Origin: Mycolicibacterium goodii
Lineage (GTDB): Bacteria > Actinomycetota > Actinomycetes > Mycobacteriales > Mycobacteriaceae
Length of the DNA stretch: 64,000 nt
Reading direction: 5' to 3'
Assembly: GCF_022370755.2 (NCBI RefSeq)
Contig: NZ_CP092364.2
Location: 186,001-250,000 of the forward strand
Made by a program: the position numbers and the translations under genes. How positions within the stretch are numbered: position 1 is the first letter of the stretch; every line of letters begins with the position of its first letter. The notes below the pieces were generated by a model, which ran no database searches, was not told where the DNA came from, and saw only the letters and a program-made list of their open reading frames with translations. Shown here piece by piece: positions 1-64,000 of the stretch.

Positions 1-1
1 A

Positions 2-91
2 CGTGTCGGCGCCGCGAACGGCGAGGAGCTGCGCCTGGAAGTCACCGGCCCGTGGGCGCCCTACTCGTTCACCAGCCTGGGGCAGCGATGA
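2..91 (+). CDS. Gas vesicle protein GvpF/GvpL family, C-terminal fragment
   Basis: The first reading frame of the window enters from the left edge and gives 29 residues ending in GPWAPYSFTSLGQR before a TGA. The motif GPWAPYSF is the characteristic C-terminus of the GvpF/GvpL family, accessory proteins needed for gas vesicle assembly. The stop overlaps the next gvp start as ATGA, so the genes are translationally coupled. Only the tail is visible, so F and L cannot be told apart. Confidence 0.75.
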   Translation, partial: RVGAANGEELRLEVTGPWAPYSFTSLGQR

Positions 92-276
92 CGGTGGCGA
101 GCATCCCCTCATCGAGGACCGATGACGTCGCGCTGGTCGACCTGCTCGACCGTCTGCTCGTAGGCGGTGTGGTGATCGCCGGTGATCTGACGATCAGCCT
201 CGCCGATGTCGATCTGGTGCACATCTCACTGCGGGCGCTGATCAGTTCGGTTGGCACCCTGATGGAGCCACCCTGA
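88..276 (+). CDS. Gas vesicle protein, GvpA/GvpJ/GvpS family
   Basis: A 62-residue protein with the GvpA-family core: an amphipathic helix ALVDLLDRLL, then the strand VVIAGDLTISLADVDLVHISLRALISSV. GvpA-type proteins build or nucleate the gas vesicle shell. Its position beside GvpF/L and GvpK, and its lack of the longer GvpA tail, suit the minor components GvpJ or GvpS. The start overlaps the preceding stop (ATGA). The 3-prime end carries a perfect 14-bp tandem duplication that changes the last residues and shifts the stop codon (see repeat and findings). Confidence 0.75.
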   Translation: MTVASIPSSRTDDVALVDLLDRLLVGGVVIAGDLTISLADVDLVHISLRALISSVGTLMEPP

Positions 277-283
277 TGGAGCC
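256..283 (+). repeat. 14-bp perfect tandem duplication at the gvpA-family stop
   Basis: ACCCTGATGGAGCC is present twice head to tail at 256-269 and 270-283. The first gene ends inside the second copy. Removing one copy would place the stop at the TGATG that starts gvpK, the usual tight coupling. Confidence 0.8.
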
Positions 284-289
284 GCGCTG

Positions 290-589
290 ATGGCGGCCGA
301 ACGGCGCGGCCGTATCGAGATGGATCCCGAGGAGGTGGGCCGGGATCTTGGCCGATTGGTGCTCACGATCGTCGAACTGCTCCGCCAGTTGATGGAACGG
401 CAGGCGCTGCGCCGGGTGGACGTCGGTGACCTGCCCGACGAGACCGTCGAACGGCTGGGGGTCGGCCTCATGCGCCTCGAGGAGGCGATGGAAGACCTGC
501 GGGACTACTTCGGGCTGCGCCCCGAGGATCTCAACATCGATCTCGGACCGCTCGGTCCGCTGCTGCCGCGCGACCCCGGCCGCGGGTGA
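290..589 (+). CDS. gvpK: Gas vesicle protein GvpK
   Basis: A 99-residue acidic, helical protein with the GvpK-family pattern: RIEMDPEEVGRDLGRLVLTIVELLRQLMERQALRRVDVGDLPDETVERLGVGLMRLEEAMEDL, followed by a short proline-rich tail. GvpK is a conserved minor gas vesicle component essential for assembly in several organisms. The start is the ATG 13 bases after the preceding stop. The stop overlaps the next GTG start (GTGA), which makes it the last recognisable gvp gene here and couples it to the lipase gene. Confidence 0.85.
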   Translation: MAAERRGRIEMDPEEVGRDLGRLVLTIVELLRQLMERQALRRVDVGDLPDETVERLGVGLMRLEEAMEDLRDYFGLRPEDLNIDLGPLGPLLPRDPGRG

Positions 590-1440
590 CGGTCATGTCC
601 CGCGTGGCGTTCGTACTGGGAGGCGGCGGCGTCCTGGGCGCCGCCGAGGCCGGGATGGCGCTCGCACTGCTCGAGGGCGGGATCCGTCCCGACCTGGTGT
701 GTGGAACGTCGGTGGGGGCGATCAACGGTGCCGCCCTGGCGGCCGACCCCACGCCGGAAGGTGCCCGCGCACTGGTGAAGTTCTGGGATGAGTTGGGCGA
801 CCAGGAGGTGTTCGGCGGTTCGCTTCTGCGCCGGGCCGCGGAGGTCCTTCGCAAACCGACGTCGCTGCACGACAATTCCGAACTTCGCCGGCTGCTCCGG
901 GAATGGCTGCCTGCGCAGACGTTCGAAGATCTCGTGGTGCCGTTCGAGTGTGTCGCGGCCAGCATCGAGCGTGCGCGTGAACGCTGGTTCGACAGTGGGG
1001 ATCTGATCGAGCCGGTCATGGCCTCGTGTGCGCTGCCGGGCGTCCTGCCACCGGTGCGCATCGGCGACGAGCACTTCTTCGATGGTGGACTGGTCAACAG
1101 CATTCCGTTGGACCGGGCTGTCGCGCGCGGCGCGGACACGATATGGGTGTTACATGTCGGGCGTCTGGAGGAGGAACTCCGGGCCCCGCGGTTTCTGTGG
1201 GAGGTCGGTTTCGCGGCGTTCGAGATCGCGCGTCGGCACCGGTTCCACGGAGATCTGGAACGGGTCGGTGCCGGCGTCGCCGTCCATGTGCTGCCGTCCG
1301 GGTTGCCGCAACGGTCCGCGGCGACGTGGTCCAATCTGCGCTACCGCGACCGTCGCCGGATCGGGCGGCGCGCGCAACTGGCGTACGACGCCACCCGCGC
1401 CTATCTGGATGGCCTGCAGGCCCCGGAGTCGTCGCTATGA
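586..1440 (+). CDS. Patatin-like phospholipase family protein
   Basis: A 284-residue patatin-fold serine hydrolase. Near the N-terminus is the glycine-rich oxyanion loop LGGGGVLGAAEAG, then the nucleophile elbow GTSVG (Ser about residue 44), then the catalytic Asp in FFDGG about residue 168. The family hydrolyses acyl esters of membrane lipids with a Ser-Asp dyad. The GTG start overlaps the gvpK stop and an ATG three codons in is an alternative. Its own stop overlaps the acyltransferase start, so lipase and acyltransferase are coupled and co-transcribed with the gas vesicle genes. The substrate is unknown. Confidence 0.85.
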   Translation: MTVMSRVAFVLGGGGVLGAAEAGMALALLEGGIRPDLVCGTSVGAINGAALAADPTPEGARALVKFWDELGDQEVFGGSLLRRAAEVLRKPTSLHDNSELRRLLREWLPAQTFEDLVVPFECVAASIERARERWFDSGDLIEPVMASCALPGVLPPVRIGDEHFFDGGLVNSIPLDRAVARGADTIWVLHVGRLEEELRAPRFLWEVGFAAFEIARRHRFHGDLERVGAGVAVHVLPSGLPQRSAATWSNLRYRDRRRIGRRAQLAYDATRAYLDGLQAPESSL

Positions 1441-2435
1441 CCCGGCTGCGGCGCGCGGTCACGGTGCCCCTGGTGACCGTGCTCATGGTGGGTGTACTGC
1501 TGTACGGCGTACCCCTGATGGCCCTGGCCGTGGCGGCAGATCTGGTGCTGCGGTCGACCCGGCCGAGCCGCACCGTCGCCGCCGTCGTCGCGTACGCGGC
1601 GATGGAGCTGTACGCGCTGGCGAAACTGCTGCGCGGCGGTCTGGACGGTGATCGCTTCACCCGCGAGCTTGTCGGGAAGATCTACACGGCGTCGCGCCGG
1701 ATTCTCGACGTGGAGGTGCTGCTGGACACCGGTTCGACCGATCCGGACGAGGTTCCCCGCGCCGACCCGGTGATCGTGTTGTCGCGGCATTGTGGCCCTG
1801 GGGACAGCCTGCTGGTGGCCTGGTTGCTGACGTTCCACTACCGTCTGCGCACGCGCATCGTGCTCAAGGGGCTCCTGCGGTGTGAACCTGTGCTCGATCT
1901 CGCGGGTGATCTGGGCTGCCTGTGTTTCCTGGACCGCGGCGGAAAGCGGGCACGGGCGCAGATCCGCGAACTCGCCGCCTCGCTTGAGGGCGGCGACGCG
2001 TTGCTGCTGTTTCCCGAGGGCGGCAACTTCACCTGGGCGCGTTGGCACGAGGCGATCCGCCGCCTGCGGTCGTCGGGCCGATTGCGTGAAGCGCGGCGCG
2101 CCTGGCGACAGTCGTACACCTTGCCGCCACGCACGGGCGGCGCCGCCGCGGCGATGGCTGGCGCCCCGCGTGCCAACGTGCTGGTGCTGACGCACAGCGG
2201 ATTCAGCGCCGACGGGCGGGCGCGGCCGTGGTGGCGGCTGCCCGTGCACCGGAGGCTGGTGGTCCACGTGTCGCTCGTTCGGGCCGAGGAACTGCCGCCG
2301 CGTGCGGAGTTGGGCGCCTGGTTGCAGGACGTCTGGAGCAAGGTCGACGCCTGGGTGGCCGACCACATCGCGGAGGGCGCGCCGACGCGGGTGCTGCCAC
2401 ATGCACACAACGAGCCACACGGATCCTATCTGTAA
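1437..2435 (+). CDS. PlsC-like 1-acylglycerol-phosphate acyltransferase family protein
   Basis: A 332-residue protein with one or two N-terminal membrane segments (about residues 10-40), then an acyltransferase domain with the HX4D motif as RHCGPGDS (about residue 110) and a block LLLFPEGGNFT like the family FPEG motif. This family transfers acyl chains onto glycerol phosphates or related acceptors at the membrane. It follows the patatin gene with an ATGA overlap; a lipase and an acyltransferase in tandem suggests acyl-chain remodelling. The acceptor cannot be read from the sequence. Confidence 0.8.
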   Translation: MTRLRRAVTVPLVTVLMVGVLLYGVPLMALAVAADLVLRSTRPSRTVAAVVAYAAMELYALAKLLRGGLDGDRFTRELVGKIYTASRRILDVEVLLDTGSTDPDEVPRADPVIVLSRHCGPGDSLLVAWLLTFHYRLRTRIVLKGLLRCEPVLDLAGDLGCLCFLDRGGKRARAQIRELAASLEGGDALLLFPEGGNFTWARWHEAIRRLRSSGRLREARRAWRQSYTLPPRTGGAAAAMAGAPRANVLVLTHSGFSADGRARPWWRLPVHRRLVVHVSLVRAEELPPRAELGAWLQDVWSKVDAWVADHIAEGAPTRVLPHAHNEPHGSYL

Positions 2436-2489
2436 CATTGCCCTCAAACGCCACGATATTCACGCGTGTCGCAACTTTTCGGGGGTGAG

Positions 2490-3101
2490 ATGGGACGAGG
2501 GCATGCCGTCACGAGGGGCGAGAAGGGTATTCGGCGGCTGATCGGGGCCGCCGTGACCGTGGTGGCTCTCGTGGCAGGGGCCCTCACGCAGCAGACACCG
2601 ATCGCCGCCGCCGCGCCGCCGGTGGCCGCCAAGGACTTCACCAAGCCGGCGATCGTGATCCTCGGTTACGGCCTCAAGCCCGACGGCACCATGCGGCAGA
2701 TCCTGTACCACCGCACGTTGACCGGCCTGGTGATCGCGCAGGCGTTCCCGCAGTCACCCATCATCGTCACCGGCGGCAATCCGCAGCGCGGCGTGACCGA
2801 GGCCGCGGCGATGCGCAATCTGCTTCTGATGCTGGGCTTTCCGGCGCACCGGATCATCGTCGAGGACCGCGCCAACAGCACCGTGCAGAATGCACAGTTC
2901 TCGGTGCCGCTGGCCAAGAAGGCCGGTACGACGGGCATCATCCTGGTCACGTCGTCGTCGCACCAGGGCCGCGCCGACAAGAACTTCGCCGACGCGGGCG
3001 GCAACATCCTGGCCACCGTCAGCTTCCCGGACAGCAACCCGACGGTGAACATCTCGCAGTTCGTCCGCGATGTGCTCAGTCCGTTGACACCCATCGGCTG
3101 A
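2490..3101 (+). CDS. Secreted YdcF/DUF218 family protein
   Basis: About 203 residues. An N-terminal signal peptide (basic KGIRR, hydrophobic LIGAAVTVVALVAGAL, small-residue cleavage region IAAAA) precedes a DUF218 domain: AIVILGYGLKPDGTM, a block IIVTGG, EAAAMRNLLLMLGFPAHRIIVED and S-TVQNAQF. YdcF-like proteins bind nucleotides or act in envelope metabolism; the role is undefined. The ATG at 2490 has a purine-rich GGGGGTGAG just upstream; an in-frame GTG at 2466 is the alternative start. Confidence 0.75.
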   Translation: MGRGHAVTRGEKGIRRLIGAAVTVVALVAGALTQQTPIAAAAPPVAAKDFTKPAIVILGYGLKPDGTMRQILYHRTLTGLVIAQAFPQSPIIVTGGNPQRGVTEAAAMRNLLLMLGFPAHRIIVEDRANSTVQNAQFSVPLAKKAGTTGIILVTSSSHQGRADKNFADAGGNILATVSFPDSNPTVNISQFVRDVLSPLTPIG

Positions 3102-3124
3102 CGTCGACGGACTATCGTGGGGAC

Positions 3125-3388
3125 ATGACGGGTCGACGCGGCCGAGCGCTGATCGGCTGCTGCGCGATGACCACCGCGTTGGCGGTCGTGCTCGCGCCGG
3201 CCGCGGCCGGTGATCCCGCGGCGCTCGACCCGACCGGTAACTACTCCGGGGGACCGGTGCCGACGATGAACGGGATACCGTGCGTCGGCGGCGGCCTCGG
3301 CGTGTGCCTGAGCATGCGGCAGAACGGTCCGTCGCGGGCGACGCCGCCGAGGGCCAATGTCGGGCACAGCCCGACGGTGCGCCGTTAG
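3125..3388 (+). CDS. Small secreted protein of unknown function
   Basis: An 87-residue protein with a signal peptide (RRGRALIGCC, hydrophobic AMTTALAVVLAPAAAG). The mature part is about 57 residues, rich in Gly and Pro, with two cysteines (GIPCVGGGLGVCLS) that could form a disulfide. The layout resembles small exported mycobacterial proteins, but no domain is recognised. Its TAG stop overlaps the TAA of the convergent car gene, so the genes end on each other with no spacer. Confidence 0.65.
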   Translation: MTGRRGRALIGCCAMTTALAVVLAPAAAGDPAALDPTGNYSGGPVPTMNGIPCVGGGLGVCLSMRQNGPSRATPPRANVGHSPTVRR

Positions 3389-6300
3389 AGCAACCCGAAC
3401 CCGCGCAGATCGCTCACGTACTTGTCGATCAGTTCCTGGGTGAGGTGCGGGATGTCGCCCGAGCCGACCTTCGCTTCGCGCACCGCGGCGTGGAACACCG
3501 CGGTCGGCTGCGATGCACCGTGGACGGGCGGCTGCGGAACCGCATAGGCATGCATGAGCGGCAGCATCGTCTGCGCGCGGCGCTTCTCGGGAAGCGCGGT
3601 CAGCGCGGTTTCGAACCGGCGCAGCCAGTCGTCGTAGTCGTCGATCCGCTCGATCGGGTGGCCGGCCCGGATCAGCCAGTCCACGAACACATCCACCGAT
3701 ATCCCGTCGTCGTGGGGGTTCATCACGTCGTAGGACACGTATTTCTCGCGGTTCCGCGCGCCCAAGGTCGTGATGGCCTCGGCGACGAAGTCGACCGGCA
3801 GCCCGTCATAGTGCGCCCGCGGACGGGTGTCCTGCCCGTCGCTCTGATAGAACGACCGTGGCGCGACACCGGTGATCAGCAGGCTCAGGAGGAGCCGCGT
3901 GAACATGTCGGGAACGTTGAGCTGACCGCGGTAGCGCGGGTGAGCCAGGATCATGTCGGAACGGAACGTCGCCACCGGTAGACCGCACAGATCATGGGCT
4001 TCCCGCAGCAGCACCTCACCGGCCCACTTGCTGTTGCCGTATCCGTTGGCGTACCCGTCGTCGAGTAAACGTACCGGGCTGACGCTCCGGATGTCGCCGT
4101 CCTCCTCGAAGTGGGCAATGCCTGTCGCGACCGCGACGGTCGACAGGTACGTGACCGGTTTGATCCGCTCGGTGATCGCAAGTTTGATCACCTCTGCGGT
4201 GCCGACGACGTTGGGGCCGAACAGTTGCCGGTAGGGCAGTACGTGATTGACGAGTGCCGCCGGGTGCACGACCAGATCGACCTCGGCGGCCAGGCGATGC
4301 CAAAGTTCAGGCGCCAGGCCGAGATTCGGTTCACCGACATCGCCGGCGAGCACCTGCAGATGCTCGGTGAGCTCGGCGAATCGGCGCGACAACTCCGGAT
4401 CGGTGCCATAGGACTCGGCGAGCCGGGCACGCGCCGCGGCGTCGTCGCTGCCACGCACGATGGTGATCAGGGTGCCGCCGACCGGCGCCAGCCGTTCCAG
4501 CCACTGCAACGTGAGGAACCGGCCCAGCCAGCCGTTCGCGCCGGTGAGCAGTACCGTCCGCGGCTCCGTGGTGACCTTGGGCAAACCCGGTGCTGCCGCG
4601 AGTGTTTCGGCGTCGATGAACTTGTCGAGGGTCAGCTCGGCCGCCCGGATCTCGGTGGCGTCCTCGGGGTGCACGCCGGCGAATGTCGGCCGCTGGTGGC
4701 CCGCGTTGCGCTGCGCCTCGATGTGTTCGGCGAGCCGGGCCAGATCGGTCGCCGGATTCACGATGGTGCCTACGGGAACCTCGATGCCGAAGAAGTCGCT
4801 CAACAGGTTCGACAGGGTCAGCGCCGACAGGGAGTCCCCGCCGAGATCGGTGAAGTGGTCGTCCGGGGACACCTCCTGCCCGGTGCCGAGGATCGTCGCC
4901 GCGGCCTGGGTCAGTGTGTCGATCACGGGTTGGGTGCGCGCCGCGTGTCGCAGCGAACGCAGCTGGTCCTCTTGTGCCGAGGCGATATCGGCGTACATCT
5001 GTTCCAGGCGCTGCCCGTAGCGCTCCTTGAGGTTGGGGCGCAACAGCTTTCCTACACCGGAGAGCAGCCCATTGTCGGCGCTGAACGGTTCGGTCTCGAC
5101 GATGAAATCGGCCGGGATCTCGTAGGACTGCAATTCGGCCTCGCGCGCGGTGCGCTGCAGGGAATCGGCGACCGCGGCTTTGAGCGCGACCGGATCGTAC
5201 TGCTCGAGGGCGTCGGTGGTCGGAACCACCACGGCCAGAAGGGAACTGCGTTCGCTGTTGCCGTACACGAAGATCTGGCGCACCAAGGCCGCTCCCGCGT
5301 ACACCGCCTCCAGGTTCGCCACCGCGACGAACTCGCCCTGGGAGAGCTTGAGGACGTTGTTGCGCCGGTCCACGTACACCAGGTGGTCGGGCGCGGTCTC
5401 GGCCACGACGTCACCGGTGTGGTAATACCCGTCGGCGTCGAACACACCTGCCGTGACCTCCGGCCGCTTGTAATACCCGGGGGTCAGGGTTTCCGATTTC
5501 ACGAGCAATTCACCACGCGGATAAGGTTTGTCGGTGCTGAAGTACCCGAGCTCGGGGACGTCGATCAGCTTGTAGTCGATCACCGGCGGCCGCAAGACCA
5601 CGCCGTCGCGTGTCACGGCGCCGGTCTCGGTGAGCCCGTAGCCGTCGACCATGTGTACGCCCAGCGTGACGTCGAGGAACGCCTTCATCTCCGCCGACAG
5701 GGGCGCGGTGCTGACGAATCCGTTGAGCACGCGTCCACCCAGAACGTCGTCGCGCAGCTCGTCGGCGGCCTGCTTCTCGGCGGTCGCCTCGTCGGTGCCC
5801 TCGGCGACCAATCGGTCTGCGGTGGCGCGGTAGTGCTGGTGCAGCAGGTCGGCGACCCGGGGTACCAGGGCCAGTTCGGTCGGGCGCACCAACTTCAGAT
5901 CCTCGAAGAGTGTGGACATGTCTGATTCCGGCACGAAGTAACTGGTTCCGCCGTTCTGCACGGCCGTCGAGATCGGGATCCTGCCGCCGAGATGGTTGAG
6001 CGGCATGAAGTTGACGTTGATGACCGGGGCGGGGTCGTCGGTGATGAACGACGTCGACCAGAGCCGCGACACCATCGCCTCGGTGTACATCGCGCCCTTG
6101 GGTGTGCCGGTGGAACCCGAGGTGTAGAAGATCATCGCAAGCCGTTGCGGATCGCCCGCGGTGTAGATCGGCTCGACGGGGAGCTGCGCGCCAGCCTCGA
6201 CGATCTCGTCGAGCGTGCTGACGGCGATGCCCTTGTCTGCGATCTCTTCGCGCGCACGGGCCAATTGGTCGCGGTGGTCGTCGAGCTCGGGATGGTGATC

Positions 6301-6912
6301 GAAGATCACCAGCTGGGTGACCGACGCGACATCCCGCACGGATTCGATGGCCAGGTCGAGATATTCGGCGCTCACGGCGACGATGCGCGGTTCGACCTCG
6401 GCCAGGATCGGGGCAAGCCGGGTCACCGGGGCGTTGTGCTGCAGCGGCACGCTCACCAGCCCGAGATACGCGCACACCAGGTCGACCGTCAGGTAGTCGG
6501 TGCTCGCGAAACCGATCGTGGCGACCGCGTCGCCGGGATAGATCGGATGCGTGAAGTCGTGGCGCAGGGCGGCCGCGATCGCTTGGACACGAGACCACAC
6601 CTGGGCGTAACTGATGGTGTCGAACCGCGGCAGCAGTCGTGTCACGGTGCGCCGGGTCTCGGGGTCCACGGTCAGCTCGCGGGCACGGTATCCCAGCGCG
6701 GGCCGGTCACCGTATCCGGTGAACAGGGTCTGCAGGATTTCGGCCAGCCGCAGCCCGGGCGTGTGCGCTGCGTTGTACACATCGGGCAGCGGTGCGGCGG
6801 CGGCGAACTCGGGATCGGTGGCGTAAAGCTCGGCGATGCGGCGGGTCAACTGCTCGTCGTCGAGGTTGGTTTCGGTGACGTCGTGTGCGGCGTCGTGAAC
6901 ATCGCTGGTCAT
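3385..6912 (-). CDS. car: Carboxylic acid reductase (A-PCP-R)
   Basis: A 1175-residue multidomain enzyme that reduces carboxylic acids to aldehydes with ATP and NADPH. The adenylation domain (residues 1 to about 640) has the P-loop YTSGSTGTPKGAMYT and DGYGLTETGAV. A carrier domain follows with phosphopantetheine serine in LGGDSLSAL (about residue 690). A short-chain thioester reductase domain has Rossmann motif LTGANGWLGRF and a YxxxK-type motif YGNSKWAG. Length and sequence closely resemble M. smegmatis CAR. The start MTSDVHDA is the family start; the open frame continues 33 codons upstream without a better start. Activity needs a phosphopantetheinyl transferase, which is not in the window. 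Confidence 0.95.
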   Translation of the reverse strand: MTSDVHDAAHDVTETNLDDEQLTRRIAELYATDPEFAAAAPLPDVYNAAHTPGLRLAEILQTLFTGYGDRPALGYRARELTVDPETRRTVTRLLPRFDTISYAQVWSRVQAIAAALRHDFTHPIYPGDAVATIGFASTDYLTVDLVCAYLGLVSVPLQHNAPVTRLAPILAEVEPRIVAVSAEYLDLAIESVRDVASVTQLVIFDHHPELDDHRDQLARAREEIADKGIAVSTLDEIVEAGAQLPVEPIYTAGDPQRLAMIFYTSGSTGTPKGAMYTEAMVSRLWSTSFITDDPAPVINVNFMPLNHLGGRIPISTAVQNGGTSYFVPESDMSTLFEDLKLVRPTELALVPRVADLLHQHYRATADRLVAEGTDEATAEKQAADELRDDVLGGRVLNGFVSTAPLSAEMKAFLDVTLGVHMVDGYGLTETGAVTRDGVVLRPPVIDYKLIDVPELGYFSTDKPYPRGELLVKSETLTPGYYKRPEVTAGVFDADGYYHTGDVVAETAPDHLVYVDRRNNVLKLSQGEFVAVANLEAVYAGAALVRQIFVYGNSERSSLLAVVVPTTDALEQYDPVALKAAVADSLQRTAREAELQSYEIPADFIVETEPFSADNGLLSGVGKLLRPNLKERYGQRLEQMYADIASAQEDQLRSLRHAARTQPVIDTLTQAAATILGTGQEVSPDDHFTDLGGDSLSALTLSNLLSDFFGIEVPVGTIVNPATDLARLAEHIEAQRNAGHQRPTFAGVHPEDATEIRAAELTLDKFIDAETLAAAPGLPKVTTEPRTVLLTGANGWLGRFLTLQWLERLAPVGGTLITIVRGSDDAAARARLAESYGTDPELSRRFAELTEHLQVLAGDVGEPNLGLAPELWHRLAAEVDLVVHPAALVNHVLPYRQLFGPNVVGTAEVIKLAITERIKPVTYLSTVAVATGIAHFEEDGDIRSVSPVRLLDDGYANGYGNSKWAGEVLLREAHDLCGLPVATFRSDMILAHPRYRGQLNVPDMFTRLLLSLLITGVAPRSFYQSDGQDTRPRAHYDGLPVDFVAEAITTLGARNREKYVSYDVMNPHDDGISVDVFVDWLIRAGHPIERIDDYDDWLRRFETALTALPEKRRAQTMLPLMHAYAVPQPPVHGASQPTAVFHAAVREAKVGSGDIPHLTQELIDKYVSDLRGFGLL

Positions 6913-7135
6913 ACGACCTGAAAGGGCTACGACCGGATGGATATTCTTTCCTGTGACCGTGATGTGGTGCACACAACGGAAGTGGCTGGTGGCGCGGGGC
7001 GGTCGGTGCACTTTTCAGTGATTTCCCAGCTGATCGCCAGGGACGCGGCCGGGGCGATGCCGCGGCGGCCGTGATCTGGCAAACGATCGGCGGTAATGCG
7101 TATCGGCGCGGTCCGGGCCGGATAAGGTGCGCGAC

Positions 7136-7576
7136 ATGGCTACCAGCGATTCCCGAGAAGTCCTCATCGAGGCGACGCCCGAAGAGATCTTCGATGTCAT
7201 CGCAGACGTCGAATCCACGCCGAGTTGGTCACCGCAGTACACGCACGCCGAGGTCATCGAGCGCTACGCCGACGGCAGGCCGCGGCGGGCCAAGATGACC
7301 GTCAAGGCCGCCGGCCTCACCGACGATCAGGTCATCGAGTACACGTGGTCCGACAACGTGGTGAGCTGGACGCTGGTGAGCGCTGGGCAGCTCAAGGCGC
7401 AGGACGCCAGCTACACGTTGACCCCGCAGGGCGACAAGACCAAGGTGCGGTTCGACATCTCGATCGACCTGTCGGTGCCGCTGCCCGGGTTCATCGTCAA
7501 GCGCACCATGAAAGGCGGTGTCGAGACCGCGACCGACGGTCTGCGCAAGCAGGTGCTGAAGGTCAAGAAGGGTTAA
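7136..7576 (+). CDS. SRPBCC (polyketide cyclase/START-like) family protein
   Basis: A 146-residue single-domain protein of the SRPBCC ligand-binding fold: N-terminal strand SREVLIEATPEEIFDVIADVESTPSWSPQY, typical of Rv0854-type proteins, then VIEYTWSDNVVSWTLV and a C-terminal helix GVETATDGLRKQVLKV. These proteins bind hydrophobic ligands in a helix-grip cavity. Its position next to kdc and far matches Rv0854. Transcribed divergently from car; the 223-bp gap between them probably holds both promoters. Ligand unknown. Confidence 0.8.
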   Translation: MATSDSREVLIEATPEEIFDVIADVESTPSWSPQYTHAEVIERYADGRPRRAKMTVKAAGLTDDQVIEYTWSDNVVSWTLVSAGQLKAQDASYTLTPQGDKTKVRFDISIDLSVPLPGFIVKRTMKGGVETATDGLRKQVLKVKKG

Positions 7577-7587
7577 CTCCCGCCGAG

Positions 7588-7636
7588 ACCGACGAAAATG
7601 CCGCAAGCCCACTCGCCGAGCGGCATTTTCGTCGGT
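7588..7636. terminator. 17-bp perfect hairpin between convergent genes
   Basis: Arms 7588-7604 and 7620-7636 are exact reverse complements around a 15-base loop. The hairpin sits 12 bases after the SRPBCC stop and 9 bases beyond the kdc stop, so it could end transcription from both sides. No T-run follows, as is common in mycobacteria. It shares the core CGACGAAAATG with the hairpin at 58095. Confidence 0.65.
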
Positions 7637-7644
7637 TTGGGGAG

Positions 7645-9318
7645 CTAGCCGGACGCGGCGTTCGCGGCCGAGGCCGACTGGGCCAGCTCGGAGAGCAACG
7701 GTGGGATGTCCATGCGCTCCAGCATCACCTCGACGAACACCATGCGGTCCTGGGTTTCGGCGGCCACCGTCAGCGCGTCGTCGAGCTCGCCGTAGGTACG
7801 GCACCGGAAGGTCAGCGCGTCCGGCACCCCGAGCGCGGCGGGCAGCTCGGTCCAGCGCCATCCGGTGATGTCGTTGTACTCGGCCGTCACACCGTGGATC
7901 GCACGCTCGACGGTGTATCCGTCGTTGTTGACCACCACCACCACGGGAGTGAGCCCCTCGCGACCGAACGCGCCGAGCTCCTGGATCGTCAGTTGCGCGG
8001 CGCCGTCACCGATCAGCAGGACCGTGCGACGGTCACGGTCGGCCAGCCCGGCTCCGACTGCGGCGGGCAGCGTGTACCCGATCGACGCCCACAGCGGCTG
8101 GCCGATGAACGTCACCCCCGAGGCCAACCGGTGGCCGGCTAAGCCGTAGAACGACGTGCCCTGATCGGCGAGCACCACATTGCCCGGGGTCAATGCCTCA
8201 GAGAGCCTGTCCCACAACGCGTGCTGCGTCAGCGCGGCATCGCGGGCCGGCGGCGCGTGCCGTTCCGGTGCGGCGGGCGGCGGCAACGCGGGGGACTCGA
8301 TGCCCCGTTCGGTGAGAATCGCGGTGAGCACGTCGAGCGCCGCGGCCATGTCCAGCGGTGCGAACACCTGCCCCGCGACCATGCTCTGGTTGACGCCGAT
8401 GTCGATCGTGCGTGCCGGATCGATGCGCTGGCTGAAGAACCCGCTGACCATGTCGGTGAACAGCACGCCCGCCGTCACCAGCACGGGCGCGTTCTCGATG
8501 ACGTCACGCACCGAACCCTCACTGGCCGAACCGGCGTAGATGCCCAGGAAATTGGGTGAGCTCTCGTCGACCAGGGTCTTGCCCCACATCAGCGTCGCGT
8601 GCGGCACGGTGTCGGCGGCCAGCAGCTTGCCGAGTTCCTCGACGCAGCCCATGCGGTGCACCAGGACGTCGGCCAGCACGGTCAGCCGGTGCTCGCCGAT
8701 GAGCTGTGCGGCGGCCTCGGTGAACAGCGAGCGGGCCCGCGGGCTGGTTCCGTCGGTGTAGCGCGGCAGCGGCATGTGCGGTGGTTCGGTTGGGAAGCGG
8801 GCGACGTCGGTGGCGATCAACAGATAACCCGGCCGTTTCTGCTCGCGCACCTCCGACAGCACCCGGTCGATCTCCCGGGTGGCCGTCGCGGGAACCAGAT
8901 TGGCCTGAGCACAGGTGATCTCGCGGCTCATGCGCAGGAAGTGCTCGAAGTCGCCGTCGCCGAGGGTGTGGTGCACGATGCGACGCGCCGCCTGGGAATC
9001 CTTCGACGGCGCACCGACGATGTGCACCACCGGCACGTGCTCGGCGTAGCTGCCTGCGATGGCGTTGGCCGCCGACAGCTCACCGACGCCGAACGTGGTA
9101 ACCAGCGCCGCCATGCCCCGCAGCCGGCCGTAGGCGTCGGCCGCGTAGCCGGCGTTGAGCTCGTTCGCACCGCCGATCCACGTGATGCGCGGGTGCGCGA
9201 CGATATGGTCGAGGAACTCCAACTGATAGTCGCCGGGGACTCCGAAGATCTCGGTCACGCCGAGTTCGGCGAGCCGGTCCAGCAGGTAGTCACCGACGGT
9301 GTAGCCGTCATCGGTCAT
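7645..9318 (-). CDS. kdc: Thiamine-diphosphate 2-keto acid decarboxylase
   Basis: A 557-residue ThDP enzyme of the pyruvate/indolepyruvate decarboxylase family, corresponding to Rv0853c. The N-terminal PYR domain has [17 protein letters not shown] and the catalytic Glu in [16 protein letters not shown]. The paired histidines are in [13 protein letters not shown] (about residue 115). The C-terminal PP domain carries the ThDP-Mg motif GDGAAQ...NNDGYTVE. It decarboxylates branched or aromatic 2-keto acids to aldehydes. Start chosen at [13 protein letters not shown]; the longer open frame upstream is antisense to far and lacks homology. It diverges from far with only 18 bp between starts. Confidence 0.9.
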
Positions 9319-9336
9319 GCCGCTAGTCTGCCTCGC

Positions 9337-10419
9337 ATGACCAAGACCGGCCCCCTGACTGGCGTGAGAGTTGTCGAACTCGGCGGAATCGGCCCAGGGC
9401 CGCACGCCGCGATGATGCTGTCCGATCTCGGCGCCGACGTGGTCCGGGTGCGCCGCCCGGGTGGGCTGACGATGCCCGCCGAGAACGTCGACCTGCTGCA
9501 TCGCGGCAAGCGCATCGTCGACCTCGACGTCAAGGCCGAGCCGGGCAAGCTGCTCGACCTGGTGGCCAAGGCCGACGTCCTGTTGGACTGCTTCCGCCCC
9601 GGCACGTGCGAGCGCCTGGGCATCGGGCCGAAGGAGTGCGAGGCCGTCAACCCGCGGCTGATCTTCGCGCGCATCACCGGCTGGGGCCAGGACGGACCGC
9701 TGGCACAGACCGCGGGCCACGACATCAACTACCTGTCCCAGACCGGTGCGCTGTCGGCCATCGGATACCGCGACCGGCCGCCGGTGGCGCCCATGAACCT
9801 GGTCGCCGACTTCGGCGGCGGGTCGATGTTGGTGCTCGTCGGCATCGTCTCGGCACTCTACGAGCGGGAACGGTCCGGCAAGGGCCAGGTGATCGACGCC
9901 GCGATGGTCGATGGCGTGAGCATGCTCGCGCAGATGATGTGGACCATGCGCGCCACCGGGACACTGCGCGACGAGCGTGAATCGTTCCTGCTCGACGGCG
10001 GCGCGCCGTTCTACCGCTGCTACGAGACCTCCGACGGCGGATACATGGCCGTCGGATCGATCGAGCCGCAGTTCTTCGCGCAGCTGATCGCGGGTCTGGG
10101 GTTGGCCGCTGACGAGATTCCCGGGCAGTTCGAGCCGGCGCGTTACGACGAGATGCGGGCGATCTTCACCGAACGGTTCAAGTCGAAGACGCGTGCCGAG
10201 TGGACCGAGATCTTCGCCGGCACCGACGCGTGCGTGACACCCGTGCTCACGTGGGGCGAGGCCGCCGAGAACGCGCACCTGCGAAAACGCTCGACGCTGA
10301 TCGACGTCGACGGCGTCGCACAGGCCGCGCCCGCGCCGCGGTTCTCCCGCACCCCGGCGTCCACGCCCGGCAAACCACCGCAGGTGTCGACAAGCATCGA
10401 CGACATCGACTGGGTTTAG
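9337..10419 (+). CDS. far: Family III CoA-transferase / alpha-methylacyl-CoA racemase-like protein
   Basis: A 360-residue member of the CaiB/BaiF (family III) group, the length of mycobacterial Far (Rv0855) and Mcr. It shows [50 protein letters not shown] (His of the racemase site) and ADFGGGSM (Asp). Racemases of this group epimerise 2-methyl branched acyl-CoAs, allowing beta-oxidation of methyl-branched and sterol side chains. It diverges from kdc. The stop codon lies inside the first of three DosR-like boxes that serve the next gene. Confidence 0.85.
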
Positions 10420-10488
10420 GGACTTTCGGCCGCGTCCCGATTGGGGACTTTCGGCCGCGTCCCGTTTAGGGACTTTCGGCCATTGTCC
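10415..10488 (+). promoter_or_regulatory. Three DosR-like boxes with exact 25-bp spacing
   Basis: GGGACTTTCGGCC occurs three times, with GGGACT starting at 10419, 10444 and 10469. Each copy is followed by a GTCCC, giving a GGGAC...GTCCC dyad. The left half and spacer match the DosR (DevR) response-regulator box; the right half is degenerate. Universal stress proteins are classic DosR targets, and a USP gene starts 30 bp after the last box. Box 1 overlaps the far stop codon. Confidence 0.7.
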
Positions 10489-10517
10489 CGGCCCGCACCG
10501 GCCAGCAGGATGGAGGT

Positions 10518-11399
10518 ATGAGCACCTCAGAAGCCCCGGTCGTGGTCGGAATCGACGGCAGTGACAGCGCGGTGAACGCCGCACGCTGGGCAGGTGCGGT
10601 GGCCGAGAAGCTCGGTGCGCCGTTGCACATCCTGCACGCCCTGCCCACGCTGGGCCGCAACCTGACCGACACCGCAGGCGCGATGGTCGCGGCGATGATG
10701 AGCTATCAGCAGGACTGCGCGGCGATCTTCCTCAAGGCCGCGGCCGACGCCGTCACCGCAGAGCGACCGGGCCTGGCAGTCACCACGCAGTCGGTCAACG
10801 AACCCGCCGACGAGGCGTTGATCGAGGCCTCTGGGCAGGCGCGACTGGTGGTCCTCGGCGGTAAGCCCGTGACACCGACTGCGGCGTTGCTGATCGGCTC
10901 GACGGCGCTGGCGGTGACGACGCGCGCGGCATGTCCGGTCGTCGCCTTCCGCGGTGACCGCGTCACGCCCGGCCACGGTCCGGTCCTCGTCGGTGTCGAC
11001 GACAGTCCTGCCGCCGCGAACGCGCTGGAGGTGGCGCTGGAACTGTCCGACAAGCTCGGCGCGCCATTGCGCGCGGTGCGGTCGATGTCGCTGCACGTAC
11101 CCGCCGAAGCCGGTGTCACCATCCCGCTCGTCATCGATTGGGAAGCGGTGGAGGCGGCCGAACTCGTCGCACTCACCGAGACGGTCGACAAGGCCGCGGG
11201 CCGGTATCCGAACGTCGACGTGAAGTGCTTCGTCGAAATCGCCTCACCAGGAAAGGCGCTCATGCAGCACGTCGCCGACGCGCAACTCGTCGTCGTCGGG
11301 ACGCGCGGGCGCAACGCGCTGGCCGGGGTTCTGCTCGGCTCGACGAGCCTGAACATGCTGCACCACAGCCCGGTACCGGTGGTGGTCTGCGGCCGCTGA
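10518..11399 (+). CDS. Tandem universal stress protein (two UspA domains)
   Basis: A 293-residue protein with two USP domains (about residues 1-145 and 155-293), the usual mycobacterial two-domain form. Domain 2 keeps the ATP-binding motif G-2x-G-9x-G-S as [17 protein letters not shown]. In domain 1 the matching stretch [17 protein letters not shown] lacks the second glycine, so only domain 2 looks fully competent to bind nucleotide. The ATG follows the Shine-Dalgarno AGGATGGAGG. The three DosR-like boxes upstream predict induction by hypoxia or nitric oxide. Confidence 0.9.
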
Positions 11400-11469
11400 A
11401 CAAACTTGCAATTAAACGCACCGCGAGCATGAACGGAATAGTGCTCCAGGTCACCCGGTTGGTCTGGTC

Positions 11470-12387
11470 ATGCCCACGGGAGTAATGCTCAGAGTCAACC
11501 CATCCACTGACAACGCCATCGACGGCCTGATCGCCGACGCCCGTCGCGTGCACGAGCTCGGCGTTCGGCAGATCTGGTTGGCGCAGCAGGTCGACATCGA
11601 CGCCATCGCGGTGGCCGGTCTGATCGGCGCGGCCGTGCCCGGACTTGGAGTCGGGACCGCGGTGGTGCCCATCAACCCACGCCATCCGCTGCTGATCTCC
11701 GCGGCCGCCCAGACCGCGCAGGCCGCCGCGCACGGAAACTTCAGTCTGGGCCTCGGCCTGGGCGCGCGGGTGATCGAGCACCATGCGTTTGGTATCGACC
11801 GGACCAACACGGTGCAACGGCTGCGTGAGTATCTCCAGGTGCTGCGCGGGGCTTTCGAGAAGGGCGACGCCACATTTCACGGCGACGAGTACTCCATCGA
11901 CGTACAGTGGCCCGTGCGCGTGGCAGGCGGCACCCCGATCCCGATCTACGTCGCAGCCATGGGGCCCAAGGCCTTACAGGTGACCGGTGAGCTGGCCGAC
12001 GGCACCCTGCCCTATCTTGCCGGGCCACGCACCATCGGCGAGTTCATCGTGCCCACCATCAACGACGCGGCCGAATCCGCGGGGCGGCCGCAGCCGCGCG
12101 TGATCGCGATGGTGCCCGTGCTGGTGTCCGACGACGTCGAGGCGGCCAGGAAAACCGCCGCCGAGCAGCTCGCGTTCTACGCGACCATCCCGTCGTACCA
12201 GAAGGTCATTGCCCGCGAAGGCGTTTCGGATCTCACTGACCTTGCGGCCGTGGGCTCCGAGGATCAGGTGCGCACAAAGTTGCAGACGTATCTCGACGCC
12301 GGGGCCGCCGACGTGGTGCTCAGCCCGTTGCAGCCCGAACGTGCCGACGACCTCGAAAGGACCTGGGCGGTCGCCGCGTCGCTGTGA
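11470..12387 (+). CDS. LLM-class F420-dependent oxidoreductase
   Basis: A 305-residue luciferase-like TIM-barrel protein: first strand GVMLRVNP, then AVAGLIGAAVPGLGVGTAVVPINPRHPLLISAAAQTAQ and the glycine-rich LGLGLGARV, ending PVLVSDDVEAARKTAAEQLAFYA. It resembles the TIGR03564 subgroup of deazaflavin (F420) hydride-transfer enzymes, usual in mycobacteria. The ATG at 11470 is kept because it completes the first beta strand; ATG 11485 has a nearby GGGAG and is the alternative. Substrate unknown; no operon partner is evident. Confidence 0.8.
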   Translation: MPTGVMLRVNPSTDNAIDGLIADARRVHELGVRQIWLAQQVDIDAIAVAGLIGAAVPGLGVGTAVVPINPRHPLLISAAAQTAQAAAHGNFSLGLGLGARVIEHHAFGIDRTNTVQRLREYLQVLRGAFEKGDATFHGDEYSIDVQWPVRVAGGTPIPIYVAAMGPKALQVTGELADGTLPYLAGPRTIGEFIVPTINDAAESAGRPQPRVIAMVPVLVSDDVEAARKTAAEQLAFYATIPSYQKVIAREGVSDLTDLAAVGSEDQVRTKLQTYLDAGAADVVLSPLQPERADDLERTWAVAASL

Positions 12388-12435
12388 GTGTTCTCGGCGC
12401 GCGCACGCGGCCGCGGTGACCTAGCATGACCGGAC

Positions 12436-13131
12436 ATGCGGCCTCCCCGGCATTCGGCACTGCTGCAGCAGTTGGTCGCCGTGGCGCCGTCGCAGCAGGC
12501 CGTGCTCGACGAACTGCGCCGCGCCATCCTCGACGGAGGTGTGCCGCCAGGGACCCCGATCCCACTCGCCGAGGTGGCCGAGGTGTTCGGGGTCAGCCAG
12601 ATCCCGGTGCGTGAGGCGCTCAAGACGCTGATCGGGGAGGGCTTGGTAACGCACCGTCGCAACGCCGGTTACACGGTCGCGTTGCTCACCGCGCAGGAAC
12701 TGCGCGAAATGTACATCGTGCGTGAGACTTTGGAGTCCGCGTCGCTCATGGCCGCGGTGGCCAACGCGACCGACGCCGACCGCGACTCCGCGGTCGCGGC
12801 CAACGCGGTGCTCGAGCAGGCGATCGCCGCCGACGACGCCGCCACCTACCATCGGGAGAGTCGGCAGTTCCACGCTGCGCTGACAAGGCCGTCGCGCATG
12901 CACCGGTTGCTGCACATGCTCGAAGCGGCCTGGAACGTCACCGAACCGGTGCAGTCGATGGTGCACGTCAGCGCCGAGGACCGTACGCAACTGCATGCCG
13001 ACCACCGCGAGATGCTCGACGCGTTCCTGATGCGCGACGCTGAACGCCTGGTCGCGGCGTCCGAGGCGCATGCGGCACGGCTCAACTCCGTCATCGCGGT
13101 GCTGCCCACAGGTACCGGACTGCTGGCCTGA
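12436..13131 (+). CDS. GntR-family (FCD) transcriptional regulator
   Basis: A 231-residue regulator with a winged-helix domain (about 20-85: VLDELRRAILDGGVPPGTPIPLAEVAEVFGVSQIPVREALKTLIGEGLVTHRRNAGYTV) and an all-helical FCD effector domain (REMYIVRETLE... FHAAL...HREMLDAFL). FCD regulators usually sense small carboxylates. As the first gene of the allantoin island, facing the permease and racemase, it probably controls the island in response to allantoin or a breakdown product such as glyoxylate. That role is inference from position. Confidence 0.85.
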   Translation: MRPPRHSALLQQLVAVAPSQQAVLDELRRAILDGGVPPGTPIPLAEVAEVFGVSQIPVREALKTLIGEGLVTHRRNAGYTVALLTAQELREMYIVRETLESASLMAAVANATDADRDSAVAANAVLEQAIAADDAATYHRESRQFHAALTRPSRMHRLLHMLEAAWNVTEPVQSMVHVSAEDRTQLHADHREMLDAFLMRDAERLVAASEAHAARLNSVIAVLPTGTGLLA

Positions 13132-13139
13132 AATATATC

Positions 13140-13149
13140 TTTCGCGAAA
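13140..13149. promoter_or_regulatory. TTTCGCGAAA palindrome upstream of the allantoin permease
   Basis: A 10-bp perfect palindrome in the short AT-rich gap (13132-13205) between the GntR gene and the permease gene. It is the only strong dyad in this gap and is a reasonable candidate operator for the GntR protein. No second copy was noticed near the minus-strand operon. Confidence 0.35.
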
Positions 13150-13205
13150 TTGATGCATAGCTCCGGCGAAATGTAGGGGAAACAGATCGTTCCTAGCGTC
13201 GGGCC

Positions 13206-14768
13206 ATGACAGAAACCGCGGTACCCAACGCAAGCGGCGCATCGGCCGGCTCCGACGGGAACTTCCCCGTCGCTGCCGGCGACCTCGTCGAAGCGGCCGG
13301 TCACCCGATCGGCGGCGGCGAGATCAAGCCGGGTTACGACCCGAGGCTGACCAACGAGGACCTGGCCCCGCTGCGCAGGCAGAGTTGGGGCTCCTACAAC
13401 ATCTTCGCGTTTTGGATGTCCGATGTGCACAGCGTCGGTGGCTATGTCACTGCCGGCAGTCTGTTCGCATTGGGCCTCGCGAGCTGGCAGGTGCTGGTGG
13501 CCCTGTTGATCGGCATCACCATCGTCAACTTCTTCTGCAACCTCGTCGCCAAACCGAGCCAGCAGGCCGGTGTGCCGTATCCGGTGATCTGCCGCACCGT
13601 GTTCGGTGTGCTGGGCGCCAACATCCCGGCCATCATCCGTGGTCTGATCGCCGTGGCCTGGTACGGCATCCAGACGTTCCTGGCGTCGGCAGCCCTGGAC
13701 ATCGTGCTGGTCAAGCTGTTCCCGTCGCTGGCGCCGTACGCCGTGGTGGGTGACTACGGTTTCGCGGGTCTGTCGCTGCTGGGCTGGGGCTCGTTCCTGC
13801 TGCTGTGGGTGCTGCAGGCGTGCGTGTTCTGGCGGGGTATGGAATCGATCCGCAAGTTCATCGACTTCTGCGGCCCCGCGGTGTACGTGGTGATGTTCCT
13901 GCTGTGCGGTTACCTGATCTACAAGGCCGGCTGGGGCGCAATCGATCTGAATCTCGGTGACGTCACCTACACCGGCTGGTCGTCGATCCCGGTGATGCTC
14001 GGCGCCATCGCCCTTGTGGTGTCGTACTTCTCTGGGCCGATGCTCAACTTCGGTGACTTCTCGCGCTACGGCAAGACGTTCGCCGCGGTCAAGAAGGGCA
14101 ACTTTCTCGGTCTGCCGGTGAATTTCCTGGTGTTCTCGGTGCTGGTGGTGGTCACGGCTTCGCTGACGCTCCCGGTGTTCGGGGAGCTGATCACCGATCC
14201 GGTCGAGACCGTGGCCCGGATCGACAGCACGTTCGCGATCGTGCTTGGCGCCTTGACCTTCGCGATCGCGACGATCGGCATCAACATCGTCGCCAACTTC
14301 ATCTCGCCCGCGTTCGACTTCTCCAACGTCAGTCCCCAGCGGATCAGCTGGCGTGCCGGCGGCATGATCGCCGCGGTCGGCTCGGTGCTGATCACACCGT
14401 GGAACCTCTACAACAACCCCGAGGTCATCCACTACACGCTGGAGACACTCGGCGCGTTCATCGGTCCGCTGTTCGGTGTTCTGATCGCCGATTTCTACCT
14501 GGTGCGCAATCAGAAGGTTGTGGTGGATGATCTGTTCACCCTCGACGAATCCGGAAAGTACTGGTATACGAAGGGCTACAACAAGGTTGCGGTCGTCGCC
14601 ACCGTGGTGGGCGCGGTACTGGCTGTCATTCCGGTGCTGCTCGGCGGATCCGTCGTCGGCATGCACACGGCCGCCCAGTACAGCTGGTTCATCGGTTGCG
14701 GTGTCGCGTTCGGCCTGTACTACCTGCTGGCCAAGCGGGACGCGGTGGTCGCCGAGTCGCTCACGTGA
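13206..14768 (+). CDS. NCS1-family permease, probable allantoin/hydantoin transporter
   Basis: A 520-residue membrane protein with about 12 hydrophobic helices and the NCS1 N-terminal signature LTNEDLAPLRRQSWGSYNIFAFWMSDVHSVGGYVTAG. The block GVPYPVICRTVFGVLGANIPAIIRGLIAVAWYGIQTFL follows. NCS1 carriers move purines, pyrimidines, hydantoins or allantoin with H+ or Na+. Allantoin is the likely substrate, given allantoinase and allantoicase a few hundred bases away. The racemase starts on its stop codon (GTGA). Confidence 0.9.
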   Translation: MTETAVPNASGASAGSDGNFPVAAGDLVEAAGHPIGGGEIKPGYDPRLTNEDLAPLRRQSWGSYNIFAFWMSDVHSVGGYVTAGSLFALGLASWQVLVALLIGITIVNFFCNLVAKPSQQAGVPYPVICRTVFGVLGANIPAIIRGLIAVAWYGIQTFLASAALDIVLVKLFPSLAPYAVVGDYGFAGLSLLGWGSFLLLWVLQACVFWRGMESIRKFIDFCGPAVYVVMFLLCGYLIYKAGWGAIDLNLGDVTYTGWSSIPVMLGAIALVVSYFSGPMLNFGDFSRYGKTFAAVKKGNFLGLPVNFLVFSVLVVVTASLTLPVFGELITDPVETVARIDSTFAIVLGALTFAIATIGINIVANFISPAFDFSNVSPQRISWRAGGMIAAVGSVLITPWNLYNNPEVIHYTLETLGAFIGPLFGVLIADFYLVRNQKVVVDDLFTLDESGKYWYTKGYNKVAVVATVVGAVLAVIPVLLGGSVVGMHTAAQYSWFIGCGVAFGLYYLLAKRDAVVAESLT

Positions 14769-15559
14769 TCCGGATCTGGGTGGTCAACCCGAACACCACC
14801 GCATCGATGACCGAGGGGATCGGCCGCTGCGCCAGCGCGGTGGCCGGTCCCGGCACCGAGATCACCGCCGTCACCTCGCAGTTCGGCCCGCCGTCCATCG
14901 AGAGTCATTACGACGAGGCGATGAGCGTTCCCGGCTTGCTCGACGCGATCGCGCAGGGGGAGCGGGCCGGGGCAGGCGGGTACGTGATCGCGTGCTTCGG
15001 TGATCCCGGCCTGTACGCCGCGCGTGAGGTCGCGGCGGGTCCGGTGATCGGGATCGCCGAGGCCGCCATGCACACCGCGAGCCACCTGGGTCGGGGTTTC
15101 TCGGTGGTGACGACACTGGCCCGTACCACGGGTCGGGCCGCCGAACTCGCTGAACGCTATGGGATGCAGCGGTTCTGCCTCGGCATCCACGCGTGCGAAA
15201 TCCCGGTGCTCGACCTTGAGACGGACCCGACCGCGCAGAAGGTGGTCACCGAGGCGTGCCGCGAAGCCATCGAACGCGACGGGTCCGACGCGATCGTGCT
15301 GGGTTGTGCGGGCATGGCCGACATGTGCCGGGCAATCTCCGATGAGCTCGGCGTGCCGGTGGTCGACGGGGTCAGTGCGGCCACCCTCACAGTGCGGTCG
15401 CTCGTGACAATGGGGCTGCGCACCGGCAAGCGCGGCGAGTATGCGACACCGCCGCCCAAGCAGTACGTCGACCGGTGTCAGCTCGGATGCGCTTGCCGCC
15501 AGTGCTCGGCGATCTCGATGCGCCGAGCCAGCCACACCCGGTCATGTGATTGCACGTGA
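14765..15559 (+). CDS. Hydantoin/allantoin racemase (Asp/Glu racemase superfamily)
   Basis: A 264-residue HyuE/HpxA-type protein: N-terminal IRIWVVNPNTTASMT, first catalytic cysteine in VIACFGDPGL, second in VLGCAGMAD. Two-cysteine racemases interconvert hydantoin or allantoin enantiomers, so that a stereospecific allantoinase can use all of the substrate. The GTG start overlaps the permease stop. The family usually ends near PPPKQYVDR; here about 25 Cys/Arg-rich residues follow that are antisense to the 3-prime end of puuE, so the C-terminus looks like readthrough after loss of the original stop. Confidence 0.85.
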   Translation: MIRIWVVNPNTTASMTEGIGRCASAVAGPGTEITAVTSQFGPPSIESHYDEAMSVPGLLDAIAQGERAGAGGYVIACFGDPGLYAAREVAAGPVIGIAEAAMHTASHLGRGFSVVTTLARTTGRAAELAERYGMQRFCLGIHACEIPVLDLETDPTAQKVVTEACREAIERDGSDAIVLGCAGMADMCRAISDELGVPVVDGVSAATLTVRSLVTMGLRTGKRGEYATPPPKQYVDRCQLGCACRQCSAISMRRASHTRSCDCT

Positions 15560-16377
15560 TCGAGGAAGCGTTGCAGTGCAGCTGTTCTCGCGGGGCGCCC
15601 CACCAGCCGGCAGTGCAGGCCGACCGAGAGCATCTTGGGTGCGCCGCCAATCCCCTCGGCGTAGAGGACGTCGAACGCGTCACGCAGGTGTGCGAAGAAC
15701 TCGTCGCCGTTGGCGAACCCGGCCGGTGACGCGAACCGCATGTCGTTGGTGTCGAGCGTGTAGGGCACCACGAGATGATCGGATCCGTTGACATGTACCC
15801 AGTACGGCAGATCGTCGGCATAGGAATCGGAGTCGTAGACGAATCCCCCGTGCTCGACGACCAGCTCTCGCGTGTGCGGCGAATCCCGGCCCGTGTACCA
15901 GCCCAGCGGTGCGGAACCGGTGAGTTCTTCGAGGATTCGCACGGCCTCGGCCATGTGCTCACGCTCGGTGTCGCGGTCGGTCAGCTGATAGGACTTCCAC
16001 CGCAGCCCGTGGCACGCGATCTCGTGGCCCAACTCGGTGAACGCCGCGACCGCTTCGGGATTGCGCTGCATCGCACGTGCCACCGCGAAGATCGTCAGCG
16101 GTATGCCGCGCTGCTCGAAAACTCGTAGCACTCGCCACAATCCGGCGCGGGATCCGTACTCGTAGAGCGACTCCATGCTCATGTGCCGGTTGGGGAACGC
16201 CTCGGCGGGCGTCATCTCCGACAGGAATGTCTCCGACGCCGGATCGCCGTCCAGCACGCAGTTCTCCGCGCCCTCTTCGTAGTTGAGCACGAACTGCACG
16301 GCGATCGCAGCACCGCCGGGCCACTGCGGATCCGGGGGTGTGCGGCCGTAGCCGACCATGTCTCTCGGGTAGCTCAT
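15478..16377 (-). CDS. puuE: Allantoinase PuuE (polysaccharide-deacetylase fold)
   Basis: A 299-residue protein of the NodB/polysaccharide deacetylase superfamily, close to PuuE allantoinases: MSYPRDMVGYGRTPPDPQWPGGAAIAVQFVLNYEEGAENCVL, FGSR-type element YEYGSRAGLWRVLRVFE, and GHEIACHGLRW. It opens the hydantoin ring of (S)-allantoin to allantoate without the metal site of classical AllB. It overlaps the allantoicase stop (ATGA) and is last in the minus-strand operon. Its final 82 bases are convergent with, and overlapped by, the racemase gene. Confidence 0.9.
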   Translation of the reverse strand: MSYPRDMVGYGRTPPDPQWPGGAAIAVQFVLNYEEGAENCVLDGDPASETFLSEMTPAEAFPNRHMSMESLYEYGSRAGLWRVLRVFEQRGIPLTIFAVARAMQRNPEAVAAFTELGHEIACHGLRWKSYQLTDRDTEREHMAEAVRILEELTGSAPLGWYTGRDSPHTRELVVEHGGFVYDSDSYADDLPYWVHVNGSDHLVVPYTLDTNDMRFASPAGFANGDEFFAHLRDAFDVLYAEGIGGAPKMLSVGLHCRLVGRPARTAALQRFLDHVQSHDRVWLARRIEIAEHWRQAHPS

Positions 16378-17336
16378 GCCAGATCTCCGTACAGTCGCAG
16401 GCGCGCGAGACCGCCGTCTGGGTAGATGTCCAGACGTACCTCCGATACCACATCGGAATCCGCGACGAGAAAACGATGCCGCGTGTCGGGCAGCAGTGCT
16501 GTGCGCGGCAGCAGGTCCACCCAGTGCCCGTCGGCGCGCAGCCCGCTCAGCGCGGCCGCGCCCGGGCAGTTACCTACGAAGTAGGACGTGTCGACCTCGG
16601 CCAGGCGTACGCGTCCGGGACCCGCCAGGCGGATTCGTACCCAGTCGTTTCCGTCGTCGCGGCGGCGTGCGGTCTCCCAGCCGTCACCCATCACCTGCGC
16701 CAGGCCGGGGAAGATGAGGTTGTGCGGTGAGCTGTAGAAACGGTTGGAGCAGTCGAGCACCAGCGCACCGTTCTCCAGTGCCGCCAGATCCATCGGCCCG
16801 ATGCCGAGGAACCGTTTGTCGGGTCGGCCTTCGCCGTGCACACGTAGCCGCGCCACACCGCCGTCGGGAAAGATGTTGAGGCGCACATGGGTCCAACGGT
16901 CCTCGGAGTGCACCTCGAAGTTGTTGCGGGTGTCTCCGTAGACGCGGGATCGCTCGATGATCGACGTCCAGTTGGCATCGGTGGCCAGTTCCTCGGCGGC
17001 GGGGTAGCCGTCGACTTCCAAAGCGTCGACCGACACCTCGGGCGGGTAGTTGCCCTTGAACCACGCGGTGTCGACGACGATTCCGCGGATCACTCCGGGC
17101 ACACCGAGACGCACGATCGCAGAATCATGGCCGGGCTTCCGGCGCCTGCGGGTTTCCCAGCCGTCGTAGATCTGCCCCTTGTGCCCGAACGTCGCAGGCC
17201 GATACTGTGACGGCCCGGGGGAGATCAGGTTCTCCTTCTCGGCGAACGTCTCGTCATTGGCCCATACGACCGCGCCACCCAACGACCGCAGGGCCAAATC
17301 GGGCAGCCAGGTGAAATCCGGCGGGGTTTCGGTCAT
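16374..17336 (-). CDS. alc: Allantoicase
   Basis: A 320-residue allantoicase made of two repeated jelly-roll halves. The repeat is visible: YDGWETRRRRKPGHDSAIVRLG...VDTAWFKGNYPPEVSVDAL in the first half and GDGWETARRRDDGNDWVRIRLA...VDTSYFVGNCPGAAALSGL in the second. Each half ends in an IxPDGGxARLR block. It hydrolyses allantoate to ureidoglycolate and urea. ATG 17336 is used; a GTG directly before it is the alternative. It lies 13 bp after the DUF6986 stop and overlaps puuE. Confidence 0.92.
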   Translation of the reverse strand: MTETPPDFTWLPDLALRSLGGAVVWANDETFAEKENLISPGPSQYRPATFGHKGQIYDGWETRRRRKPGHDSAIVRLGVPGVIRGIVVDTAWFKGNYPPEVSVDALEVDGYPAAEELATDANWTSIIERSRVYGDTRNNFEVHSEDRWTHVRLNIFPDGGVARLRVHGEGRPDKRFLGIGPMDLAALENGALVLDCSNRFYSSPHNLIFPGLAQVMGDGWETARRRDDGNDWVRIRLAGPGRVRLAEVDTSYFVGNCPGAAALSGLRADGHWVDLLPRTALLPDTRHRFLVADSDVVSEVRLDIYPDGGLARLRLYGDLA

Positions 17337-17349
17337 CACGTGCTGCTCT

Positions 17350-18564
17350 CTAGGTCCGGTTCTTCAGGTTGTGCAGCACCTCGACGGTGGCGCGCGGTGC
17401 GACCGCCAGCACGTCCGCGGCCTCGAACGCGCCGCAGTCGAGCCCGCGCAGCACCACGGTGGCAAGGGCTTCTGCCGTGGCCGGTTCGTCGACGATCGCG
17501 CCGCCGCGGCGGTCGAGGTAGTTCTGCAACCGCGGGGCTGCGGCGCGCATCGCGGCGCGAAAGAACGTGAACGTAGCGAGCCAGCGCGTCACCAGGTGCC
17601 CGGGATGCATGTCCCACCCCTGGTAGAAGCCGCGTTCCAGCGATCGGGTGACCAGGCGGTGGTGACGCCGGATGGCCTGCGCCACCTGCTCTTCCGTGCC
17701 TATCGGGGACACCTGGGTGGAACCGTCGGCCACCCATACGCCGGTCTGCGCGGCCGCGGTCTGCATGACTGCCTTGGCGTGGTCGGCAATCGGATGGTCG
17801 AGGGACTGGTGCTGCGGGGCGATGCCGCAGGCCGCGCTGTAATCGTAGGTGCCGTAGTGCAATCCGGTGCACCGCTGATCGGAGCGGTGGATGGCCGCGG
17901 CCACGGTCGCGGTGCCGCCGGGGCCGAGCACGGCCTGCGGGCTCTCGATCTGCAATTCGAACCGCAGCGTCCGTTCGGGCAGGCCGTGTGCGGATTCGAG
18001 TGCCTCACACACCCACACTGCCGCGGTGACCTGCTCGGCGGCTCGCAGTTTGGGCACCGTGAACACGAAGCCGTCGGGGATTCCGCCGTCGAGCACGAGT
18101 TCCAGCGTGCGAAGCGCGCGGGTGCGTTCGGCCATCGTGAGGCCTTTGATGCGGATCCCCGAACTGTCCAGGCCGAGTGTGCGCAGCGTCGCGCCCGCGC
18201 GCAGTGCATGGGCGTCCTCGACCTCGTCGGCGCGCCGTCCGTAACCGTCCTCGAAATCGATCCGCAGGTCGGCAATCGGGGCGTCGGCGAGACGCTTGCG
18301 TGTCAACGTCAGTGCCGTGTTGTCGCTCAACTCAGCCAGAAGCTCGGCGTGTTGCTCGAGCAGTTCCAGCGCTGCGGCACCCCATTGCCGTGGGGTGCTC
18401 TCATCGGCGTCGGCGGCATTCACGTACACGGTGTGCACGGGTTGGACCGCGCGGCGGTCGCCGGGAAACCGTGCCGCCAACTCGGCGTCCACCTGCGTCA
18501 GCAGCTCATCGATGCGGGCGCGGACGTCCGGTGGAACGCGATGTGAGGGTGGAGGCACCCACAC
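17350..18564 (-). CDS. DUF6986 family aldolase-like protein in the allantoin operon
   Basis: About 404 residues. The family pattern QPVHTVYVNAAD, TPRQWGAAALELLEQH, LRIDFEDGYGRR, FELQIESPQAVLG and GLHYGTYDYSAACGI recalls CitE/HpcH-type (phosphoenolpyruvate/aldolase) barrels. The acidic DFEDGYG and the ELQIESP strand sit where those enzymes bind metal and substrate. It is the first gene of the operon with allantoicase and PuuE, so a role on ureidoglycolate or glyoxylate is plausible but unproved. The start is uncertain: GTG 18564 is the first usable start after the dapC stop, and the frame stays open further upstream inside dapC. Confidence 0.75.
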   Translation of the reverse strand: MWVPPPSHRVPPDVRARIDELLTQVDAELAARFPGDRRAVQPVHTVYVNAADADESTPRQWGAAALELLEQHAELLAELSDNTALTLTRKRLADAPIADLRIDFEDGYGRRADEVEDAHALRAGATLRTLGLDSSGIRIKGLTMAERTRALRTLELVLDGGIPDGFVFTVPKLRAAEQVTAAVWVCEALESAHGLPERTLRFELQIESPQAVLGPGGTATVAAAIHRSDQRCTGLHYGTYDYSAACGIAPQHQSLDHPIADHAKAVMQTAAAQTGVWVADGSTQVSPIGTEEQVAQAIRRHHRLVTRSLERGFYQGWDMHPGHLVTRWLATFTFFRAAMRAAAPRLQNYLDRRGGAIVDEPATAEALATVVLRGLDCGAFEAADVLAVAPRATVEVLHNLKNRT

Positions 18565-18586
18565 ATCGTCTCGCGTTACGGCCGCC

Positions 18587-19759
18587 TCAGCACCTTCGCA
18601 GCACCTGGAGCCGGCGGATCGCCTCGTCGAGCGTGTCGTCGCGTTTGCAGAATGCGAAGCGCACCAAGTGATTCCACACATCGGCGTGTGGTGCGTCGGG
18701 ATCGCAGAACGCCGACATCGGGATCGCCGCGACACCGGCCCTGGTGGGCAGTTCGGCGCAGAACGCGCTGCTGTCGTCGTATCCCAGCGGACGGGGGTCG
18801 GCGCACAGGAAGTATGTGCCGCGGCTGTCGTGTACCTCGAACCCGATCTCGGCCAGTGCTGAGCCCAGCCGATCCCGCTTGGCCTGGAACGAATCGCGCA
18901 GATCCGCGACCCAGCCGTCCTCGTGGTTCAACGCGTGCGCGATCGCGGGCTGGAACGGCGCCCCGCCGACGTAGGTGAGGTACTGCTTGGCTGCGCGCAC
19001 CCCGGCGATCAATTCGGGCGCACCGCAAGCCCAGCCGATCTTCCAGCCGGTCGCGTTGAACATCTTGGCCGCGCTCGAGATGGTGACGGTGCGGTTGCGC
19101 ATACCGGGGTAGCCCGCGAGCGGGCGATGTTCGAACCCGTCGAACACCAGGGCTTCGTACACCTCGTCGGTGATCACCAGCAGGTCGTGCTCGACGGCCA
19201 GCGCCGCGACCTCGCGCAACTCGGCATCGGAGGCCACCGCGCCGGTGGGGTTGTGCGGCGAGTTGAGGATCAGTGCCTTGGTCTGCGGAGTCACGGCGGC
19301 GCGTAGCGCGTCGACGTCGATCGCGAACCCGCGCCCGTGAGGTACCAGGGGGACCGCGCGGCGTTCGCAGCCGGCCATGGCGATAACGGGGGAGTACGAG
19401 TCGTAGAACGGCTCGATCACCAGCACCTCGGAGCCGGGCTCGACGAGCCCGATCAACGACGCGGCGATGGCTTCGGTGGCGCCGACGGTGACGAGCACCT
19501 CGGTGTCCGGGTCGTACTCGATGCCGTAGTGACGCTTACGCTGCGCGGCGATCGCCTGCCGCAGCTCGGGTACCCCGAGCCCGGGCGGGTACTGGTTGAC
19601 CCCGTCGGCGATGGCGTTCTGCGCGACCTTGAGCATCTCGGCCGGGCCGTCCTCATCCGGGAACCCCTGACCCAGATTGACCGCGCCGAGGCGCGTGGCC
19701 AACGCCGACATCTCGGCGAAGATGGTCACGGCGAACGGCTGCAGTCTGCGGACGGTCAT
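18587..19759 (-). CDS. dapC: N-succinyldiaminopimelate aminotransferase DapC (class I PLP)
   Basis: A 390-residue fold-type I aminotransferase with NLGQGFPDEDGP, NSPHNPTG (PLP-phosphate region), ITDEVYEALVFDG and the Schiff-base lysine in SSAAKMFNATGWKIGW (about residue 230). It matches Rv0858c, assigned as the transaminase of the succinylase branch of diaminopimelate/lysine synthesis; related enzymes can act on other amino acids such as kynurenine or methionine. It is upstream of the allantoin minus-strand operon with a 22-bp gap, so some read-through is likely. Confidence 0.87.
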   Translation of the reverse strand: MTVRRLQPFAVTIFAEMSALATRLGAVNLGQGFPDEDGPAEMLKVAQNAIADGVNQYPPGLGVPELRQAIAAQRKRHYGIEYDPDTEVLVTVGATEAIAASLIGLVEPGSEVLVIEPFYDSYSPVIAMAGCERRAVPLVPHGRGFAIDVDALRAAVTPQTKALILNSPHNPTGAVASDAELREVAALAVEHDLLVITDEVYEALVFDGFEHRPLAGYPGMRNRTVTISSAAKMFNATGWKIGWACGAPELIAGVRAAKQYLTYVGGAPFQPAIAHALNHEDGWVADLRDSFQAKRDRLGSALAEIGFEVHDSRGTYFLCADPRPLGYDDSSAFCAELPTRAGVAAIPMSAFCDPDAPHADVWNHLVRFAFCKRDDTLDEAIRRLQVLRRC

Positions 19760-19782
19760 GCAGAAAGCCTATGTGCTTGTGG

Positions 19783-20274
19783 TCAGGCCAAGTCGCCGGG
19801 ACGGATGCGCAGCTTCGCCGCGATACGCGCGAGGGCTTGCTGCTCGGAGGCGGTGAGCGGGTCGAGGACGAACTCGCGCACCGCACGCATGTGGATGGGT
19901 GCGGCGACGACGACGAGGCGATATCCGGCGTCGGTGAGCTCGGCGAGCGTGTACCGGCCGTCGGTCGGATCGGGGGAGCGGGTCACCCAGCCGCGTTGCT
20001 CGAACCGCTTGACGACGTTCGAGAGCCGCGACAGTGAACCGTTGGCCAGAAACGCGAGCTCACTCATCCGGATGCGGCGGTCGGGCGCCTCGGAGATGTG
20101 GCTGAGGGTCAGGTATTCGAACAGGGTGAGGTCGACTTCCCGCAACGGCGCCTCGAGACGTCCCGGCATCAGCAGGATCAGGGAAACCAGACCCGTCCAC
20201 GCCTCTTTCTCGGCCGGGCTCAGCCACCGCGGTTCGTCAGAGGGCTCGGTGGGAGGCTCCTCGGCGCGGGTCAT
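19783..20274 (-). CDS. MarR-family transcriptional regulator
   Basis: A 163-residue winged-helix regulator. The DNA-binding core spans about residues 45-115 (DLTLFEYLTLSHISEAPDRRIRMSELAFLANGSLSRLSNVVKRFEQRGWVTRSPDPTDGRYTLAELTDAGY), with the DxRxx wing as DPTDGRYT. It is divergent from the RidA-like gene, and two palindromic operators lie between the start codons. It probably represses itself and the RidA gene and releases DNA when a small ligand binds. The ligand is unknown. Confidence 0.88.
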   Translation of the reverse strand: MTRAEEPPTEPSDEPRWLSPAEKEAWTGLVSLILLMPGRLEAPLREVDLTLFEYLTLSHISEAPDRRIRMSELAFLANGSLSRLSNVVKRFEQRGWVTRSPDPTDGRYTLAELTDAGYRLVVVAAPIHMRAVREFVLDPLTASEQQALARIAAKLRIRPGDLA

Positions 20275-20299
20275 ATCGGCACTTTAGTGCGGCGGAATA

Positions 20300-20315
20300 A
20301 CTTCAAGCGTGAAGT
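20300..20315. promoter_or_regulatory. MarR operator 1 (palindrome)
   Basis: ACTTCAAGCGTGAAGT: six-base arms ACTTCA/TGAAGT around AGCG, 26 bases upstream of the MarR start. It is the exact reverse complement of operator 2. Confidence 0.7.
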
Positions 20316-20332
20316 CATTATGGGTGATGTTC

Positions 20333-20348
20333 ACTTCACGCTTGAAGT
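20333..20348. promoter_or_regulatory. MarR operator 2 (palindrome)
   Basis: ACTTCACGCTTGAAGT: the same arms as operator 1 with the inner four bases inverted, so the two sites are mirror copies with centres 33 bp apart, about three helical turns on one DNA face. It ends one base before an ATG in frame with the RidA-like gene. Confidence 0.7.
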
Positions 20349-20367
20349 AATGACGAAAGGTGATCCG

Positions 20368-20790
20368 TTGAGTCAGATCGAGTTCTTCATGACGCCCGGC
20401 TACGGCCCCAAGATGCGGGCGAACCTGCACTACAACCAGGCGCTGCGCATCGGCGACCGCGTCGAGATCTCCGGGCAGGGCGGCTGGGACGACAACCTCC
20501 GCTTCCCGGCCGACCTCGAGGACGAGATCGTGCGCGCCTTCGACAACGTCGAGCGCACGCTCGCCACGGCAGGAGCGAGCTGGGGTGACGTTGTCTCGGT
20601 GAACTCCTACCATGTGCCCACCGCGGCGGACACTATCGGCGACGAGCACACGCGCGTCATGGTCGAGCAGTTCCGCAAGCGCATGGGCGACCGCGCCCCC
20701 ATCTGGACCCAGATCGGGGTCCCCGCGCTCGGCGCGCCGGGCATGCGCGTCGAGATCCGCGTGACGGCTGTGCTCGGCGCGAACGCCTGA
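20368..20790 (+). CDS. RidA-family protein (enamine/imine deaminase-like)
   Basis: A 140-residue YjgF/YER057c/UK114-type protein: ALRIGDRVEISGQGGWDD, a helix IVRAFDNVERTLATAGASWGDVVSVNSY, and C-terminal ALGAPGMRVEIRVTAV with the Arg-x-Glu typical of the active cleft. RidA proteins hydrolyse reactive enamines or related adducts. The TTG start is preferred because GAAAGG lies 7 bases upstream; an in-frame ATG at 20350 has no such site and abuts operator 2. Divergent from, and probably repressed by, the MarR protein. Confidence 0.82.
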   Translation: MSQIEFFMTPGYGPKMRANLHYNQALRIGDRVEISGQGGWDDNLRFPADLEDEIVRAFDNVERTLATAGASWGDVVSVNSYHVPTAADTIGDEHTRVMVEQFRKRMGDRAPIWTQIGVPALGAPGMRVEIRVTAVLGANA

Positions 20791-20799
20791 ACTCCCGCT

Positions 20800-20847
20800 C
20801 GTAACGTCACGGCGGAAATCCGGCCGATTTTCCGCCGTGGCGTTACG
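20800..20847. terminator. 19-bp hairpin after the RidA-like gene
   Basis: Arms 20800-20818 and 20829-20847 pair with a single G-T wobble around a 10-base loop, starting 9 bases after the RidA stop. It also faces the 3-prime end of the UreF-like remnant on the other strand. Confidence 0.65.
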
Positions 20848-20858
20848 AACGGCGCGCG

Positions 20859-21143
20859 TCAGGTTGCGAACAGCCTTGCCGTGCGCAGCTGGATGCGCTC
20901 ACTCTGCAGCGGCCCCAGCCGGCCCAGGCACACAGCGGCGCCGAGCATCGCGGCCACCAACGAGCGCAGTGAGCCGAGCACCGCCATCTCTACCGGTATT
21001 CCCAACTCGGCCTGCACCACAGCGTCCACCACGGCGGCATGCCTGGCCGAACTGCCTTCGAGTACCGCACTCAAATACGGGGGTTCGATGCCGATGTCAC
21101 ACGCGGTTGCAGCGTGGCTTCGCGGTGAGCGGCCGGGAGTCAC
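20859..21143 (-). pseudogene. UreF-like C-terminal remnant
   Basis: An open frame of 94 codons. Its last ~60 residues (SARHAAVVDAVVQAELGIP, then AAMLGAAVCLGRLGPLQSERIQ) resemble the end of urease accessory protein UreF, where families show ARHPV-type, a helical LV-AA-R stretch and LGP-x-xGQR. The first ~30 codons do not look like UreF, and the frame closes upstream at about 21226, so no full-length gene exists. The rest of the 20791-21214 gap holds only the hairpin at 20800. The call is by eye and could be a chance ORF. Confidence 0.4.
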
Positions 21144-21214
21144 TGACGGCCCAAAAACCGCCGTGGCGTGACGCGCGACGTGTGAAGTGGCCAGGTCGTG
21201 GCAACACCACTGGC

Positions 21215-21403
21215 ATGGCTACCTATCGCGTGCTCAATCCAAAAGGCGACGTCGTCGACACCAAGGACATCGAAAGCGCCGACGATGCCCATGCGTGGTT
21301 CGTCGACCAGCGTGCGGACAACACGGAGCTGGGCTGGCGCATGGAGGTCCAGCACGACGGCGAGTGGCATTTCTTCGACGACACCGAGGGCACCTCGAAG
21401 TAG
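21215..21403 (+). CDS. Small conserved acidic protein, function unknown
   Basis: A 62-residue protein (MATYRVLNPKGDVVDTKDIESADDAHAWFVDQ... GWRMEVQHDGEWHFFDDTEG). The pattern of short strands with a central helix, and WRMEV-HDGEWHFFDDT, looks like a compact folded domain with no signal peptide or membrane segment. It precedes fadA-fadB on the same strand but 130 bp away, so an operon is uncertain. Not assigned to a named family. Confidence 0.6.
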   Translation: MATYRVLNPKGDVVDTKDIESADDAHAWFVDQRADNTELGWRMEVQHDGEWHFFDDTEGTSK

Positions 21404-21535
21404 CCGAAGAAGACCGCATCTCCAGTGTCCCAACCAAGCGGTTGGGTGAGGCTGCTAGGCTCGCGCGCAGAGGACAACACCTCCACGCGGGTTCATGCCC
21501 GTCAACTCAACCCTTGACAGGACCTGGAGATCTAC

Positions 21536-22747
21536 ATGTCCGAAGAAGCCTTCATCTACGAGGCTATTCGTACGCCACGCGGCAAGCAGCGTGGCGGAGC
21601 CCTCAACGAGATCAAGCCCGTCAACCTGGTCGTCGGCCTGATCGACGAGATCCGCAGCCGGTATCCCGATCTGGACGAGAACCTGATCAGCGATCTGGTT
21701 TTGGGCGTGGTGTCCCCGGTCGGTGACCAGGGCGGCGACATCGCCCGCACCGCGACACTGGTCGCGGGCCTGCCGGAGACCACCGGTGGCGTGCAGCTCA
21801 ATCGCTTCTGCGCGTCCGGACTCGAGGCCGTCAACATCGCCGCGCAGAAGGTACGTTCGGGCTGGGACGACCTGGTACTCGCCGGCGGCGTGGAGTCGAT
21901 GAGCCGTGTCCCGATGGGCTCTGACGGCGGTGCCTGGGCCGCCGATCCGGAGACCAACTACCGCATCGGCTTCGTGCCTCAGGGCATCGGCGCCGACCTG
22001 ATCGCCACCATCGAGGGCTTCTCCCGCGAGGACGTCGACGCCTACGCCGCGCGTTCGCAGGAGCGCGCCGCCGCGGCCTGGTCCGGCGGCTACTTCGCCA
22101 AGTCCGTGGTGCCGGTGCGCGACCAGAACGGCCTGGTCGTGCTGGATCACGACGAGCACATGCGTCCGGGCACCACCGTGGAGAGCCTGGCCAAGCTCAA
22201 GCCCGCGTTCGAGGGCATCGGCGCGATGGGCGGCTTCGACGACGTGGCGCTGCAGAAGTACCACTTCGTCGAGAAGATCAACCACGTCCACACCGGCGGC
22301 AACAGCTCGGGCATCGTGGACGGCGCCGCGCTGGTGCTGATCGGCTCGGAAAGCGCGGGGAAGGCGGCCGGTTTGACCCCGCGGGCGCGCGTCGTCGCCA
22401 CCGCCACCAGCGGTGCCGATCCGGTCATCATGCTCACCGGCCCGACGCCCGCCACGCGCAAGGTGCTCGACCGCGCCGGTCTGACGGTGGATGACATCGA
22501 TCTGTTCGAGCTCAATGAGGCGTTCGCCTCGGTGGTGCTGAAGTTCCAGAAGGACCTTGGCATCCCCGACGAGAAGCTCAACGTCAACGGCGGCGCCATC
22601 GCGATGGGCCACCCGCTGGGTGCCACGGGCGCCATGATCACCGGAACCATGGTCGACGAGCTCGAGCGTCGCGGCGCTCGGCGTGCGCTGATCACGCTGT
22701 GCGTGGGCGGCGGCATGGGCGTGGCCACCATCATCGAACGAGTCTGA
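21536..22747 (+). CDS. fadA: Acetyl-CoA acetyltransferase (thiolase) FadA
   Basis: A 403-residue thiolase with the nucleophilic cysteine in [11 protein letters not shown] (about residue 92), the catalytic His in [15 protein letters not shown] and the second Cys in LCVGGGMG. It cleaves 3-ketoacyl-CoA in the last step of fatty-acid beta-oxidation. It corresponds to Rv0859 and pairs with fadB 17 bp downstream to form the soluble trifunctional complex (FadA2B2). A GGACCTGGAG purine stretch precedes the start. Confidence 0.95.
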
Positions 22748-22764
22748 GAGGGTATCGAACAGCT

Positions 22765-24927
22765 ATGGCTGAGAACACCATCAAGTGGGACAAGGATGCC
22801 GACGGCATCGTCACGCTGACGCTCGACGACCCGACCGGCTCGGCCAACGTGATGAACGAGCACTACAAGGAATCCATGCACAACGCCGTGGAACGCCTTG
22901 CCGCAGAGAAGGATTCAATCACCGGTGTCGTCATCACCAGCGCGAAGAAGACATTCTTCGCCGGTGGTGACCTCAAGGGCATGATGAAGGTCGGCCCGGA
23001 GAACGCGGCCGAGTCCTTCGCCGAGGTCGAGTTCATCAAGGCTGACCTGCGCAAGCTCGAGACCCTGGGCGTGCCCGTGGTGGCCGCCATCAACGGCGCC
23101 GCGCTCGGCGGCGGCCTGGAGATCGCACTGGCGTGCCATCACCGCATCGCCGCCGACGTCAAGGGCGTGGTGATCGGTCTGCCCGAGGTCACCCTCGGCC
23201 TGCTGCCCGGCGGCGGCGGTGTCGCCCGCACCGTCCGGATGTTCGGCATCCAGAAGGCCTTCATGGAGGTGCTCTCGCAGGGCACCCGGTTCAAGCCGGG
23301 CAAGGCCCTGGAAGTCGGGCTTGTGGATCAGCTCGTCTCGTCGGTGGATGAGCTCGTGCCCGCCGCCAAGGCTTGGATCACAGAAGAGCTCAAGGCCAAC
23401 CCCGAGACGGTTGCCGTTCAGCCGTGGGATCGGAAGGGCTACAAGATGCCCGGCGGCACGCCGAGCAGCCCCGGCCTGGCCGGCATCCTCCCGTCGTTCC
23501 CGGCTCTGCTGCGCAAGCAGCTCAAGGGTGCGCCGATGCCTGCGCCGCGGGCCATCCTGGCCGCGGCGGTCGAGGGTGCGCAGGTCGACTTCGACACCGC
23601 CACCCGTATCGAGAGCCGCTACTTCGTCAGCCTCGTCACCGGCCAGACCGCCAAGAACATGATCCAGGCGTTCTTCCTTGACATGCAGACCATCAACGGT
23701 GGTGGTTCGCGGCCCGACGGCATCGCCAAGCAGGAGATCAAGAAGGTCGGTGTCCTTGGTGCGGGAATGATGGGCGCCGGTATCGCCTACGTGTCGGCCA
23801 AGGCCGGCTTCGAGGTCGTGCTCAAGGACGTCACGCTGGAGGCGGCCGAGCGGGGCAAGGGCTACTCCGAGAAGATCGAAGCCAAGGCGCTCGAGCGTGG
23901 CAGGACCACCAAGGAAAAGTCCGACGCGCTGCTGGCCCGGATCACCCCGACCGCCGACGCGGCCGACCTCAAGGGTGTGGACTTCGTCATCGAGGCCGTC
24001 TTCGAGAATCAGGAACTCAAGCACAAGGTGTTTCAGGAGATCGAGGACATCGTCGAGCCCAACGCGATCCTCGGCTCGAACACCTCCACGCTGCCGATCA
24101 CCGGTCTGGCGACCGGTGTGAAGCGCCAGGAGGACTTCATCGGCATCCACTTCTTCTCACCGGTCGACAAGATGCCGCTGGTGGAGATCATCAAGGGCGA
24201 GAAGACCTCCGACGAGGCGCTGGCCCGGGTGTTCGACTACACGCTGGCCATCGGCAAGACGCCGATCGTGGTCAACGACAGCCGCGGCTTCTTCACCAGC
24301 CGCGTCATCGGCACCTTCGTCAACGAAGCCCTGGCGATGCTCGGTGAGGGCGTGCCCGCGGCCAGCATCGAGCAGGCGGGTTCGCAGGCCGGCTACCCGG
24401 CTCCGCCGCTGCAGCTGTCCGACGAGCTCAACCTCGAGCTGATGCAGAAGATCGCGACCGAGACCCGCAAGGCCGCCGAGGCCACGGGCGCCACCTATGA
24501 GCCGCATCCGGCCGAAGCGGTGGTGAACAAGATGATCGAGATCGGTCGTCCGTCGCGTCTGAAGGGCGCCGGCTTCTACGAATATGTCGACGGCAAGCGC
24601 GTCGGCCTGTGGCCGGGTCTGGCCGACACGTTCGGCTCGGGCAAGGTCGACATCCCCCTGCAGGACATGATCGACCGCATGCTGTTCGCCGAGGCGCTGG
24701 AGACCCAGAAGTGCATCGACGAAGGTGTGCTGACATCCACCGCTGACGCCAACATCGGCTCGATCATGGGTATCGGCTTCCCGCCGTACACCGGCGGCAG
24801 TGCGCAGTTCATCGTGGGCTACCAGGGTGAGCTGGGTGTCGGCAAGGAGGCTTTCGTGGCCCGCGCCAAGCAGCTGGCCGAGCGCTACGGCGAGCGGTTC
24901 AACCCGCCTGCCTCGCTGGAGTCCTGA
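22765..24927 (+). CDS. fadB: Fatty-acid oxidation alpha subunit FadB (enoyl-CoA hydratase / 3-hydroxyacyl-CoA dehydrogenase)
   Basis: A 720-residue bifunctional protein, the same length as Rv0860. The hydratase domain (1 to about 300) has the oxyanion loop [13 protein letters not shown] and glutamates in [37 protein letters not shown]. The dehydrogenase domain (from about 325) has NAD loop [21 protein letters not shown] and the catalytic His in [15 protein letters not shown]. The C-terminal half completes the dehydrogenase fold. It forms the TFP complex with FadA. Its 3-prime end is followed by a 22-bp hairpin. Confidence 0.95.
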
Positions 24928-24942
24928 CCCACCGGCGTGACC

Positions 24943-24990
24943 AGACGCGAATGTCCCCCAAAACCGTAGTTTTGGGGGACATTCGCGTCT
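24943..24990. terminator. 22-bp perfect hairpin between convergent fadB and the FAD monooxygenase
   Basis: Arms 24943-24964 and 24969-24990 are exact reverse complements around the 4-base loop CGTA, the strongest hairpin in the window. It starts 16 bases after the fadB stop. The minus-strand neighbour ends 28 bases beyond it, so it can serve both transcripts. Confidence 0.75.
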
Positions 24991-25017
24991 GCCCGTCAGG
25001 CAATGCCTGCTGGGAGC

Positions 25018-26226
25018 TTACCCGTTCAGCCGGGCCGGCCACTGCGGCAGCGGCATCGTGTCGTAGAGCCGCACACCTTTGTCGTTGAGCCGGGCGAGGG
25101 ATCGGGTCAGACCCACGGGCAGCACCGAGATCAACTGGCCCACACCGACCAACGCGCGGATGCCGAGACCGCTCGCGGGAACCACGGTTTTTGCGTTGAA
25201 GCGGGCCAACTTTCGGCTGCCCACCACCGGTGCGAGCATCGTGCGCTCGTAGGCGTCGAACGCGGCGGGATAATCCTCGCCTGCCCGCACCATTTCGGCG
25301 GCCAACACGTAGGCGCCGTACACCGCGAGGCTGGTGCTGCCACCGACCGCGGGCCCGGGGCAGTAGCCGGCGTCTCCGACGAGCGTCACCTGGCCGCGTG
25401 ACCAGGTCGTCATCTCCAGCTGCGTGATGGCGTCGAAGTAGAACGCAGGCGTTCGCGGTACCTCGTCGAGCCAGCGGTTCACCTCGGGAGCCATGTGTTC
25501 GAACGCGGCACGCAGTTGTGCCTTCTGCCGCTCCACATCACGGTGGTCGTAATCGAGCGGTCGGCTCGGTCGGAAGATGAACACCGCGCGGGCATCCTCG
25601 AGGTGGTCGGCGGTGTAGACCGCTGCCATGTGACCGGGTTTGAGGAAGCTGGTCATCTCGCCGTCTCGGGCCAAGCTCTTCGGCACCGACACCACCGACA
25701 GGTACCCGGCGAGAAAATTCTCGGAAACGTTGTCGCCGAACACCAGACGCCGCACACCCGAGTGCAGGCCGTCGGCGCCCACCACGACGTCGAAGCGGCG
25801 GGGTGGGTGGTGTTCGAAGGTGACGTCCCCATCGGGCGAGATCGAGGTGATGGTGTCCCCGAAGAGATATTCGACGTCGTCACGGCCTGCGCGGAAGTAG
25901 ATCTCGCTGAGGTCGTCGCGCATGATCTCGATGTGCCGGTCGGAAATGACCCCGACGACCTTGAGGTAGTCGAGCCGTGCCGGACGCGATGTGCCAGGGC
26001 GATGGACGACCATCGATGTGGTGCCGGTGGCGTGCGCCTCGATCTCGGGCAGCACCCCCATGCGCTCGGAGATCTCCATGGCGGGCCGGAACAAGTCGAC
26101 GGCGTGGCCGCCGGTCTTGCGTAGGACGGGCGAGCGCTCGACCACGGTGACCTCGAATCCGTGTCGTGAGAGCCAGTAGGCGAGTACGGGCCCGGCGATG
26201 CTGGCGCCCGAGATGAGTACCTTCAC
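25018..26226 (-). CDS. FAD-dependent monooxygenase (PHBH/tetracycline-hydroxylase type)
   Basis: A 402-residue flavoprotein. The N-terminal dinucleotide fold is VLISGASIAGPVLAYWLSRHGFEVTVVERSP, with a conserved GASIAGP variant of GxGxxG. The DG motif is VVGADGLHSGVRRLVFG (about residue 155) and the second FAD motif is TLVGDAGYCPGPAVGGSTSLA (about residue 280). Such enzymes hydroxylate aromatic or polyketide-like molecules and some give drug resistance. It is divergent from a TetR gene, with paired operators between them, so expression is probably substrate-induced. Confidence 0.88.
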   Translation of the reverse strand: MKVLISGASIAGPVLAYWLSRHGFEVTVVERSPVLRKTGGHAVDLFRPAMEISERMGVLPEIEAHATGTTSMVVHRPGTSRPARLDYLKVVGVISDRHIEIMRDDLSEIYFRAGRDDVEYLFGDTITSISPDGDVTFEHHPPRRFDVVVGADGLHSGVRRLVFGDNVSENFLAGYLSVVSVPKSLARDGEMTSFLKPGHMAAVYTADHLEDARAVFIFRPSRPLDYDHRDVERQKAQLRAAFEHMAPEVNRWLDEVPRTPAFYFDAITQLEMTTWSRGQVTLVGDAGYCPGPAVGGSTSLAVYGAYVLAAEMVRAGEDYPAAFDAYERTMLAPVVGSRKLARFNAKTVVPASGLGIRALVGVGQLISVLPVGLTRSLARLNDKGVRLYDTMPLPQWPARLNG

Positions 26227-26233
26227 TTTTCCC

Positions 26234-26287
26234 CTTACTTAACGGTCGGTAAGTGCGCTGGCGTCAGCTTACCGATCGTTAAGTAAG
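26234..26287. promoter_or_regulatory. Twin inverted TetR operators
   Basis: Two 20-bp sites, 26234-26253 and 26268-26287, are reverse complements of each other with one mismatch (CTTACTTAACGG... and ...CGTTAAGTAAG). Centres are 34 bp apart, in the 74-bp gap between the divergent monooxygenase and TetR starts. The layout fits two TetR dimers covering both promoters. Confidence 0.75.
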
Positions 26288-26300
26288 TTAGGGTGGCCAC

Positions 26301-26846
26301 GTGGCCAAGCCCGCAGTGGACACCCGGCAGCGCATCCAGGAGGTGGCGCGCGAACTGTTCGCCGAAAAGGGTGTGGTGCGCACCAGCCTGCAGGACATCG
26401 CCGACCGGCTCGGCATCACCAAACCCGCGCTGTACTACCACTTCCGGTCGCGCGAAGAGCTCATCCGCAGCATTCTGCAACCCCTCATCGACGAGGGTGA
26501 GGCCTTCGTCGCCGAACAGGAGCGCAAACGCGCAGCGGACCGCGCCTCAGCGCGCGAACTCCTGGAGGGCTACTTCGACTTTCACTACCGGCACCGCGCA
26601 GACCTCGTCCTGATCGTTTCCGAACTGACCACACTGGTCGACCTCGGATTGATCGACCAGCTGCTGGCCTGGCGGGCCCGGCTGGGGGCGTTGGTGTTCG
26701 GCCGCACGCCCACACTCGAGCAATCCACCCGCGCGGTCATCGCCTTCGGCGGGCTGCAGGACTGTTGCCTGCAGTTCCCCGATGTCCCCGCCGAACAACT
26801 CCGCACCGCGACAGTAAACGGAGCCATGGCCGCATTGGGGCTGTGA
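26301..26846 (+). CDS. TetR-family transcriptional regulator
   Basis: A 181-residue regulator with an N-terminal helix-turn-helix (TRQRIQEVARELFAEKGVVRTSLQDIADRLGITKPALYYHFRSREELIRSIL) and a helical ligand domain. The GTG start follows a GGGTGG stretch. The close divergent monooxygenase and the shared twin operators mark it as that gene's likely repressor. Inducer not predictable. Confidence 0.88.
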   Translation: MAKPAVDTRQRIQEVARELFAEKGVVRTSLQDIADRLGITKPALYYHFRSREELIRSILQPLIDEGEAFVAEQERKRAADRASARELLEGYFDFHYRHRADLVLIVSELTTLVDLGLIDQLLAWRARLGALVFGRTPTLEQSTRAVIAFGGLQDCCLQFPDVPAEQLRTATVNGAMAALGL

Positions 26847-26912
26847 AACGGTCGCCCGCGGGGGAACGGACGGTGCCGTTCTGTGCGGCTGCGTTGCAGA
26901 GCGTGCCGGCCC

Positions 26913-27338
26913 TCAGACCGAGCCCAGGTCGGCGGACAACCAGTGCTCGGGCGTCATGAAGACGACGACGCTCTCGCCGTGCTCGCGCCGGGCGAACTCC
27001 AGGTACCCGTCGACCTTCTCCGGAGCGAGATAGCGCTTGGTCACCTCGACGAGGTGATCGTCGGTGGCGGGCTCGATACGGCTGACGGGACCGTCGACCG
27101 CGACGTACCGCACCGTCGGCTCGAGGCGCTCGACCATCAGGGTGAACCGGCCCGCCGATTCGATGAGCCGGTGCTTGCGTGAGCCGTTGCCGGTGAGCAC
27201 CCACGGCTCGCCACCCGGGGAGTACTGGTACCAGATGGGCACCGTGAGCGGTCCGCGCTTGTCGCCGGCATACACCGACAGGGCCGCGATGTGCGGTTCG
27301 GCGAGGAATTGTTCGCGTTCTTCTTTGGGAAGGGCCAT
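26913..27338 (-). CDS. Pyridoxamine 5'-phosphate oxidase-like / FDOR split-barrel protein
   Basis: A 141-residue split beta-barrel protein: LAEPHIAALSVYAGDKRGPLTVPIWYQYSPGGEPWVLTGNGSRKHRLIESAGRFTLMVERLEPTVRYVAVDGPVSRIE. The pattern of a flavin/F420-binding FDOR family, many of them in mycobacteria, is clear. The basic GSRKHRL may hold the cofactor phosphate. Whether it uses FMN or F420 and what it reduces cannot be read. It ends 66 bp from the TetR gene, convergent with it. Confidence 0.78.
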   Translation of the reverse strand: MALPKEEREQFLAEPHIAALSVYAGDKRGPLTVPIWYQYSPGGEPWVLTGNGSRKHRLIESAGRFTLMVERLEPTVRYVAVDGPVSRIEPATDDHLVEVTKRYLAPEKVDGYLEFARREHGESVVVFMTPEHWLSADLGSV

Positions 27339-27447
27339 CGTCTCAATCTAGCCAGATGCTGTGACATGCGTCGCTATCCTGGCGATGAAGTGCAGGAAAC
27401 CGTCTGGGGACTGGACATTCGGGCTTTCGGTCCTAGAGTCGAGTCTC

Positions 27448-28440
27448 ATGCGCTTTGGATTGTTCATCCCGCAGGGCTGGCGTCTCGACCTCGTCGACAT
27501 CCCCACCGACCGGCACTGGTCGGTGATGCGCGATCTGGCTGCGTACGCGGACGGCTCGCAGGCCTGGGACTCGCTGTGGGTCTACGACCACTTCCACACC
27601 GTGCCGGTGCCCACGGGCGAGGCCACACACGAGGCGTGGACGCTCATGGCCGCGTACGCGGCGACGACGTCGCGCATCAAGCTCGGGCAGATGTGCACCG
27701 CGATGTCGTACCGCAACCCCGTCTACCTCGCGAAGGTCGCTGCCACCACCGACGTGATCTCGGGCGGCCGGGTGCAGATGGGCATCGGCGGTGGCTGGTA
27801 CGAGCACGAATGGCGGGCCTACGGTTACGGCTTCCCGTCGGCCGGGGAACGCCTGGGCCGTCTCGACGAGGGTGTGCAGATCATGCGCGACGCCTGGCGG
27901 GACGGACGCGTGAGCTTCGACGGCAAGCACTACCAGGCCGACGGCGCGATCGTCTCGCCCACGCCCCTGCAGGAGGACGGCATCCCGCTGTGGATCGCCG
28001 GCGGCGGGGAGAAGGTCACGCTGAAGATCGCCGCCAAGTATGCGCAGTACACCAACTTCACCTCCGAGCCCGAGGCCTTCAGGCGCAAGTCGCAGATCCT
28101 GGCCGAGCACTGCCGTACCGTCGGCACCGATTTCGACGCGATCGTGCGCTCGGCCAACTTCAACGCCGTGATCGGCGAGTCCGAGAAGGACGTCAAGGAG
28201 CGCATCGAGCGCCTGCGGGCACGGCAGTCCCCGGTGGCAGGCGAGGACGCGGTCGACGCGATGCTGTCCACCATGAGCGCACCCGAATCCGCTTCCGGCA
28301 CACCCGAACAGGTCATCGAGAAGCTCAAGCGCGTCCGCGACCTCGGTTGCGAGTACGCGATCCTGTACTTCCCAGAGGCCGCGTACGACCGGTCCGGCAT
28401 CGAACTGTTCGAGCAGAAGGTCATCCCGGCGCTGAGTTAG
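27448..28440 (+). CDS. LLM-class F420-dependent oxidoreductase, Rv1855c-like
   Basis: A 330-residue luciferase-like TIM barrel very like the Rv1855c (TIGR03560) subgroup: MRFGLFIPQGWRLDLVDI, LWVYDHFHTVPVPTGEATHEAWTLMAAYAATTSRIKLGQMCTAMSYRNP and RVQMGIGGGWYEHEWRAYGYGFPSAGERLGRLDEGVQIM. F420H2-type hydride transfer is the family chemistry; the substrate is unknown. In M. tuberculosis its counterpart lies near the urease genes, whereas here it sits in a different neighbourhood. The last 20 bases overlap the convergent SnoaL-like gene. Confidence 0.88.
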   Translation: MRFGLFIPQGWRLDLVDIPTDRHWSVMRDLAAYADGSQAWDSLWVYDHFHTVPVPTGEATHEAWTLMAAYAATTSRIKLGQMCTAMSYRNPVYLAKVAATTDVISGGRVQMGIGGGWYEHEWRAYGYGFPSAGERLGRLDEGVQIMRDAWRDGRVSFDGKHYQADGAIVSPTPLQEDGIPLWIAGGGEKVTLKIAAKYAQYTNFTSEPEAFRRKSQILAEHCRTVGTDFDAIVRSANFNAVIGESEKDVKERIERLRARQSPVAGEDAVDAMLSTMSAPESASGTPEQVIEKLKRVRDLGCEYAILYFPEAAYDRSGIELFEQKVIPALS

Positions 28441-28804
28441 CCGGGCTGGCTTCGTAGAAGCCGATCCGCCACCGGCGCTCCGCGCGGACCGCCAGCACGC
28501 CGATGTTCAGGTGCACCGGGTCGCGGTCGGTATACGAGAATTCGGCGGACACATACCCGAGCACCACATCCGGTGCGGGTTGCCGCTTCTCGACGATCCG
28601 GTAGTCCACGGTCATGCCGAGCGGCTGTGACGCGTAGTAGTCGGAAACCCCTTGCGTCCCAACGCTGTAGGGGCGCAGACCCTGAAAGATCGCGTCCTCG
28701 GTGAACACCGCGGCCACCCGTGCGGGATCGTGGGCGTCGATGCCGGCCTTCCACTCGTCGAGCACGCCGCGCAGCACGGCCTCAGAGCCCGGCACTTTGA
28801 CCAC
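28421..28804 (-). CDS. SnoaL-like / SgcJ-EcaC family protein
   Basis: A protein of about 127 residues with a cystatin-like alpha+beta fold: VLRGVLDEWKAGIDAHDPARVAAVFTEDAIFQGLRPYSVGTQGVSDYYASQPLGMTVDYRI, ending HLNIGVLAVRAERRWRIGFYEAS. Proteins of this group are small hydrolases, isomerases or ligand binders. GTG 28804 is chosen because it overlaps the SDR 3-prime end as a coupled gene; the frame opens to 28825. It is the second gene of a two-gene operon with the SDR, facing a LysR regulator. Confidence 0.72.
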   Translation of the reverse strand: MVKVPGSEAVLRGVLDEWKAGIDAHDPARVAAVFTEDAIFQGLRPYSVGTQGVSDYYASQPLGMTVDYRIVEKRQPAPDVVLGYVSAEFSYTDRDPVHLNIGVLAVRAERRWRIGFYEASPANSAPG

Positions 28805-29480
28805 CGTCGACGTGCAGGATCTCACCGGTCACGAACTTCGCCTGCTCCAGATACAGCACCGCGTCCACCGCGTCGTCGATGTCACCCAACTGGCGCATCG
28901 GGTTCAGCGCGGCCAGTGCGTCATAGGACGACGGGTCGTGCATGGGCGTCTTGATGCTGCCCAGTGCCACCGCGTTGACCCGGATCCGGCGGCTCGCGTT
29001 CTCCACCGCCAGCGCCCGAGTGGCGGCGTTCAGACCACCCTTGGTCAGCGACGCCAGCGCCGACGGCACTGTTGAGTTGGCCTGATCCACGAGGCTCGTG
29101 GAGATGTTGACGATGTGGCCGCCGGCCGGCAGTGCCGCGAGCGCAGCCCGGGTCAACTCGAAGAACCCGCGAAGGTTCACGCCCGTGATGGCGTCGTAGT
29201 CGGCGTCGGTGTAGTCGGTGAACGGTTTCGCGATGAAGATGCCCGCGTTGTTCACGACGGTGTCGACGCGCCCGAAGCGTTCCAGCGCCGCGTCGACGAG
29301 GCGCTGACCGACGCCCGGCTCGGCGATGTCGGCTGCCACGGTCAGCACCATCGGATCGTCGCTGGCGCCGATGCTGCGGGAATTGGCGACGACGGCATAG
29401 CCGAGCTTGCGATATCCGGAGACCAAACCCGCGCCGATGCCCTGCGAGGCCCCGGTGATGATGACGACTGGTGTGTTCAT
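28782..29480 (-). CDS. Short-chain dehydrogenase/reductase
   Basis: A 232-residue classical SDR: cofactor loop IITGASQGIGAG near the N-terminus, NNAG in VNNAGIFIAKPF (about residue 82), and a C-terminal GEILHVDGGQSAG. The usual YxxxK is not obvious: the region reads SALASLTKGGLNAATRALA, with the tyrosine replaced, so catalysis may be altered. Start MNTPVVII follows the strong RBS GGAGGG. Its 3-prime end overlaps the SnoaL-like gene by 23 bases. Divergent from LysR. Confidence 0.82.
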   Translation of the reverse strand: MNTPVVIITGASQGIGAGLVSGYRKLGYAVVANSRSIGASDDPMVLTVAADIAEPGVGQRLVDAALERFGRVDTVVNNAGIFIAKPFTDYTDADYDAITGVNLRGFFELTRAALAALPAGGHIVNISTSLVDQANSTVPSALASLTKGGLNAATRALAVENASRRIRVNAVALGSIKTPMHDPSSYDALAALNPMRQLGDIDDAVDAVLYLEQAKFVTGEILHVDGGQSAGL

Positions 29481-29546
29481 GATGCCCTCCTGGTTGAGTC
29501 CGGGTTCGTCCCGGTTGTCCTGCTCAACATGAGGAGCGCCCACGGC

Positions 29547-29566
29547 GATCTCCGGTTCACCGGATC
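29547..29566. promoter_or_regulatory. Imperfect dyad in the SDR/LysR divergent promoter gap
   Basis: GATC-TCCGG and CCGG-ATC flank TTCA, an imperfect dyad in the 129-bp gap between the SDR and LysR starts. LysR regulators usually bind such dyads between divergent genes. A second short dyad (CTCT-GCTG-AGAG, 29575-29586) lies nearer LysR. Confidence 0.35.
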
Positions 29567-29609
29567 TGCCTTCTCTCTGCTGAGAGCTTCTTCCTATTAG
29601 TCTGCAACG

Positions 29610-30542
29610 GTGGAGCTGCGCCAGTTGCGCTATTTCGTGACGGTCGCCGAGGAGCTCAACTTCGGCCGGGCCGCCGAACGCCTGCGCATCGCCGGGCCGT
29701 CGCTCTCACAGCAGATCAAGGCGCTCGAACGCGATCTGAAGGTCGTGCTTTTCGACCGCGACCGGCGGTCGGTGACCCTCACCTCGGCCGGTGCCGCACT
29801 GCTGCCGGGAGCCCGCGCCCTGATCGCCCAGGCCGACGAGTTACGCAGGCAGGCAACCGGTTTGGCGATGTCTGATCCGGTGCGCATCGGGTACGTGAAC
29901 TGGTGTCCGACGGACTGGGCCGAGCGCGCGGCGGGGGTCGCCGAGCTGCGCGTCGACACGTGGGTGATGCCGTCGCACGCGCAGGCCACACGCGTGGCCG
30001 ACGGAACCCTGGACCTCGCGATCTGCTGGGTACAGAACGTCGACCTGCAGTCGATGGGCCTGTCGGCGCGGCTGATAGGAGTGGACCATCTGTACGCCCT
30101 CGATGCCGGAACCGGCACCGGTCCGGTCAGGGCCGCTGACACGCTTGTGCTCGTCGACGACGACGCCGCCAGTTGGTCGTCCTGGAACCGCTACGCCGAA
30201 CAGTTCGCCGCGGCCACCGGGGCGCGTGTCATGCGCACCGACGACGGCGGGGTGACCGGGCCGACGTTCTTCGAACACGTGCGCCAGCTGCGTCGCCCGG
30301 TCCTCAACAACCCCAAGGGGCAGGATGCCGCGCTGCCGACCGGACTGATCCGGCGCGCGGTGATCGACCCGTCACCGTTGTGGACGTGGTCGCTGGTGTG
30401 GCGACGTGGTGACGACCGCCCCGCCGTCCGTGCCGTCATCGACGAATTCACCCGTGATGTCGGCGATTTCGGTCTCGACGGGCCCACGGTCTGGCTTCCC
30501 GACGACGACCCGCACCACCCCAGCCACCAGCGCGGCCACTGA
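29610..30542 (+). CDS. LysR-family transcriptional regulator
   Basis: A 310-residue LysR protein with the N-terminal winged helix (ELRQLRYFVTVAEELNFGRAAERLRIAGPSLSQQIKALERDLKVVLFDRDRRSVTLTSAG) and a periplasmic-binding-like effector domain. The start is a GTG. It diverges from the SDR-SnoaL operon, its likely target. The last 171 bases are antisense to the 3-prime end of the convergent MFS gene, an unusually long overlap. Confidence 0.88.
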   Translation: MELRQLRYFVTVAEELNFGRAAERLRIAGPSLSQQIKALERDLKVVLFDRDRRSVTLTSAGAALLPGARALIAQADELRRQATGLAMSDPVRIGYVNWCPTDWAERAAGVAELRVDTWVMPSHAQATRVADGTLDLAICWVQNVDLQSMGLSARLIGVDHLYALDAGTGTGPVRAADTLVLVDDDAASWSSWNRYAEQFAAATGARVMRTDDGGVTGPTFFEHVRQLRRPVLNNPKGQDAALPTGLIRRAVIDPSPLWTWSLVWRRGDDRPAVRAVIDEFTRDVGDFGLDGPTVWLPDDDPHHPSHQRGH

Positions 30543-31604
30543 CACCACGACCGCGCCCACCAGCAGGGCCGGGCGGAACCCGTGGTGCAGCGTGGGCGCC
30601 ACGACCAGCGGCCCGAGAATCTGGCCCACCGAGTAGCCGGCGGTGAGCAGCGCGACAGCACGCGGATAGCGGAGCATCCGCCCGGCCGCGAGCGCGAGCG
30701 TGCTGATACCGACGAACGTGCCGCCGAAGAGCACCGCGCCCACCAGCGCCGCCGTGACCCCGCCTGCCACACCGGCCGCCGCGATCCCGACCGCCTGCAC
30801 GAACAGTGCCGCGGTCAACAACGCGGGATGGGACCAGCGCGTGCTCATCGCCGCCCACAGCGCAGCCGACGGCACGGTGGCCAGGCCGACCACCAGCCAG
30901 GTGCTGCCGCCCAACCACTCCGGGGCGTCCTGCCCGACCGCCGCCACCAGGAAGGTGCCCGCGATGATGTAGCCGACGCCTTCCAGCGTGTAGCTGATGA
31001 GCAACAGCGAGAAGGGCCCGTGCGGTGGACGCCCGTCATCGTCGACCGCGACCGGCGCGCTCGCAGCAGCGGAGCGGATCGGCCAGGCGACCACGCACAG
31101 CAGCGCAGCCACGCCCGCCGCCGCCCACCACGCCGCCTGCCAATCACTCACCGCCAGAATCAGCACCGCCGACAGGGCGATACCGGCGCCCACCCCACCG
31201 AAACCCCATCCCGCCAGGTGCGCGGGATGGGAGTGCAGGTGTTCCAGCATCGTGTTGACCGCGATCACGAACACCAGTGCGCTCACAGCTCCCGCGATGG
31301 CACGCAGGGTCATCCACCCGAACGCGGTGGTGGCCAACGGCATCGCCGCCAGGCTCACGATGAGCACCACCAGGGACAACCGGCACGCCAGCGGTGAGCG
31401 CGCCAGCCGGGGCGAGATCGACCCGGCCACCGCACCTACCAGGTAGCCGACGTAGTTGGCGGTCGCGAGGTCGGCCGCGGTGTGCGCGGAGACCCCCGCC
31501 TGGGCGGTCATCAGCGGAAGGATCGGCGTGTAGACGAAACGGCCGATCCCCATCGCGGCGGCCAGCGCCGCGGCGGTGCGGGCGACATGCGTGTGGTGTT
31601 GCAT
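30372..31604 (-). CDS. MFS transporter, YbfB/YjiJ type
   Basis: A 410-residue transporter with about 12 membrane helices: RTAAALAAAMGIGRFVYTPILPLMTAQAG (characteristic YbfB/YjiJ opening), ATANYVGYLVGAVAG, GWGFGGVGAGIALSAVL, YTLEGVGYIIAGTFL. Start MQHHTHVAR follows AGGATGGA. The C-terminal tail after the last helix (VGKPDRGPVETEIADITGEF...) is soluble and encoded opposite the LysR 3-prime end. Substrate unknown. Divergent from an SDR 140 bp away. Confidence 0.83.
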   Translation of the reverse strand: MQHHTHVARTAAALAAAMGIGRFVYTPILPLMTAQAGVSAHTAADLATANYVGYLVGAVAGSISPRLARSPLACRLSLVVLIVSLAAMPLATTAFGWMTLRAIAGAVSALVFVIAVNTMLEHLHSHPAHLAGWGFGGVGAGIALSAVLILAVSDWQAAWWAAAGVAALLCVVAWPIRSAAASAPVAVDDDGRPPHGPFSLLLISYTLEGVGYIIAGTFLVAAVGQDAPEWLGGSTWLVVGLATVPSAALWAAMSTRWSHPALLTAALFVQAVGIAAAGVAGGVTAALVGAVLFGGTFVGISTLALAAGRMLRYPRAVALLTAGYSVGQILGPLVVAPTLHHGFRPALLVGAVVVSVAALVAGVVRVVVGKPDRGPVETEIADITGEFVDDGTDGGAVVTTSPHQRPRPQR

Positions 31605-31744
31605 CGTTCCATCCTGTGCGGGTGACCGACAGCCCGGCCACGATCCGAATCCTCGCAGCTGCAAGGCATTGTCTTTCACGAAGGGGGACTCATCCGGTGC
31701 GCGCACGGTGTTGTGGTGGAACACCGAACGCAAGGAGAACTGCC

Positions 31745-32425
31745 ATGACAAACGACATCGTCGCGCTGGTGACCGGCGCCAACCGTGGGCTCGGGCGCAG
31801 GCTCGCCGCCGAACTCGTCGCCAGGGGCGCCAAGGTGTACGCCGCGGCGCGGCGGCCCGAGACCGTGGACCTGCCCGGCGTCGTACCGATCCCACTCGAC
31901 ATCACCGATCCGGACTCCGTGCGTCGTGCGGCCGAGATCGCCGGGGACGTCACGGTACTGGTCAACAATGCCGGTATCTCGACGCGTGCGAATCTGCTGA
32001 CCGGACCCATCGCCGACATCCGCGCGGAGATGGAGACGCACTACTTCGGTACGTTGAACGTCACGCGTGCCTTCACCCCGATCATCGAACGCAACGGCGG
32101 CGGAGCGATTCTCAACGTGCTGTCGGTGCTGTCCTGGATGCACCCGCCGACGTCAGGGGCGTACGCGTCCGCCAAGGCCGCGGCGTGGGCACTCACCGAC
32201 GCCGTGCGGGCCGAACTCGCGCCCCGGGGAATCCATGTCGCGGCACTGCATGTCGGCTACATGGACACCGACATGGTGCGGTACGTGCCCGCCGACCAGA
32301 AGAGTGACCCGGCCGTGGTCGCGGCACAGGCCATCGACGGCCTGCTGAACGGGGCCGACGAGATCCTCGCCGACGAGTGGGCGCGCACTGCGAAGGCGCA
32401 GTTGTCCCAATCGCGTACGGCATGA
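31745..32425 (+). CDS. Short-chain dehydrogenase/reductase
   Basis: A 226-residue classical SDR: ALVTGANRGLGRRLAAEL cofactor loop, LDITDPDSV, LVNNAGISTRAN, and the active-site YASAKAAAW (about residue 145). The start ATG follows AAGGAGAAC, a good ribosome site. It is divergent from the MFS transporter and may share regulation with it. Substrate unknown. Confidence 0.85.
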   Translation: MTNDIVALVTGANRGLGRRLAAELVARGAKVYAAARRPETVDLPGVVPIPLDITDPDSVRRAAEIAGDVTVLVNNAGISTRANLLTGPIADIRAEMETHYFGTLNVTRAFTPIIERNGGGAILNVLSVLSWMHPPTSGAYASAKAAAWALTDAVRAELAPRGIHVAALHVGYMDTDMVRYVPADQKSDPAVVAAQAIDGLLNGADEILADEWARTAKAQLSQSRTA

Positions 32426-32482
32426 AATCCGTTGGCAGGACCTGTAAACGGCGGTCAGCCCAAATCGGGATCGCGCCTGCGC

Positions 32483-34003
32483 CTATCGTTCGTCGGTCTC
32501 GGCGTTCCAGGTGCTCGGCATCATCGGGACGGCGGGGCCGTCATCGAACTTTGCGGCCAGCGTGGTCAGCCCGGCCGGATCTGCGACGGCGGACTTGTTT
32601 GCGGTACCGGTGAATCCGAGATTGCCGGCACCGCGGCGTGACGCGGTGACCGATTCCGGTCGGGATGGCGGTGGTGCGTCCGCGTCGTCATCCATCGGCA
32701 TGTATTCATACCGGTACCCGTGGTCCTTCAGGTCGGCGTCGCGCCGCTTACGCCGCTTCGACCTGGCGGTGCCGGCTGCCTGCGCAGCGGCCGCCGCCGC
32801 TGCGGAGGCGCTGCTCGAAGAGCGGCTCACATCGACGGCCCGGCTGCGCATCGACGGACCGAAGCCGACGCCGGGTCCGCCACCGACGGCGTAGGTCACG
32901 TTCTCTGCGACTGCCGGAACGGTGTTCGATGCGGGCGCCGTGGTGGGGGCCGGACTCGGTGCGGGCGCCGAGGTGGGTGCGGGCGCGCCTGCCGCGGTGG
33001 ACGGCGATGCGCTGGGCACCCCGACGGCTGTGGGTTGGTCGGCGGGCTGGGGGATCGGCTGGTCGCCGGGTAGGTCGAGGGGGATGTCGTAGTTCTGCGC
33101 AATCCCGATGATGCCGAGCAGGCCGAGCATCGCCGGGGAGACCGCGCCGATCACGGCGGCGTACAGCGGTGTCCCGAGCACTGCGAAGGTGGCCGCGTAT
33201 GCGCCGAGGAAGAAGACGTTGATGTACTGGGTGAACAGCAGCGACGGGTTCGCGATGATCTCGGCGAGGATCTGCGGGATCCTCCACGGCTGCAGGATCA
33301 GCTCCTTCAGCTGCACATACATGCCGTGGAAGTGTTCGGAGTTCTCGGCCAGCCACTTCTCGATCGGATCCTCGAAGGTCAGCGCCAAACCCGACTCGGT
33401 GGCCCTGGCCTGTGCCGCGCCCTGCGTGAAAGTGGCTGCCGTTGCGCCCGTCTCGCCCATCCCCATGGCGAGCAGCTTCGGTGCGGGCGTGGCCTGCGGC
33501 GCAGCGGCCAACGTGACTTCGGAGGTTTGCTGATAGACCGTCATCGTTGTCGCGGCCTGGATCCACATCCGGACGTAGTCGGCTTCGGTGACCGCGATGG
33601 GGATGGTGTTGATGCCGAAGAAATTCGTCGCGACCAACACGCCGAGCGTGCTGCGGTTCGCGGCCAGCTCCGCCAGGGTCGGCATTGCCGCCAGTGCGCT
33701 GGCATAGGAGGCTGCCGCGGTCTCCATCTGGGCGGCCACGTTCCTGCTCGTCGTGCTCATCCGCAGCAGCCATGCCACATACGGCATGTGTGCTGCGGCG
33801 TATTGTTCGGCGCTCGGTCCCTGCCAGATACCGGCTCGAACCGTGTCGATCAGCGTAGTCAGTTCCGTTGCAGCCGAGGCATATTCGGAACTGAGCGAAT
33901 TCCATGCCCCGGCTGCTGCCAGCATTGGACCGGCACCGGGGCCGTTGCTGAGCAGGCTCGAGTGCACCTCAGGGGGAAGTGCCATCCACATCGGGGCGGT
34001 CAT
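32483..34003 (-). CDS. PPE family protein, PPE-PPW subfamily
   Basis: A 506-residue PPE protein. The N-terminal PPE domain (about 1-180) starts [19 protein letters not shown] and contains the WxG turn [12 protein letters not shown] and [48 protein letters not shown], closely like PPE4 and PPE37. A Pro/Ala linker (about 340-400) precedes a C-terminal part with GFTGT and PMMPSTW, the GFxGT and PxxPxxW signatures of the PPW subfamily. PPE proteins go out by type VII secretion. No pe gene is adjacent. An IdeR-like box lies about 150 bp upstream, predicting iron repression. Confidence 0.9.
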
Positions 34004-34153
34004 CTCGCACCGTGTGTCGGTGTCGGTGACGGTGCGTCGTCGGTTTCGGGAACCAGGTCTGCGGTGCGCAAGGTCATCGGCGGGTTGGGACCGGGCGGCC
34101 ACGTGCGGCGGTGCCCGGTGTCTCCTTTCGGACGGTCCTCTGAATCACTGAAG

Positions 34154-34172
34154 TATGGTTAGCGTAACCTAA
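34154..34172 (-). promoter_or_regulatory. IdeR-like iron box upstream of the PPE gene
   Basis: Nineteen bases match the mycobacterial IdeR consensus at 16 positions, with the core GGTTAG on one side and TAACCTAA on the other. The box is 151 bp upstream of the PPE start in the 291-bp gap 34004-34294, which holds no gene. IdeR with iron represses from such boxes. Confidence 0.7.
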
Positions 34173-34294
34173 CTTATGGTGTTGCGGCGGGTTTCCCGCC
34201 CGGACCCGAACCGTGGCCCGCCGACGTCGCCACCGTCATGGCTCTTGACCCCGTGTCGTCCTGAACGGTACGGCGAGGCGCCTCAGGTGCGACG

Positions 34295-34648
34295 ATGCTC
34301 GGTATGGAGAAGATGTCGCTCACCGCGCTTGCCCGTCAGCAACTGGCCGCAGCCCGCACCGCCAGCGCGGGCCGCAGCGCCCACACCGTGTACGGCGGGC
34401 ACGAGCACAATCTGCGTCAGACGCTGATCGCGCTCGTCGACGGCACCGGTATGGACGAGCACGAGAGCCCGGGCGAAGCGACCTTGCAGGTGATCGAGGG
34501 CCGGGTCAAGCTGACCAACTCCGAGGCGAACTGGGAGGGCTCACCGGGCGATCTGCTGGTGATCCCGCGGACCCGCCACTCCCTGCACGCGCTGGCCGAC
34601 TCGGTCGTGCTGCTGACCGTCGTCAAACCGGTCGGACCGCACGCCTGA
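34295..34648 (+). CDS. Small cupin-domain protein
   Basis: A 117-residue protein with a single cupin barrel: LVDGTGMDEHESPGEATLQVIEGRVKLTN (cupin motif 1-like) and WEGSPGDLLVIPRTRHSLHALAD (motif 2-like, PxxxHxxxA). Metal-binding histidines appear as H in DEHE and H in TRHSLHA. Function unknown; such proteins are dioxygenases, isomerases or binding proteins. ATG 34295 has AGGTG upstream; ATGs at 34304 and 34313 are alternatives. Ends 4 bp from the convergent XPB helicase. Confidence 0.75.
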   Translation: MLGMEKMSLTALARQQLAAARTASAGRSAHTVYGGHEHNLRQTLIALVDGTGMDEHESPGEATLQVIEGRVKLTNSEANWEGSPGDLLVIPRTRHSLHALADSVVLLTVVKPVGPHA

Positions 34649-34652
34649 ACAC

Positions 34653-36302
34653 TCAGATCGCGGGGCCCAGCAGGTCGTCGGCGTCCTTGATGATGTAGCC
34701 GTAGCCCTGTTCGGCGAGGAACCGCTGCCGGTGTGCGGCGTATTCGGCGTCGAGACTGTCGCGCGAGACGACCGAATAGAACACCGCGCCGCCGCCGTCG
34801 GCCTTCGGACGCAGCAGCCGGCCCAGGCGCTGGGCCTCCTCCTGCCGGGAGCCGAAGGTACCCGAGACCTGCACCGCCACAGAGGCTTCCGGAAGGTCGA
34901 TCGAGAAGTTGGCGACCTTTGACACCACGAGCGTCGAGATCTCACCACGCCGGAACGCGTCGAAAAGCGCTTCGCGTTCGGAGTTCTTCGTCGACCCCTG
35001 GATCACCGGGGCGTTCAGCTCCTGGCCCAGTTCCTCCAACTGATCCAGGTACGCGCCGATCACCAGCGTCTGCTCCTTGGGATGGCGTTCCAGGATCGAG
35101 CGCACGACCGCGATCTTGGTGTGCACCGTCGAGCACAGCTTGTAGCGCTCGTCGGGCTCGGCCGTCGCGTAGAGCATCCGCTCGTTGTCGGTCATCGTCA
35201 CGCGAACCTCGATGCACTCGGCCGGTGCGATCCAGCCCTGCGCCTCGATGTCCTTCCACGGCGCGTCATAGCGTTTCGGCCCGATCAGGCTGAACACGTC
35301 GCCTTCGCGGCCGTCCTCACGGATCAGCGTCGCGGTCAGGCCCAGCCTGCGGCGGGACTGCAGATCGGCCGTCATCCGGAACACGGGTGCGGGCAGCAGA
35401 TGCACCTCGTCGTAGATGATCAGACCCCAGTCGCGGCTGTCGAAGATCTCCAGGTTCTTGTACTCGCCCTTGGTGCGGCGCGTGATCACCTGGTACGTGG
35501 CGATCGTGACAGGCCGGATCTCCTTCTTCTCGCCCGAGTACTCGCCGATCTCGTCCTCGGTGAGCGACGTGCGGGCCACCAGTTCGCGTTTCCACTGCCG
35601 CCCGGCGACGGTGTTGGTGACCAGGATCAGCGTGGTCGCCCCGGCCTTGGCCATCGCCGCGGCGCCGACGAGCGTCTTGCCCGCGCCACACGGCAGGACC
35701 ACGACACCGGACCCGCCCGCCCAGAACGAATCGGCGGCCATCTCCTGGTAGTCGCGCAGCGCCCAGCCATCCTGTTCGAGCGTGATCGGGTGCGCCTCCC
35801 CGTCCACGTACCCCGCGAGATCTTCTGCGGGCCATCCGATCTTGAGCAGCATCTGCTTGACGCGGCCGCGCTCGCTGTTGTGCACGATCACGGTGTCGTC
35901 GTCGATACGCGCACCGAGCATCGGTGCGATCTTCTTGTTCCGCAGCACCTCCTCGAGCACCGCGCGGTCGAGGCTCACCAGGGTCAGCCCGTGCGCCGGA
36001 TGCTTGACGAGCTGCAGACGGCCGTACCGCGCCATGGTGTCGACGATGTCGACCAGCAGCGGCTGCGGCACGGGGTAGCGGGAGAACGACACCAGCGCGT
36101 CGACCACCTGCTCGGCGTCGTGGCCGGCCGCGCGGGCGTTCCACAGCGCCAGCGGCGTGATGCGGTAGGTGTGGACGTGTTCGGGGGCGCGTTCTAGCTC
36201 GGCGAACGGGGCGATCGCCGCCCGCGCCGCCCCGGCCAACTCGTGGTCGACCTCGAGCAGCACGGTCTTGTCGGACTGCACGATCAGCGGGCCGTCAGTC
36301 AT
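34653..36302 (-). CDS. ercc3: XPB/ERCC3-type DNA helicase
   Basis: A 549-residue SF2 helicase, the counterpart of Rv0861c (about 542). N-terminal damage-recognition region, then Walker A PCGAGKT (about residue 205), DEVH box IIYDEVHLL, motif III RLGLTATLIRED (with RED), and helicase C-terminal motifs EAQRLGRLLRP. It unwinds DNA 3' to 5' and is linked to nucleotide excision repair. The start MTDGPLIVQSDK is chosen over a longer frame. It is downstream of the XPB-related partner gene, separated by a hairpin. Confidence 0.93.
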   Translation of the reverse strand: MTDGPLIVQSDKTVLLEVDHELAGAARAAIAPFAELERAPEHVHTYRITPLALWNARAAGHDAEQVVDALVSFSRYPVPQPLLVDIVDTMARYGRLQLVKHPAHGLTLVSLDRAVLEEVLRNKKIAPMLGARIDDDTVIVHNSERGRVKQMLLKIGWPAEDLAGYVDGEAHPITLEQDGWALRDYQEMAADSFWAGGSGVVVLPCGAGKTLVGAAAMAKAGATTLILVTNTVAGRQWKRELVARTSLTEDEIGEYSGEKKEIRPVTIATYQVITRRTKGEYKNLEIFDSRDWGLIIYDEVHLLPAPVFRMTADLQSRRRLGLTATLIREDGREGDVFSLIGPKRYDAPWKDIEAQGWIAPAECIEVRVTMTDNERMLYATAEPDERYKLCSTVHTKIAVVRSILERHPKEQTLVIGAYLDQLEELGQELNAPVIQGSTKNSEREALFDAFRRGEISTLVVSKVANFSIDLPEASVAVQVSGTFGSRQEEAQRLGRLLRPKADGGGAVFYSVVSRDSLDAEYAAHRQRFLAEQGYGYIIKDADDLLGPAI

Positions 36303-36386
36303 GCGCGATCCGCTCCGTATGGCGGCTGGAAACTCATCCTGTCCATTATTCCGAACCTCCCGAAGTGGCGTCCGGCAGGCGTGGCT

Positions 36387-36448
36387 CGCCGAGATTGCAG
36401 TGAGGGACAAAAATCCAGGTCAGGGTGTCCCTGAGCGCAATCTCGGCG
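36387..36448 (-). terminator. Long interrupted hairpin between the XPB helicase and its partner gene
   Basis: Outer arms 36387-36398 and 36437-36448 and inner arms 36403-36409 and 36426-36432 pair, with a 4-by-4 internal loop and a 16-base terminal loop. It lies just after the partner gene stop and 85 bases before the ercc3 start, both transcribed leftward, so it may end or attenuate the first transcript. Confidence 0.55.
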
Positions 36449-36450
36449 GA

Positions 36451-38706
36451 TCAATCACTGTCTGCGGAGACCACCGACGTCACGCGGTGGATCGCGAATT
36501 CCCGCACGCGCCCGGCCGCCGGGTCGAACGCCGTGAGCTGTCCGCCGCGCACGTTGATCGGCGAGACCACCCGTTGGGTCGCGACGCCGGCCGGGTCGAC
36601 GTAGCCGATCACCACCGAGGTCTGGGCGATCGCGGCTTCCTGCAGCTGGGTGATCGCGGTCGCCGGGTCAAGGCGGACGCTGGAGAACGGGCCCGCGGCC
36701 ACCTTGCGCAAGACGGCGACCACCGCACCGAGGGTCTGCGCCGTGGGCGGCGACGGCGGGCGGTACACGCGGCGGCGTGACGGTGCGACGACGCGCGCCC
36801 CACGGGCCCGGATGTCGACGACAGTGCCCGTCGAATCCTCGGCAGCCGGGGCGAAACCGGCGTCGCGCAGCGCACCCAGCACGTCGGCGATCGGGGCCTG
36901 CGACACCGCGACGGTGGGCGCGAGGGTCCGCAGCTCGAGGCGCGCGACGGTCGGGCTCGCGACGGCCTGCGCGAGCAGTGCCGGGTCCTCACACCGCACG
37001 AACGACGACGCCATGCCCACGCGGAGCTGCCCGTGCCGGCGCGCCACGTCGTCGATGAGATACGTGAGCCCTTGGGGCACCGGGGTTTTCGAGTGTTTCT
37101 CGAAGAACGCATGCAGTTCGCCCGCGGTGCGCCCTGCGTCGAGTGCGTGGCGCACGGACGCCTCACTGATCCGGTACACCATGGCCGCCCCTGCGGATTC
37201 GACCGTGGCGACCTGCGCGAGTTCCTCGGCCAGGTCCCGTTCGAGTGGGCCCGGCACGATGACGGTCAGATCGGCCTGCAACAGGAAATGGTCGAGCGGT
37301 TTGGGCAGTGCCTTGGTCATCGCCGCCAGCACGTCCTCATCGGCGTCGCCGGCCAGCAGGTGGCGCGCGGGTGTGCTGATCGCGCCGCGACCGGCCATGC
37401 CCAGCGCATGCGCCTCGGTGAACAGATCGCTGACCGTCGCGGGTTGCAGGCGCACCGCCCAGCGTGGCCGCTGCCAGATCATGGCGCGCGACGCCTCACC
37501 GGCGGTGACGCCGGTCCCCGGCTCGAGGTCGGCGAGTACCGTCAGCAGCAGGCGCCGGTCCAGCGGAGCGGCCGTCGAGTACAGCGAATCCGACAGGGCG
37601 CCAAAGGGTTTCCCGTCGGGTCCACGCGTGCCGATCAGCGCGGGGCGGGCGGGCAGATCCAGCCATGTGGTGGCCAGCAGATGCCAGCGCACGGCCGTCG
37701 GCGATTCGAGGAACCGGTCGGCGGCCCCCGTCGGAGCCCAGTACGGTCCGGTGCCGTCACCCGGGTCGGGGTCGGGCATCCCGGAGGCGATCAGCCCCGC
37801 CGCCGCGGCCAGTTCCACCAGCAGACCGAGCCGCGCCTCGTCGATGCCGGTCGTCTTGGCCAGCCGTTTGACGTCGCGCACCCCGATGCCGCCGGCCCGC
37901 AGTTCGGGAACCGGTGCCGCCCCCAGCGTCTCGATGATGAGGTCGATCTCGCGCAACAGATCGATGGCTGCACCCGCGGCGACCGCGTCGACGTCGGCGA
38001 CGGTCGTCGTGGACACCGCCGGTTTCGGCTTGGTGGGCTCAACCGGCCCGGGCGCCTCGCCGCGCAGGACCTGACCCACCAGGCGCGGCAGGATCACGGT
38101 GTCGTCGTCGATACGGCGTAGCAGACCGGCCGCCAGCAGCCGCGGCACGGGACGGTCCGGCGGGGTGTCCGGTGCGGCGTCGCGGGTGCGGCCCATCGGC
38201 GAGCCCTCCAGCAGCCGCGCCAGCAGCTCACGCGGGGCGTCGTCGAGCGCGTCGACCCGCGCGGTGATCTCGTCGGCACTGAGGTCGGTGGGCTCCAGGA
38301 CGGCCTGGCCGGCGTACCACGGCAGGCCGGAGGCCACCTCGGGGGCGACCCGCAGCGTCGCCTCGCCCCACACCAGCGCGCGCTCACGCAGATCGTCGAC
38401 GGCCGCGAGCACAACCGTGGTGTCGACCCGGTCGCCCAGCATCTCGGTGAGCTTCTCGACCGGCACCGCGGCGGTGTCGGCGTGCAGCACCAGCAGTGCG
38501 TCGAGCACCGCCAACCGCAGGAAATCGAGGCCATCGGTGGCGGCCTTGACCGACTGGCGGGACGTGGCGCGGGCCGCCAGCGCCGCGATCGTGCCTGGTG
38601 GCGGCTGACTCAGGTCCGGTCGCAGCTCCAGGAGGCGGATGAGACCCCGGTCGTCGAGGTCGGCCAGCCAGGCGCCCAGCGGCATCCCGGCAGTCTGTGC
38701 GGTCAT
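36451..38706 (-). CDS. XPB-associated large protein, Rv0862c family (helicase C-terminal-like domain)
   Basis: A 751-residue protein matching Rv0862c in size and place. It opens MPLGAWLADLDDRGLIRLLELRPDLSQPPPGTIAALAARATSRQSV, has a winged-helix-like middle, and ends in a domain annotated as helicase C-terminal (Helicase_C_3-like) with LGAVVAVLRKVAAGPFSSVRL and VVSPINVRGGQLTAFDPAAGRVREFAIHRVTSV. It lacks Walker motifs, so it cannot be an ATPase by itself. Co-orientation with ercc3 suggests a partner or regulator. The start M is at MTAQTAGM. Confidence 0.82.
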   Translation of the reverse strand: MTAQTAGMPLGAWLADLDDRGLIRLLELRPDLSQPPPGTIAALAARATSRQSVKAATDGLDFLRLAVLDALLVLHADTAAVPVEKLTEMLGDRVDTTVVLAAVDDLRERALVWGEATLRVAPEVASGLPWYAGQAVLEPTDLSADEITARVDALDDAPRELLARLLEGSPMGRTRDAAPDTPPDRPVPRLLAAGLLRRIDDDTVILPRLVGQVLRGEAPGPVEPTKPKPAVSTTTVADVDAVAAGAAIDLLREIDLIIETLGAAPVPELRAGGIGVRDVKRLAKTTGIDEARLGLLVELAAAAGLIASGMPDPDPGDGTGPYWAPTGAADRFLESPTAVRWHLLATTWLDLPARPALIGTRGPDGKPFGALSDSLYSTAAPLDRRLLLTVLADLEPGTGVTAGEASRAMIWQRPRWAVRLQPATVSDLFTEAHALGMAGRGAISTPARHLLAGDADEDVLAAMTKALPKPLDHFLLQADLTVIVPGPLERDLAEELAQVATVESAGAAMVYRISEASVRHALDAGRTAGELHAFFEKHSKTPVPQGLTYLIDDVARRHGQLRVGMASSFVRCEDPALLAQAVASPTVARLELRTLAPTVAVSQAPIADVLGALRDAGFAPAAEDSTGTVVDIRARGARVVAPSRRRVYRPPSPPTAQTLGAVVAVLRKVAAGPFSSVRLDPATAITQLQEAAIAQTSVVIGYVDPAGVATQRVVSPINVRGGQLTAFDPAAGRVREFAIHRVTSVVSADSD

Positions 38707-38722
38707 ATCCTGACCAGCGTAA

Positions 38723-38962
<240 letters not shown>

Positions 38963-38964
38963 CG

Positions 38965-39438
38965 GTGGGCCTGTCGCACCTCGACGATTCCGGCGCGGCG
39001 CACATGGTCGACGTCACGGACAAGGGCGTCACCAAGCGCACCGCGGTCGCCGCAGGCGTCGTGCTGACCAGGCCGGATGTCGTGGCGCTCATCGCCTCCG
39101 GTGGGCTGCCCAAAGGTGATGCCCTGGCCACCGCGCGGGTGGCGGGCATCCTGGCGGCCAAACGGACGCCCGACCTGATCCCGCTGTGCCACCAGTTGGC
39201 ACTGACCGGCGTCGACGTGGACTTCGACGCGCGTGAAGACTCCGTGGGCATCACCGCCACGGTGCGCAGCACCGACCGCACGGGTGTCGAGATGGAGGCG
39301 CTCACCGCTGTCAGCGTGGCCGCGCTGACCCTTTACGACATGATCAAAGCCGTCGATCCCGCAGCACGTATCGACAACATCCACGTCGTCCGCAAAGAAG
39401 GCGGTAAAACGGGGTTGTGGGAAAGACCAACGCAGTGA
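38965..39438 (+). CDS. moaC: Cyclic pyranopterin monophosphate synthase MoaC
   Basis: A 157-residue Moa[22 protein letters not shown]-type helix, [15 protein letters not shown] (signature with Cys-His), [25 protein letters not shown] (Glu-Met-Glu and Asp of the active site) and [16 protein letters not shown]. It converts the MoaA product into cyclic pyranopterin, an early step in molybdenum cofactor synthesis. GTG start; its stop overlaps mog as GTGA. Confidence 0.93.
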
Positions 39439-39914
39439 CACGTTCGGCCCGGGTGGTGATCGCCTCGACCCGGGCGGCGGCCGGAGTTTACGACGACCGT
39501 ACCGGCCCACTCATCGTGGAGTGGCTGGCCAAACGCGGCTACGACGTCACCGAGCAGATGGTCGTTCCCGACGGCACCGCCGTTGCCGACGCCCTGCGTG
39601 CCGCGCTGTCCGAGAACGTCGACCTCATCATCACCTCGGGCGGTACCGGTATCTCACCGACCGACTCCACTCCCGAGGCCACCAGGGCCGTGATCGACTA
39701 CGAAGTTCCCGGCCTCGCCGACGCCATCCGGCGGTCGGGGCTGCCCAAGGTGCCGACATCGATCCTTTCGCGCGGCGTGTGCGGTGTGGCAGGCCGGACG
39801 CTGATCGTGAACCTCCCGGGTTCTCCCGGCGGCGTCAAGGACGGCCTCGGCGTGCTCGACCATGTGCTGGAGCATGCGCTGGATCAGCTTGGCGGTCATG
39901 ACCATCCGCGTTGA
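39435..39914 (+). CDS. mog: Molybdopterin adenylyltransferase/Mog-type protein
   Basis: A 159-residue MogA/MoaB-fold protein: [50 protein letters not shown] (nucleotide/MPT-binding TSGGTG) and [13 protein letters not shown]. The family adenylylates molybdopterin before metal insertion. It follows moaC with a GTGA overlap and precedes moaE by 36 bp, the Rv0864-Rv0866 order. Confidence 0.9.
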
Positions 39915-39950
39915 GCGCCGAAGGGCTCACGCGACGAGGAGACAGGTGCG

Positions 39951-40379
39951 ATGAGCGCTGTAATCGTCCGGGTCGAGCTGACCGAGGACCCCATCTCGCT
40001 GACCGAGTACGAGGCGCTCGTCGCACACGAGGCCGCGGGAGCAGTCGTCGGCTTCGCGGGTGTGGTGCGCGATCACGACGGCGGCCGCTCGGTTCTCCGG
40101 CTCGAATACTCCGCGCACCCGACCGCGCAACGCACGCTCGAAGAGGTCGCCGCCGAGATCGCGGCGGAGGCGGACGGGGTGCGGGCGATCGCGGTCAGCC
40201 ACCGTGTGGGCGCGCTGAAAATTGGCGACGCCGCCCTGGTGGCCGCTGTGGCAGCAGACCATCGCAGGGCGGCGTTCGAAACCTGTGCCCGTCTCGTGGA
40301 TGTGGTGAAGGAGCGGCTTCCGGTGTGGAAGCACCAGCACTTCGCCGACGGAACCGACGAATGGGTCAACTCCGCCTGA
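39951..40379 (+). CDS. moaE: Molybdopterin synthase catalytic subunit MoaE
   Basis: A 142-residue Moa[46 protein letters not shown], helix [34 protein letters not shown] and C-terminal [21 protein letters not shown] with the active-site lysine region. With MoaD it inserts two sulfurs into precursor Z. The matching moaD and moaA lie across rpfA on the other strand. Its stop is 15 bp from the convergent rpfA stop. Confidence 0.92.
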
Positions 40380-40394
40380 GCAGGCGCAGACAAG

Positions 40395-42065
<1,671 letters not shown>

Positions 42066-42254
42066 CCGATTAGGGTCAGCTGACTTGGGAATGAACGGTA
42101 ACCGGTAGGTCCGGTCGAGTCATCTTTTGCGTCTCACGGCGTTTCAGGCCTGGGCAAAACTTAAAAGAGCGTTAAAGGCGCAGGTTGCTGAAGTGTTCTC
42201 GCAGGAAAACAAGTCGCCTCACCGCGGTACAGCCAGCTCGTTACAATTCCGTGA

Positions 42255-42270
42255 TGTGACGCATATCACG
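42255..42270. promoter_or_regulatory. Crp-like site between moaD and rpfA
   Basis: TGTGACGCATATCACG fits the mycobacterial Crp (Rv3676) dyad TGTGA-N6-TCACA with one mismatch. It sits just after the moaD stop, about 190 bp upstream of the riboswitch. Rv3676 is known to control rpfA in M. tuberculosis. The rest of the gap 42066-42254 is AT-richer than its surroundings and presumably holds the rpfA promoter; I see no gene in it. Confidence 0.6.
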
Positions 42271-42537
42271 TTATCCGCCGGCGAAAGGTGGTAACACGTC
42301 AATGGTTTGCGGCGTTGTCAAACGCTTGGCCATATCGCGCACCGCGACCTCGTCGCACAGGTATGAGCAGCGCTTCAGCACCCGGGCGAGCTCCTCGCCA
42401 CGCGAGCCGAGCTGCTCGACGAGCTCCGCGACGGACGTCCCCGTCGCGATGTCCAACGTTTCGGTCTCGATTCCGGCGGCGGCCGCCGCGGCCGCGAAAT
42501 ACCGGACCGTCACCCGAACTGTCGTCGCTGTCGTCAT
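42271..42537 (-). CDS. moaD: Molybdopterin synthase sulfur carrier MoaD
   Basis: An 88-residue beta-grasp protein: TVRVTVRYFAAAAAAAGIETETLDI, SVAELVEQLGSRGEELARVLKRCSYLCDEVAVRD, and the C-terminal PPFAGG. The terminal Gly-Gly becomes the thiocarboxylate that donates sulfur in MoaE-MoaD synthase. It starts directly after the moaA stop (TAGATG), so it is coupled to moaA. It corresponds to Rv0868c. Confidence 0.9.
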   Translation of the reverse strand: MTTATTVRVTVRYFAAAAAAAGIETETLDIATGTSVAELVEQLGSRGEELARVLKRCSYLCDEVAVRDMAKRLTTPQTIDVLPPFAGG

Positions 42538-43623
42538 CTATCCACCGATCGCACTCATCGGCCGGACCGGCTGCACGAAATCGGGATCGTTGATGCCGTG
42601 TCCGGCCGGCTTACTCCACATTGCCGCGCGCCAGGCGGCCTCGATCGCGGCGTCGTCGGCGTCGCTGCGCAGCAGGTGCCGCAGATCGGTCTCCTCGCGC
42701 GAGAACAGGCAGCTGCGGATCTGACCGTCGGCGGTCAGCCTCGTGCGGTCACAGGCCGAACAGAAGGCATGCGACACCGACGCGATGACCCCGACCGTGC
42801 CCGCGGCGTGCGTGGGCCCCTCGGCCACCTGCCACAGCTCTGCCGGCGCCGAGCCGCGCGGACGCGAATCCGGTGTCAGCTCGAAGTGCTGTTGCAGGGT
42901 CTGCAGGATGCGGTCGGCGTCGATGACGTTGTCGCGCTGCCAGCTGTGGCTCGCGTCGAGCGGCATCTGCTCGATGATGCGCAGCTGATACCCGTGCTGC
43001 AGGCAGTACCGCAGCAGGTCCACGACGTCATCGAGCCCCGAGACCGGGTCCAGGACCGCGTTGACCTTCACCGGCTCGAGCCCGGCCGCCTTGGCGGCGG
43101 CCAGCCCGGCGAGCACGTCGGGCAGGCGGTCACGCCGCGTGATGCGCGCGAAGTGTGCGGCGTCGACGCTGTCCAAGGACACGTTGATGCGGTTCAGGCC
43201 GGCCCGCTTGAGACCGTCGGCGCGACGCGCCAGCCCGAGCCCGTTGGTGGTCAGCGTGATCTCGGGACGCGGCTGCAGTGCGGCCGCCGCGGCGATCACC
43301 TCTTCGAGATGACGCACCACCAACGGCTCGCCGCCGGTGAAGCGCACGCTCGTGATGCCGAGCCGGGTGACGGCTATGCGCAGCAGCCGGGCCAGTTCGG
43401 CGGCGCTCAAAAGCGCGTCGCCGGGCAGCCAGTCCAGGCCTTCGGCGGGCATGCAGTAGGTACAGCGCAGGTTGCAGCGGTCGGTCAGTGAGACGCGAAG
43501 GTCGGTCGCCGCGCGGCCGTAGGTGTCGACCAGGGGTCCGTCGGCCGGCGCCGGAGACGACCCAGCGGGGCCGTCGCCCACGGACCGGGCGACGGTGGGT
43601 AGGCCGAGCGCCGTGACGGTCAT
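42538..43623 (-). CDS. moaA: GTP 3',8-cyclase MoaA (radical SAM)
   Basis: A 361-residue radical SAM enzyme: CNLRCTYCMP (the CxxxCxxC cluster that binds SAM), RFTGGEPLV, LTTNG, NRINVSLDS, and C-terminal cluster CSACDRTRLTADGQIRSCLF. With MoaC it makes cyclic pyranopterin from GTP. The ATG start overlaps the YccF gene stop (ATGA). It corresponds to Rv0869c. Confidence 0.94.
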   Translation of the reverse strand: MTVTALGLPTVARSVGDGPAGSSPAPADGPLVDTYGRAATDLRVSLTDRCNLRCTYCMPAEGLDWLPGDALLSAAELARLLRIAVTRLGITSVRFTGGEPLVVRHLEEVIAAAAALQPRPEITLTTNGLGLARRADGLKRAGLNRINVSLDSVDAAHFARITRRDRLPDVLAGLAAAKAAGLEPVKVNAVLDPVSGLDDVVDLLRYCLQHGYQLRIIEQMPLDASHSWQRDNVIDADRILQTLQQHFELTPDSRPRGSAPAELWQVAEGPTHAAGTVGVIASVSHAFCSACDRTRLTADGQIRSCLFSREETDLRHLLRSDADDAAIEAAWRAAMWSKPAGHGINDPDFVQPVRPMSAIGG

Positions 43624-44039
43624 GGGATCACCCGCTCCGTGTTGACGTTGTTGAAAGAGTTGACGCTGTCCACCGGCACGATCTCCTTGCCGAGCGGCAC
43701 CAGCGACACCGGGATCATCTTGAGGTTGGCAAGTGCGAGTGGGATCCCGATGATCGTCACCGCCATGGCGATGGCGCTGACGACGTGACCGATCGCGAGC
43801 CAGATGCCGAACAGGATCACCCAGATGACATTGCCCACCAGGGCGCCCGGGCGAGGTCCGGGTTTTTCGACGATGGTGCGGCCGAACGGCCACAGCGCAT
43901 ACGAGGCGATCCGCAGCGACGCGAATCCGAACGGGATCGTCACGATGAGAATGAAGCAGATCAGCGCGGCCAGCAGATACCCCAGCGCCAGCCACAGGCC
44001 GCCGAAGATCAACCAGATGATATTAAGTAGCACTCGCAT
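43620..44039 (-). CDS. YccF-domain membrane protein
   Basis: A 139-residue protein of four hydrophobic helices in two YccF repeats: [48 protein letters not shown] and [48 protein letters not shown]. The duplicated IPFGF/IPLAL motif is typical. Counterpart of Rv0870c. Function unknown. Its stop overlaps the moaA start. Confidence 0.88.
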
Positions 44040-44201
44040 ATCTGGGGCATCTTCTCCTTCAGCGGTGGTCCAAGCCTACCGAGTATTCGAGGTGAAGGCG
44101 CAGTACTGAGCCGAGTAGGATCACCACATCGCGTCCCGGCGCAGACGGGGCGCGTACTTTGTGTGTTTTTGTTGGCTGACAACGACGAGCGGGTGAGGAC
44201 A

Positions 44202-44612
44202 GTGCCGACCGGCAAGGTTAAGTGGTACGACGCCGAAAAGGGCTTCGGCTTTCTGTCGCAGGAGGACGGCGAGGACGTCTACGTCCGGTCCTCGGCGTTG
44301 CCTGCCGGTGTCGAGGCGCTGAAATCCGGCCAGCGGGTGGAGTTCGGCGTCGCCGCGGGCCGCCGCGGGCCGCAGGCGTTGAGCCTCAAGCTCATCGATC
44401 CGCCGCCGAGCCTGTCACGGGCGCGCCGCGAGGCCGAGCGTCCCGAGCACAAGCACACACCTGACGAACTGCACGGCATGGTCGAGGACATGATCACGCT
44501 GCTGGAGAGTGCGGTGCAGCCCGAGCTGCGCAAGGGGCGCTACCCCGACCGCAAGGTCGCTCGCCGCGTCTCGGAGGTCGTCAAGGCGGTCGCACGCGAA
44601 CTCGACGCCTGA
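44202..44612 (+). CDS. cspB: Cold-shock domain protein, CspB-like
   Basis: A 136-residue protein with an N-terminal cold-shock domain: [33 protein letters not shown] with RNP motifs KGFGFL and VYVRSSAL, then a charged C-terminal extension of about 70 residues ([36 protein letters not shown]). Known as Rv0871. It binds single-stranded nucleic acid and acts as an RNA chaperone. The GTG start follows GAGGACA; upstream Met-like codons lack homology. Confidence 0.88.
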
Positions 44613-44653
44613 GTCGCCACATGTGCGCGCCGCGGTAGGCGCAAGATGGAGTG

Positions 44654-45697
44654 ATGGCTCAGGGCACCTACGTCGCCGACAAGACCTCCGGTGGCGAGTT
44701 CAATCGGGACACCGCGTACATCACCACCAGGATCACGGCCGACGGCCGTGACGGCTACCCGGTCGAACCGGGCCGTTACCGACTTGTCGTGGCGCGGGCC
44801 TGCCCGTGGGCGAACCGCACGATCATCGTGCGGCGGCTGCTCGGACTCGAGGACGTGTTGTCCATCGGGTTCTGCGGGCCGACGCACGACGAGCGCAGCT
44901 GGACGTTCGACCTCGATCCCGACGGTGTGGACCCGGTGCTGAAGATTCCGCGGCTGCGCGACGCGTATCTCAAGCGGTTCCCCGACTACGCCAAGGGCAT
45001 CACGGTGCCAGCGATCGTCGAGGTCGCCACCGGCGAGGTGGTCACCAACGACTTCGCGCAGATGACGCTGGACTTCTCCACGGAGTGGACGGCCCATCAC
45101 CGCGACGGTGCGCCGGATCTGTACCCAGAGCGGTTGCGCGACGAGATCGACGAGGTCGCCCAGCGCATCTACACCGAGGTCAACAACGGTGTGTACCGCT
45201 GCGGCTTCGCGGGCTCGCAGGAGGCGTACGAACGCGCCTACGACCGGTTGTTCACGGCGCTCGACTGGCTCTCGGATCGGCTTGCGACGCAGCGCTATCT
45301 GGTGGGGGACACGATCACCGAAGCCGACGTGCGGCTGTTCACCACGCTGGCCCGCTTCGATCCGGTCTATCACGGCCATTTCAAATGCAACCGGTCCAAG
45401 CTCAGCGAGATGGACGTGCTGTGGGCCTACGCGCGAGATCTGTTCCAGACGCCCGGTTTCGGCGACACCATCGATTTCGTGCAGATCAAGCAGCACTACT
45501 ACATCGTGCACACCGACATCAATCCGACCACGATCGTCCCGAAGGGGCCCGATCTCTCGGGTTGGCTGACGCCGCACGGGCGGGAGGCCTTGGGCGGCAG
45601 GCCGTTCGGAGACGGCACCCCGCCCGGGCCGACGCGTGAGGGCGAACGGGTCCCCGCGGACCACTCGGCGGGCCGGCACGTCACAACGGTGTCATGA
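44654..45697 (+). CDS. Xi-class glutathione S-transferase-like reductase
   Basis: A 347-residue protein of the EcM4/YqjG (GS-hydroquinone reductase, Xi GST) family: N-terminal thioredoxin-like part with active cysteine in RACPWANRTIIVRRLLGLED, and a helical domain RYLVGDTITEADVRLFTTLARFDPVYHGHFKCN. Mycobacteria lack glutathione, so mycothiol may be the thiol used. The gene stands where M. tuberculosis has fadE10 and Rv0874c, so it marks a difference in gene content. ATG follows AAGATGGAG. Confidence 0.83.
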   Translation: MAQGTYVADKTSGGEFNRDTAYITTRITADGRDGYPVEPGRYRLVVARACPWANRTIIVRRLLGLEDVLSIGFCGPTHDERSWTFDLDPDGVDPVLKIPRLRDAYLKRFPDYAKGITVPAIVEVATGEVVTNDFAQMTLDFSTEWTAHHRDGAPDLYPERLRDEIDEVAQRIYTEVNNGVYRCGFAGSQEAYERAYDRLFTALDWLSDRLATQRYLVGDTITEADVRLFTTLARFDPVYHGHFKCNRSKLSEMDVLWAYARDLFQTPGFGDTIDFVQIKQHYYIVHTDINPTTIVPKGPDLSGWLTPHGREALGGRPFGDGTPPGPTREGERVPADHSAGRHVTTVS

Positions 45698-45702
45698 CCG
45701 TG

Positions 45703-46191
45703 TCATTCCCAAACGGTGCTGATCGACCACTCGGCGTGGGGTAGCGCGAACTCCTCGCCGTTCTGGTCCCGTACGAGGGTCAGCAGCTGCACCGCCAGGC
45801 CCGTCAACCGTCCGCGCTGCGGATCCACCGTCGGAATGGTCACCGCCAGCGTGGTGTTCGGCCGGTACACCGAAACCGTTGTGTCGACCGGGTTTTCGTA
45901 GACACGCAAGAGACGCCAGGGTGCCCGGCCGATCGCCGACGGTACCGACAGCTGCACCGGGTTCTTCTCCGTGACCGGCAGCTCGCCCGCCTCCCGCGGG
46001 TCGAGGCAGTTGTCGAGGTCGAGCACCGGGCAGTACTGGAACGGGCCGACGCGGACCAGATGCCCGTGCGAGTACGCGCTGATCTCCGGCAGCTTGTCGC
46101 CATGGGAACTGCTGAACCGCCAGACCCCGATCCCGGTGCCGGCGATCGCGAGCACCACGACGGCCGCGAGGACCGCGAAGGTGCGCGTCAC
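45703..46191 (-). CDS. DUF2771 exported protein
   Basis: A 162-residue protein, same length as Rv0875c. A signal/anchor segment (VTRTFAVLAAVVVLAIAGTGIGVWRF) precedes a beta-rich domain with two cysteines (FQYCPVLDLDNCLDP). Family DUF2771, actinobacterial, function unknown; probably an anchored or lipid-facing envelope protein. The GTG start overlaps the MFS gene stop (GTGA), so the two form an operon. Confidence 0.83.
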   Translation of the reverse strand: MTRTFAVLAAVVVLAIAGTGIGVWRFSSSHGDKLPEISAYSHGHLVRVGPFQYCPVLDLDNCLDPREAGELPVTEKNPVQLSVPSAIGRAPWRLLRVYENPVDTTVSVYRPNTTLAVTIPTVDPQRGRLTGLAVQLLTLVRDQNGEEFALPHAEWSISTVWE

Positions 46192-47885
46192 CGGGCCTCC
46201 CACGCCATCGTCCCCTCCTGCTCCGCCAGCACGGGGCGGTTGCCGCCGAAGCCGGGGATGAGGGATTCGCCGCGGTAGCTCACGATGGTCTGGGCCAGTC
46301 CGAGTATCAGCACGGCCGTGATCGTAGTGAACCCGACTGAGAGGTCCGTATAGATCAGTACGCCCACGGCGCCGCCGGCCACCCACGCCAGCTGCAGCAC
46401 CGATTCGGAACGTCCGAACGCCGACGCGCGTGACTCCTCGGGGAGATCGTCCTGCAGCGACGCGTCCAGCGAGGCCTTCGCGATCGCGCTGGCCCCCGAC
46501 GTCACCAGCGTCGCGAGCGCGGCCACCAACAGCTTCCCGGTCAGCGCGGTGAGAAGCGCGAACACGGTGACCACGATCGCCAGCCGCACCACCATCTGCG
46601 CCGGGTGACCCAGCTTGAGCCGCGCGGCGGTCATGTTCCCTGCGAAGTTCCCGATGCCTGCGGCCGCGCCGATGATGCCGAGGATCAGCAGTTGCTCCCA
46701 GCCGCTGGCATCGTGCGACTTGGCGACGAACGCGGGGTAGAGGAACAGGAAGCCGACCATCACCTTGATCGTGCAGTTGCCCCACAGCGCGGTGATGGTG
46801 TTGCGGCCCATGGGCTGTCGCACGGCCTGCGCCTTGTCGGGCTTGCCGGTTCTGTCGTGCCGGTCGCCACGGCGCAGTTCCCCGGTGCCGCCGTGGTAGC
46901 TCAGCGTCGTGGGCACCTCACCCTCGGTGACCTCGACCCACTTGGGAATCCGCATGGACAGCACCGCACCGGCGACGCTGACCGCGACGATCACGTACAG
47001 CGCGCCCGGCAGGTTCACGAGGCCGAACAGGTATTCGGCACCGGCCGCGATGCCGCCGCCTGCGACGGTCCCGCCGAGCAGGCCGAACGTGGTGAGCCGG
47101 GAGTTGACGCGCACCAGGTCGATCGACGGGGGCAGCACGCGCGGTGTGACCGCGCTGCGCAGCACCGAGAACGATTTGGACAGCACCATCATGCCGAGCG
47201 CACACGGGTACAGCACCCAGGACGGGAAGTTGCCGGTCGCGCCGTCGTAGTTGGCGATCAACACCACGATCAACACGGTGCGCAGCGCGAACGACGCCGC
47301 CAGCGCGACCCGTCGGCCGTGCTGCAGGCGATCCAGCGCGGGCCCGATGAGCGGCGCGATCACCGCGAACGGTGCGATCGTGATCAGCAGGTACAGCGCG
47401 ACGCGGCTCTTCGACTCTCCGCTTGCGGCCGCGAAGAACAGTGTGTTGGCCAATGCGACGGCCATGGCGGCGTCGACGGCGAAGTTGGCCACCACGGGCC
47501 AGGTGAGCGCGGTCAGACCGGACTTGTCGGCGCCGTCGGCGGTCGCGGCGCGGTGCACCAACCCGTACATCCGGGAGCCCATCTCCCGGCCGCGCGCCGC
47601 GGCCGCGCGGGTGACGGTGACGCGCTCGCCTGCGGCAGACCCGGCCGGCGCCCCCGCCGCCGAACCCGTGGCGCGTCCTGAGCGTTCCGCGTGCTCCGAA
47701 CGGCCGGTGTGCCTCGTGTGATCCGCGCGCGCTGCGGTCTCTTCATCCAGTGGCGGCAGCCAGCGGTTCGAGCTCGGCATCGACGACCTGCGCGGCCTGC
47801 GGTGCGTCTCGTCGCTGGGATAGTTGGCCATGCCGGGATGCTCCGCGCCGCGATCGCCTGGCGGCCGCGGCGGGTAGTAGGTCAC
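46188..47885 (-). CDS. MFS-type transporter, Rv0876c family
   Basis: A 565-residue protein: a charged, disordered N-terminal tail (about 1-110, YPPRPPGDRG...) then about 12 membrane helices (VVANFAVDAAMAVALANTLFF, LIGPALDRLQHGRRVALAASFALRTVLIVVL). The conserved DLVRVNSRLTTFGLLGG lies in the loop region. Similar to mycobacterial Rv0876c (about 548). Substrate unknown. GTG start. It is in an operon with the DUF2771 gene. Divergent from the DUF3027 gene. Confidence 0.83.
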   Translation of the reverse strand: MTYYPPRPPGDRGAEHPGMANYPSDETHRRPRRSSMPSSNRWLPPLDEETAARADHTRHTGRSEHAERSGRATGSAAGAPAGSAAGERVTVTRAAAARGREMGSRMYGLVHRAATADGADKSGLTALTWPVVANFAVDAAMAVALANTLFFAAASGESKSRVALYLLITIAPFAVIAPLIGPALDRLQHGRRVALAASFALRTVLIVVLIANYDGATGNFPSWVLYPCALGMMVLSKSFSVLRSAVTPRVLPPSIDLVRVNSRLTTFGLLGGTVAGGGIAAGAEYLFGLVNLPGALYVIVAVSVAGAVLSMRIPKWVEVTEGEVPTTLSYHGGTGELRRGDRHDRTGKPDKAQAVRQPMGRNTITALWGNCTIKVMVGFLFLYPAFVAKSHDASGWEQLLILGIIGAAAGIGNFAGNMTAARLKLGHPAQMVVRLAIVVTVFALLTALTGKLLVAALATLVTSGASAIAKASLDASLQDDLPEESRASAFGRSESVLQLAWVAGGAVGVLIYTDLSVGFTTITAVLILGLAQTIVSYRGESLIPGFGGNRPVLAEQEGTMAWEAR

Positions 47886-47962
47886 CTCTCGATTCTCTCT
47901 TATCGGACGCTGCACGGCTCACAGGTGACCGGTGTGGCCTTCGGTTGTGCCGGTCAGGCACT

Positions 47963-48766
47963 ATGGACGCGATGGAAAGTGTGACCGAACCCGCCGACCG
48001 GGCCGCCGACAGCGGCCTGGGGTCCGCCGCGGCGACCGACGCGCCGGACCTGGAGTCGGTGCTGCGGGGTGCCGTCGACCTGGCCCGGGCCGCGCTGACC
48101 GAGTTCAGCGGTGCCGACACCGTCGGTGAGTACCTCGGCGCGACGCTGGAGGATCCGAGCTCGGCGACGCACCGCTTCCTGGCCAACATGCCCGGCTACC
48201 GCGGCTGGCAGTGGGCCGTCGTGGTGGCCGCCTACCCTGGCGCCGACCACGCCACGATCAGCGAACTCGTGCTCGTGCCCGGTCCGACCGCACTGCTCGC
48301 GCCCAAGTGGGTGCCGTGGCAGGACCGCATCCGTCCCGGCGATCTGGGCCCGGGAGACCTGCTGGCCCCGCCACCCGACGACCCGCGCCTGGTGCCGGGC
48401 CATTCGGCCACCGGCGATCCGCTGATCGACGAGACCGCGCTCGAGCTCGGGTTCGGCCGTCGTCAGGTGCTCAGCGAGTGGGGACGGGCGGCCGCCGCGC
48501 AACGCTGGCACGACGGCGACTTCGGGCCCAACTCGCCGATGGCCCGCGCGACGCGGCGGGTATGTCGTGACTGTGGTTTCTACCTGCCGCTCGGCGGCGC
48601 GCTGGGCCGCATGTTCGGCGTGTGCGCCAACGAACTCTCGGCTGACGGCCACGTCGTCGACTCCGAGTACGGCTGCGGCGCGCATTCGGACACCCCGCAG
48701 CCGCCCGGCACGGGTTCACCGGTCTACGAACCGTTCGACGACGGGGTTCTCGACCTGGCCGAATGA
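47963..48766 (+). CDS. DUF3027 family protein, Rv0877-like
   Basis: A 267-residue protein in the family DUF3027: FLANMPGYRGWQWAVVVAAYPGADHATISELVLVPGPTALLAPKWVPWQDRI, and four cysteines in RVCRDCGFYLPLGGALGRMFGVCANELSADGHVVDSEYGCGAHSD that look like a zinc site. Function unknown; conserved next to sepH-region genes in actinobacteria. Start MDAMESV; an ATG 9 bases later is the alternative. Confidence 0.83.
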   Translation: MDAMESVTEPADRAADSGLGSAAATDAPDLESVLRGAVDLARAALTEFSGADTVGEYLGATLEDPSSATHRFLANMPGYRGWQWAVVVAAYPGADHATISELVLVPGPTALLAPKWVPWQDRIRPGDLGPGDLLAPPPDDPRLVPGHSATGDPLIDETALELGFGRRQVLSEWGRAAAAQRWHDGDFGPNSPMARATRRVCRDCGFYLPLGGALGRMFGVCANELSADGHVVDSEYGCGAHSDTPQPPGTGSPVYEPFDDGVLDLAE

Positions 48767-48773
48767 CGCCTGG

Positions 48774-49226
48774 CTAGCGCTCGGCTGCGGCCTTGATGCG
48801 CGCCAGCGACTGGTTCATGCCCTCGATGAGTTCGTCCTCGAAGCCGGGCACACCACCGAAGAACGCCGTGATCAGCGCGTTGGACACCGCGGTCGTGCCG
48901 TTCTCGGCGTGACGGCTCTCGGTCACCCGGGTGCCGTTCTCGGTCGGTTCGAGTTCATAGGTCCACACGGTCTTGTTGAGGTCGATGCGGAACGCGAGTT
49001 TCTGCTCGGGGATCACCTCGAGAATGTGAGATGTCGTCGGCCAGAAGATGAACTTGCGGCGGTTGAGGTTGATCGTCAGCGCACCGGGGCGCAGCGGGCC
49101 GAGCGTCTTCATCAGCCTGCACTGCGGGCTCCACTCCGGCATCCGGCGCAGGTCCGAGATCAGCGACCAGACCTTGTCGACGGGCGCGTCGATGTCGATC
49201 TGGGCTTGCAGCAACGGTGCGGCCAT
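48774..49226 (-). CDS. SRPBCC family protein
   Basis: A 150-residue START/Bet v1-like protein: LLQAQIDIDAPVDKVWSLISDLRRMPEWSPQCRLMKTLGPL, then RKFIFWPTTSHILEVIPEQKLAFRIDLNKTVWTYELEPTENGTRVTESR. The long amphipathic C-terminal helix (FEDELIEGMNQSLARIKAAAE) closes the ligand pocket. Ligand unknown. It replaces Rv0878c (PPE13) in the M. tuberculosis order. ATG start; the upstream frame extends but is antisense to the neighbour. Confidence 0.8.
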   Translation of the reverse strand: MAAPLLQAQIDIDAPVDKVWSLISDLRRMPEWSPQCRLMKTLGPLRPGALTINLNRRKFIFWPTTSHILEVIPEQKLAFRIDLNKTVWTYELEPTENGTRVTESRHAENGTTAVSNALITAFFGGVPGFEDELIEGMNQSLARIKAAAER

Positions 49227-49234
49227 GTGTCTCC

Positions 49235-49504
49235 TCAGGTCAATCCGCTTTGCGCACCGCGTGATCCGCGGCGCACCGCCCGACGTTGCCACAGGAAGAT
49301 CGATGTGCCAAGCACTCCGACGCCCAGACCCGCAGCGGTGTAGGGACGCAACTGGTGCAGATCTGGCAACATGAAGGCCGCAATCGTCGCGATGAGCCAC
49401 CCGAAGGCGATCACCGTGATCACCGGCCGCGGATCTAGCAGCGCCCTGGGTAGTTGCGGGGGCGTTGGCGTGTGGTCTGGGTTCGGTTCTGGCGCACCGG
49501 TCAC
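49235..49504 (-). CDS. DUF2530 membrane protein, Rv0879c-like
   Basis: An 89-residue protein with two membrane helices (PVITVIAFGWLIATIAAFML and YTAAGLGVGVLGTSIFLWQRRAVRRG). The GTG start with the Pro-rich cytoplasmic tail TGAPEPNPDHTPTPPQLP matches the Rv0879c class. Positive tail after the second helix. Function unknown. It precedes the SRPBCC gene by 8 bp on the same strand. Divergent from MarR Rv0880-like. Confidence 0.8.
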   Translation of the reverse strand: MTGAPEPNPDHTPTPPQLPRALLDPRPVITVIAFGWLIATIAAFMLPDLHQLRPYTAAGLGVGVLGTSIFLWQRRAVRRGSRGAQSGLT

Positions 49505-49586
49505 CGCTTCAACGTAACCGACTGGCCTGGGCGGCGATGGCCCTGGTTTTGGGCCTCTCGGGCGTCGTCTCAGTAGTATTTGCGAT

Positions 49587-50018
49587 GTGAAGCATCTGGA
49601 CGCTCGGGTGGCAAGCGAGTTGGCACTGGCCGTTGTTCGGTTTGCCCGCCAATTGCGGACGCGGCGTTCGGATTCCCCGGTGACGCTCACTCAGCTTTCG
49701 GCGCTGTCGACGCTGGCCAAGGAAGGAGCCATGACACCGGGCACGCTGGCGGTCCGCGAGCGGGTCCGCCCGCCGTCGATGACGCGCGTGCTGACGTCGC
49801 TGACCGAACAGGGTCTCGTGGTGCGCTCGGCGCATCCCGCCGACGGCAGACAGATCATGGTGTCGGCCTCGCCGGCCGGGATCGAGCTCGTCGAGGCGGA
49901 GCAGCGTGCGAGCCAGGAATGGCTGCTGGAACAATTGGGCAAGCTTGACCCCGATCAGCGCCAGACGCTGATCGCCGCGGCCGATCTGATGTCGGCCATG
50001 GTCGACGAGAAAGTGTGA
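49587..50018 (+). CDS. MarR-family regulator, Rv0880-like
   Basis: A 143-residue MarR protein: [81 protein letters not shown]. The recognition helix [11 protein letters not shown] and the wing DGRQIMV are standard. Counterpart of Rv0880. The start is GTG. Its stop overlaps the methyltransferase start as GTGA. Ligand unknown. Confidence 0.88.
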
Positions 50019-50848
50019 GCCCGCTGCAAGTAATCGACATCGACGATCCCGGCGATCCCCGAATCGACGACTTCCGTGATCTCAACAGCGTCGACCGACG
50101 GCCGGATCTGCCGACCGGAAAAGCCCTGGTGATCGCCGAAGGCGTGCTGGTGGTCCAGCGGATGCTGGCGTCCCGCTTCGTTCCACGCGCCCTGCTCGGC
50201 ACCGATCGACGGCTCAACGAACTCGCCGCCGACCTCGAACGCCATCCCGAATACGCCGACGTGCCGTTCTACCGGGCGAACGCCGAGGTGATGGCCGACG
50301 CGGTCGGGTTCCACCTCAACCGCGGTGTGCTGGCCTCGGCATCGCGCGCCAAGGAGCGCACGCTCGACGAGGTGATCGCAGGTGCACGCACCATCGCCGT
50401 GCTCGAAGGTGTCAACGACCACGAGAACCTCGGCTCGATCTTCCGCAACGCCGCCGGGCTCGCGGTCGACGCCGTGATCTTCGGGCCCGGGTGTGCCGAC
50501 CCGCTGTACCGGCGGGCCGTGCGCGTGTCGATGGGGCATGCCCTGCTGGTCCCGTTCGCGCGGGCGACATCGTGGCCCGGTGATCTGGAACTCTTGCGGG
50601 ACAGAGGTTTTCGACTTCTCGCGATGACCCCGGACCCGTCCGCGGCCACGCTGTCGGATGCGATGGCGCAACTCGGGGGTGAGCGGGTGGCGATCCTTGT
50701 GGGTGCCGAGGGGCCGGGCCTGACCGAGCGCACCATGCGCGCGAGCGATGTGCGGGTGCGCATCCCGATGTCGCGCGGCACCGATTCGCTCAACGTCGCG
50801 ACCGCGGCCGCGTGCGCGTTCTACGAGCGGGCCAGACTGTCGCACTGA
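50015..50848 (+). CDS. SpoU-family tRNA/rRNA 2'-O-methyltransferase
   Basis: A 277-residue SPOUT enzyme: N-terminal substrate-binding part and the three SpoU motifs: [21 protein letters not shown] (motif 1), [12 protein letters not shown] (motif 2), [21 protein letters not shown] (motif 3). These form the knotted SAM site. Equivalent to Rv0881. The target RNA base cannot be read. Coupled to the MarR gene upstream by GTGA. Confidence 0.9.
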
Positions 50849-50868
50849 CGAGGCGCTAAGTTGGCAGC

Positions 50869-51144
50869 GTGACCGACGATTCGACGCCGTGGGGGACCGG
50901 CCTGACGGTGGCCGGGTTCGTGGCGGCCGTGCTCGCCGCGGCCATCGTCGTCCTGGGGGTTGGACTCGTGCGGGTGCATCCCCTGCTGGCGATCGGGCTC
51001 AACATGGTCGCGGTCGGCGGTCTGGCGCCCACGGTGTGGGGCTGGCGGCGGCGCCCGGTGTGGCGCTGGTTCGTCCTCGGAGCCGCCGTCGGCGTCGTCT
51101 TGGGCTGGATCGCGCTCCTCGCGGTCGCGCTGACCCAATTCTGA
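50869..51144 (+). CDS. DUF2537 small membrane protein, Rv0882-like
   Basis: A 91-residue protein with two to three helices (LTVAGFVAAVLAAAIVVLGVGL, LLAIGLNMVAVGGLAPTVW, WFVLGAAVGVVLGWIALLAVAL). Corresponds to Rv0882. GTG start 20 bases after the methyltransferase stop. Convergent with sepH, 7 bp apart. Function unknown. Confidence 0.83.
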   Translation: MTDDSTPWGTGLTVAGFVAAVLAAAIVVLGVGLVRVHPLLAIGLNMVAVGGLAPTVWGWRRRPVWRWFVLGAAVGVVLGWIALLAVALTQF

Positions 51145-51151
51145 ACGGGTT

Positions 51152-51964
51152 TCAGCGCTGGGTGCCCGAGGACCGCACACCCAGCAGCACGTCCTCCCAC
51201 GCGGGCACGGTGGCCCTGGCCTTGCGGCTGCGCTTGGGGGCGGGCGCGGGCTCGGGTTCCGGCTCGGGAGCAGGTGTCGGCGTCACCTGAGCCGACTGGG
51301 CCGGCGGAGCGGACGGCTCGGGCTGGGGTGCCTCGAACTCCAGCTGGGGCACGGCCGCGACCGGCCGTAGCGGGCGAGCGAAGTCCGGGTTGATGAGCTG
51401 GTGTGCGGCGTCGTCGGATGCCGTGACGACCCCGCCGTGGGAACCGGGGGTGAACCGGAAGTGCGCGACGTTGTCGGACCGGCCCGCCTTCCACGCCAGC
51501 TGCACCGTCCAGCGGCTGTCTTCGTTGCGCCAGGCGTCCCACGCGACGGCATCGGGATCCAGGCCACGCGCCACCAGCGCCTTGGTCACCGTTTCCAGCA
51601 GCGTCAGCACCGACGGCCCGTCGGCCAGCACCGGATGCGCCGCGGTGGCCAGCTCGGCGGCGCGTGCGCGTTCCAGCAGCACCGGATGGGCGAACCGCTC
51701 GACCCGCTCGACGGGCACCCCGGCGGCTGCCGCCAGCTGCTCCACCGATGCGCCGGCGCGGATCTTCGCTTGAATTTCCTTGGGACGCAGCACGCTTTGA
51801 ACCTCTAGATCGATCTCAGTCTGGTTCGAGGCGACCTTGTCGCCGCGTAGCGCGGCCCGCAACCGGTCATCCACACGCAGAGTGAACATTTCCGCGGAGT
51901 CGGCGGTCTCGCAGATGATGCGTTTGCCGTCTACGTCCAGTCCGACGACCCTGAGTTCTCGCAT
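51152..51964 (-). CDS. sepH: Septation protein SepH
   Basis: A 270-residue protein with the DUF3071/SepH N-terminal domain: MRELRVVGLDVDGKRIICETADSAEMFTLRVDDRLRAALRG, including the helix-turn-helix-like RPKEIQAKIRAGASVEQLAAAAGVPVERVERFAHPVL. The middle is Trp-rich (DAVAWDAWRNEDSRWTVQLAWKAGRSD). The C-terminal part is Pro/Glu/Ala-rich linker and a conserved basic tip KRSRKARATVPAWEDVLLGVRS. SepH stimulates FtsZ assembly at the division site in actinobacteria. Rv0883c counterpart. ATG start after GGAGGTC. Confidence 0.9.
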   Translation of the reverse strand: MRELRVVGLDVDGKRIICETADSAEMFTLRVDDRLRAALRGDKVASNQTEIDLEVQSVLRPKEIQAKIRAGASVEQLAAAAGVPVERVERFAHPVLLERARAAELATAAHPVLADGPSVLTLLETVTKALVARGLDPDAVAWDAWRNEDSRWTVQLAWKAGRSDNVAHFRFTPGSHGGVVTASDDAAHQLINPDFARPLRPVAAVPQLEFEAPQPEPSAPPAQSAQVTPTPAPEPEPEPAPAPKRSRKARATVPAWEDVLLGVRSSGTQR

Positions 51965-52049
51965 ACCGACCTCCTGGGCGCACCCTACTGCGTTATCGAC
52001 TCGTAACCGCGCTGACACGCGGACGTCCGGTGGACGGTTCCAGAGGATC

Positions 52050-53255
<1,206 letters not shown>

Positions 53256-54011
53256 TCACAGCGTCAGGATGCGGGGGCCATGGGGCGTCACCGCGACGGT
53301 GTGCTCGCTGTGCGCGGCGCGGGCACCGCTCGCGGTGCGCAGTGTCCACCCGTCGGGGTCGTGCATGTAGTCCTCGGTGCCGTCGGCGATCAGCATGGGC
53401 TCGATGGCGATCACCAGCCCGGGCCGCAGTTTCATGCCCTCGCCGCGTCTGCCCACGTTTGGCACGTGCGGTGCCTCGTGCATGGTGTGACCGATGCCGT
53501 GGCCGCCGTGATCGGCCAACAGCGCAAAACCCGCGTCGCGGACCGTCGACGAGATGGCGTGGCCGATGTCGCCGAGGGTGTTGCCGGGGCGGGCGGCGGC
53601 GATGCCCGCGGCCAGGGCGGCGTCGGTGGCTTCGATGAGGGCCAGATCGGCCTGCCGCGGGGTGCCGACGACGAAGCTGCGCGCGGCGTCCCCGCACCAC
53701 TCGTTCAAGATTGCTCCGAAGTCCACTGACACGAGGTCTCCGTCGGCGAGCACCTGCGGCCCGGGGATGCCGTGCACGACGGCGTCGTTGACGCTGACGC
53801 ACAGCACGGCGGGAAAGGGTTTGGGCGCCCAGCGCGGGTGGTAATCGAGGAACGGCGAGGTGGCGCCGTGGTCGGCCAGAACGTCGGCCGCGACGCGGTC
53901 CAGGTCGGCGGTCGTGCGCCCGACGGAGGCGTGCGCGACCACCTCCTGCAATGCTTCGGCGACGACGGAGCCGGCAGCTGCCATGGCCTCTATCTCGGCT
54001 TCTGTCTTCAT
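53256..54011 (-). CDS. map: Type I methionine aminopeptidase
   Basis: About 251 residues with the five metal ligands: Asp in VDFGAIL, Asp in CGDAARSF, His in GHGIGHTMHEAP, Glu in IEPML and Glu in HSEHTVAV; substrate His in VHGIPG. It removes N-terminal methionine. It lacks the N-terminal zinc-finger or linker extension. ATG 54011 (MKTEAEIEAM) is used; GTG 54020 in frame would add three residues. M. tuberculosis has no map at this place, so it is an addition to the local order. It is divergent from the diiron gene. Confidence 0.88.
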   Translation of the reverse strand: MKTEAEIEAMAAAGSVVAEALQEVVAHASVGRTTADLDRVAADVLADHGATSPFLDYHPRWAPKPFPAVLCVSVNDAVVHGIPGPQVLADGDLVSVDFGAILNEWCGDAARSFVVGTPRQADLALIEATDAALAAGIAAARPGNTLGDIGHAISSTVRDAGFALLADHGGHGIGHTMHEAPHVPNVGRRGEGMKLRPGLVIAIEPMLIADGTEDYMHDPDGWTLRTASGARAAHSEHTVAVTPHGPRILTL

Positions 54012-54142
54012 CTCGACCACGACGCCGAACCTCTCCGCGAACTTCTCAAATCGGGCATGGACATTTACTCGATACCTGCGGTACCGTTGTACAACAAGTG
54101 GGTAGATGTAAACCTCAACACGAGAGCGAGAGGTTCTGCAAC

Positions 54143-55159
54143 ATGGCTCGGACCAAGATGGTCAGGCGTTGGCGTCGGAACATGGATGTCAGCGACGACA
54201 CCCAGTACGTTGACATGCTCACCACACTGTCCGAGGGGTCGGTGCGGCGCAACTTCAATCCGTACAAGGACATCGACTGGGATTCCCCGGAGTTTGCCGT
54301 CGTCCCCGACGACCCCCGCTGGATCCTGCCGGCGACCGACCCGATGGGCGGCCACCCGTGGTACCAGGCGCAGCCACAGGACCGGCAGATCGAGATCGGC
54401 ATGTGGCGCCAGGCCAACGTCGCCAAGGTCGGTCTGCACTTCGAGAACATCCTGATCCGCGGCCTGATGGAGTACTCGTTCTGGGTGCCCAACGGCTCAC
54501 CGGAGTACCGGTACTGCCTGCACGAGTCCGTCGAGGAGTGCAACCACACCCTGATGTTCCAGGAGATGGTGAACCGCATCGGCAAGGACGTCCCGGGCAT
54601 GCCGCGGTTGCTCAAGTGGCTGCAGCCGCTGATCCCGCTGGCCGCGGGCCCGCTGCCGATCCCGTTCTTCTTCGGTGTGCTCGCCGGCGAGGAGCCCATC
54701 GACCACACGCAGAAGAACGTGCTGCGCGAGGGCAAGTCCCTGCACCCGATCATGGAGCGGGTCATGGCGATCCACGTGGCCGAGGAGGCGCGCCATATCT
54801 CCTTCGCGCACCAGTACCTGCACAAGCGCGTTCCGCACCTGCGTCGCCGTCAGCGGTGGATGCTGTCGTTGTTCGTGCCGCTGACCATGCGCATCCTGTG
54901 CTCGGCAATCATCGTCCCGCCGCGCGCGTTCTGGAAGGAATTCGACATCCCGCGCTCGGTGCGCAAGGAGCTGTTCTTCGACGCGCCGGAGTCGCGGAAG
55001 ATGTTGCGGGACATGTTCGGTGACGTCCGGATGCTGTGCTACGACACCGGTCTGATGAACCCGATCGCCAAGCTCATGTGGAAGATCTGCAAGATCGACG
55101 GGCCGCCGAGCCGCTATCGCAGCGAGCCGCAGCGCGAGCACCTGGTGTCGGTCGCCTAG
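54143..55159 (+). CDS. AurF-like diiron oxygenase, Rv0885-like
   Basis: A 338-residue protein, size of Rv0885 (about 340). Two iron-binding motifs of helical diiron oxygenases are present: SVEECNHTLMF (E-E-x-x-H) and HVAEEARHISFAHQYL (E-E-x-x-H), with an earlier glutamate in NILIRGLMEYSF. Hydrophobic stretches (LIPLAAGPLPIPFFFGVLA, LFVPLTMRILCSAIIV) surround the site. AurF-type enzymes oxidise amines or C-H bonds using O2. fprB, 9 bp downstream, encodes a ferredoxin/NADP reductase fusion that could supply electrons. Confidence 0.85.
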   Translation: MARTKMVRRWRRNMDVSDDTQYVDMLTTLSEGSVRRNFNPYKDIDWDSPEFAVVPDDPRWILPATDPMGGHPWYQAQPQDRQIEIGMWRQANVAKVGLHFENILIRGLMEYSFWVPNGSPEYRYCLHESVEECNHTLMFQEMVNRIGKDVPGMPRLLKWLQPLIPLAAGPLPIPFFFGVLAGEEPIDHTQKNVLREGKSLHPIMERVMAIHVAEEARHISFAHQYLHKRVPHLRRRQRWMLSLFVPLTMRILCSAIIVPPRAFWKEFDIPRSVRKELFFDAPESRKMLRDMFGDVRMLCYDTGLMNPIAKLMWKICKIDGPPSRYRSEPQREHLVSVA

Positions 55160-55168
55160 AGGCTCCGC

Positions 55169-56842
55169 ATGCCCCATGTGATCACCCAGTCGTGTTGCAG
55201 CGACGGGTCCTGTGTCTACGCGTGCCCGGTGAACTGCATCCATCCGTCACCGGATGAGCCGGGCTTCGCCACGGCGGAGATGCTCTACATCGACCCCGAC
55301 GCGTGTGTCGACTGTGGTGCGTGCGTCAGCGCGTGCCCGGTCGGCGCGATCGCGCCGGATACCAAGCTGGAGCCCAAGCAGCTGCCGTTCATCGAACTGA
55401 ACGCGTCCTTCTATCCGAAGCGCGAGGGCAAGCTGCCGCCGACGTCCAAGCTGGCACCGGTGCTGCCCGCACCGAAGATCACCCGCGGCGGCCCGCTGAC
55501 GGTCGCGGTCGTCGGCTCCGGGCCGGCCGCGATGTACGCGGCCGACGAACTGCTCACGCAGCGCGGTGTGCGCGTCAACGTGTTCGAGAAGCTGCCGACG
55601 CCGTACGGGCTCGTGCGCGCCGGTGTCGCGCCCGATCATCAGAGCACCAAACGCGTCACACGGCTGTTCGACAGGATGGCCCAGCAGCGGGGATTCACGT
55701 TCTACCTCAACGTCGAGGTCGGCAAGCACCTGTCGCATGCCGATCTGCTCGAACATCACCACGCGGTGCTGTACGCCGTCGGTGCGCCCAACGACCGGCG
55801 CCTGGAGATCGACGGCATGGGCCTGCCCGGCACGGGGACCGCCACCGAGATGGTGGCCTGGATCAACGGTCATCCGGAGTTCACCGATCTGCCGGTGCGC
55901 CTGGACCACGAACGCGTCGTGATCGTCGGCAACGGCAACGTCGCATTCGACGTCGCGCGGGTGCTCACGACCGACCCGGATGCGTTGGCACGCACCGACA
56001 TCTCCGACCACGCGCTTGCCGCGCTGCGGTCGTCGGCGGTGCAGGAGGTGGTTGTCGCCGCCCGGCGTGGGCCTGCGTCCTCGGCGTTCACGTTGCCCGA
56101 GCTGATCGGGCTGACGGCAACGTGTGAGGTGGTGCTCGACGCCGCCGACCACGATCTGGTGCAGCGCGATCTGGCCACCGCGTCCGATCCGCTGACCCGC
56201 AACAAGCTCGAGATTCTGTCGAAGCTGGGTGACGCGTCGGCGCCGATCACGCGGCCGCGCATCCGGCTGGCGTACCAGCTCACGCCCCGGCGCGTGCTCG
56301 GCGACGAGCGCGTGACCGGCGTCGAGTTCGGCGTCACCGGCACCGACGACGCGCGCACATTCGACGCCGGTCTGGTGCTGACGTCGATCGGGTACCGCGG
56401 CAGGGCCATCGCCGACCTCCCGTTCGACGAGGACGCCTCGGTGGTGCCCAACGACGGCGGGCGCGTGACCGATCCCGCGACCGGAAGGCCGGTGCCCGGC
56501 GCATACGTGGCGGGCTGGATCAAGCGTGGGCCCACCGGCTTCATCGGCACCAACAAGTCGTGTGCGGCTGAGACGGTGCACCGCCTGGTCGACGACTACA
56601 ACGCGGGCGTTCTCACCGATCCGCAGCACAAACCGTCCGCACTCGACAAGCTGGTGCGCGCCCGGCAGCCCCACTTCGTCGACGCGGCCGGGTGGCAGGC
56701 GATCGACGCCGCCGAGATCGAACGCGGCGGCGAGGATCGTCCACGCGACAAGTTCACGACCGTGGCGGACATGCTCGCCGCGGCCGCGACCGCACCGAAA
56801 CCCTCGATACCTGATCGGCTGTGGGCCGGACTGCGCCGCTAG
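55169..56842 (+). CDS. fprB: Ferredoxin-NADP+ reductase FprB with N-terminal ferredoxin domain
   Basis: A 557-residue fusion. Residues 1 to about 90 are a bacterial ferredoxin: CCSDGSCVYACPVNCIHP and CVDCGACVSACPVGAI supply the Cys for two iron-sulfur clusters. The C-terminal part is an adrenodoxin-reductase-type enzyme: FAD loop VVGSGPAAMYAADEL and NADP loop VIVGNGNVAFDVARVL. It moves electrons from NADPH to its own iron-sulfur clusters. Rv0886 counterpart. It is 9 bp from the diiron oxygenase gene, suggesting it is the electron donor. Confidence 0.93.
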   Translation: MPHVITQSCCSDGSCVYACPVNCIHPSPDEPGFATAEMLYIDPDACVDCGACVSACPVGAIAPDTKLEPKQLPFIELNASFYPKREGKLPPTSKLAPVLPAPKITRGGPLTVAVVGSGPAAMYAADELLTQRGVRVNVFEKLPTPYGLVRAGVAPDHQSTKRVTRLFDRMAQQRGFTFYLNVEVGKHLSHADLLEHHHAVLYAVGAPNDRRLEIDGMGLPGTGTATEMVAWINGHPEFTDLPVRLDHERVVIVGNGNVAFDVARVLTTDPDALARTDISDHALAALRSSAVQEVVVAARRGPASSAFTLPELIGLTATCEVVLDAADHDLVQRDLATASDPLTRNKLEILSKLGDASAPITRPRIRLAYQLTPRRVLGDERVTGVEFGVTGTDDARTFDAGLVLTSIGYRGRAIADLPFDEDASVVPNDGGRVTDPATGRPVPGAYVAGWIKRGPTGFIGTNKSCAAETVHRLVDDYNAGVLTDPQHKPSALDKLVRARQPHFVDAAGWQAIDAAEIERGGEDRPRDKFTTVADMLAAAATAPKPSIPDRLWAGLRR

Positions 56843-56909
56843 CCCGAGCAGGTTTCGATGTGCGGCACATGGTTACTCCCCACCGATAGTCCGAGAAGGG
56901 AGTGTTCCG

Positions 56910-57089
56910 ATGCCCAGTCCCATCGATGTGCAAAAGGCTTTGGCCGGTGTGAATTACCCGTCGTCGAAACAAGATCTGATATCGCAGGCGAAGAGCAACG
57001 GCGCGGACGACGAGATCCTCGACGCCCTCGACAAGCTCCCCGACGGCGAGATCAGCGGCCCGGATCAGGTGCAGAAAGCCGTCTTCTGA
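56910..57089 (+). CDS. Small DUF2795 protein
   Basis: A 59-residue protein of the DUF2795 group: MPSPIDVQKALAGVNYPSSKQDLISQAKSNGADDEILDALDKLPDGEISGPDQVQKAVF. Helices with the LAGVxYPxxKxxLI pattern are typical. A short AGAAGGGAG precedes the ATG. Function unknown. It nearly abuts the convergent VOC gene (4 bp). Confidence 0.8.
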   Translation: MPSPIDVQKALAGVNYPSSKQDLISQAKSNGADDEILDALDKLPDGEISGPDQVQKAVF

Positions 57090-57093
57090 CCGG

Positions 57094-57546
57094 CTACGGC
57101 GCCGACTTCATGGCCTCCGTGATCTCCTCCATGCTGACCTCGCGGACCGGTTGGCCCATCGACCACTGGTGCCCGAACGGGTCGCGCAGCATGCCGTAGC
57201 GGTCGCCCCAGAACTGGTCGGCCAGTTCCATCACCACCTCGGCGCCCGCCTCGACCGCTTTGGCGAACTTGGTGTCGACGTCGGTGACGGTCAGGTGGAT
57301 GGTGACCGGTGTGCCGCCGAAGGCCTTGGGGGTCTGCGACTTGCCGTTGTCGAACTCGGGGAAATCGTCGTTGAGCATGACCGTCGAACCGTTGATGGTC
57401 AGCGCGGCGTGCATGATCCTGCCGTCCGGTCCGGGCGCCCGCCCGAGTTCGGTCGCGTCGAACGCCTTGATGTAGAAGTCGATCGCGGCCGCCGCGTTGT
57501 CGACGCAGAGGTGGGGGATGACGGCGGGCGTGACCTCGATTGCCAT
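57094..57546 (-). CDS. VOC-family protein (PhnB-like glyoxalase/bleomycin-resistance fold)
   Basis: A 150-residue VOC protein: VIPHLCVDNAAAAIDFYIKAFDATELGRAPGPDGRIMHAALTINGSTVMLNDDFPE, then VTIHLTVTDVDTKFAKAVEAGAEVVMELADQFWGDRYGMLRDPFGHQWSMGQ. His, Glu and the WGDRYG region are metal-binding candidates. Corresponds to Rv0887c. Starts after GGAGGTCACC. Function unknown. Confidence 0.85.
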   Translation of the reverse strand: MAIEVTPAVIPHLCVDNAAAAIDFYIKAFDATELGRAPGPDGRIMHAALTINGSTVMLNDDFPEFDNGKSQTPKAFGGTPVTIHLTVTDVDTKFAKAVEAGAEVVMELADQFWGDRYGMLRDPFGHQWSMGQPVREVSMEEITEAMKSAP

Positions 57547-57693
57547 GGTGACCTCCAGATGATGGGGTGATTGTGTCGGTGCCGTACAGACCCGCCGACC
57601 CGACAAAACTCATCGACGGATCCACCGGCACCGCTCACCCAACCACGGGGCACCGACATCCGTGGCACATCGGCAGACGGAGAAGATATCGGT

Positions 57694-58086
57694 ATGAGGA
57701 TCAACCTGACCAGCGTGCTCGTCGACGATCAGGACAGGGCGCTGCGGTTCTACACCGACGTCCTGGGCTTCGTGGTCAAGCACGACATACCCATGGGACC
57801 GGCGCGGTGGCTGACCGTGGTGTCACCCGAGGACCCCGACGGTGTCGAGCTCGTGCTGGAGCCCAGCGGTCACCCGGCGGTGCCGCCGTTCAAGGCGGCT
57901 CTGGTGGCCGACGGCATCCCGTTCACGTCGTTCGCGGTCGATGACGTCGAGGCCGAGTATGAACGGCTCAGCGGTCTGGGCGTGCGGTTCACCCAGAAGC
58001 CAACGGTGATGGGCCCGGTCACCACCGCGGTGTTCGACGACACCTGCGGCAACCTGATCCAGATCGCGCACCAGAACCAGGCCTGA
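57694..58086 (+). CDS. VOC-family protein
   Basis: A 130-residue vicinal-oxygen-chelate protein: LTSVLVDDQDRALRFYTDVLGFVVKHDIPMGPARWLTVV, then SFAVDDVEAEYERLSGLGVRFTQKPTVMGPVTTAVFDDTCGNLIQI. It differs from the neighbour at 57094 and may be a glyoxalase-like or antibiotic-binding protein. Function unknown. Convergent with the next gene through the hairpin at 58095. Confidence 0.83.
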   Translation: MRINLTSVLVDDQDRALRFYTDVLGFVVKHDIPMGPARWLTVVSPEDPDGVELVLEPSGHPAVPPFKAALVADGIPFTSFAVDDVEAEYERLSGLGVRFTQKPTVMGPVTTAVFDDTCGNLIQIAHQNQA

Positions 58087-58094
58087 GCACACCC

Positions 58095-58147
58095 AGATCG
58101 ACGAAAATGTCGTTGCCACGGCCGTGGGGCGACATTTTCGTCGATCT
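58095..58147. terminator. 18-bp perfect hairpin between convergent genes
   Basis: Arms 58095-58112 and 58130-58147 are exact reverse complements. The 17-base loop itself holds the palindrome CCACGGCCGTGG. It lies 8 bases after the VOC stop and 9 bases beyond the next stop on the other strand. Shares CGACGAAAATG with the hairpin at 7588. Confidence 0.65.
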
Positions 58148-58156
58148 CGAGGTGGC

Positions 58157-58759
58157 TCAGACCACGGAGAACCCGCCGGGCAGCGACACGCGGCCCGTCA
58201 GGGCCAGCAGCAGCGTCTCGCCGTGGCCGAAGTGCACCGCGGTCGAGGCGGCCATCAGCGTCGCGCACCGCAGCACATCCGGCGGCAGGTCGGCCGGGAT
58301 GCCGGTGGCACGCGAGATGTCGAGGCTGTGCACGGCCAGTTCGAAGACGCGGGTCACCAGGTAGTCGCTGAGCCGGATGCCGTACCCGCCGAAGACCTTG
58401 ATGACCGGATCGCCCACGCCATCGATATCCGAAAGCGCCTGTGCGACAAGGCGGTCCACCTCGGCTGCGGGATCGTCACCCAGGGCGCGGCCGGCCTGCA
58501 CGCCGCGCTCGGTGACGCCTGCGGCGTCCGCGCCTGCCAGGTACTCCGACACCGCGGCGTAGTACTCGACGGGCCCGGCGAGGTCGGCCGTCTCGGCAGG
58601 GGACTGCAGATACGCACTCACCGTGGTCAGCGACCGCGACGTGTGCCCGACCAGCGCACGCAGATCCCACTCGCCGAGTCCGGGACCCTCGAACGTCGGC
58701 AGGGCATGCACCAGCCGCGCGAAAGCCGTTGCCGCCGTGGCGAAGACCTCCGTTGTCAC
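58157..58759 (-). CDS. Mycothiol-dependent maleylpyruvate isomerase/DinB-like protein
   Basis: A 200-residue helical-bundle protein of the DinB/TIGR03083-like group: [43 protein letters not shown], with the metal His in GHTSRSL, and [30 protein letters not shown] with the second His in VHSLDI. Members are metal-dependent thiol enzymes, some using mycothiol. GTG start overlaps the citA stop (GTGA). Substrate unknown. Confidence 0.78.
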
Positions 58760-59889
58760 GCGTGTTCGACCCCCGTGATCGCGATCTGGTCCCAGCCTTG
58801 CACCGACGCGGCGCTGCGCGGTCCCGGCCCGACGTAGATCGCCGACGGACGCACGAGTTTGCCCAGGCGTTTCTGCTCCAGGATGTGCGCGCACCAGCCC
58901 GCGGTGCGTCCGCACGTGAACATCGCGGGCATCATCGTCGCGGGCACCTGCGCGAAGTCGAGGATCACCGCGGCCCAGAACTCGACGTTGGTCTCGATGG
59001 CGCGGTCCGGCCTGCGCTCCCGCAGCTCGGCGAGCGCGGCCTGCTCCAGCGCGACGGCCACCTCGTACCGCGGCGCTCCCAACCGCTGCGCGGTCGCCCG
59101 CAGCACGCGCGCCCGCGGGTCCTCGGCGCGGTACACGCGATGCCCGAAGCCCATGAGTTTGTCGCCGCGGTCCAGGATCGCCTTGACCACCGCGCGGGCG
59201 TCGCCGGTGCGCTCGGCCTCCTCGATCATGGGCAGCACTCGTGCGGGGGCACCGCCGTGCAGCGGGCCGCTCATGGCGCCCACCGCACCCGAGAGCGCCG
59301 CGGCCGCGTCGGCTCCGGTCGACGCGATGACGCGTGCGGTGAACGTCGAGGCATTCATTCCGTGTTCGGCGGCGGTCACCCAGTAGGCGTCGATGGCCTC
59401 GACGTGCCGGGGATCGGGCTCACCCTGCCAGCGCGTCATGAACCGCGCTGTGACGGTGCGGCATTCGTCGATCGTGCGCTGCGGCACCGCGGGTTGGTAG
59501 ATGCCGCGGGCCGACTGTGCGACGTACGACAACGCCATCACCGACGCACGGGCCAGGTGCTCGCGCGCGGTGTCGTCGTCGATGTCGAGCATCGGTGCGT
59601 AACCCCAGATCGGGGCCAGCATCGCGAGGCCCGCCTGCACGTCGACGCGCACATCGCCGCTGTGGATGGGCAGCGGGAACGGTTCGGCGGGTGGAAGCCC
59701 GGTGCCGAATCTGCCGTCGACCAGCAGTCCCCACACGTCGCCGAAGGTCACCTTCTTGTCGACGAGTTCCTCGATGTCGACGCCGCGGTAGCGCAGCGCG
59801 CCACCGTCCTTGTCGGGTTCGGCGATCTCGGTGGTGAAGGCGACGACGCCTTCCAACCCGGCGATGAAGTCGTCCGGTACGGCTGCCAT
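58756..59889 (-). CDS. citA: Citrate synthase 2 (CitA)
   Basis: A 377-residue citrate synthase: [35 protein letters not shown], catalytic His in [12 protein letters not shown] and [18 protein letters not shown], aspartate in [15 protein letters not shown] region. It condenses acetyl-CoA and oxaloacetate. Counterpart of Rv0889c. It is divergent from pdxH and coupled to the DinB-like gene by GTGA. A second, longer citrate synthase (gltA) lies 3 kb away. Confidence 0.92.
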
Positions 59890-59931
59890 GCGCCGATTCT
59901 CGCACTCGGGGCCAGGGGTAGCGTTGGCGCG

Positions 59932-60624
59932 GTGGCGATACCGGACGATCCGGCGAAATCAGCACCGGAGAACCTTGATCTGGCGACCATGCGCGTCGAG
60001 TACGTCGAGAAGGACCGCTGTGGCGACCTCGACGTCGACTGGCTCGGCGACGACCCGGCGACGGGCTGGCTGACGCTGCTGCAGACGTGGATCGGTGATG
60101 CCTGGAAGGCCGGTCTGCCCGATGCCAACGCCATGGTGGTCGGCACCGTGGATGCGCAGGGAAGGCCCGTGACGAGGTCGGTGTTGTGCAAGAGCGTGGA
60201 CCCCGACGGCATCACGTTCTACACCAATTACGACTCCGCCAAGGGCGAGCACCTGGCGGTCAATGCCCATGCGTCGGCGACGTTCCCGTGGTATCAGCTG
60301 GGCCGCCAGGTGCACGTGCGCGGCGCGGTGACGAAGGTGTCGGCGGAGGAGACCGCCGAGTACTGGTCGAAGCGCCCACGCGGATCTCAGCTGGGGGCGT
60401 GGGCCTCGCAGCAGTCGCGCCCGATCGCGTCGCGTGCGGCGCTGCTGCGGCAGCTGGCCGAGGTGACCGAGCGTTTCGCCGACGTCGAGCACGTTCCCGT
60501 GCCGCCCAACTGGGGCGGCTACCGGATCGCTCCCGAGGTCGTGGAGTTCTGGCAGGGACGCGAGAACCGCGTGCACAACCGCATCCGGATCGTCGGCGGC
60601 CGCGTCGAACGGCTGCAGCCCTAG
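59932..60624 (+). CDS. pdxH: Pyridoxamine 5'-phosphate oxidase PdxH
   Basis: A 230-residue PNPOx: [91 protein letters not shown] and C-terminal [27 protein letters not shown] with PLP-binding RVHNR. It makes pyridoxal 5'-phosphate with FMN. GTG start, 42 bp from citA. In M. tuberculosis pdxH is elsewhere (Rv2607), so its place here follows the M. smegmatis-type order. Confidence 0.93.
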
Positions 60625-60627
60625 CGC

Positions 60628-61929
60628 GTGAGAGGGTTCTTCGCCGACACCACACCGCTGCGTTCGCCGGATTTCCGGCGACTGTGGCTCGCCGGCATCC
60701 CGACGGTCATCGGCGCCAACCTGACGATCTTCGCGGTGCCGGTGCAGTTGTACGCGCTGACACAGAACTCGGCCTACGTGGGACTTGCGGGTCTGTTCGC
60801 GTTGGTGCCGTTGATCGTGTTCGGTTTGTGGGGCGGTGCGTGGGCCGACGCGATGGACCGCAGGCTGCTGTTGATCATCGCCTCGGTGGGTTTGGCGGTG
60901 TCGTCGGTGCTGCTGTGGCTGCAGGCCGCGTTGGCGCTCGACAACGTCTGGCTCGTGCTGTCGATGCTGTCGGTGCAGCAGGCGTTCTACGCGATCAACA
61001 GCCCCACGCGCTCGGCGGCGATTCCGCGCATGGTTCCGGGTGAGCAACTGGCGGCGGCGAATTCGCTGAACATGACCGTGATGCAGTTCGGCGCGATCGT
61101 CGGGCCGCTGCTGGCGGGGTTGCTGCTCAACTGGGTCGACCTGTCGACTCTGTATCTGATCGACGCGATCACGTGCCTTGCGCCGATCTGGGCCACGTTC
61201 GGGCTCACCCCCATGCCGGTCGCCAACACCGAGCGTGCGCGATGGGGCTTGGGCGCGGTGCTGGAGGGCTTCCGCTCGATTGCGGGCAACCGTGTCGTGC
61301 TGATGTCGTTCGTCGTCGACCTCATCGCGATGATCTTCGGGATGCCGCGTGCGCTGTTCCCGCAGATGGCCCACGAGAGCTTCGGCGGACCTGTCGACGG
61401 TGGCACCGTGATGGCCCTGCTGGCCGCCGCGATGTCGGTGGGTGCGGTTCTGGGCGGGGTGTTCTCGGGGTGGCTGCCGCGGATACGACGGCAGGGCCTC
61501 GCTGTCGTGGTGGCCATCGTGGTCTGGGGTGTCGCGATGGTCGGGTTCGGCATCGCGGGCGGCACGGCGCACGGCAATGCCGGGCTGCTGTTGTGGATCG
61601 CGTTGGCTTTCTTGGCCGTTGGCGGCGCGGCCGACATGGTCTCGGCGGCGTTCCGCTCGACGATCCTGCAGCAGGCGGCGTCCGATGACCTGCGCGGGCG
61701 CCTGCAGGGCGTGTTCACCGTCGTCGTCGCGGGCGGGCCGCGCCTCGCCGACACGTTGCACGGCGCCGCCGCCGCGGCCGTGGGAACCACGGTCGCGGCC
61801 GCGGGCGGCGGCGCGCTCGTGGTGATCGGTGTGGTGATCGCCGCGCTCGCGGTGCCCGCGTTCGTGCGCTACCGCGTCTCTGCGACGGACCCGCGTCACA
61901 CGACCGAACCCGAGCCCGACTCGGTGTGA
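60628..61929 (+). CDS. MFS transporter (enterobactin exporter/TMS3-like)
   Basis: A 433-residue transporter of about 12 helices: SPDFRRLWLAGIPTVIGANLTIFAVPVQLYALTQNSAYVGLAGLFALVPLIVFGLWGGAWADAMDRR. GAWAD-MDRR is the loop 2-3 motif. INSPTRSAAIPRMVPGEQLAAANSLNMTV marks the EntS-like subfamily. GTG start 4 bases after pdxH, so probably co-transcribed. A TetR gene follows 65 bp downstream. Substrate unknown. Confidence 0.85.
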   Translation: MRGFFADTTPLRSPDFRRLWLAGIPTVIGANLTIFAVPVQLYALTQNSAYVGLAGLFALVPLIVFGLWGGAWADAMDRRLLLIIASVGLAVSSVLLWLQAALALDNVWLVLSMLSVQQAFYAINSPTRSAAIPRMVPGEQLAAANSLNMTVMQFGAIVGPLLAGLLLNWVDLSTLYLIDAITCLAPIWATFGLTPMPVANTERARWGLGAVLEGFRSIAGNRVVLMSFVVDLIAMIFGMPRALFPQMAHESFGGPVDGGTVMALLAAAMSVGAVLGGVFSGWLPRIRRQGLAVVVAIVVWGVAMVGFGIAGGTAHGNAGLLLWIALAFLAVGGAADMVSAAFRSTILQQAASDDLRGRLQGVFTVVVAGGPRLADTLHGAAAAAVGTTVAAAGGGALVVIGVVIAALAVPAFVRYRVSATDPRHTTEPEPDSV

Positions 61930-61994
61930 TCGGCAAATTCGGGATTGCCGCATATACCGGGCAGGTCCTGCGGTTCTACCGATAGCATCCGACT

Positions 61995-62636
61995 GTGGCA
62001 TACGAGGTACAGCAGCTCGGTCTTCGCGAGCGGAAAAAGCAGCGCACCCGCGCGATGCTGATCAGCGCCGCGATCGACCTGTTCGCCCGACAGGGTTACG
62101 AGCAGACGACGGTCGAGCAGATCGCGGCGAGCGCCGAGGTCTCGGCGCGGACGTTCAGCCGTTATTTCGCCACCAAGGACGCCGTGATGCTGGCGTTTCT
62201 CGACGACCTCATCGCACTGGTCGCAAGTGAGCTCGCGCAGCAGCCGCCGGAACTGGGTGACCTCGACGCGGTCTGCCGCGCGCACATCTCGGCCTTCGAG
62301 AAAACGCGCGTCGCGGTGCCGGGGCAGCTGACCGAGGAACGGCTGGTGGCCGGTGCGCGCATCTTCACGTCGTCGGCTTCGCTCATTCAAGCCGCGATGG
62401 TGAATCAACCGGCCGCACTGTCCGAGATCCTCGCCAAGCGGATGGGCGTCGCGGCCGATGACCGACGGCTGGCGCTCGTATCGTCGGTGTGGAACGCGAT
62501 CATCACCACGGCGATGGTCCAGCTCGGCCGCAACGCCGACTGGGCGACGGTGACCGTCGAGCGCATCACCAACCAGATCCGCACGACGTATGTCGAGTTT
62601 ATGGAGGTAACCGGGGGCGTCCGCGAGCTCGCGTGA
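61995..62636 (+). CDS. TetR-family transcriptional regulator
   Basis: A 213-residue regulator with the helix-turn-helix RKKQRTRAMLISAAIDLFARQGYEQTTVEQIAASAEVSARTFSRYFATKDAVMLAFL, where ARTFSRYF is characteristic of a TetR group controlling transporters. The C-terminal domain is helical. GTG start. It follows the MFS transporter on the same strand, a probable target. Ligand unknown. Confidence 0.85.
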   Translation: MAYEVQQLGLRERKKQRTRAMLISAAIDLFARQGYEQTTVEQIAASAEVSARTFSRYFATKDAVMLAFLDDLIALVASELAQQPPELGDLDAVCRAHISAFEKTRVAVPGQLTEERLVAGARIFTSSASLIQAAMVNQPAALSEILAKRMGVAADDRRLALVSSVWNAIITTAMVQLGRNADWATVTVERITNQIRTTYVEFMEVTGGVRELA

Positions 62637-62754
62637 GCAGTTGGTCACCCCCCGCGGGCAGGCCGGAGTGAATGCGACTACCTTTTGTAGAGCAGTCTCA
62701 CCTAGAGCAGCAGTCGGTTCCCAACGACTTCCCGACGAGGATGAAGGGATTCCC

Positions 62755-64000
62755 GTGGCCGAAAAACCGTCGAATGGGCAGGAGCACGCCACCGTCAAGT
62801 ACCCGGGTGGCGAGCTGGATCTGGAGATCGTCCATGCCACCGAGGGCGCTGACGGTATCGCGCTGGGCTCATTGCTGGCCAAGACCGGCTACACGACCTT
62901 CGATGGCGGATTCGTCAACACCGCGTCGACCAAGAGCGCGATCACCTATATCGACGGTGACGCGGGGATCCTGCGGTATCGGGGGTACCCGATCGAGCAG
63001 CTGGCGGAGAAGTCGACGTTCATCGAGGTCAGCTATCTGCTGATCTACGGGGAGCTCCCGACCGCCGAGCAGTTGGAGACTTTCACCAACCAGATCCAGC
63101 GGCACACGTTGCTGCACGAGGATCTCAAGCGGTTCTTCGACGGCTTCCCGCGCAACGCGCATCCGATGCCGGTGCTCTCCAGTGCGGTCAACGCGCTGTC
63201 CGCTTACTACCAGGACTCGCTGGATCCGCTGGACAACAAGCAGGTGGAGCTGTCGACCATCCGCCTGCTGGCGAAGTTGCCGACGATCGCGGCGTATGCG
63301 TACAAGAAGTCCGAGGGGCAGCCGTTTTTGTACCCGGACAACTCGCTGAGCCTGGTCGAGAACTTCCTGCGGATGACGTTCGGTTTCCCGGCCGAGCCGT
63401 ACGAGGTCGACCCGGAGATCGTGCGGGCGCTGGACATGCTGCTGATCCTGCACGCCGATCACGAGCAGAACTGCTCGACGTCGACGGTGCGTCTGGTGGG
63501 CAGCTCGCAGGCCAACCTGTTCACGTCGATCTCCGGTGGTATCAACGCGCTGTGGGGCCCGCTGCACGGCGGGGCGAACCAGGCCGTGCTGGAGATGCTG
63601 GAGAAGATCCGCTCGCAGGGTGGCGACGTGGCCGACTTCGTCCGCAAGGTCAAGAACCGCGAGGACGGCGTGAAGCTCATGGGCTTCGGGCACCGCGTGT
63701 ACAAGAACTACGATCCGCGGGCGCGCATCGTCAAGGAGCAGGCCGACAAGATCCTGGGCAAGCTCGGCGGAGACGACGAGCTGCTGGACATCGCCAAGCA
63801 GCTCGAGGAGATCGCGCTCACCGACGACTTCTTCATCGAGCGCAAGCTGTACCCGAACGTCGACTACTACACCGGCGTCATCTACCGGGCCATGGGTTTC
63901 CCGACGCGCATGTTCACGGTGCTGTTCGCGCTCGGCCGTCTGCCGGGCTGGATCGCGCATTGGCGTGAGATGCATTCCGAGCCCAACAAGATCGGCCGTC
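62755..64000 (+). CDS. gltA: Citrate synthase GltA (3-prime end beyond the window)
   Basis: About 415 residues in the window, of an expected ~431. Family blocks: AITYIDGDAGILRYRGYPIEQLAEKSTFIEVSYLLIYGELP, DHEQNCSTSTVRLVGSSQANLFTSISGGINALWGPLHGGANQAVLEML (catalytic His), and [23 protein letters not shown] (second His). It is the main hexameric-type citrate synthase, counterpart of Rv0896. GTG start with GAAGGGA upstream. The gap 62637-62754 is AT-richer and probably the promoter. The frame remains open at the right edge. Confidence 0.94.
   Translation, partial: MAEKPSNGQEHATVKYPGGELDLEIVHATEGADGIALGSLLAKTGYTTFDGGFVNTASTKSAITYIDGDAGILRYRGYPIEQLAEKSTFIEVSYLLIYGELPTAEQLETFTNQIQRHTLLHEDLKRFFDGFPRNAHPMPVLSSAVNALSAYYQDSLDPLDNKQVELSTIRLLAKLPTIAAYAYKKSEGQPFLYPDNSLSLVENFLRMTFGFPAEPYEVDPEIVRALDMLLILHADHEQNCSTSTVRLVGSSQANLFTSISGGINALWGPLHGGANQAVLEMLEKIRSQGGDVADFVRKVKNREDGVKLMGFGHRVYKNYDPRARIVKEQADKILGKLGGDDELLDIAKQLEEIALTDDFFIERKLYPNVDYYTGVIYRAMGFPTRMFTVLFALGRLPGWIAHWREMHSEPNKIGR

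Follow-up and report, generated by a model that had tools for sequence, protein, structure and literature searches.

DUF6986, a candidate ureidoglycolate lyase family within the malyl-CoA lyase superfamily

Ureidoglycolate lyase activity is classified as EC 4.3.2.3. The AllA/DAL3-type lyases (PF04115) convert (S)-ureidoglycolate to glyoxylate and urea, the same reaction that is proposed below for the DUF6986 family. AllD, ureidoglycolate dehydrogenase, also takes ureidoglycolate as its substrate, according to the relevant passages of one paper (PMC3527362), and is an oxidoreductase from a family other than DUF6986. According to the same passages, glyoxylate and urea also arise from ureidoglycolate non-enzymatically (PMC3527362), so that an enzyme for this step need not be essential. 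In the passages on allantoin of a nitrogen-limitation paper on M. smegmatis, ureidoglycolate and urea are given as the breakdown products and only urea is followed further (PMC4617892); for the actinobacterium Rubrobacter xylanophilus, the authors report, in the section concerned, that they found none of the allantoin-to-glyoxylate enzymes that they list (PMC4016543), and a "ureidoglycolate lyase (ugl)" is listed in ocean microbes in part of a third paper (PMC11698098). The literature searched, which excludes most subscription journals so that earlier reports are possible, yielded no paper that mentions DUF6986, no title or abstract among the matches listed that calls the family a ureidoglycolate lyase, and no paper in which allantoicase, malate synthase and Streptomyces appear together. 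On the basis of co-occurrence, gene context and predicted fold, we consider it quite probable that DUF6986 is an Mg-dependent (S)-ureidoglycolate lyase, releasing glyoxylate and urea and unrelated to AllA.

The DNA analyzed here, referred to as the window, is a stretch of 64,000 nucleotides from Mycolicibacterium goodii, and the genes that concern us are listed in Table 1. An earlier note on this DNA had assigned one open reading frame to DUF6986 and placed it first in the operon. The assignment is borne out by a full-length match to PF22484 (E = 2e-151, 504.8 bits against a cut-off of 27, residues 22–402). The place in the operon is less certain: the allantoicase gene does begin 10 bp beyond the DUF6986 stop codon and overlaps the PuuE-type allantoinase gene by 4 bp, but a PLP aminotransferase gene ends only 22 bp before the DUF6986 start on the same strand. 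This aminotransferase is probably a neighbouring core gene. Further on lie a thiolase-like ORF (21536–22747) and a FadB-like ORF (22699–24927), and the whole segment 18587–24927 resembles what we take to be the conserved mycobacterial neighbourhood dapC-fadA-fadB, a resemblance which suggests insertion of the allantoin genes next to this neighbourhood. The racemase ORF starts at 14696 or further in, and the NCS1 permease scores 279 bits against the allantoin permease profile PRK11375, below its cut-off of 620. The gene order with the GntR regulator recurs in the Mycobacterium loci L039, L040 and L044, and it is with these loci that the window's DUF6986 protein groups in a rapidly built tree of 93 DUF6986 proteins.

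Table 1. Genes and codons of the allantoin locus in the window (positions count from the first nucleotide of the window).
Feature	Positions	Strand	Details
GntR/FCD regulator, probable local regulator	12436..13131	plus	PF00392 + PF07729
NCS1 permease, probable allantoin uptake	13206..14768	plus	PF02133, E 2e-90
Asp/Glu/hydantoin racemase family, probable allantoin racemase	14696..15559	plus	PF01177, E 6e-60
PuuE-type allantoinase	15478..16377	minus	TIGR03212, 533 bits (cut-off 425)
Allantoicase (allantoate to ureidoglycolate + urea)	16374..17339	minus	TIGR02961, 385 bits (cut-off 278)
DUF6986 gene	17350..18564	minus	GTG start at 18564, TAG stop at 17350–17352, 404 aa
Codons of DUF6986 residues 101–107 (R-I-D-F-E-D-G, with the D-x-E-D motif)	18244..18264	minus	
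PLP aminotransferase, upstream of DUF6986	18587..19759	minus	PRK07777, 704 bits (cut-off 553)

The absence of a ureidoglycolate or glyoxylate enzyme from the island, remarked on in the earlier note, holds as far as our searches of the window and the genome go. Profile searches of the whole genome (6.74 Mb, one contig) revealed no AllA (PF04115), and hence no allA elsewhere of the kind that the note had named as evidence against its proposal, and no match to AllD (TIGR03175) at E <= 0.001. In tblastn searches of the window, single queries for uricase, allB, AllE, malate synthase A and urease alpha drew no match, and the genome's one malate synthase lies about 2 Mb from the window. The ureidoglycolate formed by allantoicase is used by none of the families searched for in this genome.

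As judged from sequence and predicted fold, DUF6986 is a Pfam family of its own inside the CitE-like/malyl-CoA lyase/malate synthase superfamily. The window protein stays below the cut-offs of the neighbouring families, scoring 16.2 bits against the malyl-CoA lyase profile NF041626 (equivalog cut-off 500), 11.1 bits against malate synthase PF01274 (cut-off 26.4) and 23.9 bits, just short of the required 25, against HpcH_HpaI PF03328; AllA (PF04115) is absent among its profile matches up to E = 1. Alignment of DUF6986 by hhalign with two PF03328 paralogues of the same genome gave probabilities of 96.9 and 94.6. The features that mark the superfamily are present: the predicted fold is a TIM barrel with a C-terminal lid, the Mg-binding Glu and Asp, the Glu-Asp pair that holds the Mg waters and the Arg-orienting Asp can all be recognized, and the conserved Arg (Arg76) has an invariant counterpart in R138. 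The single window sequence, searched against solved structures, produced no match; the alignment-based search produced malyl-CoA lyases, two lipid-A-disaccharide synthases and three weaker matches, and all of these other than the malyl-CoA lyases were taken as chance. When the predicted model was used in a fold search, PDB 3qqw (Ralstonia Reut_B4148) and 3r4i (Burkholderia Bxe_B2899), whose titles are "putative lyase" and "citrate lyase", ranked near malyl-CoA lyase.

The D-F-E-D-G-Y-G motif occupies residues 103–109 of the window protein. The earlier note had taken this acidic motif as fitting a metal-dependent lyase, a reading that was right in spirit, as the D-x-E-D of malyl-CoA lyase comprises the Mg-water and Arg-orienting residues (PMC3832036). 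Residues D103, E105, D106 and G107 are invariant in all 64 aligned DUF6986 relatives, and D103, E105 and D106 are also invariant throughout a more divergent set of 26. The same holds in 64 of 64 sequences for E207 and D241, which align with the Mg ligands of malyl-CoA lyase. R138, aligned with the Arg of a "VRVN" stretch in paralogue L002, is invariant as well, as is D359, which, judged by the end points of the structural range only, may fall within about one residue of Asp299 of malyl-CoA lyase. Three further residues, H44, Q205 and T239, were considered as parts of a urea pocket and set aside, being invariant in the set of 64 and variable in the set of 26.

The distribution of the family across genomes, in particular together with alc, was a check that the earlier note had pointed to, and it proved informative. 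The class-level sample comprised 296 genomes, including that of the window, and DUF6986 was counted as present at E <= 1e-40; on this basis DUF6986 is found in 106 genomes, allantoicase in 94 and AllE (ureidoglycine aminohydrolase, TIGR03214) in 18. Allantoicase and AllE never share a genome, which yields 112 makers of ureidoglycolate by either route. DUF6986 is present in 105 of these 112 genomes versus one of the 184 others (Fisher p = 2e-70, a value that overstates independence because the genomes are related), and by route in 87 of 94 allantoicase genomes and 18 of 18 AllE genomes. The sole genome with DUF6986 and neither enzyme, G422, is 93% complete and consists of 850 contigs. AllA was detected in four of the 296 genomes, one match being strong and the three weak ones (G288, G378 and G468; E from 2e-7 to 2e-5) all falling in DUF6986 genomes, and AllD exceeded its cut-off in none of 59 genomes, with weaker matches in 12.

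Outside the class, allantoicase is encoded in 13 of 13 genomes with a strong DUF6986 match, from six families, versus 0 of 67 controls, and AllE is found in 0 of 80. The controls are 67 of the 82 genomes with a weak or partial DUF6986 match only; the 183 genomes without any such match were left out of this comparison, and G013, which has DUF6986 fragments on a contig edge only and no allantoicase, was counted as lacking DUF6986. Among class genomes with both genes, DUF6986 lies within 10 kb of allantoicase in 40 of 87 and of AllE in 17 of 18. AllE-associated members are placed in the tree among allantoicase-associated ones; the label changes twice on the tree, the starred branches force one change, and a single change is possible. 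DUF6986 has thus been kept while the upstream enzyme switched at least once.

The exceptions are concentrated in the window's own genus. Seven of the 94 allantoicase genomes are without DUF6986 and five of them belong to this genus, where allantoicase is found in six of 18 sampled genomes and DUF6986 in the window's genome alone. The other two are G530 and G310; in G530, a 3.3-kb contig (L131) ends in a stretch of 33 residues that resembles DUF6986 (51% identity, E = 2e-4), so that the missing gene looks like an assembly gap. Loci from two of the five genomes of this genus (L123, 7495–11247, and L124, 7786–11544) contain, like the window, GntR, NCS1, racemase, PuuE, allantoicase and aminotransferase genes and no DUF6986, with the allantoicase starting 23 bp past the aminotransferase and urease-like genes further upstream. 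No convincing remnant of DUF6986 was detected in either cluster, and such clean clusters indicate that the step is possible by other means or spontaneously, a point against the proposed lyase. In genomes without DUF6986, some of the proteins encoded beside allantoicase were scanned for a stand-in lyase (two sets of ten, nine common to both). They were TetR, alpha/beta hydrolases, aminotransferase, metallo-beta-lactamase-fold and isochorismatase-fold proteins, 2OG dioxygenase, TerC, DUF222/HNH and proteins matching nothing, that is, generic families of which none is a convincing replacement. Two genomes of the genus also possess a second, divergent allantoin cluster (L126, 7402–18987, and L128, 723–12302), with an allantoicase (42–43% identity to its nearest relative), a racemase, allB and transport-like genes, together with metallo-beta-lactamase-fold and isochorismatase-fold proteins, one of which might use ureidoglycolate.

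Gene context was compared across 85 loci (80 from genome contigs and 5 from plasmids); the DUF6986 gene was called in 81, and the remaining four (L049, L050, L063 and L072) were excluded from the context counts. The names given to clusters in these counts come from scans of one or two members, from plasmid annotation or from window genes. Allantoicase lies on the same strand within 150 bp of DUF6986 in 18 of the 81 loci, and malate synthase A adjoins it on the same strand in eight, separated by -4 to 138 bp; counted by genome, 8 of 90 have malate synthase no more than 10 kb from DUF6986, among the matches listed. A glyoxylate carboligase cluster (TIGR01504, over the cut-off in the scanned member) is present in five DUF6986 loci, tartronate semialdehyde reductase (TIGR01505, over the cut-off) in seven and a glycerate kinase cluster in four. 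Malate synthase A or the carboligase is encoded in 12 of the 81, which indicates that two glyoxylate sinks exchange beside a constant DUF6986.

The most telling arrangement is that of L133 and L134, from two genomes of about 1.5 Mb, where malate synthase, allantoinase AllB, allantoicase and DUF6986 form a single overlapping row, followed in L133 by malic enzyme. The gene calls there are longest ORFs with approximate starts; the profile matches for DUF6986, allantoicase and malate synthase coincide with the row, and the AllB cut-off is exceeded in each of the two. On the way from allantoin to malate in these two loci, the sole chemical step without an enzyme is the conversion of ureidoglycolate to glyoxylate and urea. 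Elsewhere, urease genes come after DUF6986 in Gordonia, Williamsia, Rhodococcus and Rhodococcoides (L034, which is annotated, and L045, L046, L047 and L064), malate synthase, DUF6986 and AllE stand in this order in Propionibacteriaceae locus L101 with uricase and allB nearby, and the DUF6986 and AllE genes of a Tsukamurella plasmid share 4 bp. The context is weaker in Streptomyces loci (e.g. L091, L105 and L107, around 10 kb), which have DUF6986 beside ETF alpha/beta, LacI and ROK genes and away from allantoicase and the allantoin cluster. On the Gordonia polyisoprenivorans plasmid p174 (L034, 9531–15883), a thioesterase gene (4HBT; PaaI family in the record) overlaps the DUF6986 start, the urease genes come after DUF6986, and p174 also encodes malate synthase G, at a distance of about 8.7 kb. 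Relatives of this thioesterase precede DUF6986 in L047 and L064, an arrangement that could hint at CoA chemistry.

From the gene, its context, its co-occurrence, the predicted fold and the conservation computed here, a substrate, a reaction and a role for a lid residue can be proposed as follows. The enzyme would derive from the malyl-CoA lyase/CitE-like/malate synthase superfamily and would act on (S)-ureidoglycolate supplied by allantoicase or ureidoglycine aminohydrolase. By analogy with malyl-CoA lyase, E207 and D241 would hold Mg2+ and E105 and D106 its waters, with the metal chelated by the carboxylate and hydroxyl of the substrate. R138, positioned by D103, may deprotonate or polarise the substrate hydroxyl, upon which the C–N bond would break and glyoxylate would leave bound to Mg2+. 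The lid residue D359 would protonate the leaving urea, a role like the one proposed for Asp299 towards the acetyl-CoA enolate, and urea would stand where malyl-CoA lyase has the acetyl group. Ureidoglycolate, HO-CH(COO-)-NH-CO-NH2, resembles malyl-CoA, HO-CH(COO-)-CH2-CO-SCoA, NH standing where malyl-CoA has CH2 and NH2 where it has SCoA. A real uncertainty lies in the stereochemistry: (S)-ureidoglycolate, named by the CIP rules, corresponds spatially to (R)-malate, and the face of glyoxylate involved would be opposite to that in (S)-malyl-CoA lyase. Downstream, glyoxylate would pass to malate synthase or glyoxylate carboligase and urea to urease or urea amidolyase.

Could DUF6986 instead drain glyoxylate, condensing it with acetyl-CoA, propionyl-CoA, pyruvate or another partner in the manner of malyl-CoA lyase and malate synthase? 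Its predicted fold and catalytic residues are those of glyoxylate-condensing enzymes, and the thioesterase beside it on Gordonia p174 could complete a malyl-CoA route. We nevertheless regard this as unlikely. Malate synthase, which is found in 193 of the 296 class genomes, is already present in 105 of the 106 with DUF6986 (the exception is G373), so that a replacement malate synthase was rejected as a role; malate synthase also occurs in 88 of the 190 genomes that lack DUF6986, which indicates that DUF6986 does not track general glyoxylate use and led us to reject a general glyoxylate enzyme as well. A sink encoded in the same locus, as in the 12 cases above, argues in the same direction, and the ureidoglycolate step would stay empty. 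The earlier note had left the choice between a ureidoglycolate and a glyoxylate step to be made; these counts favour ureidoglycolate cleavage and disfavour the glyoxylate step. It is quite improbable that DUF6986 transfers the glyoxylate unit of ureidoglycolate to acetyl-CoA or some other acceptor and never releases free glyoxylate: the same co-occurrence would fit and the superfamily is able to form C–C bonds to glyoxylate, but malate synthase in the operon or carboligase in the locus suggests that the product is free.

Very unlikely, too, is action on a different ureide (ureidoglycine, allantoate or the wrong enantiomer of ureidoglycolate) or repair of a by-product, with ureidoglycolate decaying by itself. 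The allantoicase and AllE routes are expected to meet in ureidoglycolate, allantoicase does not make ureidoglycine, and retention of DUF6986 in the operon of the 1.5-Mb genomes argues for a main step; on the other side stand the five genomes of the window's genus that manage without DUF6986 and the spontaneous decay of ureidoglycolate described in the passages cited at the outset (PMC3527362). Finally, DUF6986 might be a non-catalytic bystander whose association reflects the shared ancestry of allantoin-using actinobacteria, in keeping with the relatedness of the sampled genomes and the position of the Streptomyces gene outside the allantoin cluster. The recurrence of the association beyond the class, in six families (13 of 13 versus 0 of 67), the retention of DUF6986 through at least one change between allantoicase and AllE in the tree, and the invariance of the active-site residues make this extremely unlikely. 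The preferred reading, a ureidoglycolate lyase, can be extended: DUF6986 is likely a further family with this activity that arose from a C–C lyase of the malyl-CoA lyase type, urea replacing acetyl-CoA, and that forms the usual end of allantoin breakdown in Actinomycetota, feeding malate synthase or carboligase directly.

If this is correct, the last open step in the recovery of nitrogen from purines and allantoin would be closed in many actinobacteria, Streptomyces and bacteria with streamlined 1.5-Mb genomes included, a DUF family would gain a function, and a C–C lyase scaffold would have been turned to C–N cleavage. The public annotation could then be corrected as well; for the DUF6986 genes on plasmids it reads "aldolase/citrate lyase family protein" in three of five records, with no feature in the other two.

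Among known systems, AllA, a small family with a profile of 162 positions, is unrelated to DUF6986, and the latter would be a new family that carries out an already known reaction. Malate synthases A and G (PF01274) have the superfamily fold and the glyoxylate/Mg site in common with DUF6986, and the HpcH/HpaI aldolases and CitE-like proteins (PF03328) belong to the same superfamily and to a different Pfam family. To our knowledge, the known members of this superfamily cleave C–C bonds, not C–N bonds, which counts against the proposed reaction. The comparison with malyl-CoA lyase (Rhodobacter sphaeroides, 4L9Y; Methylobacterium, 5UGR) is the most detailed. Only 17% of 289 aligned residues are identical, and DUF6986 has invariant residues of its own, among them H236, Q253, H257, D280, H301 and Q315-G-W-D318. 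Both proteins nonetheless combine the TIM barrel with a C-terminal lid; the Mg ligands E141 and D168 correspond to E207 and D241, D42-x-E44-D45 corresponds by motif to D103-x-E105-D106, and Arg76 to R138. Glyoxylate would bind in the same place in both, and its proposed partner would be urea in DUF6986 where it is acetyl-CoA in malyl-CoA lyase.
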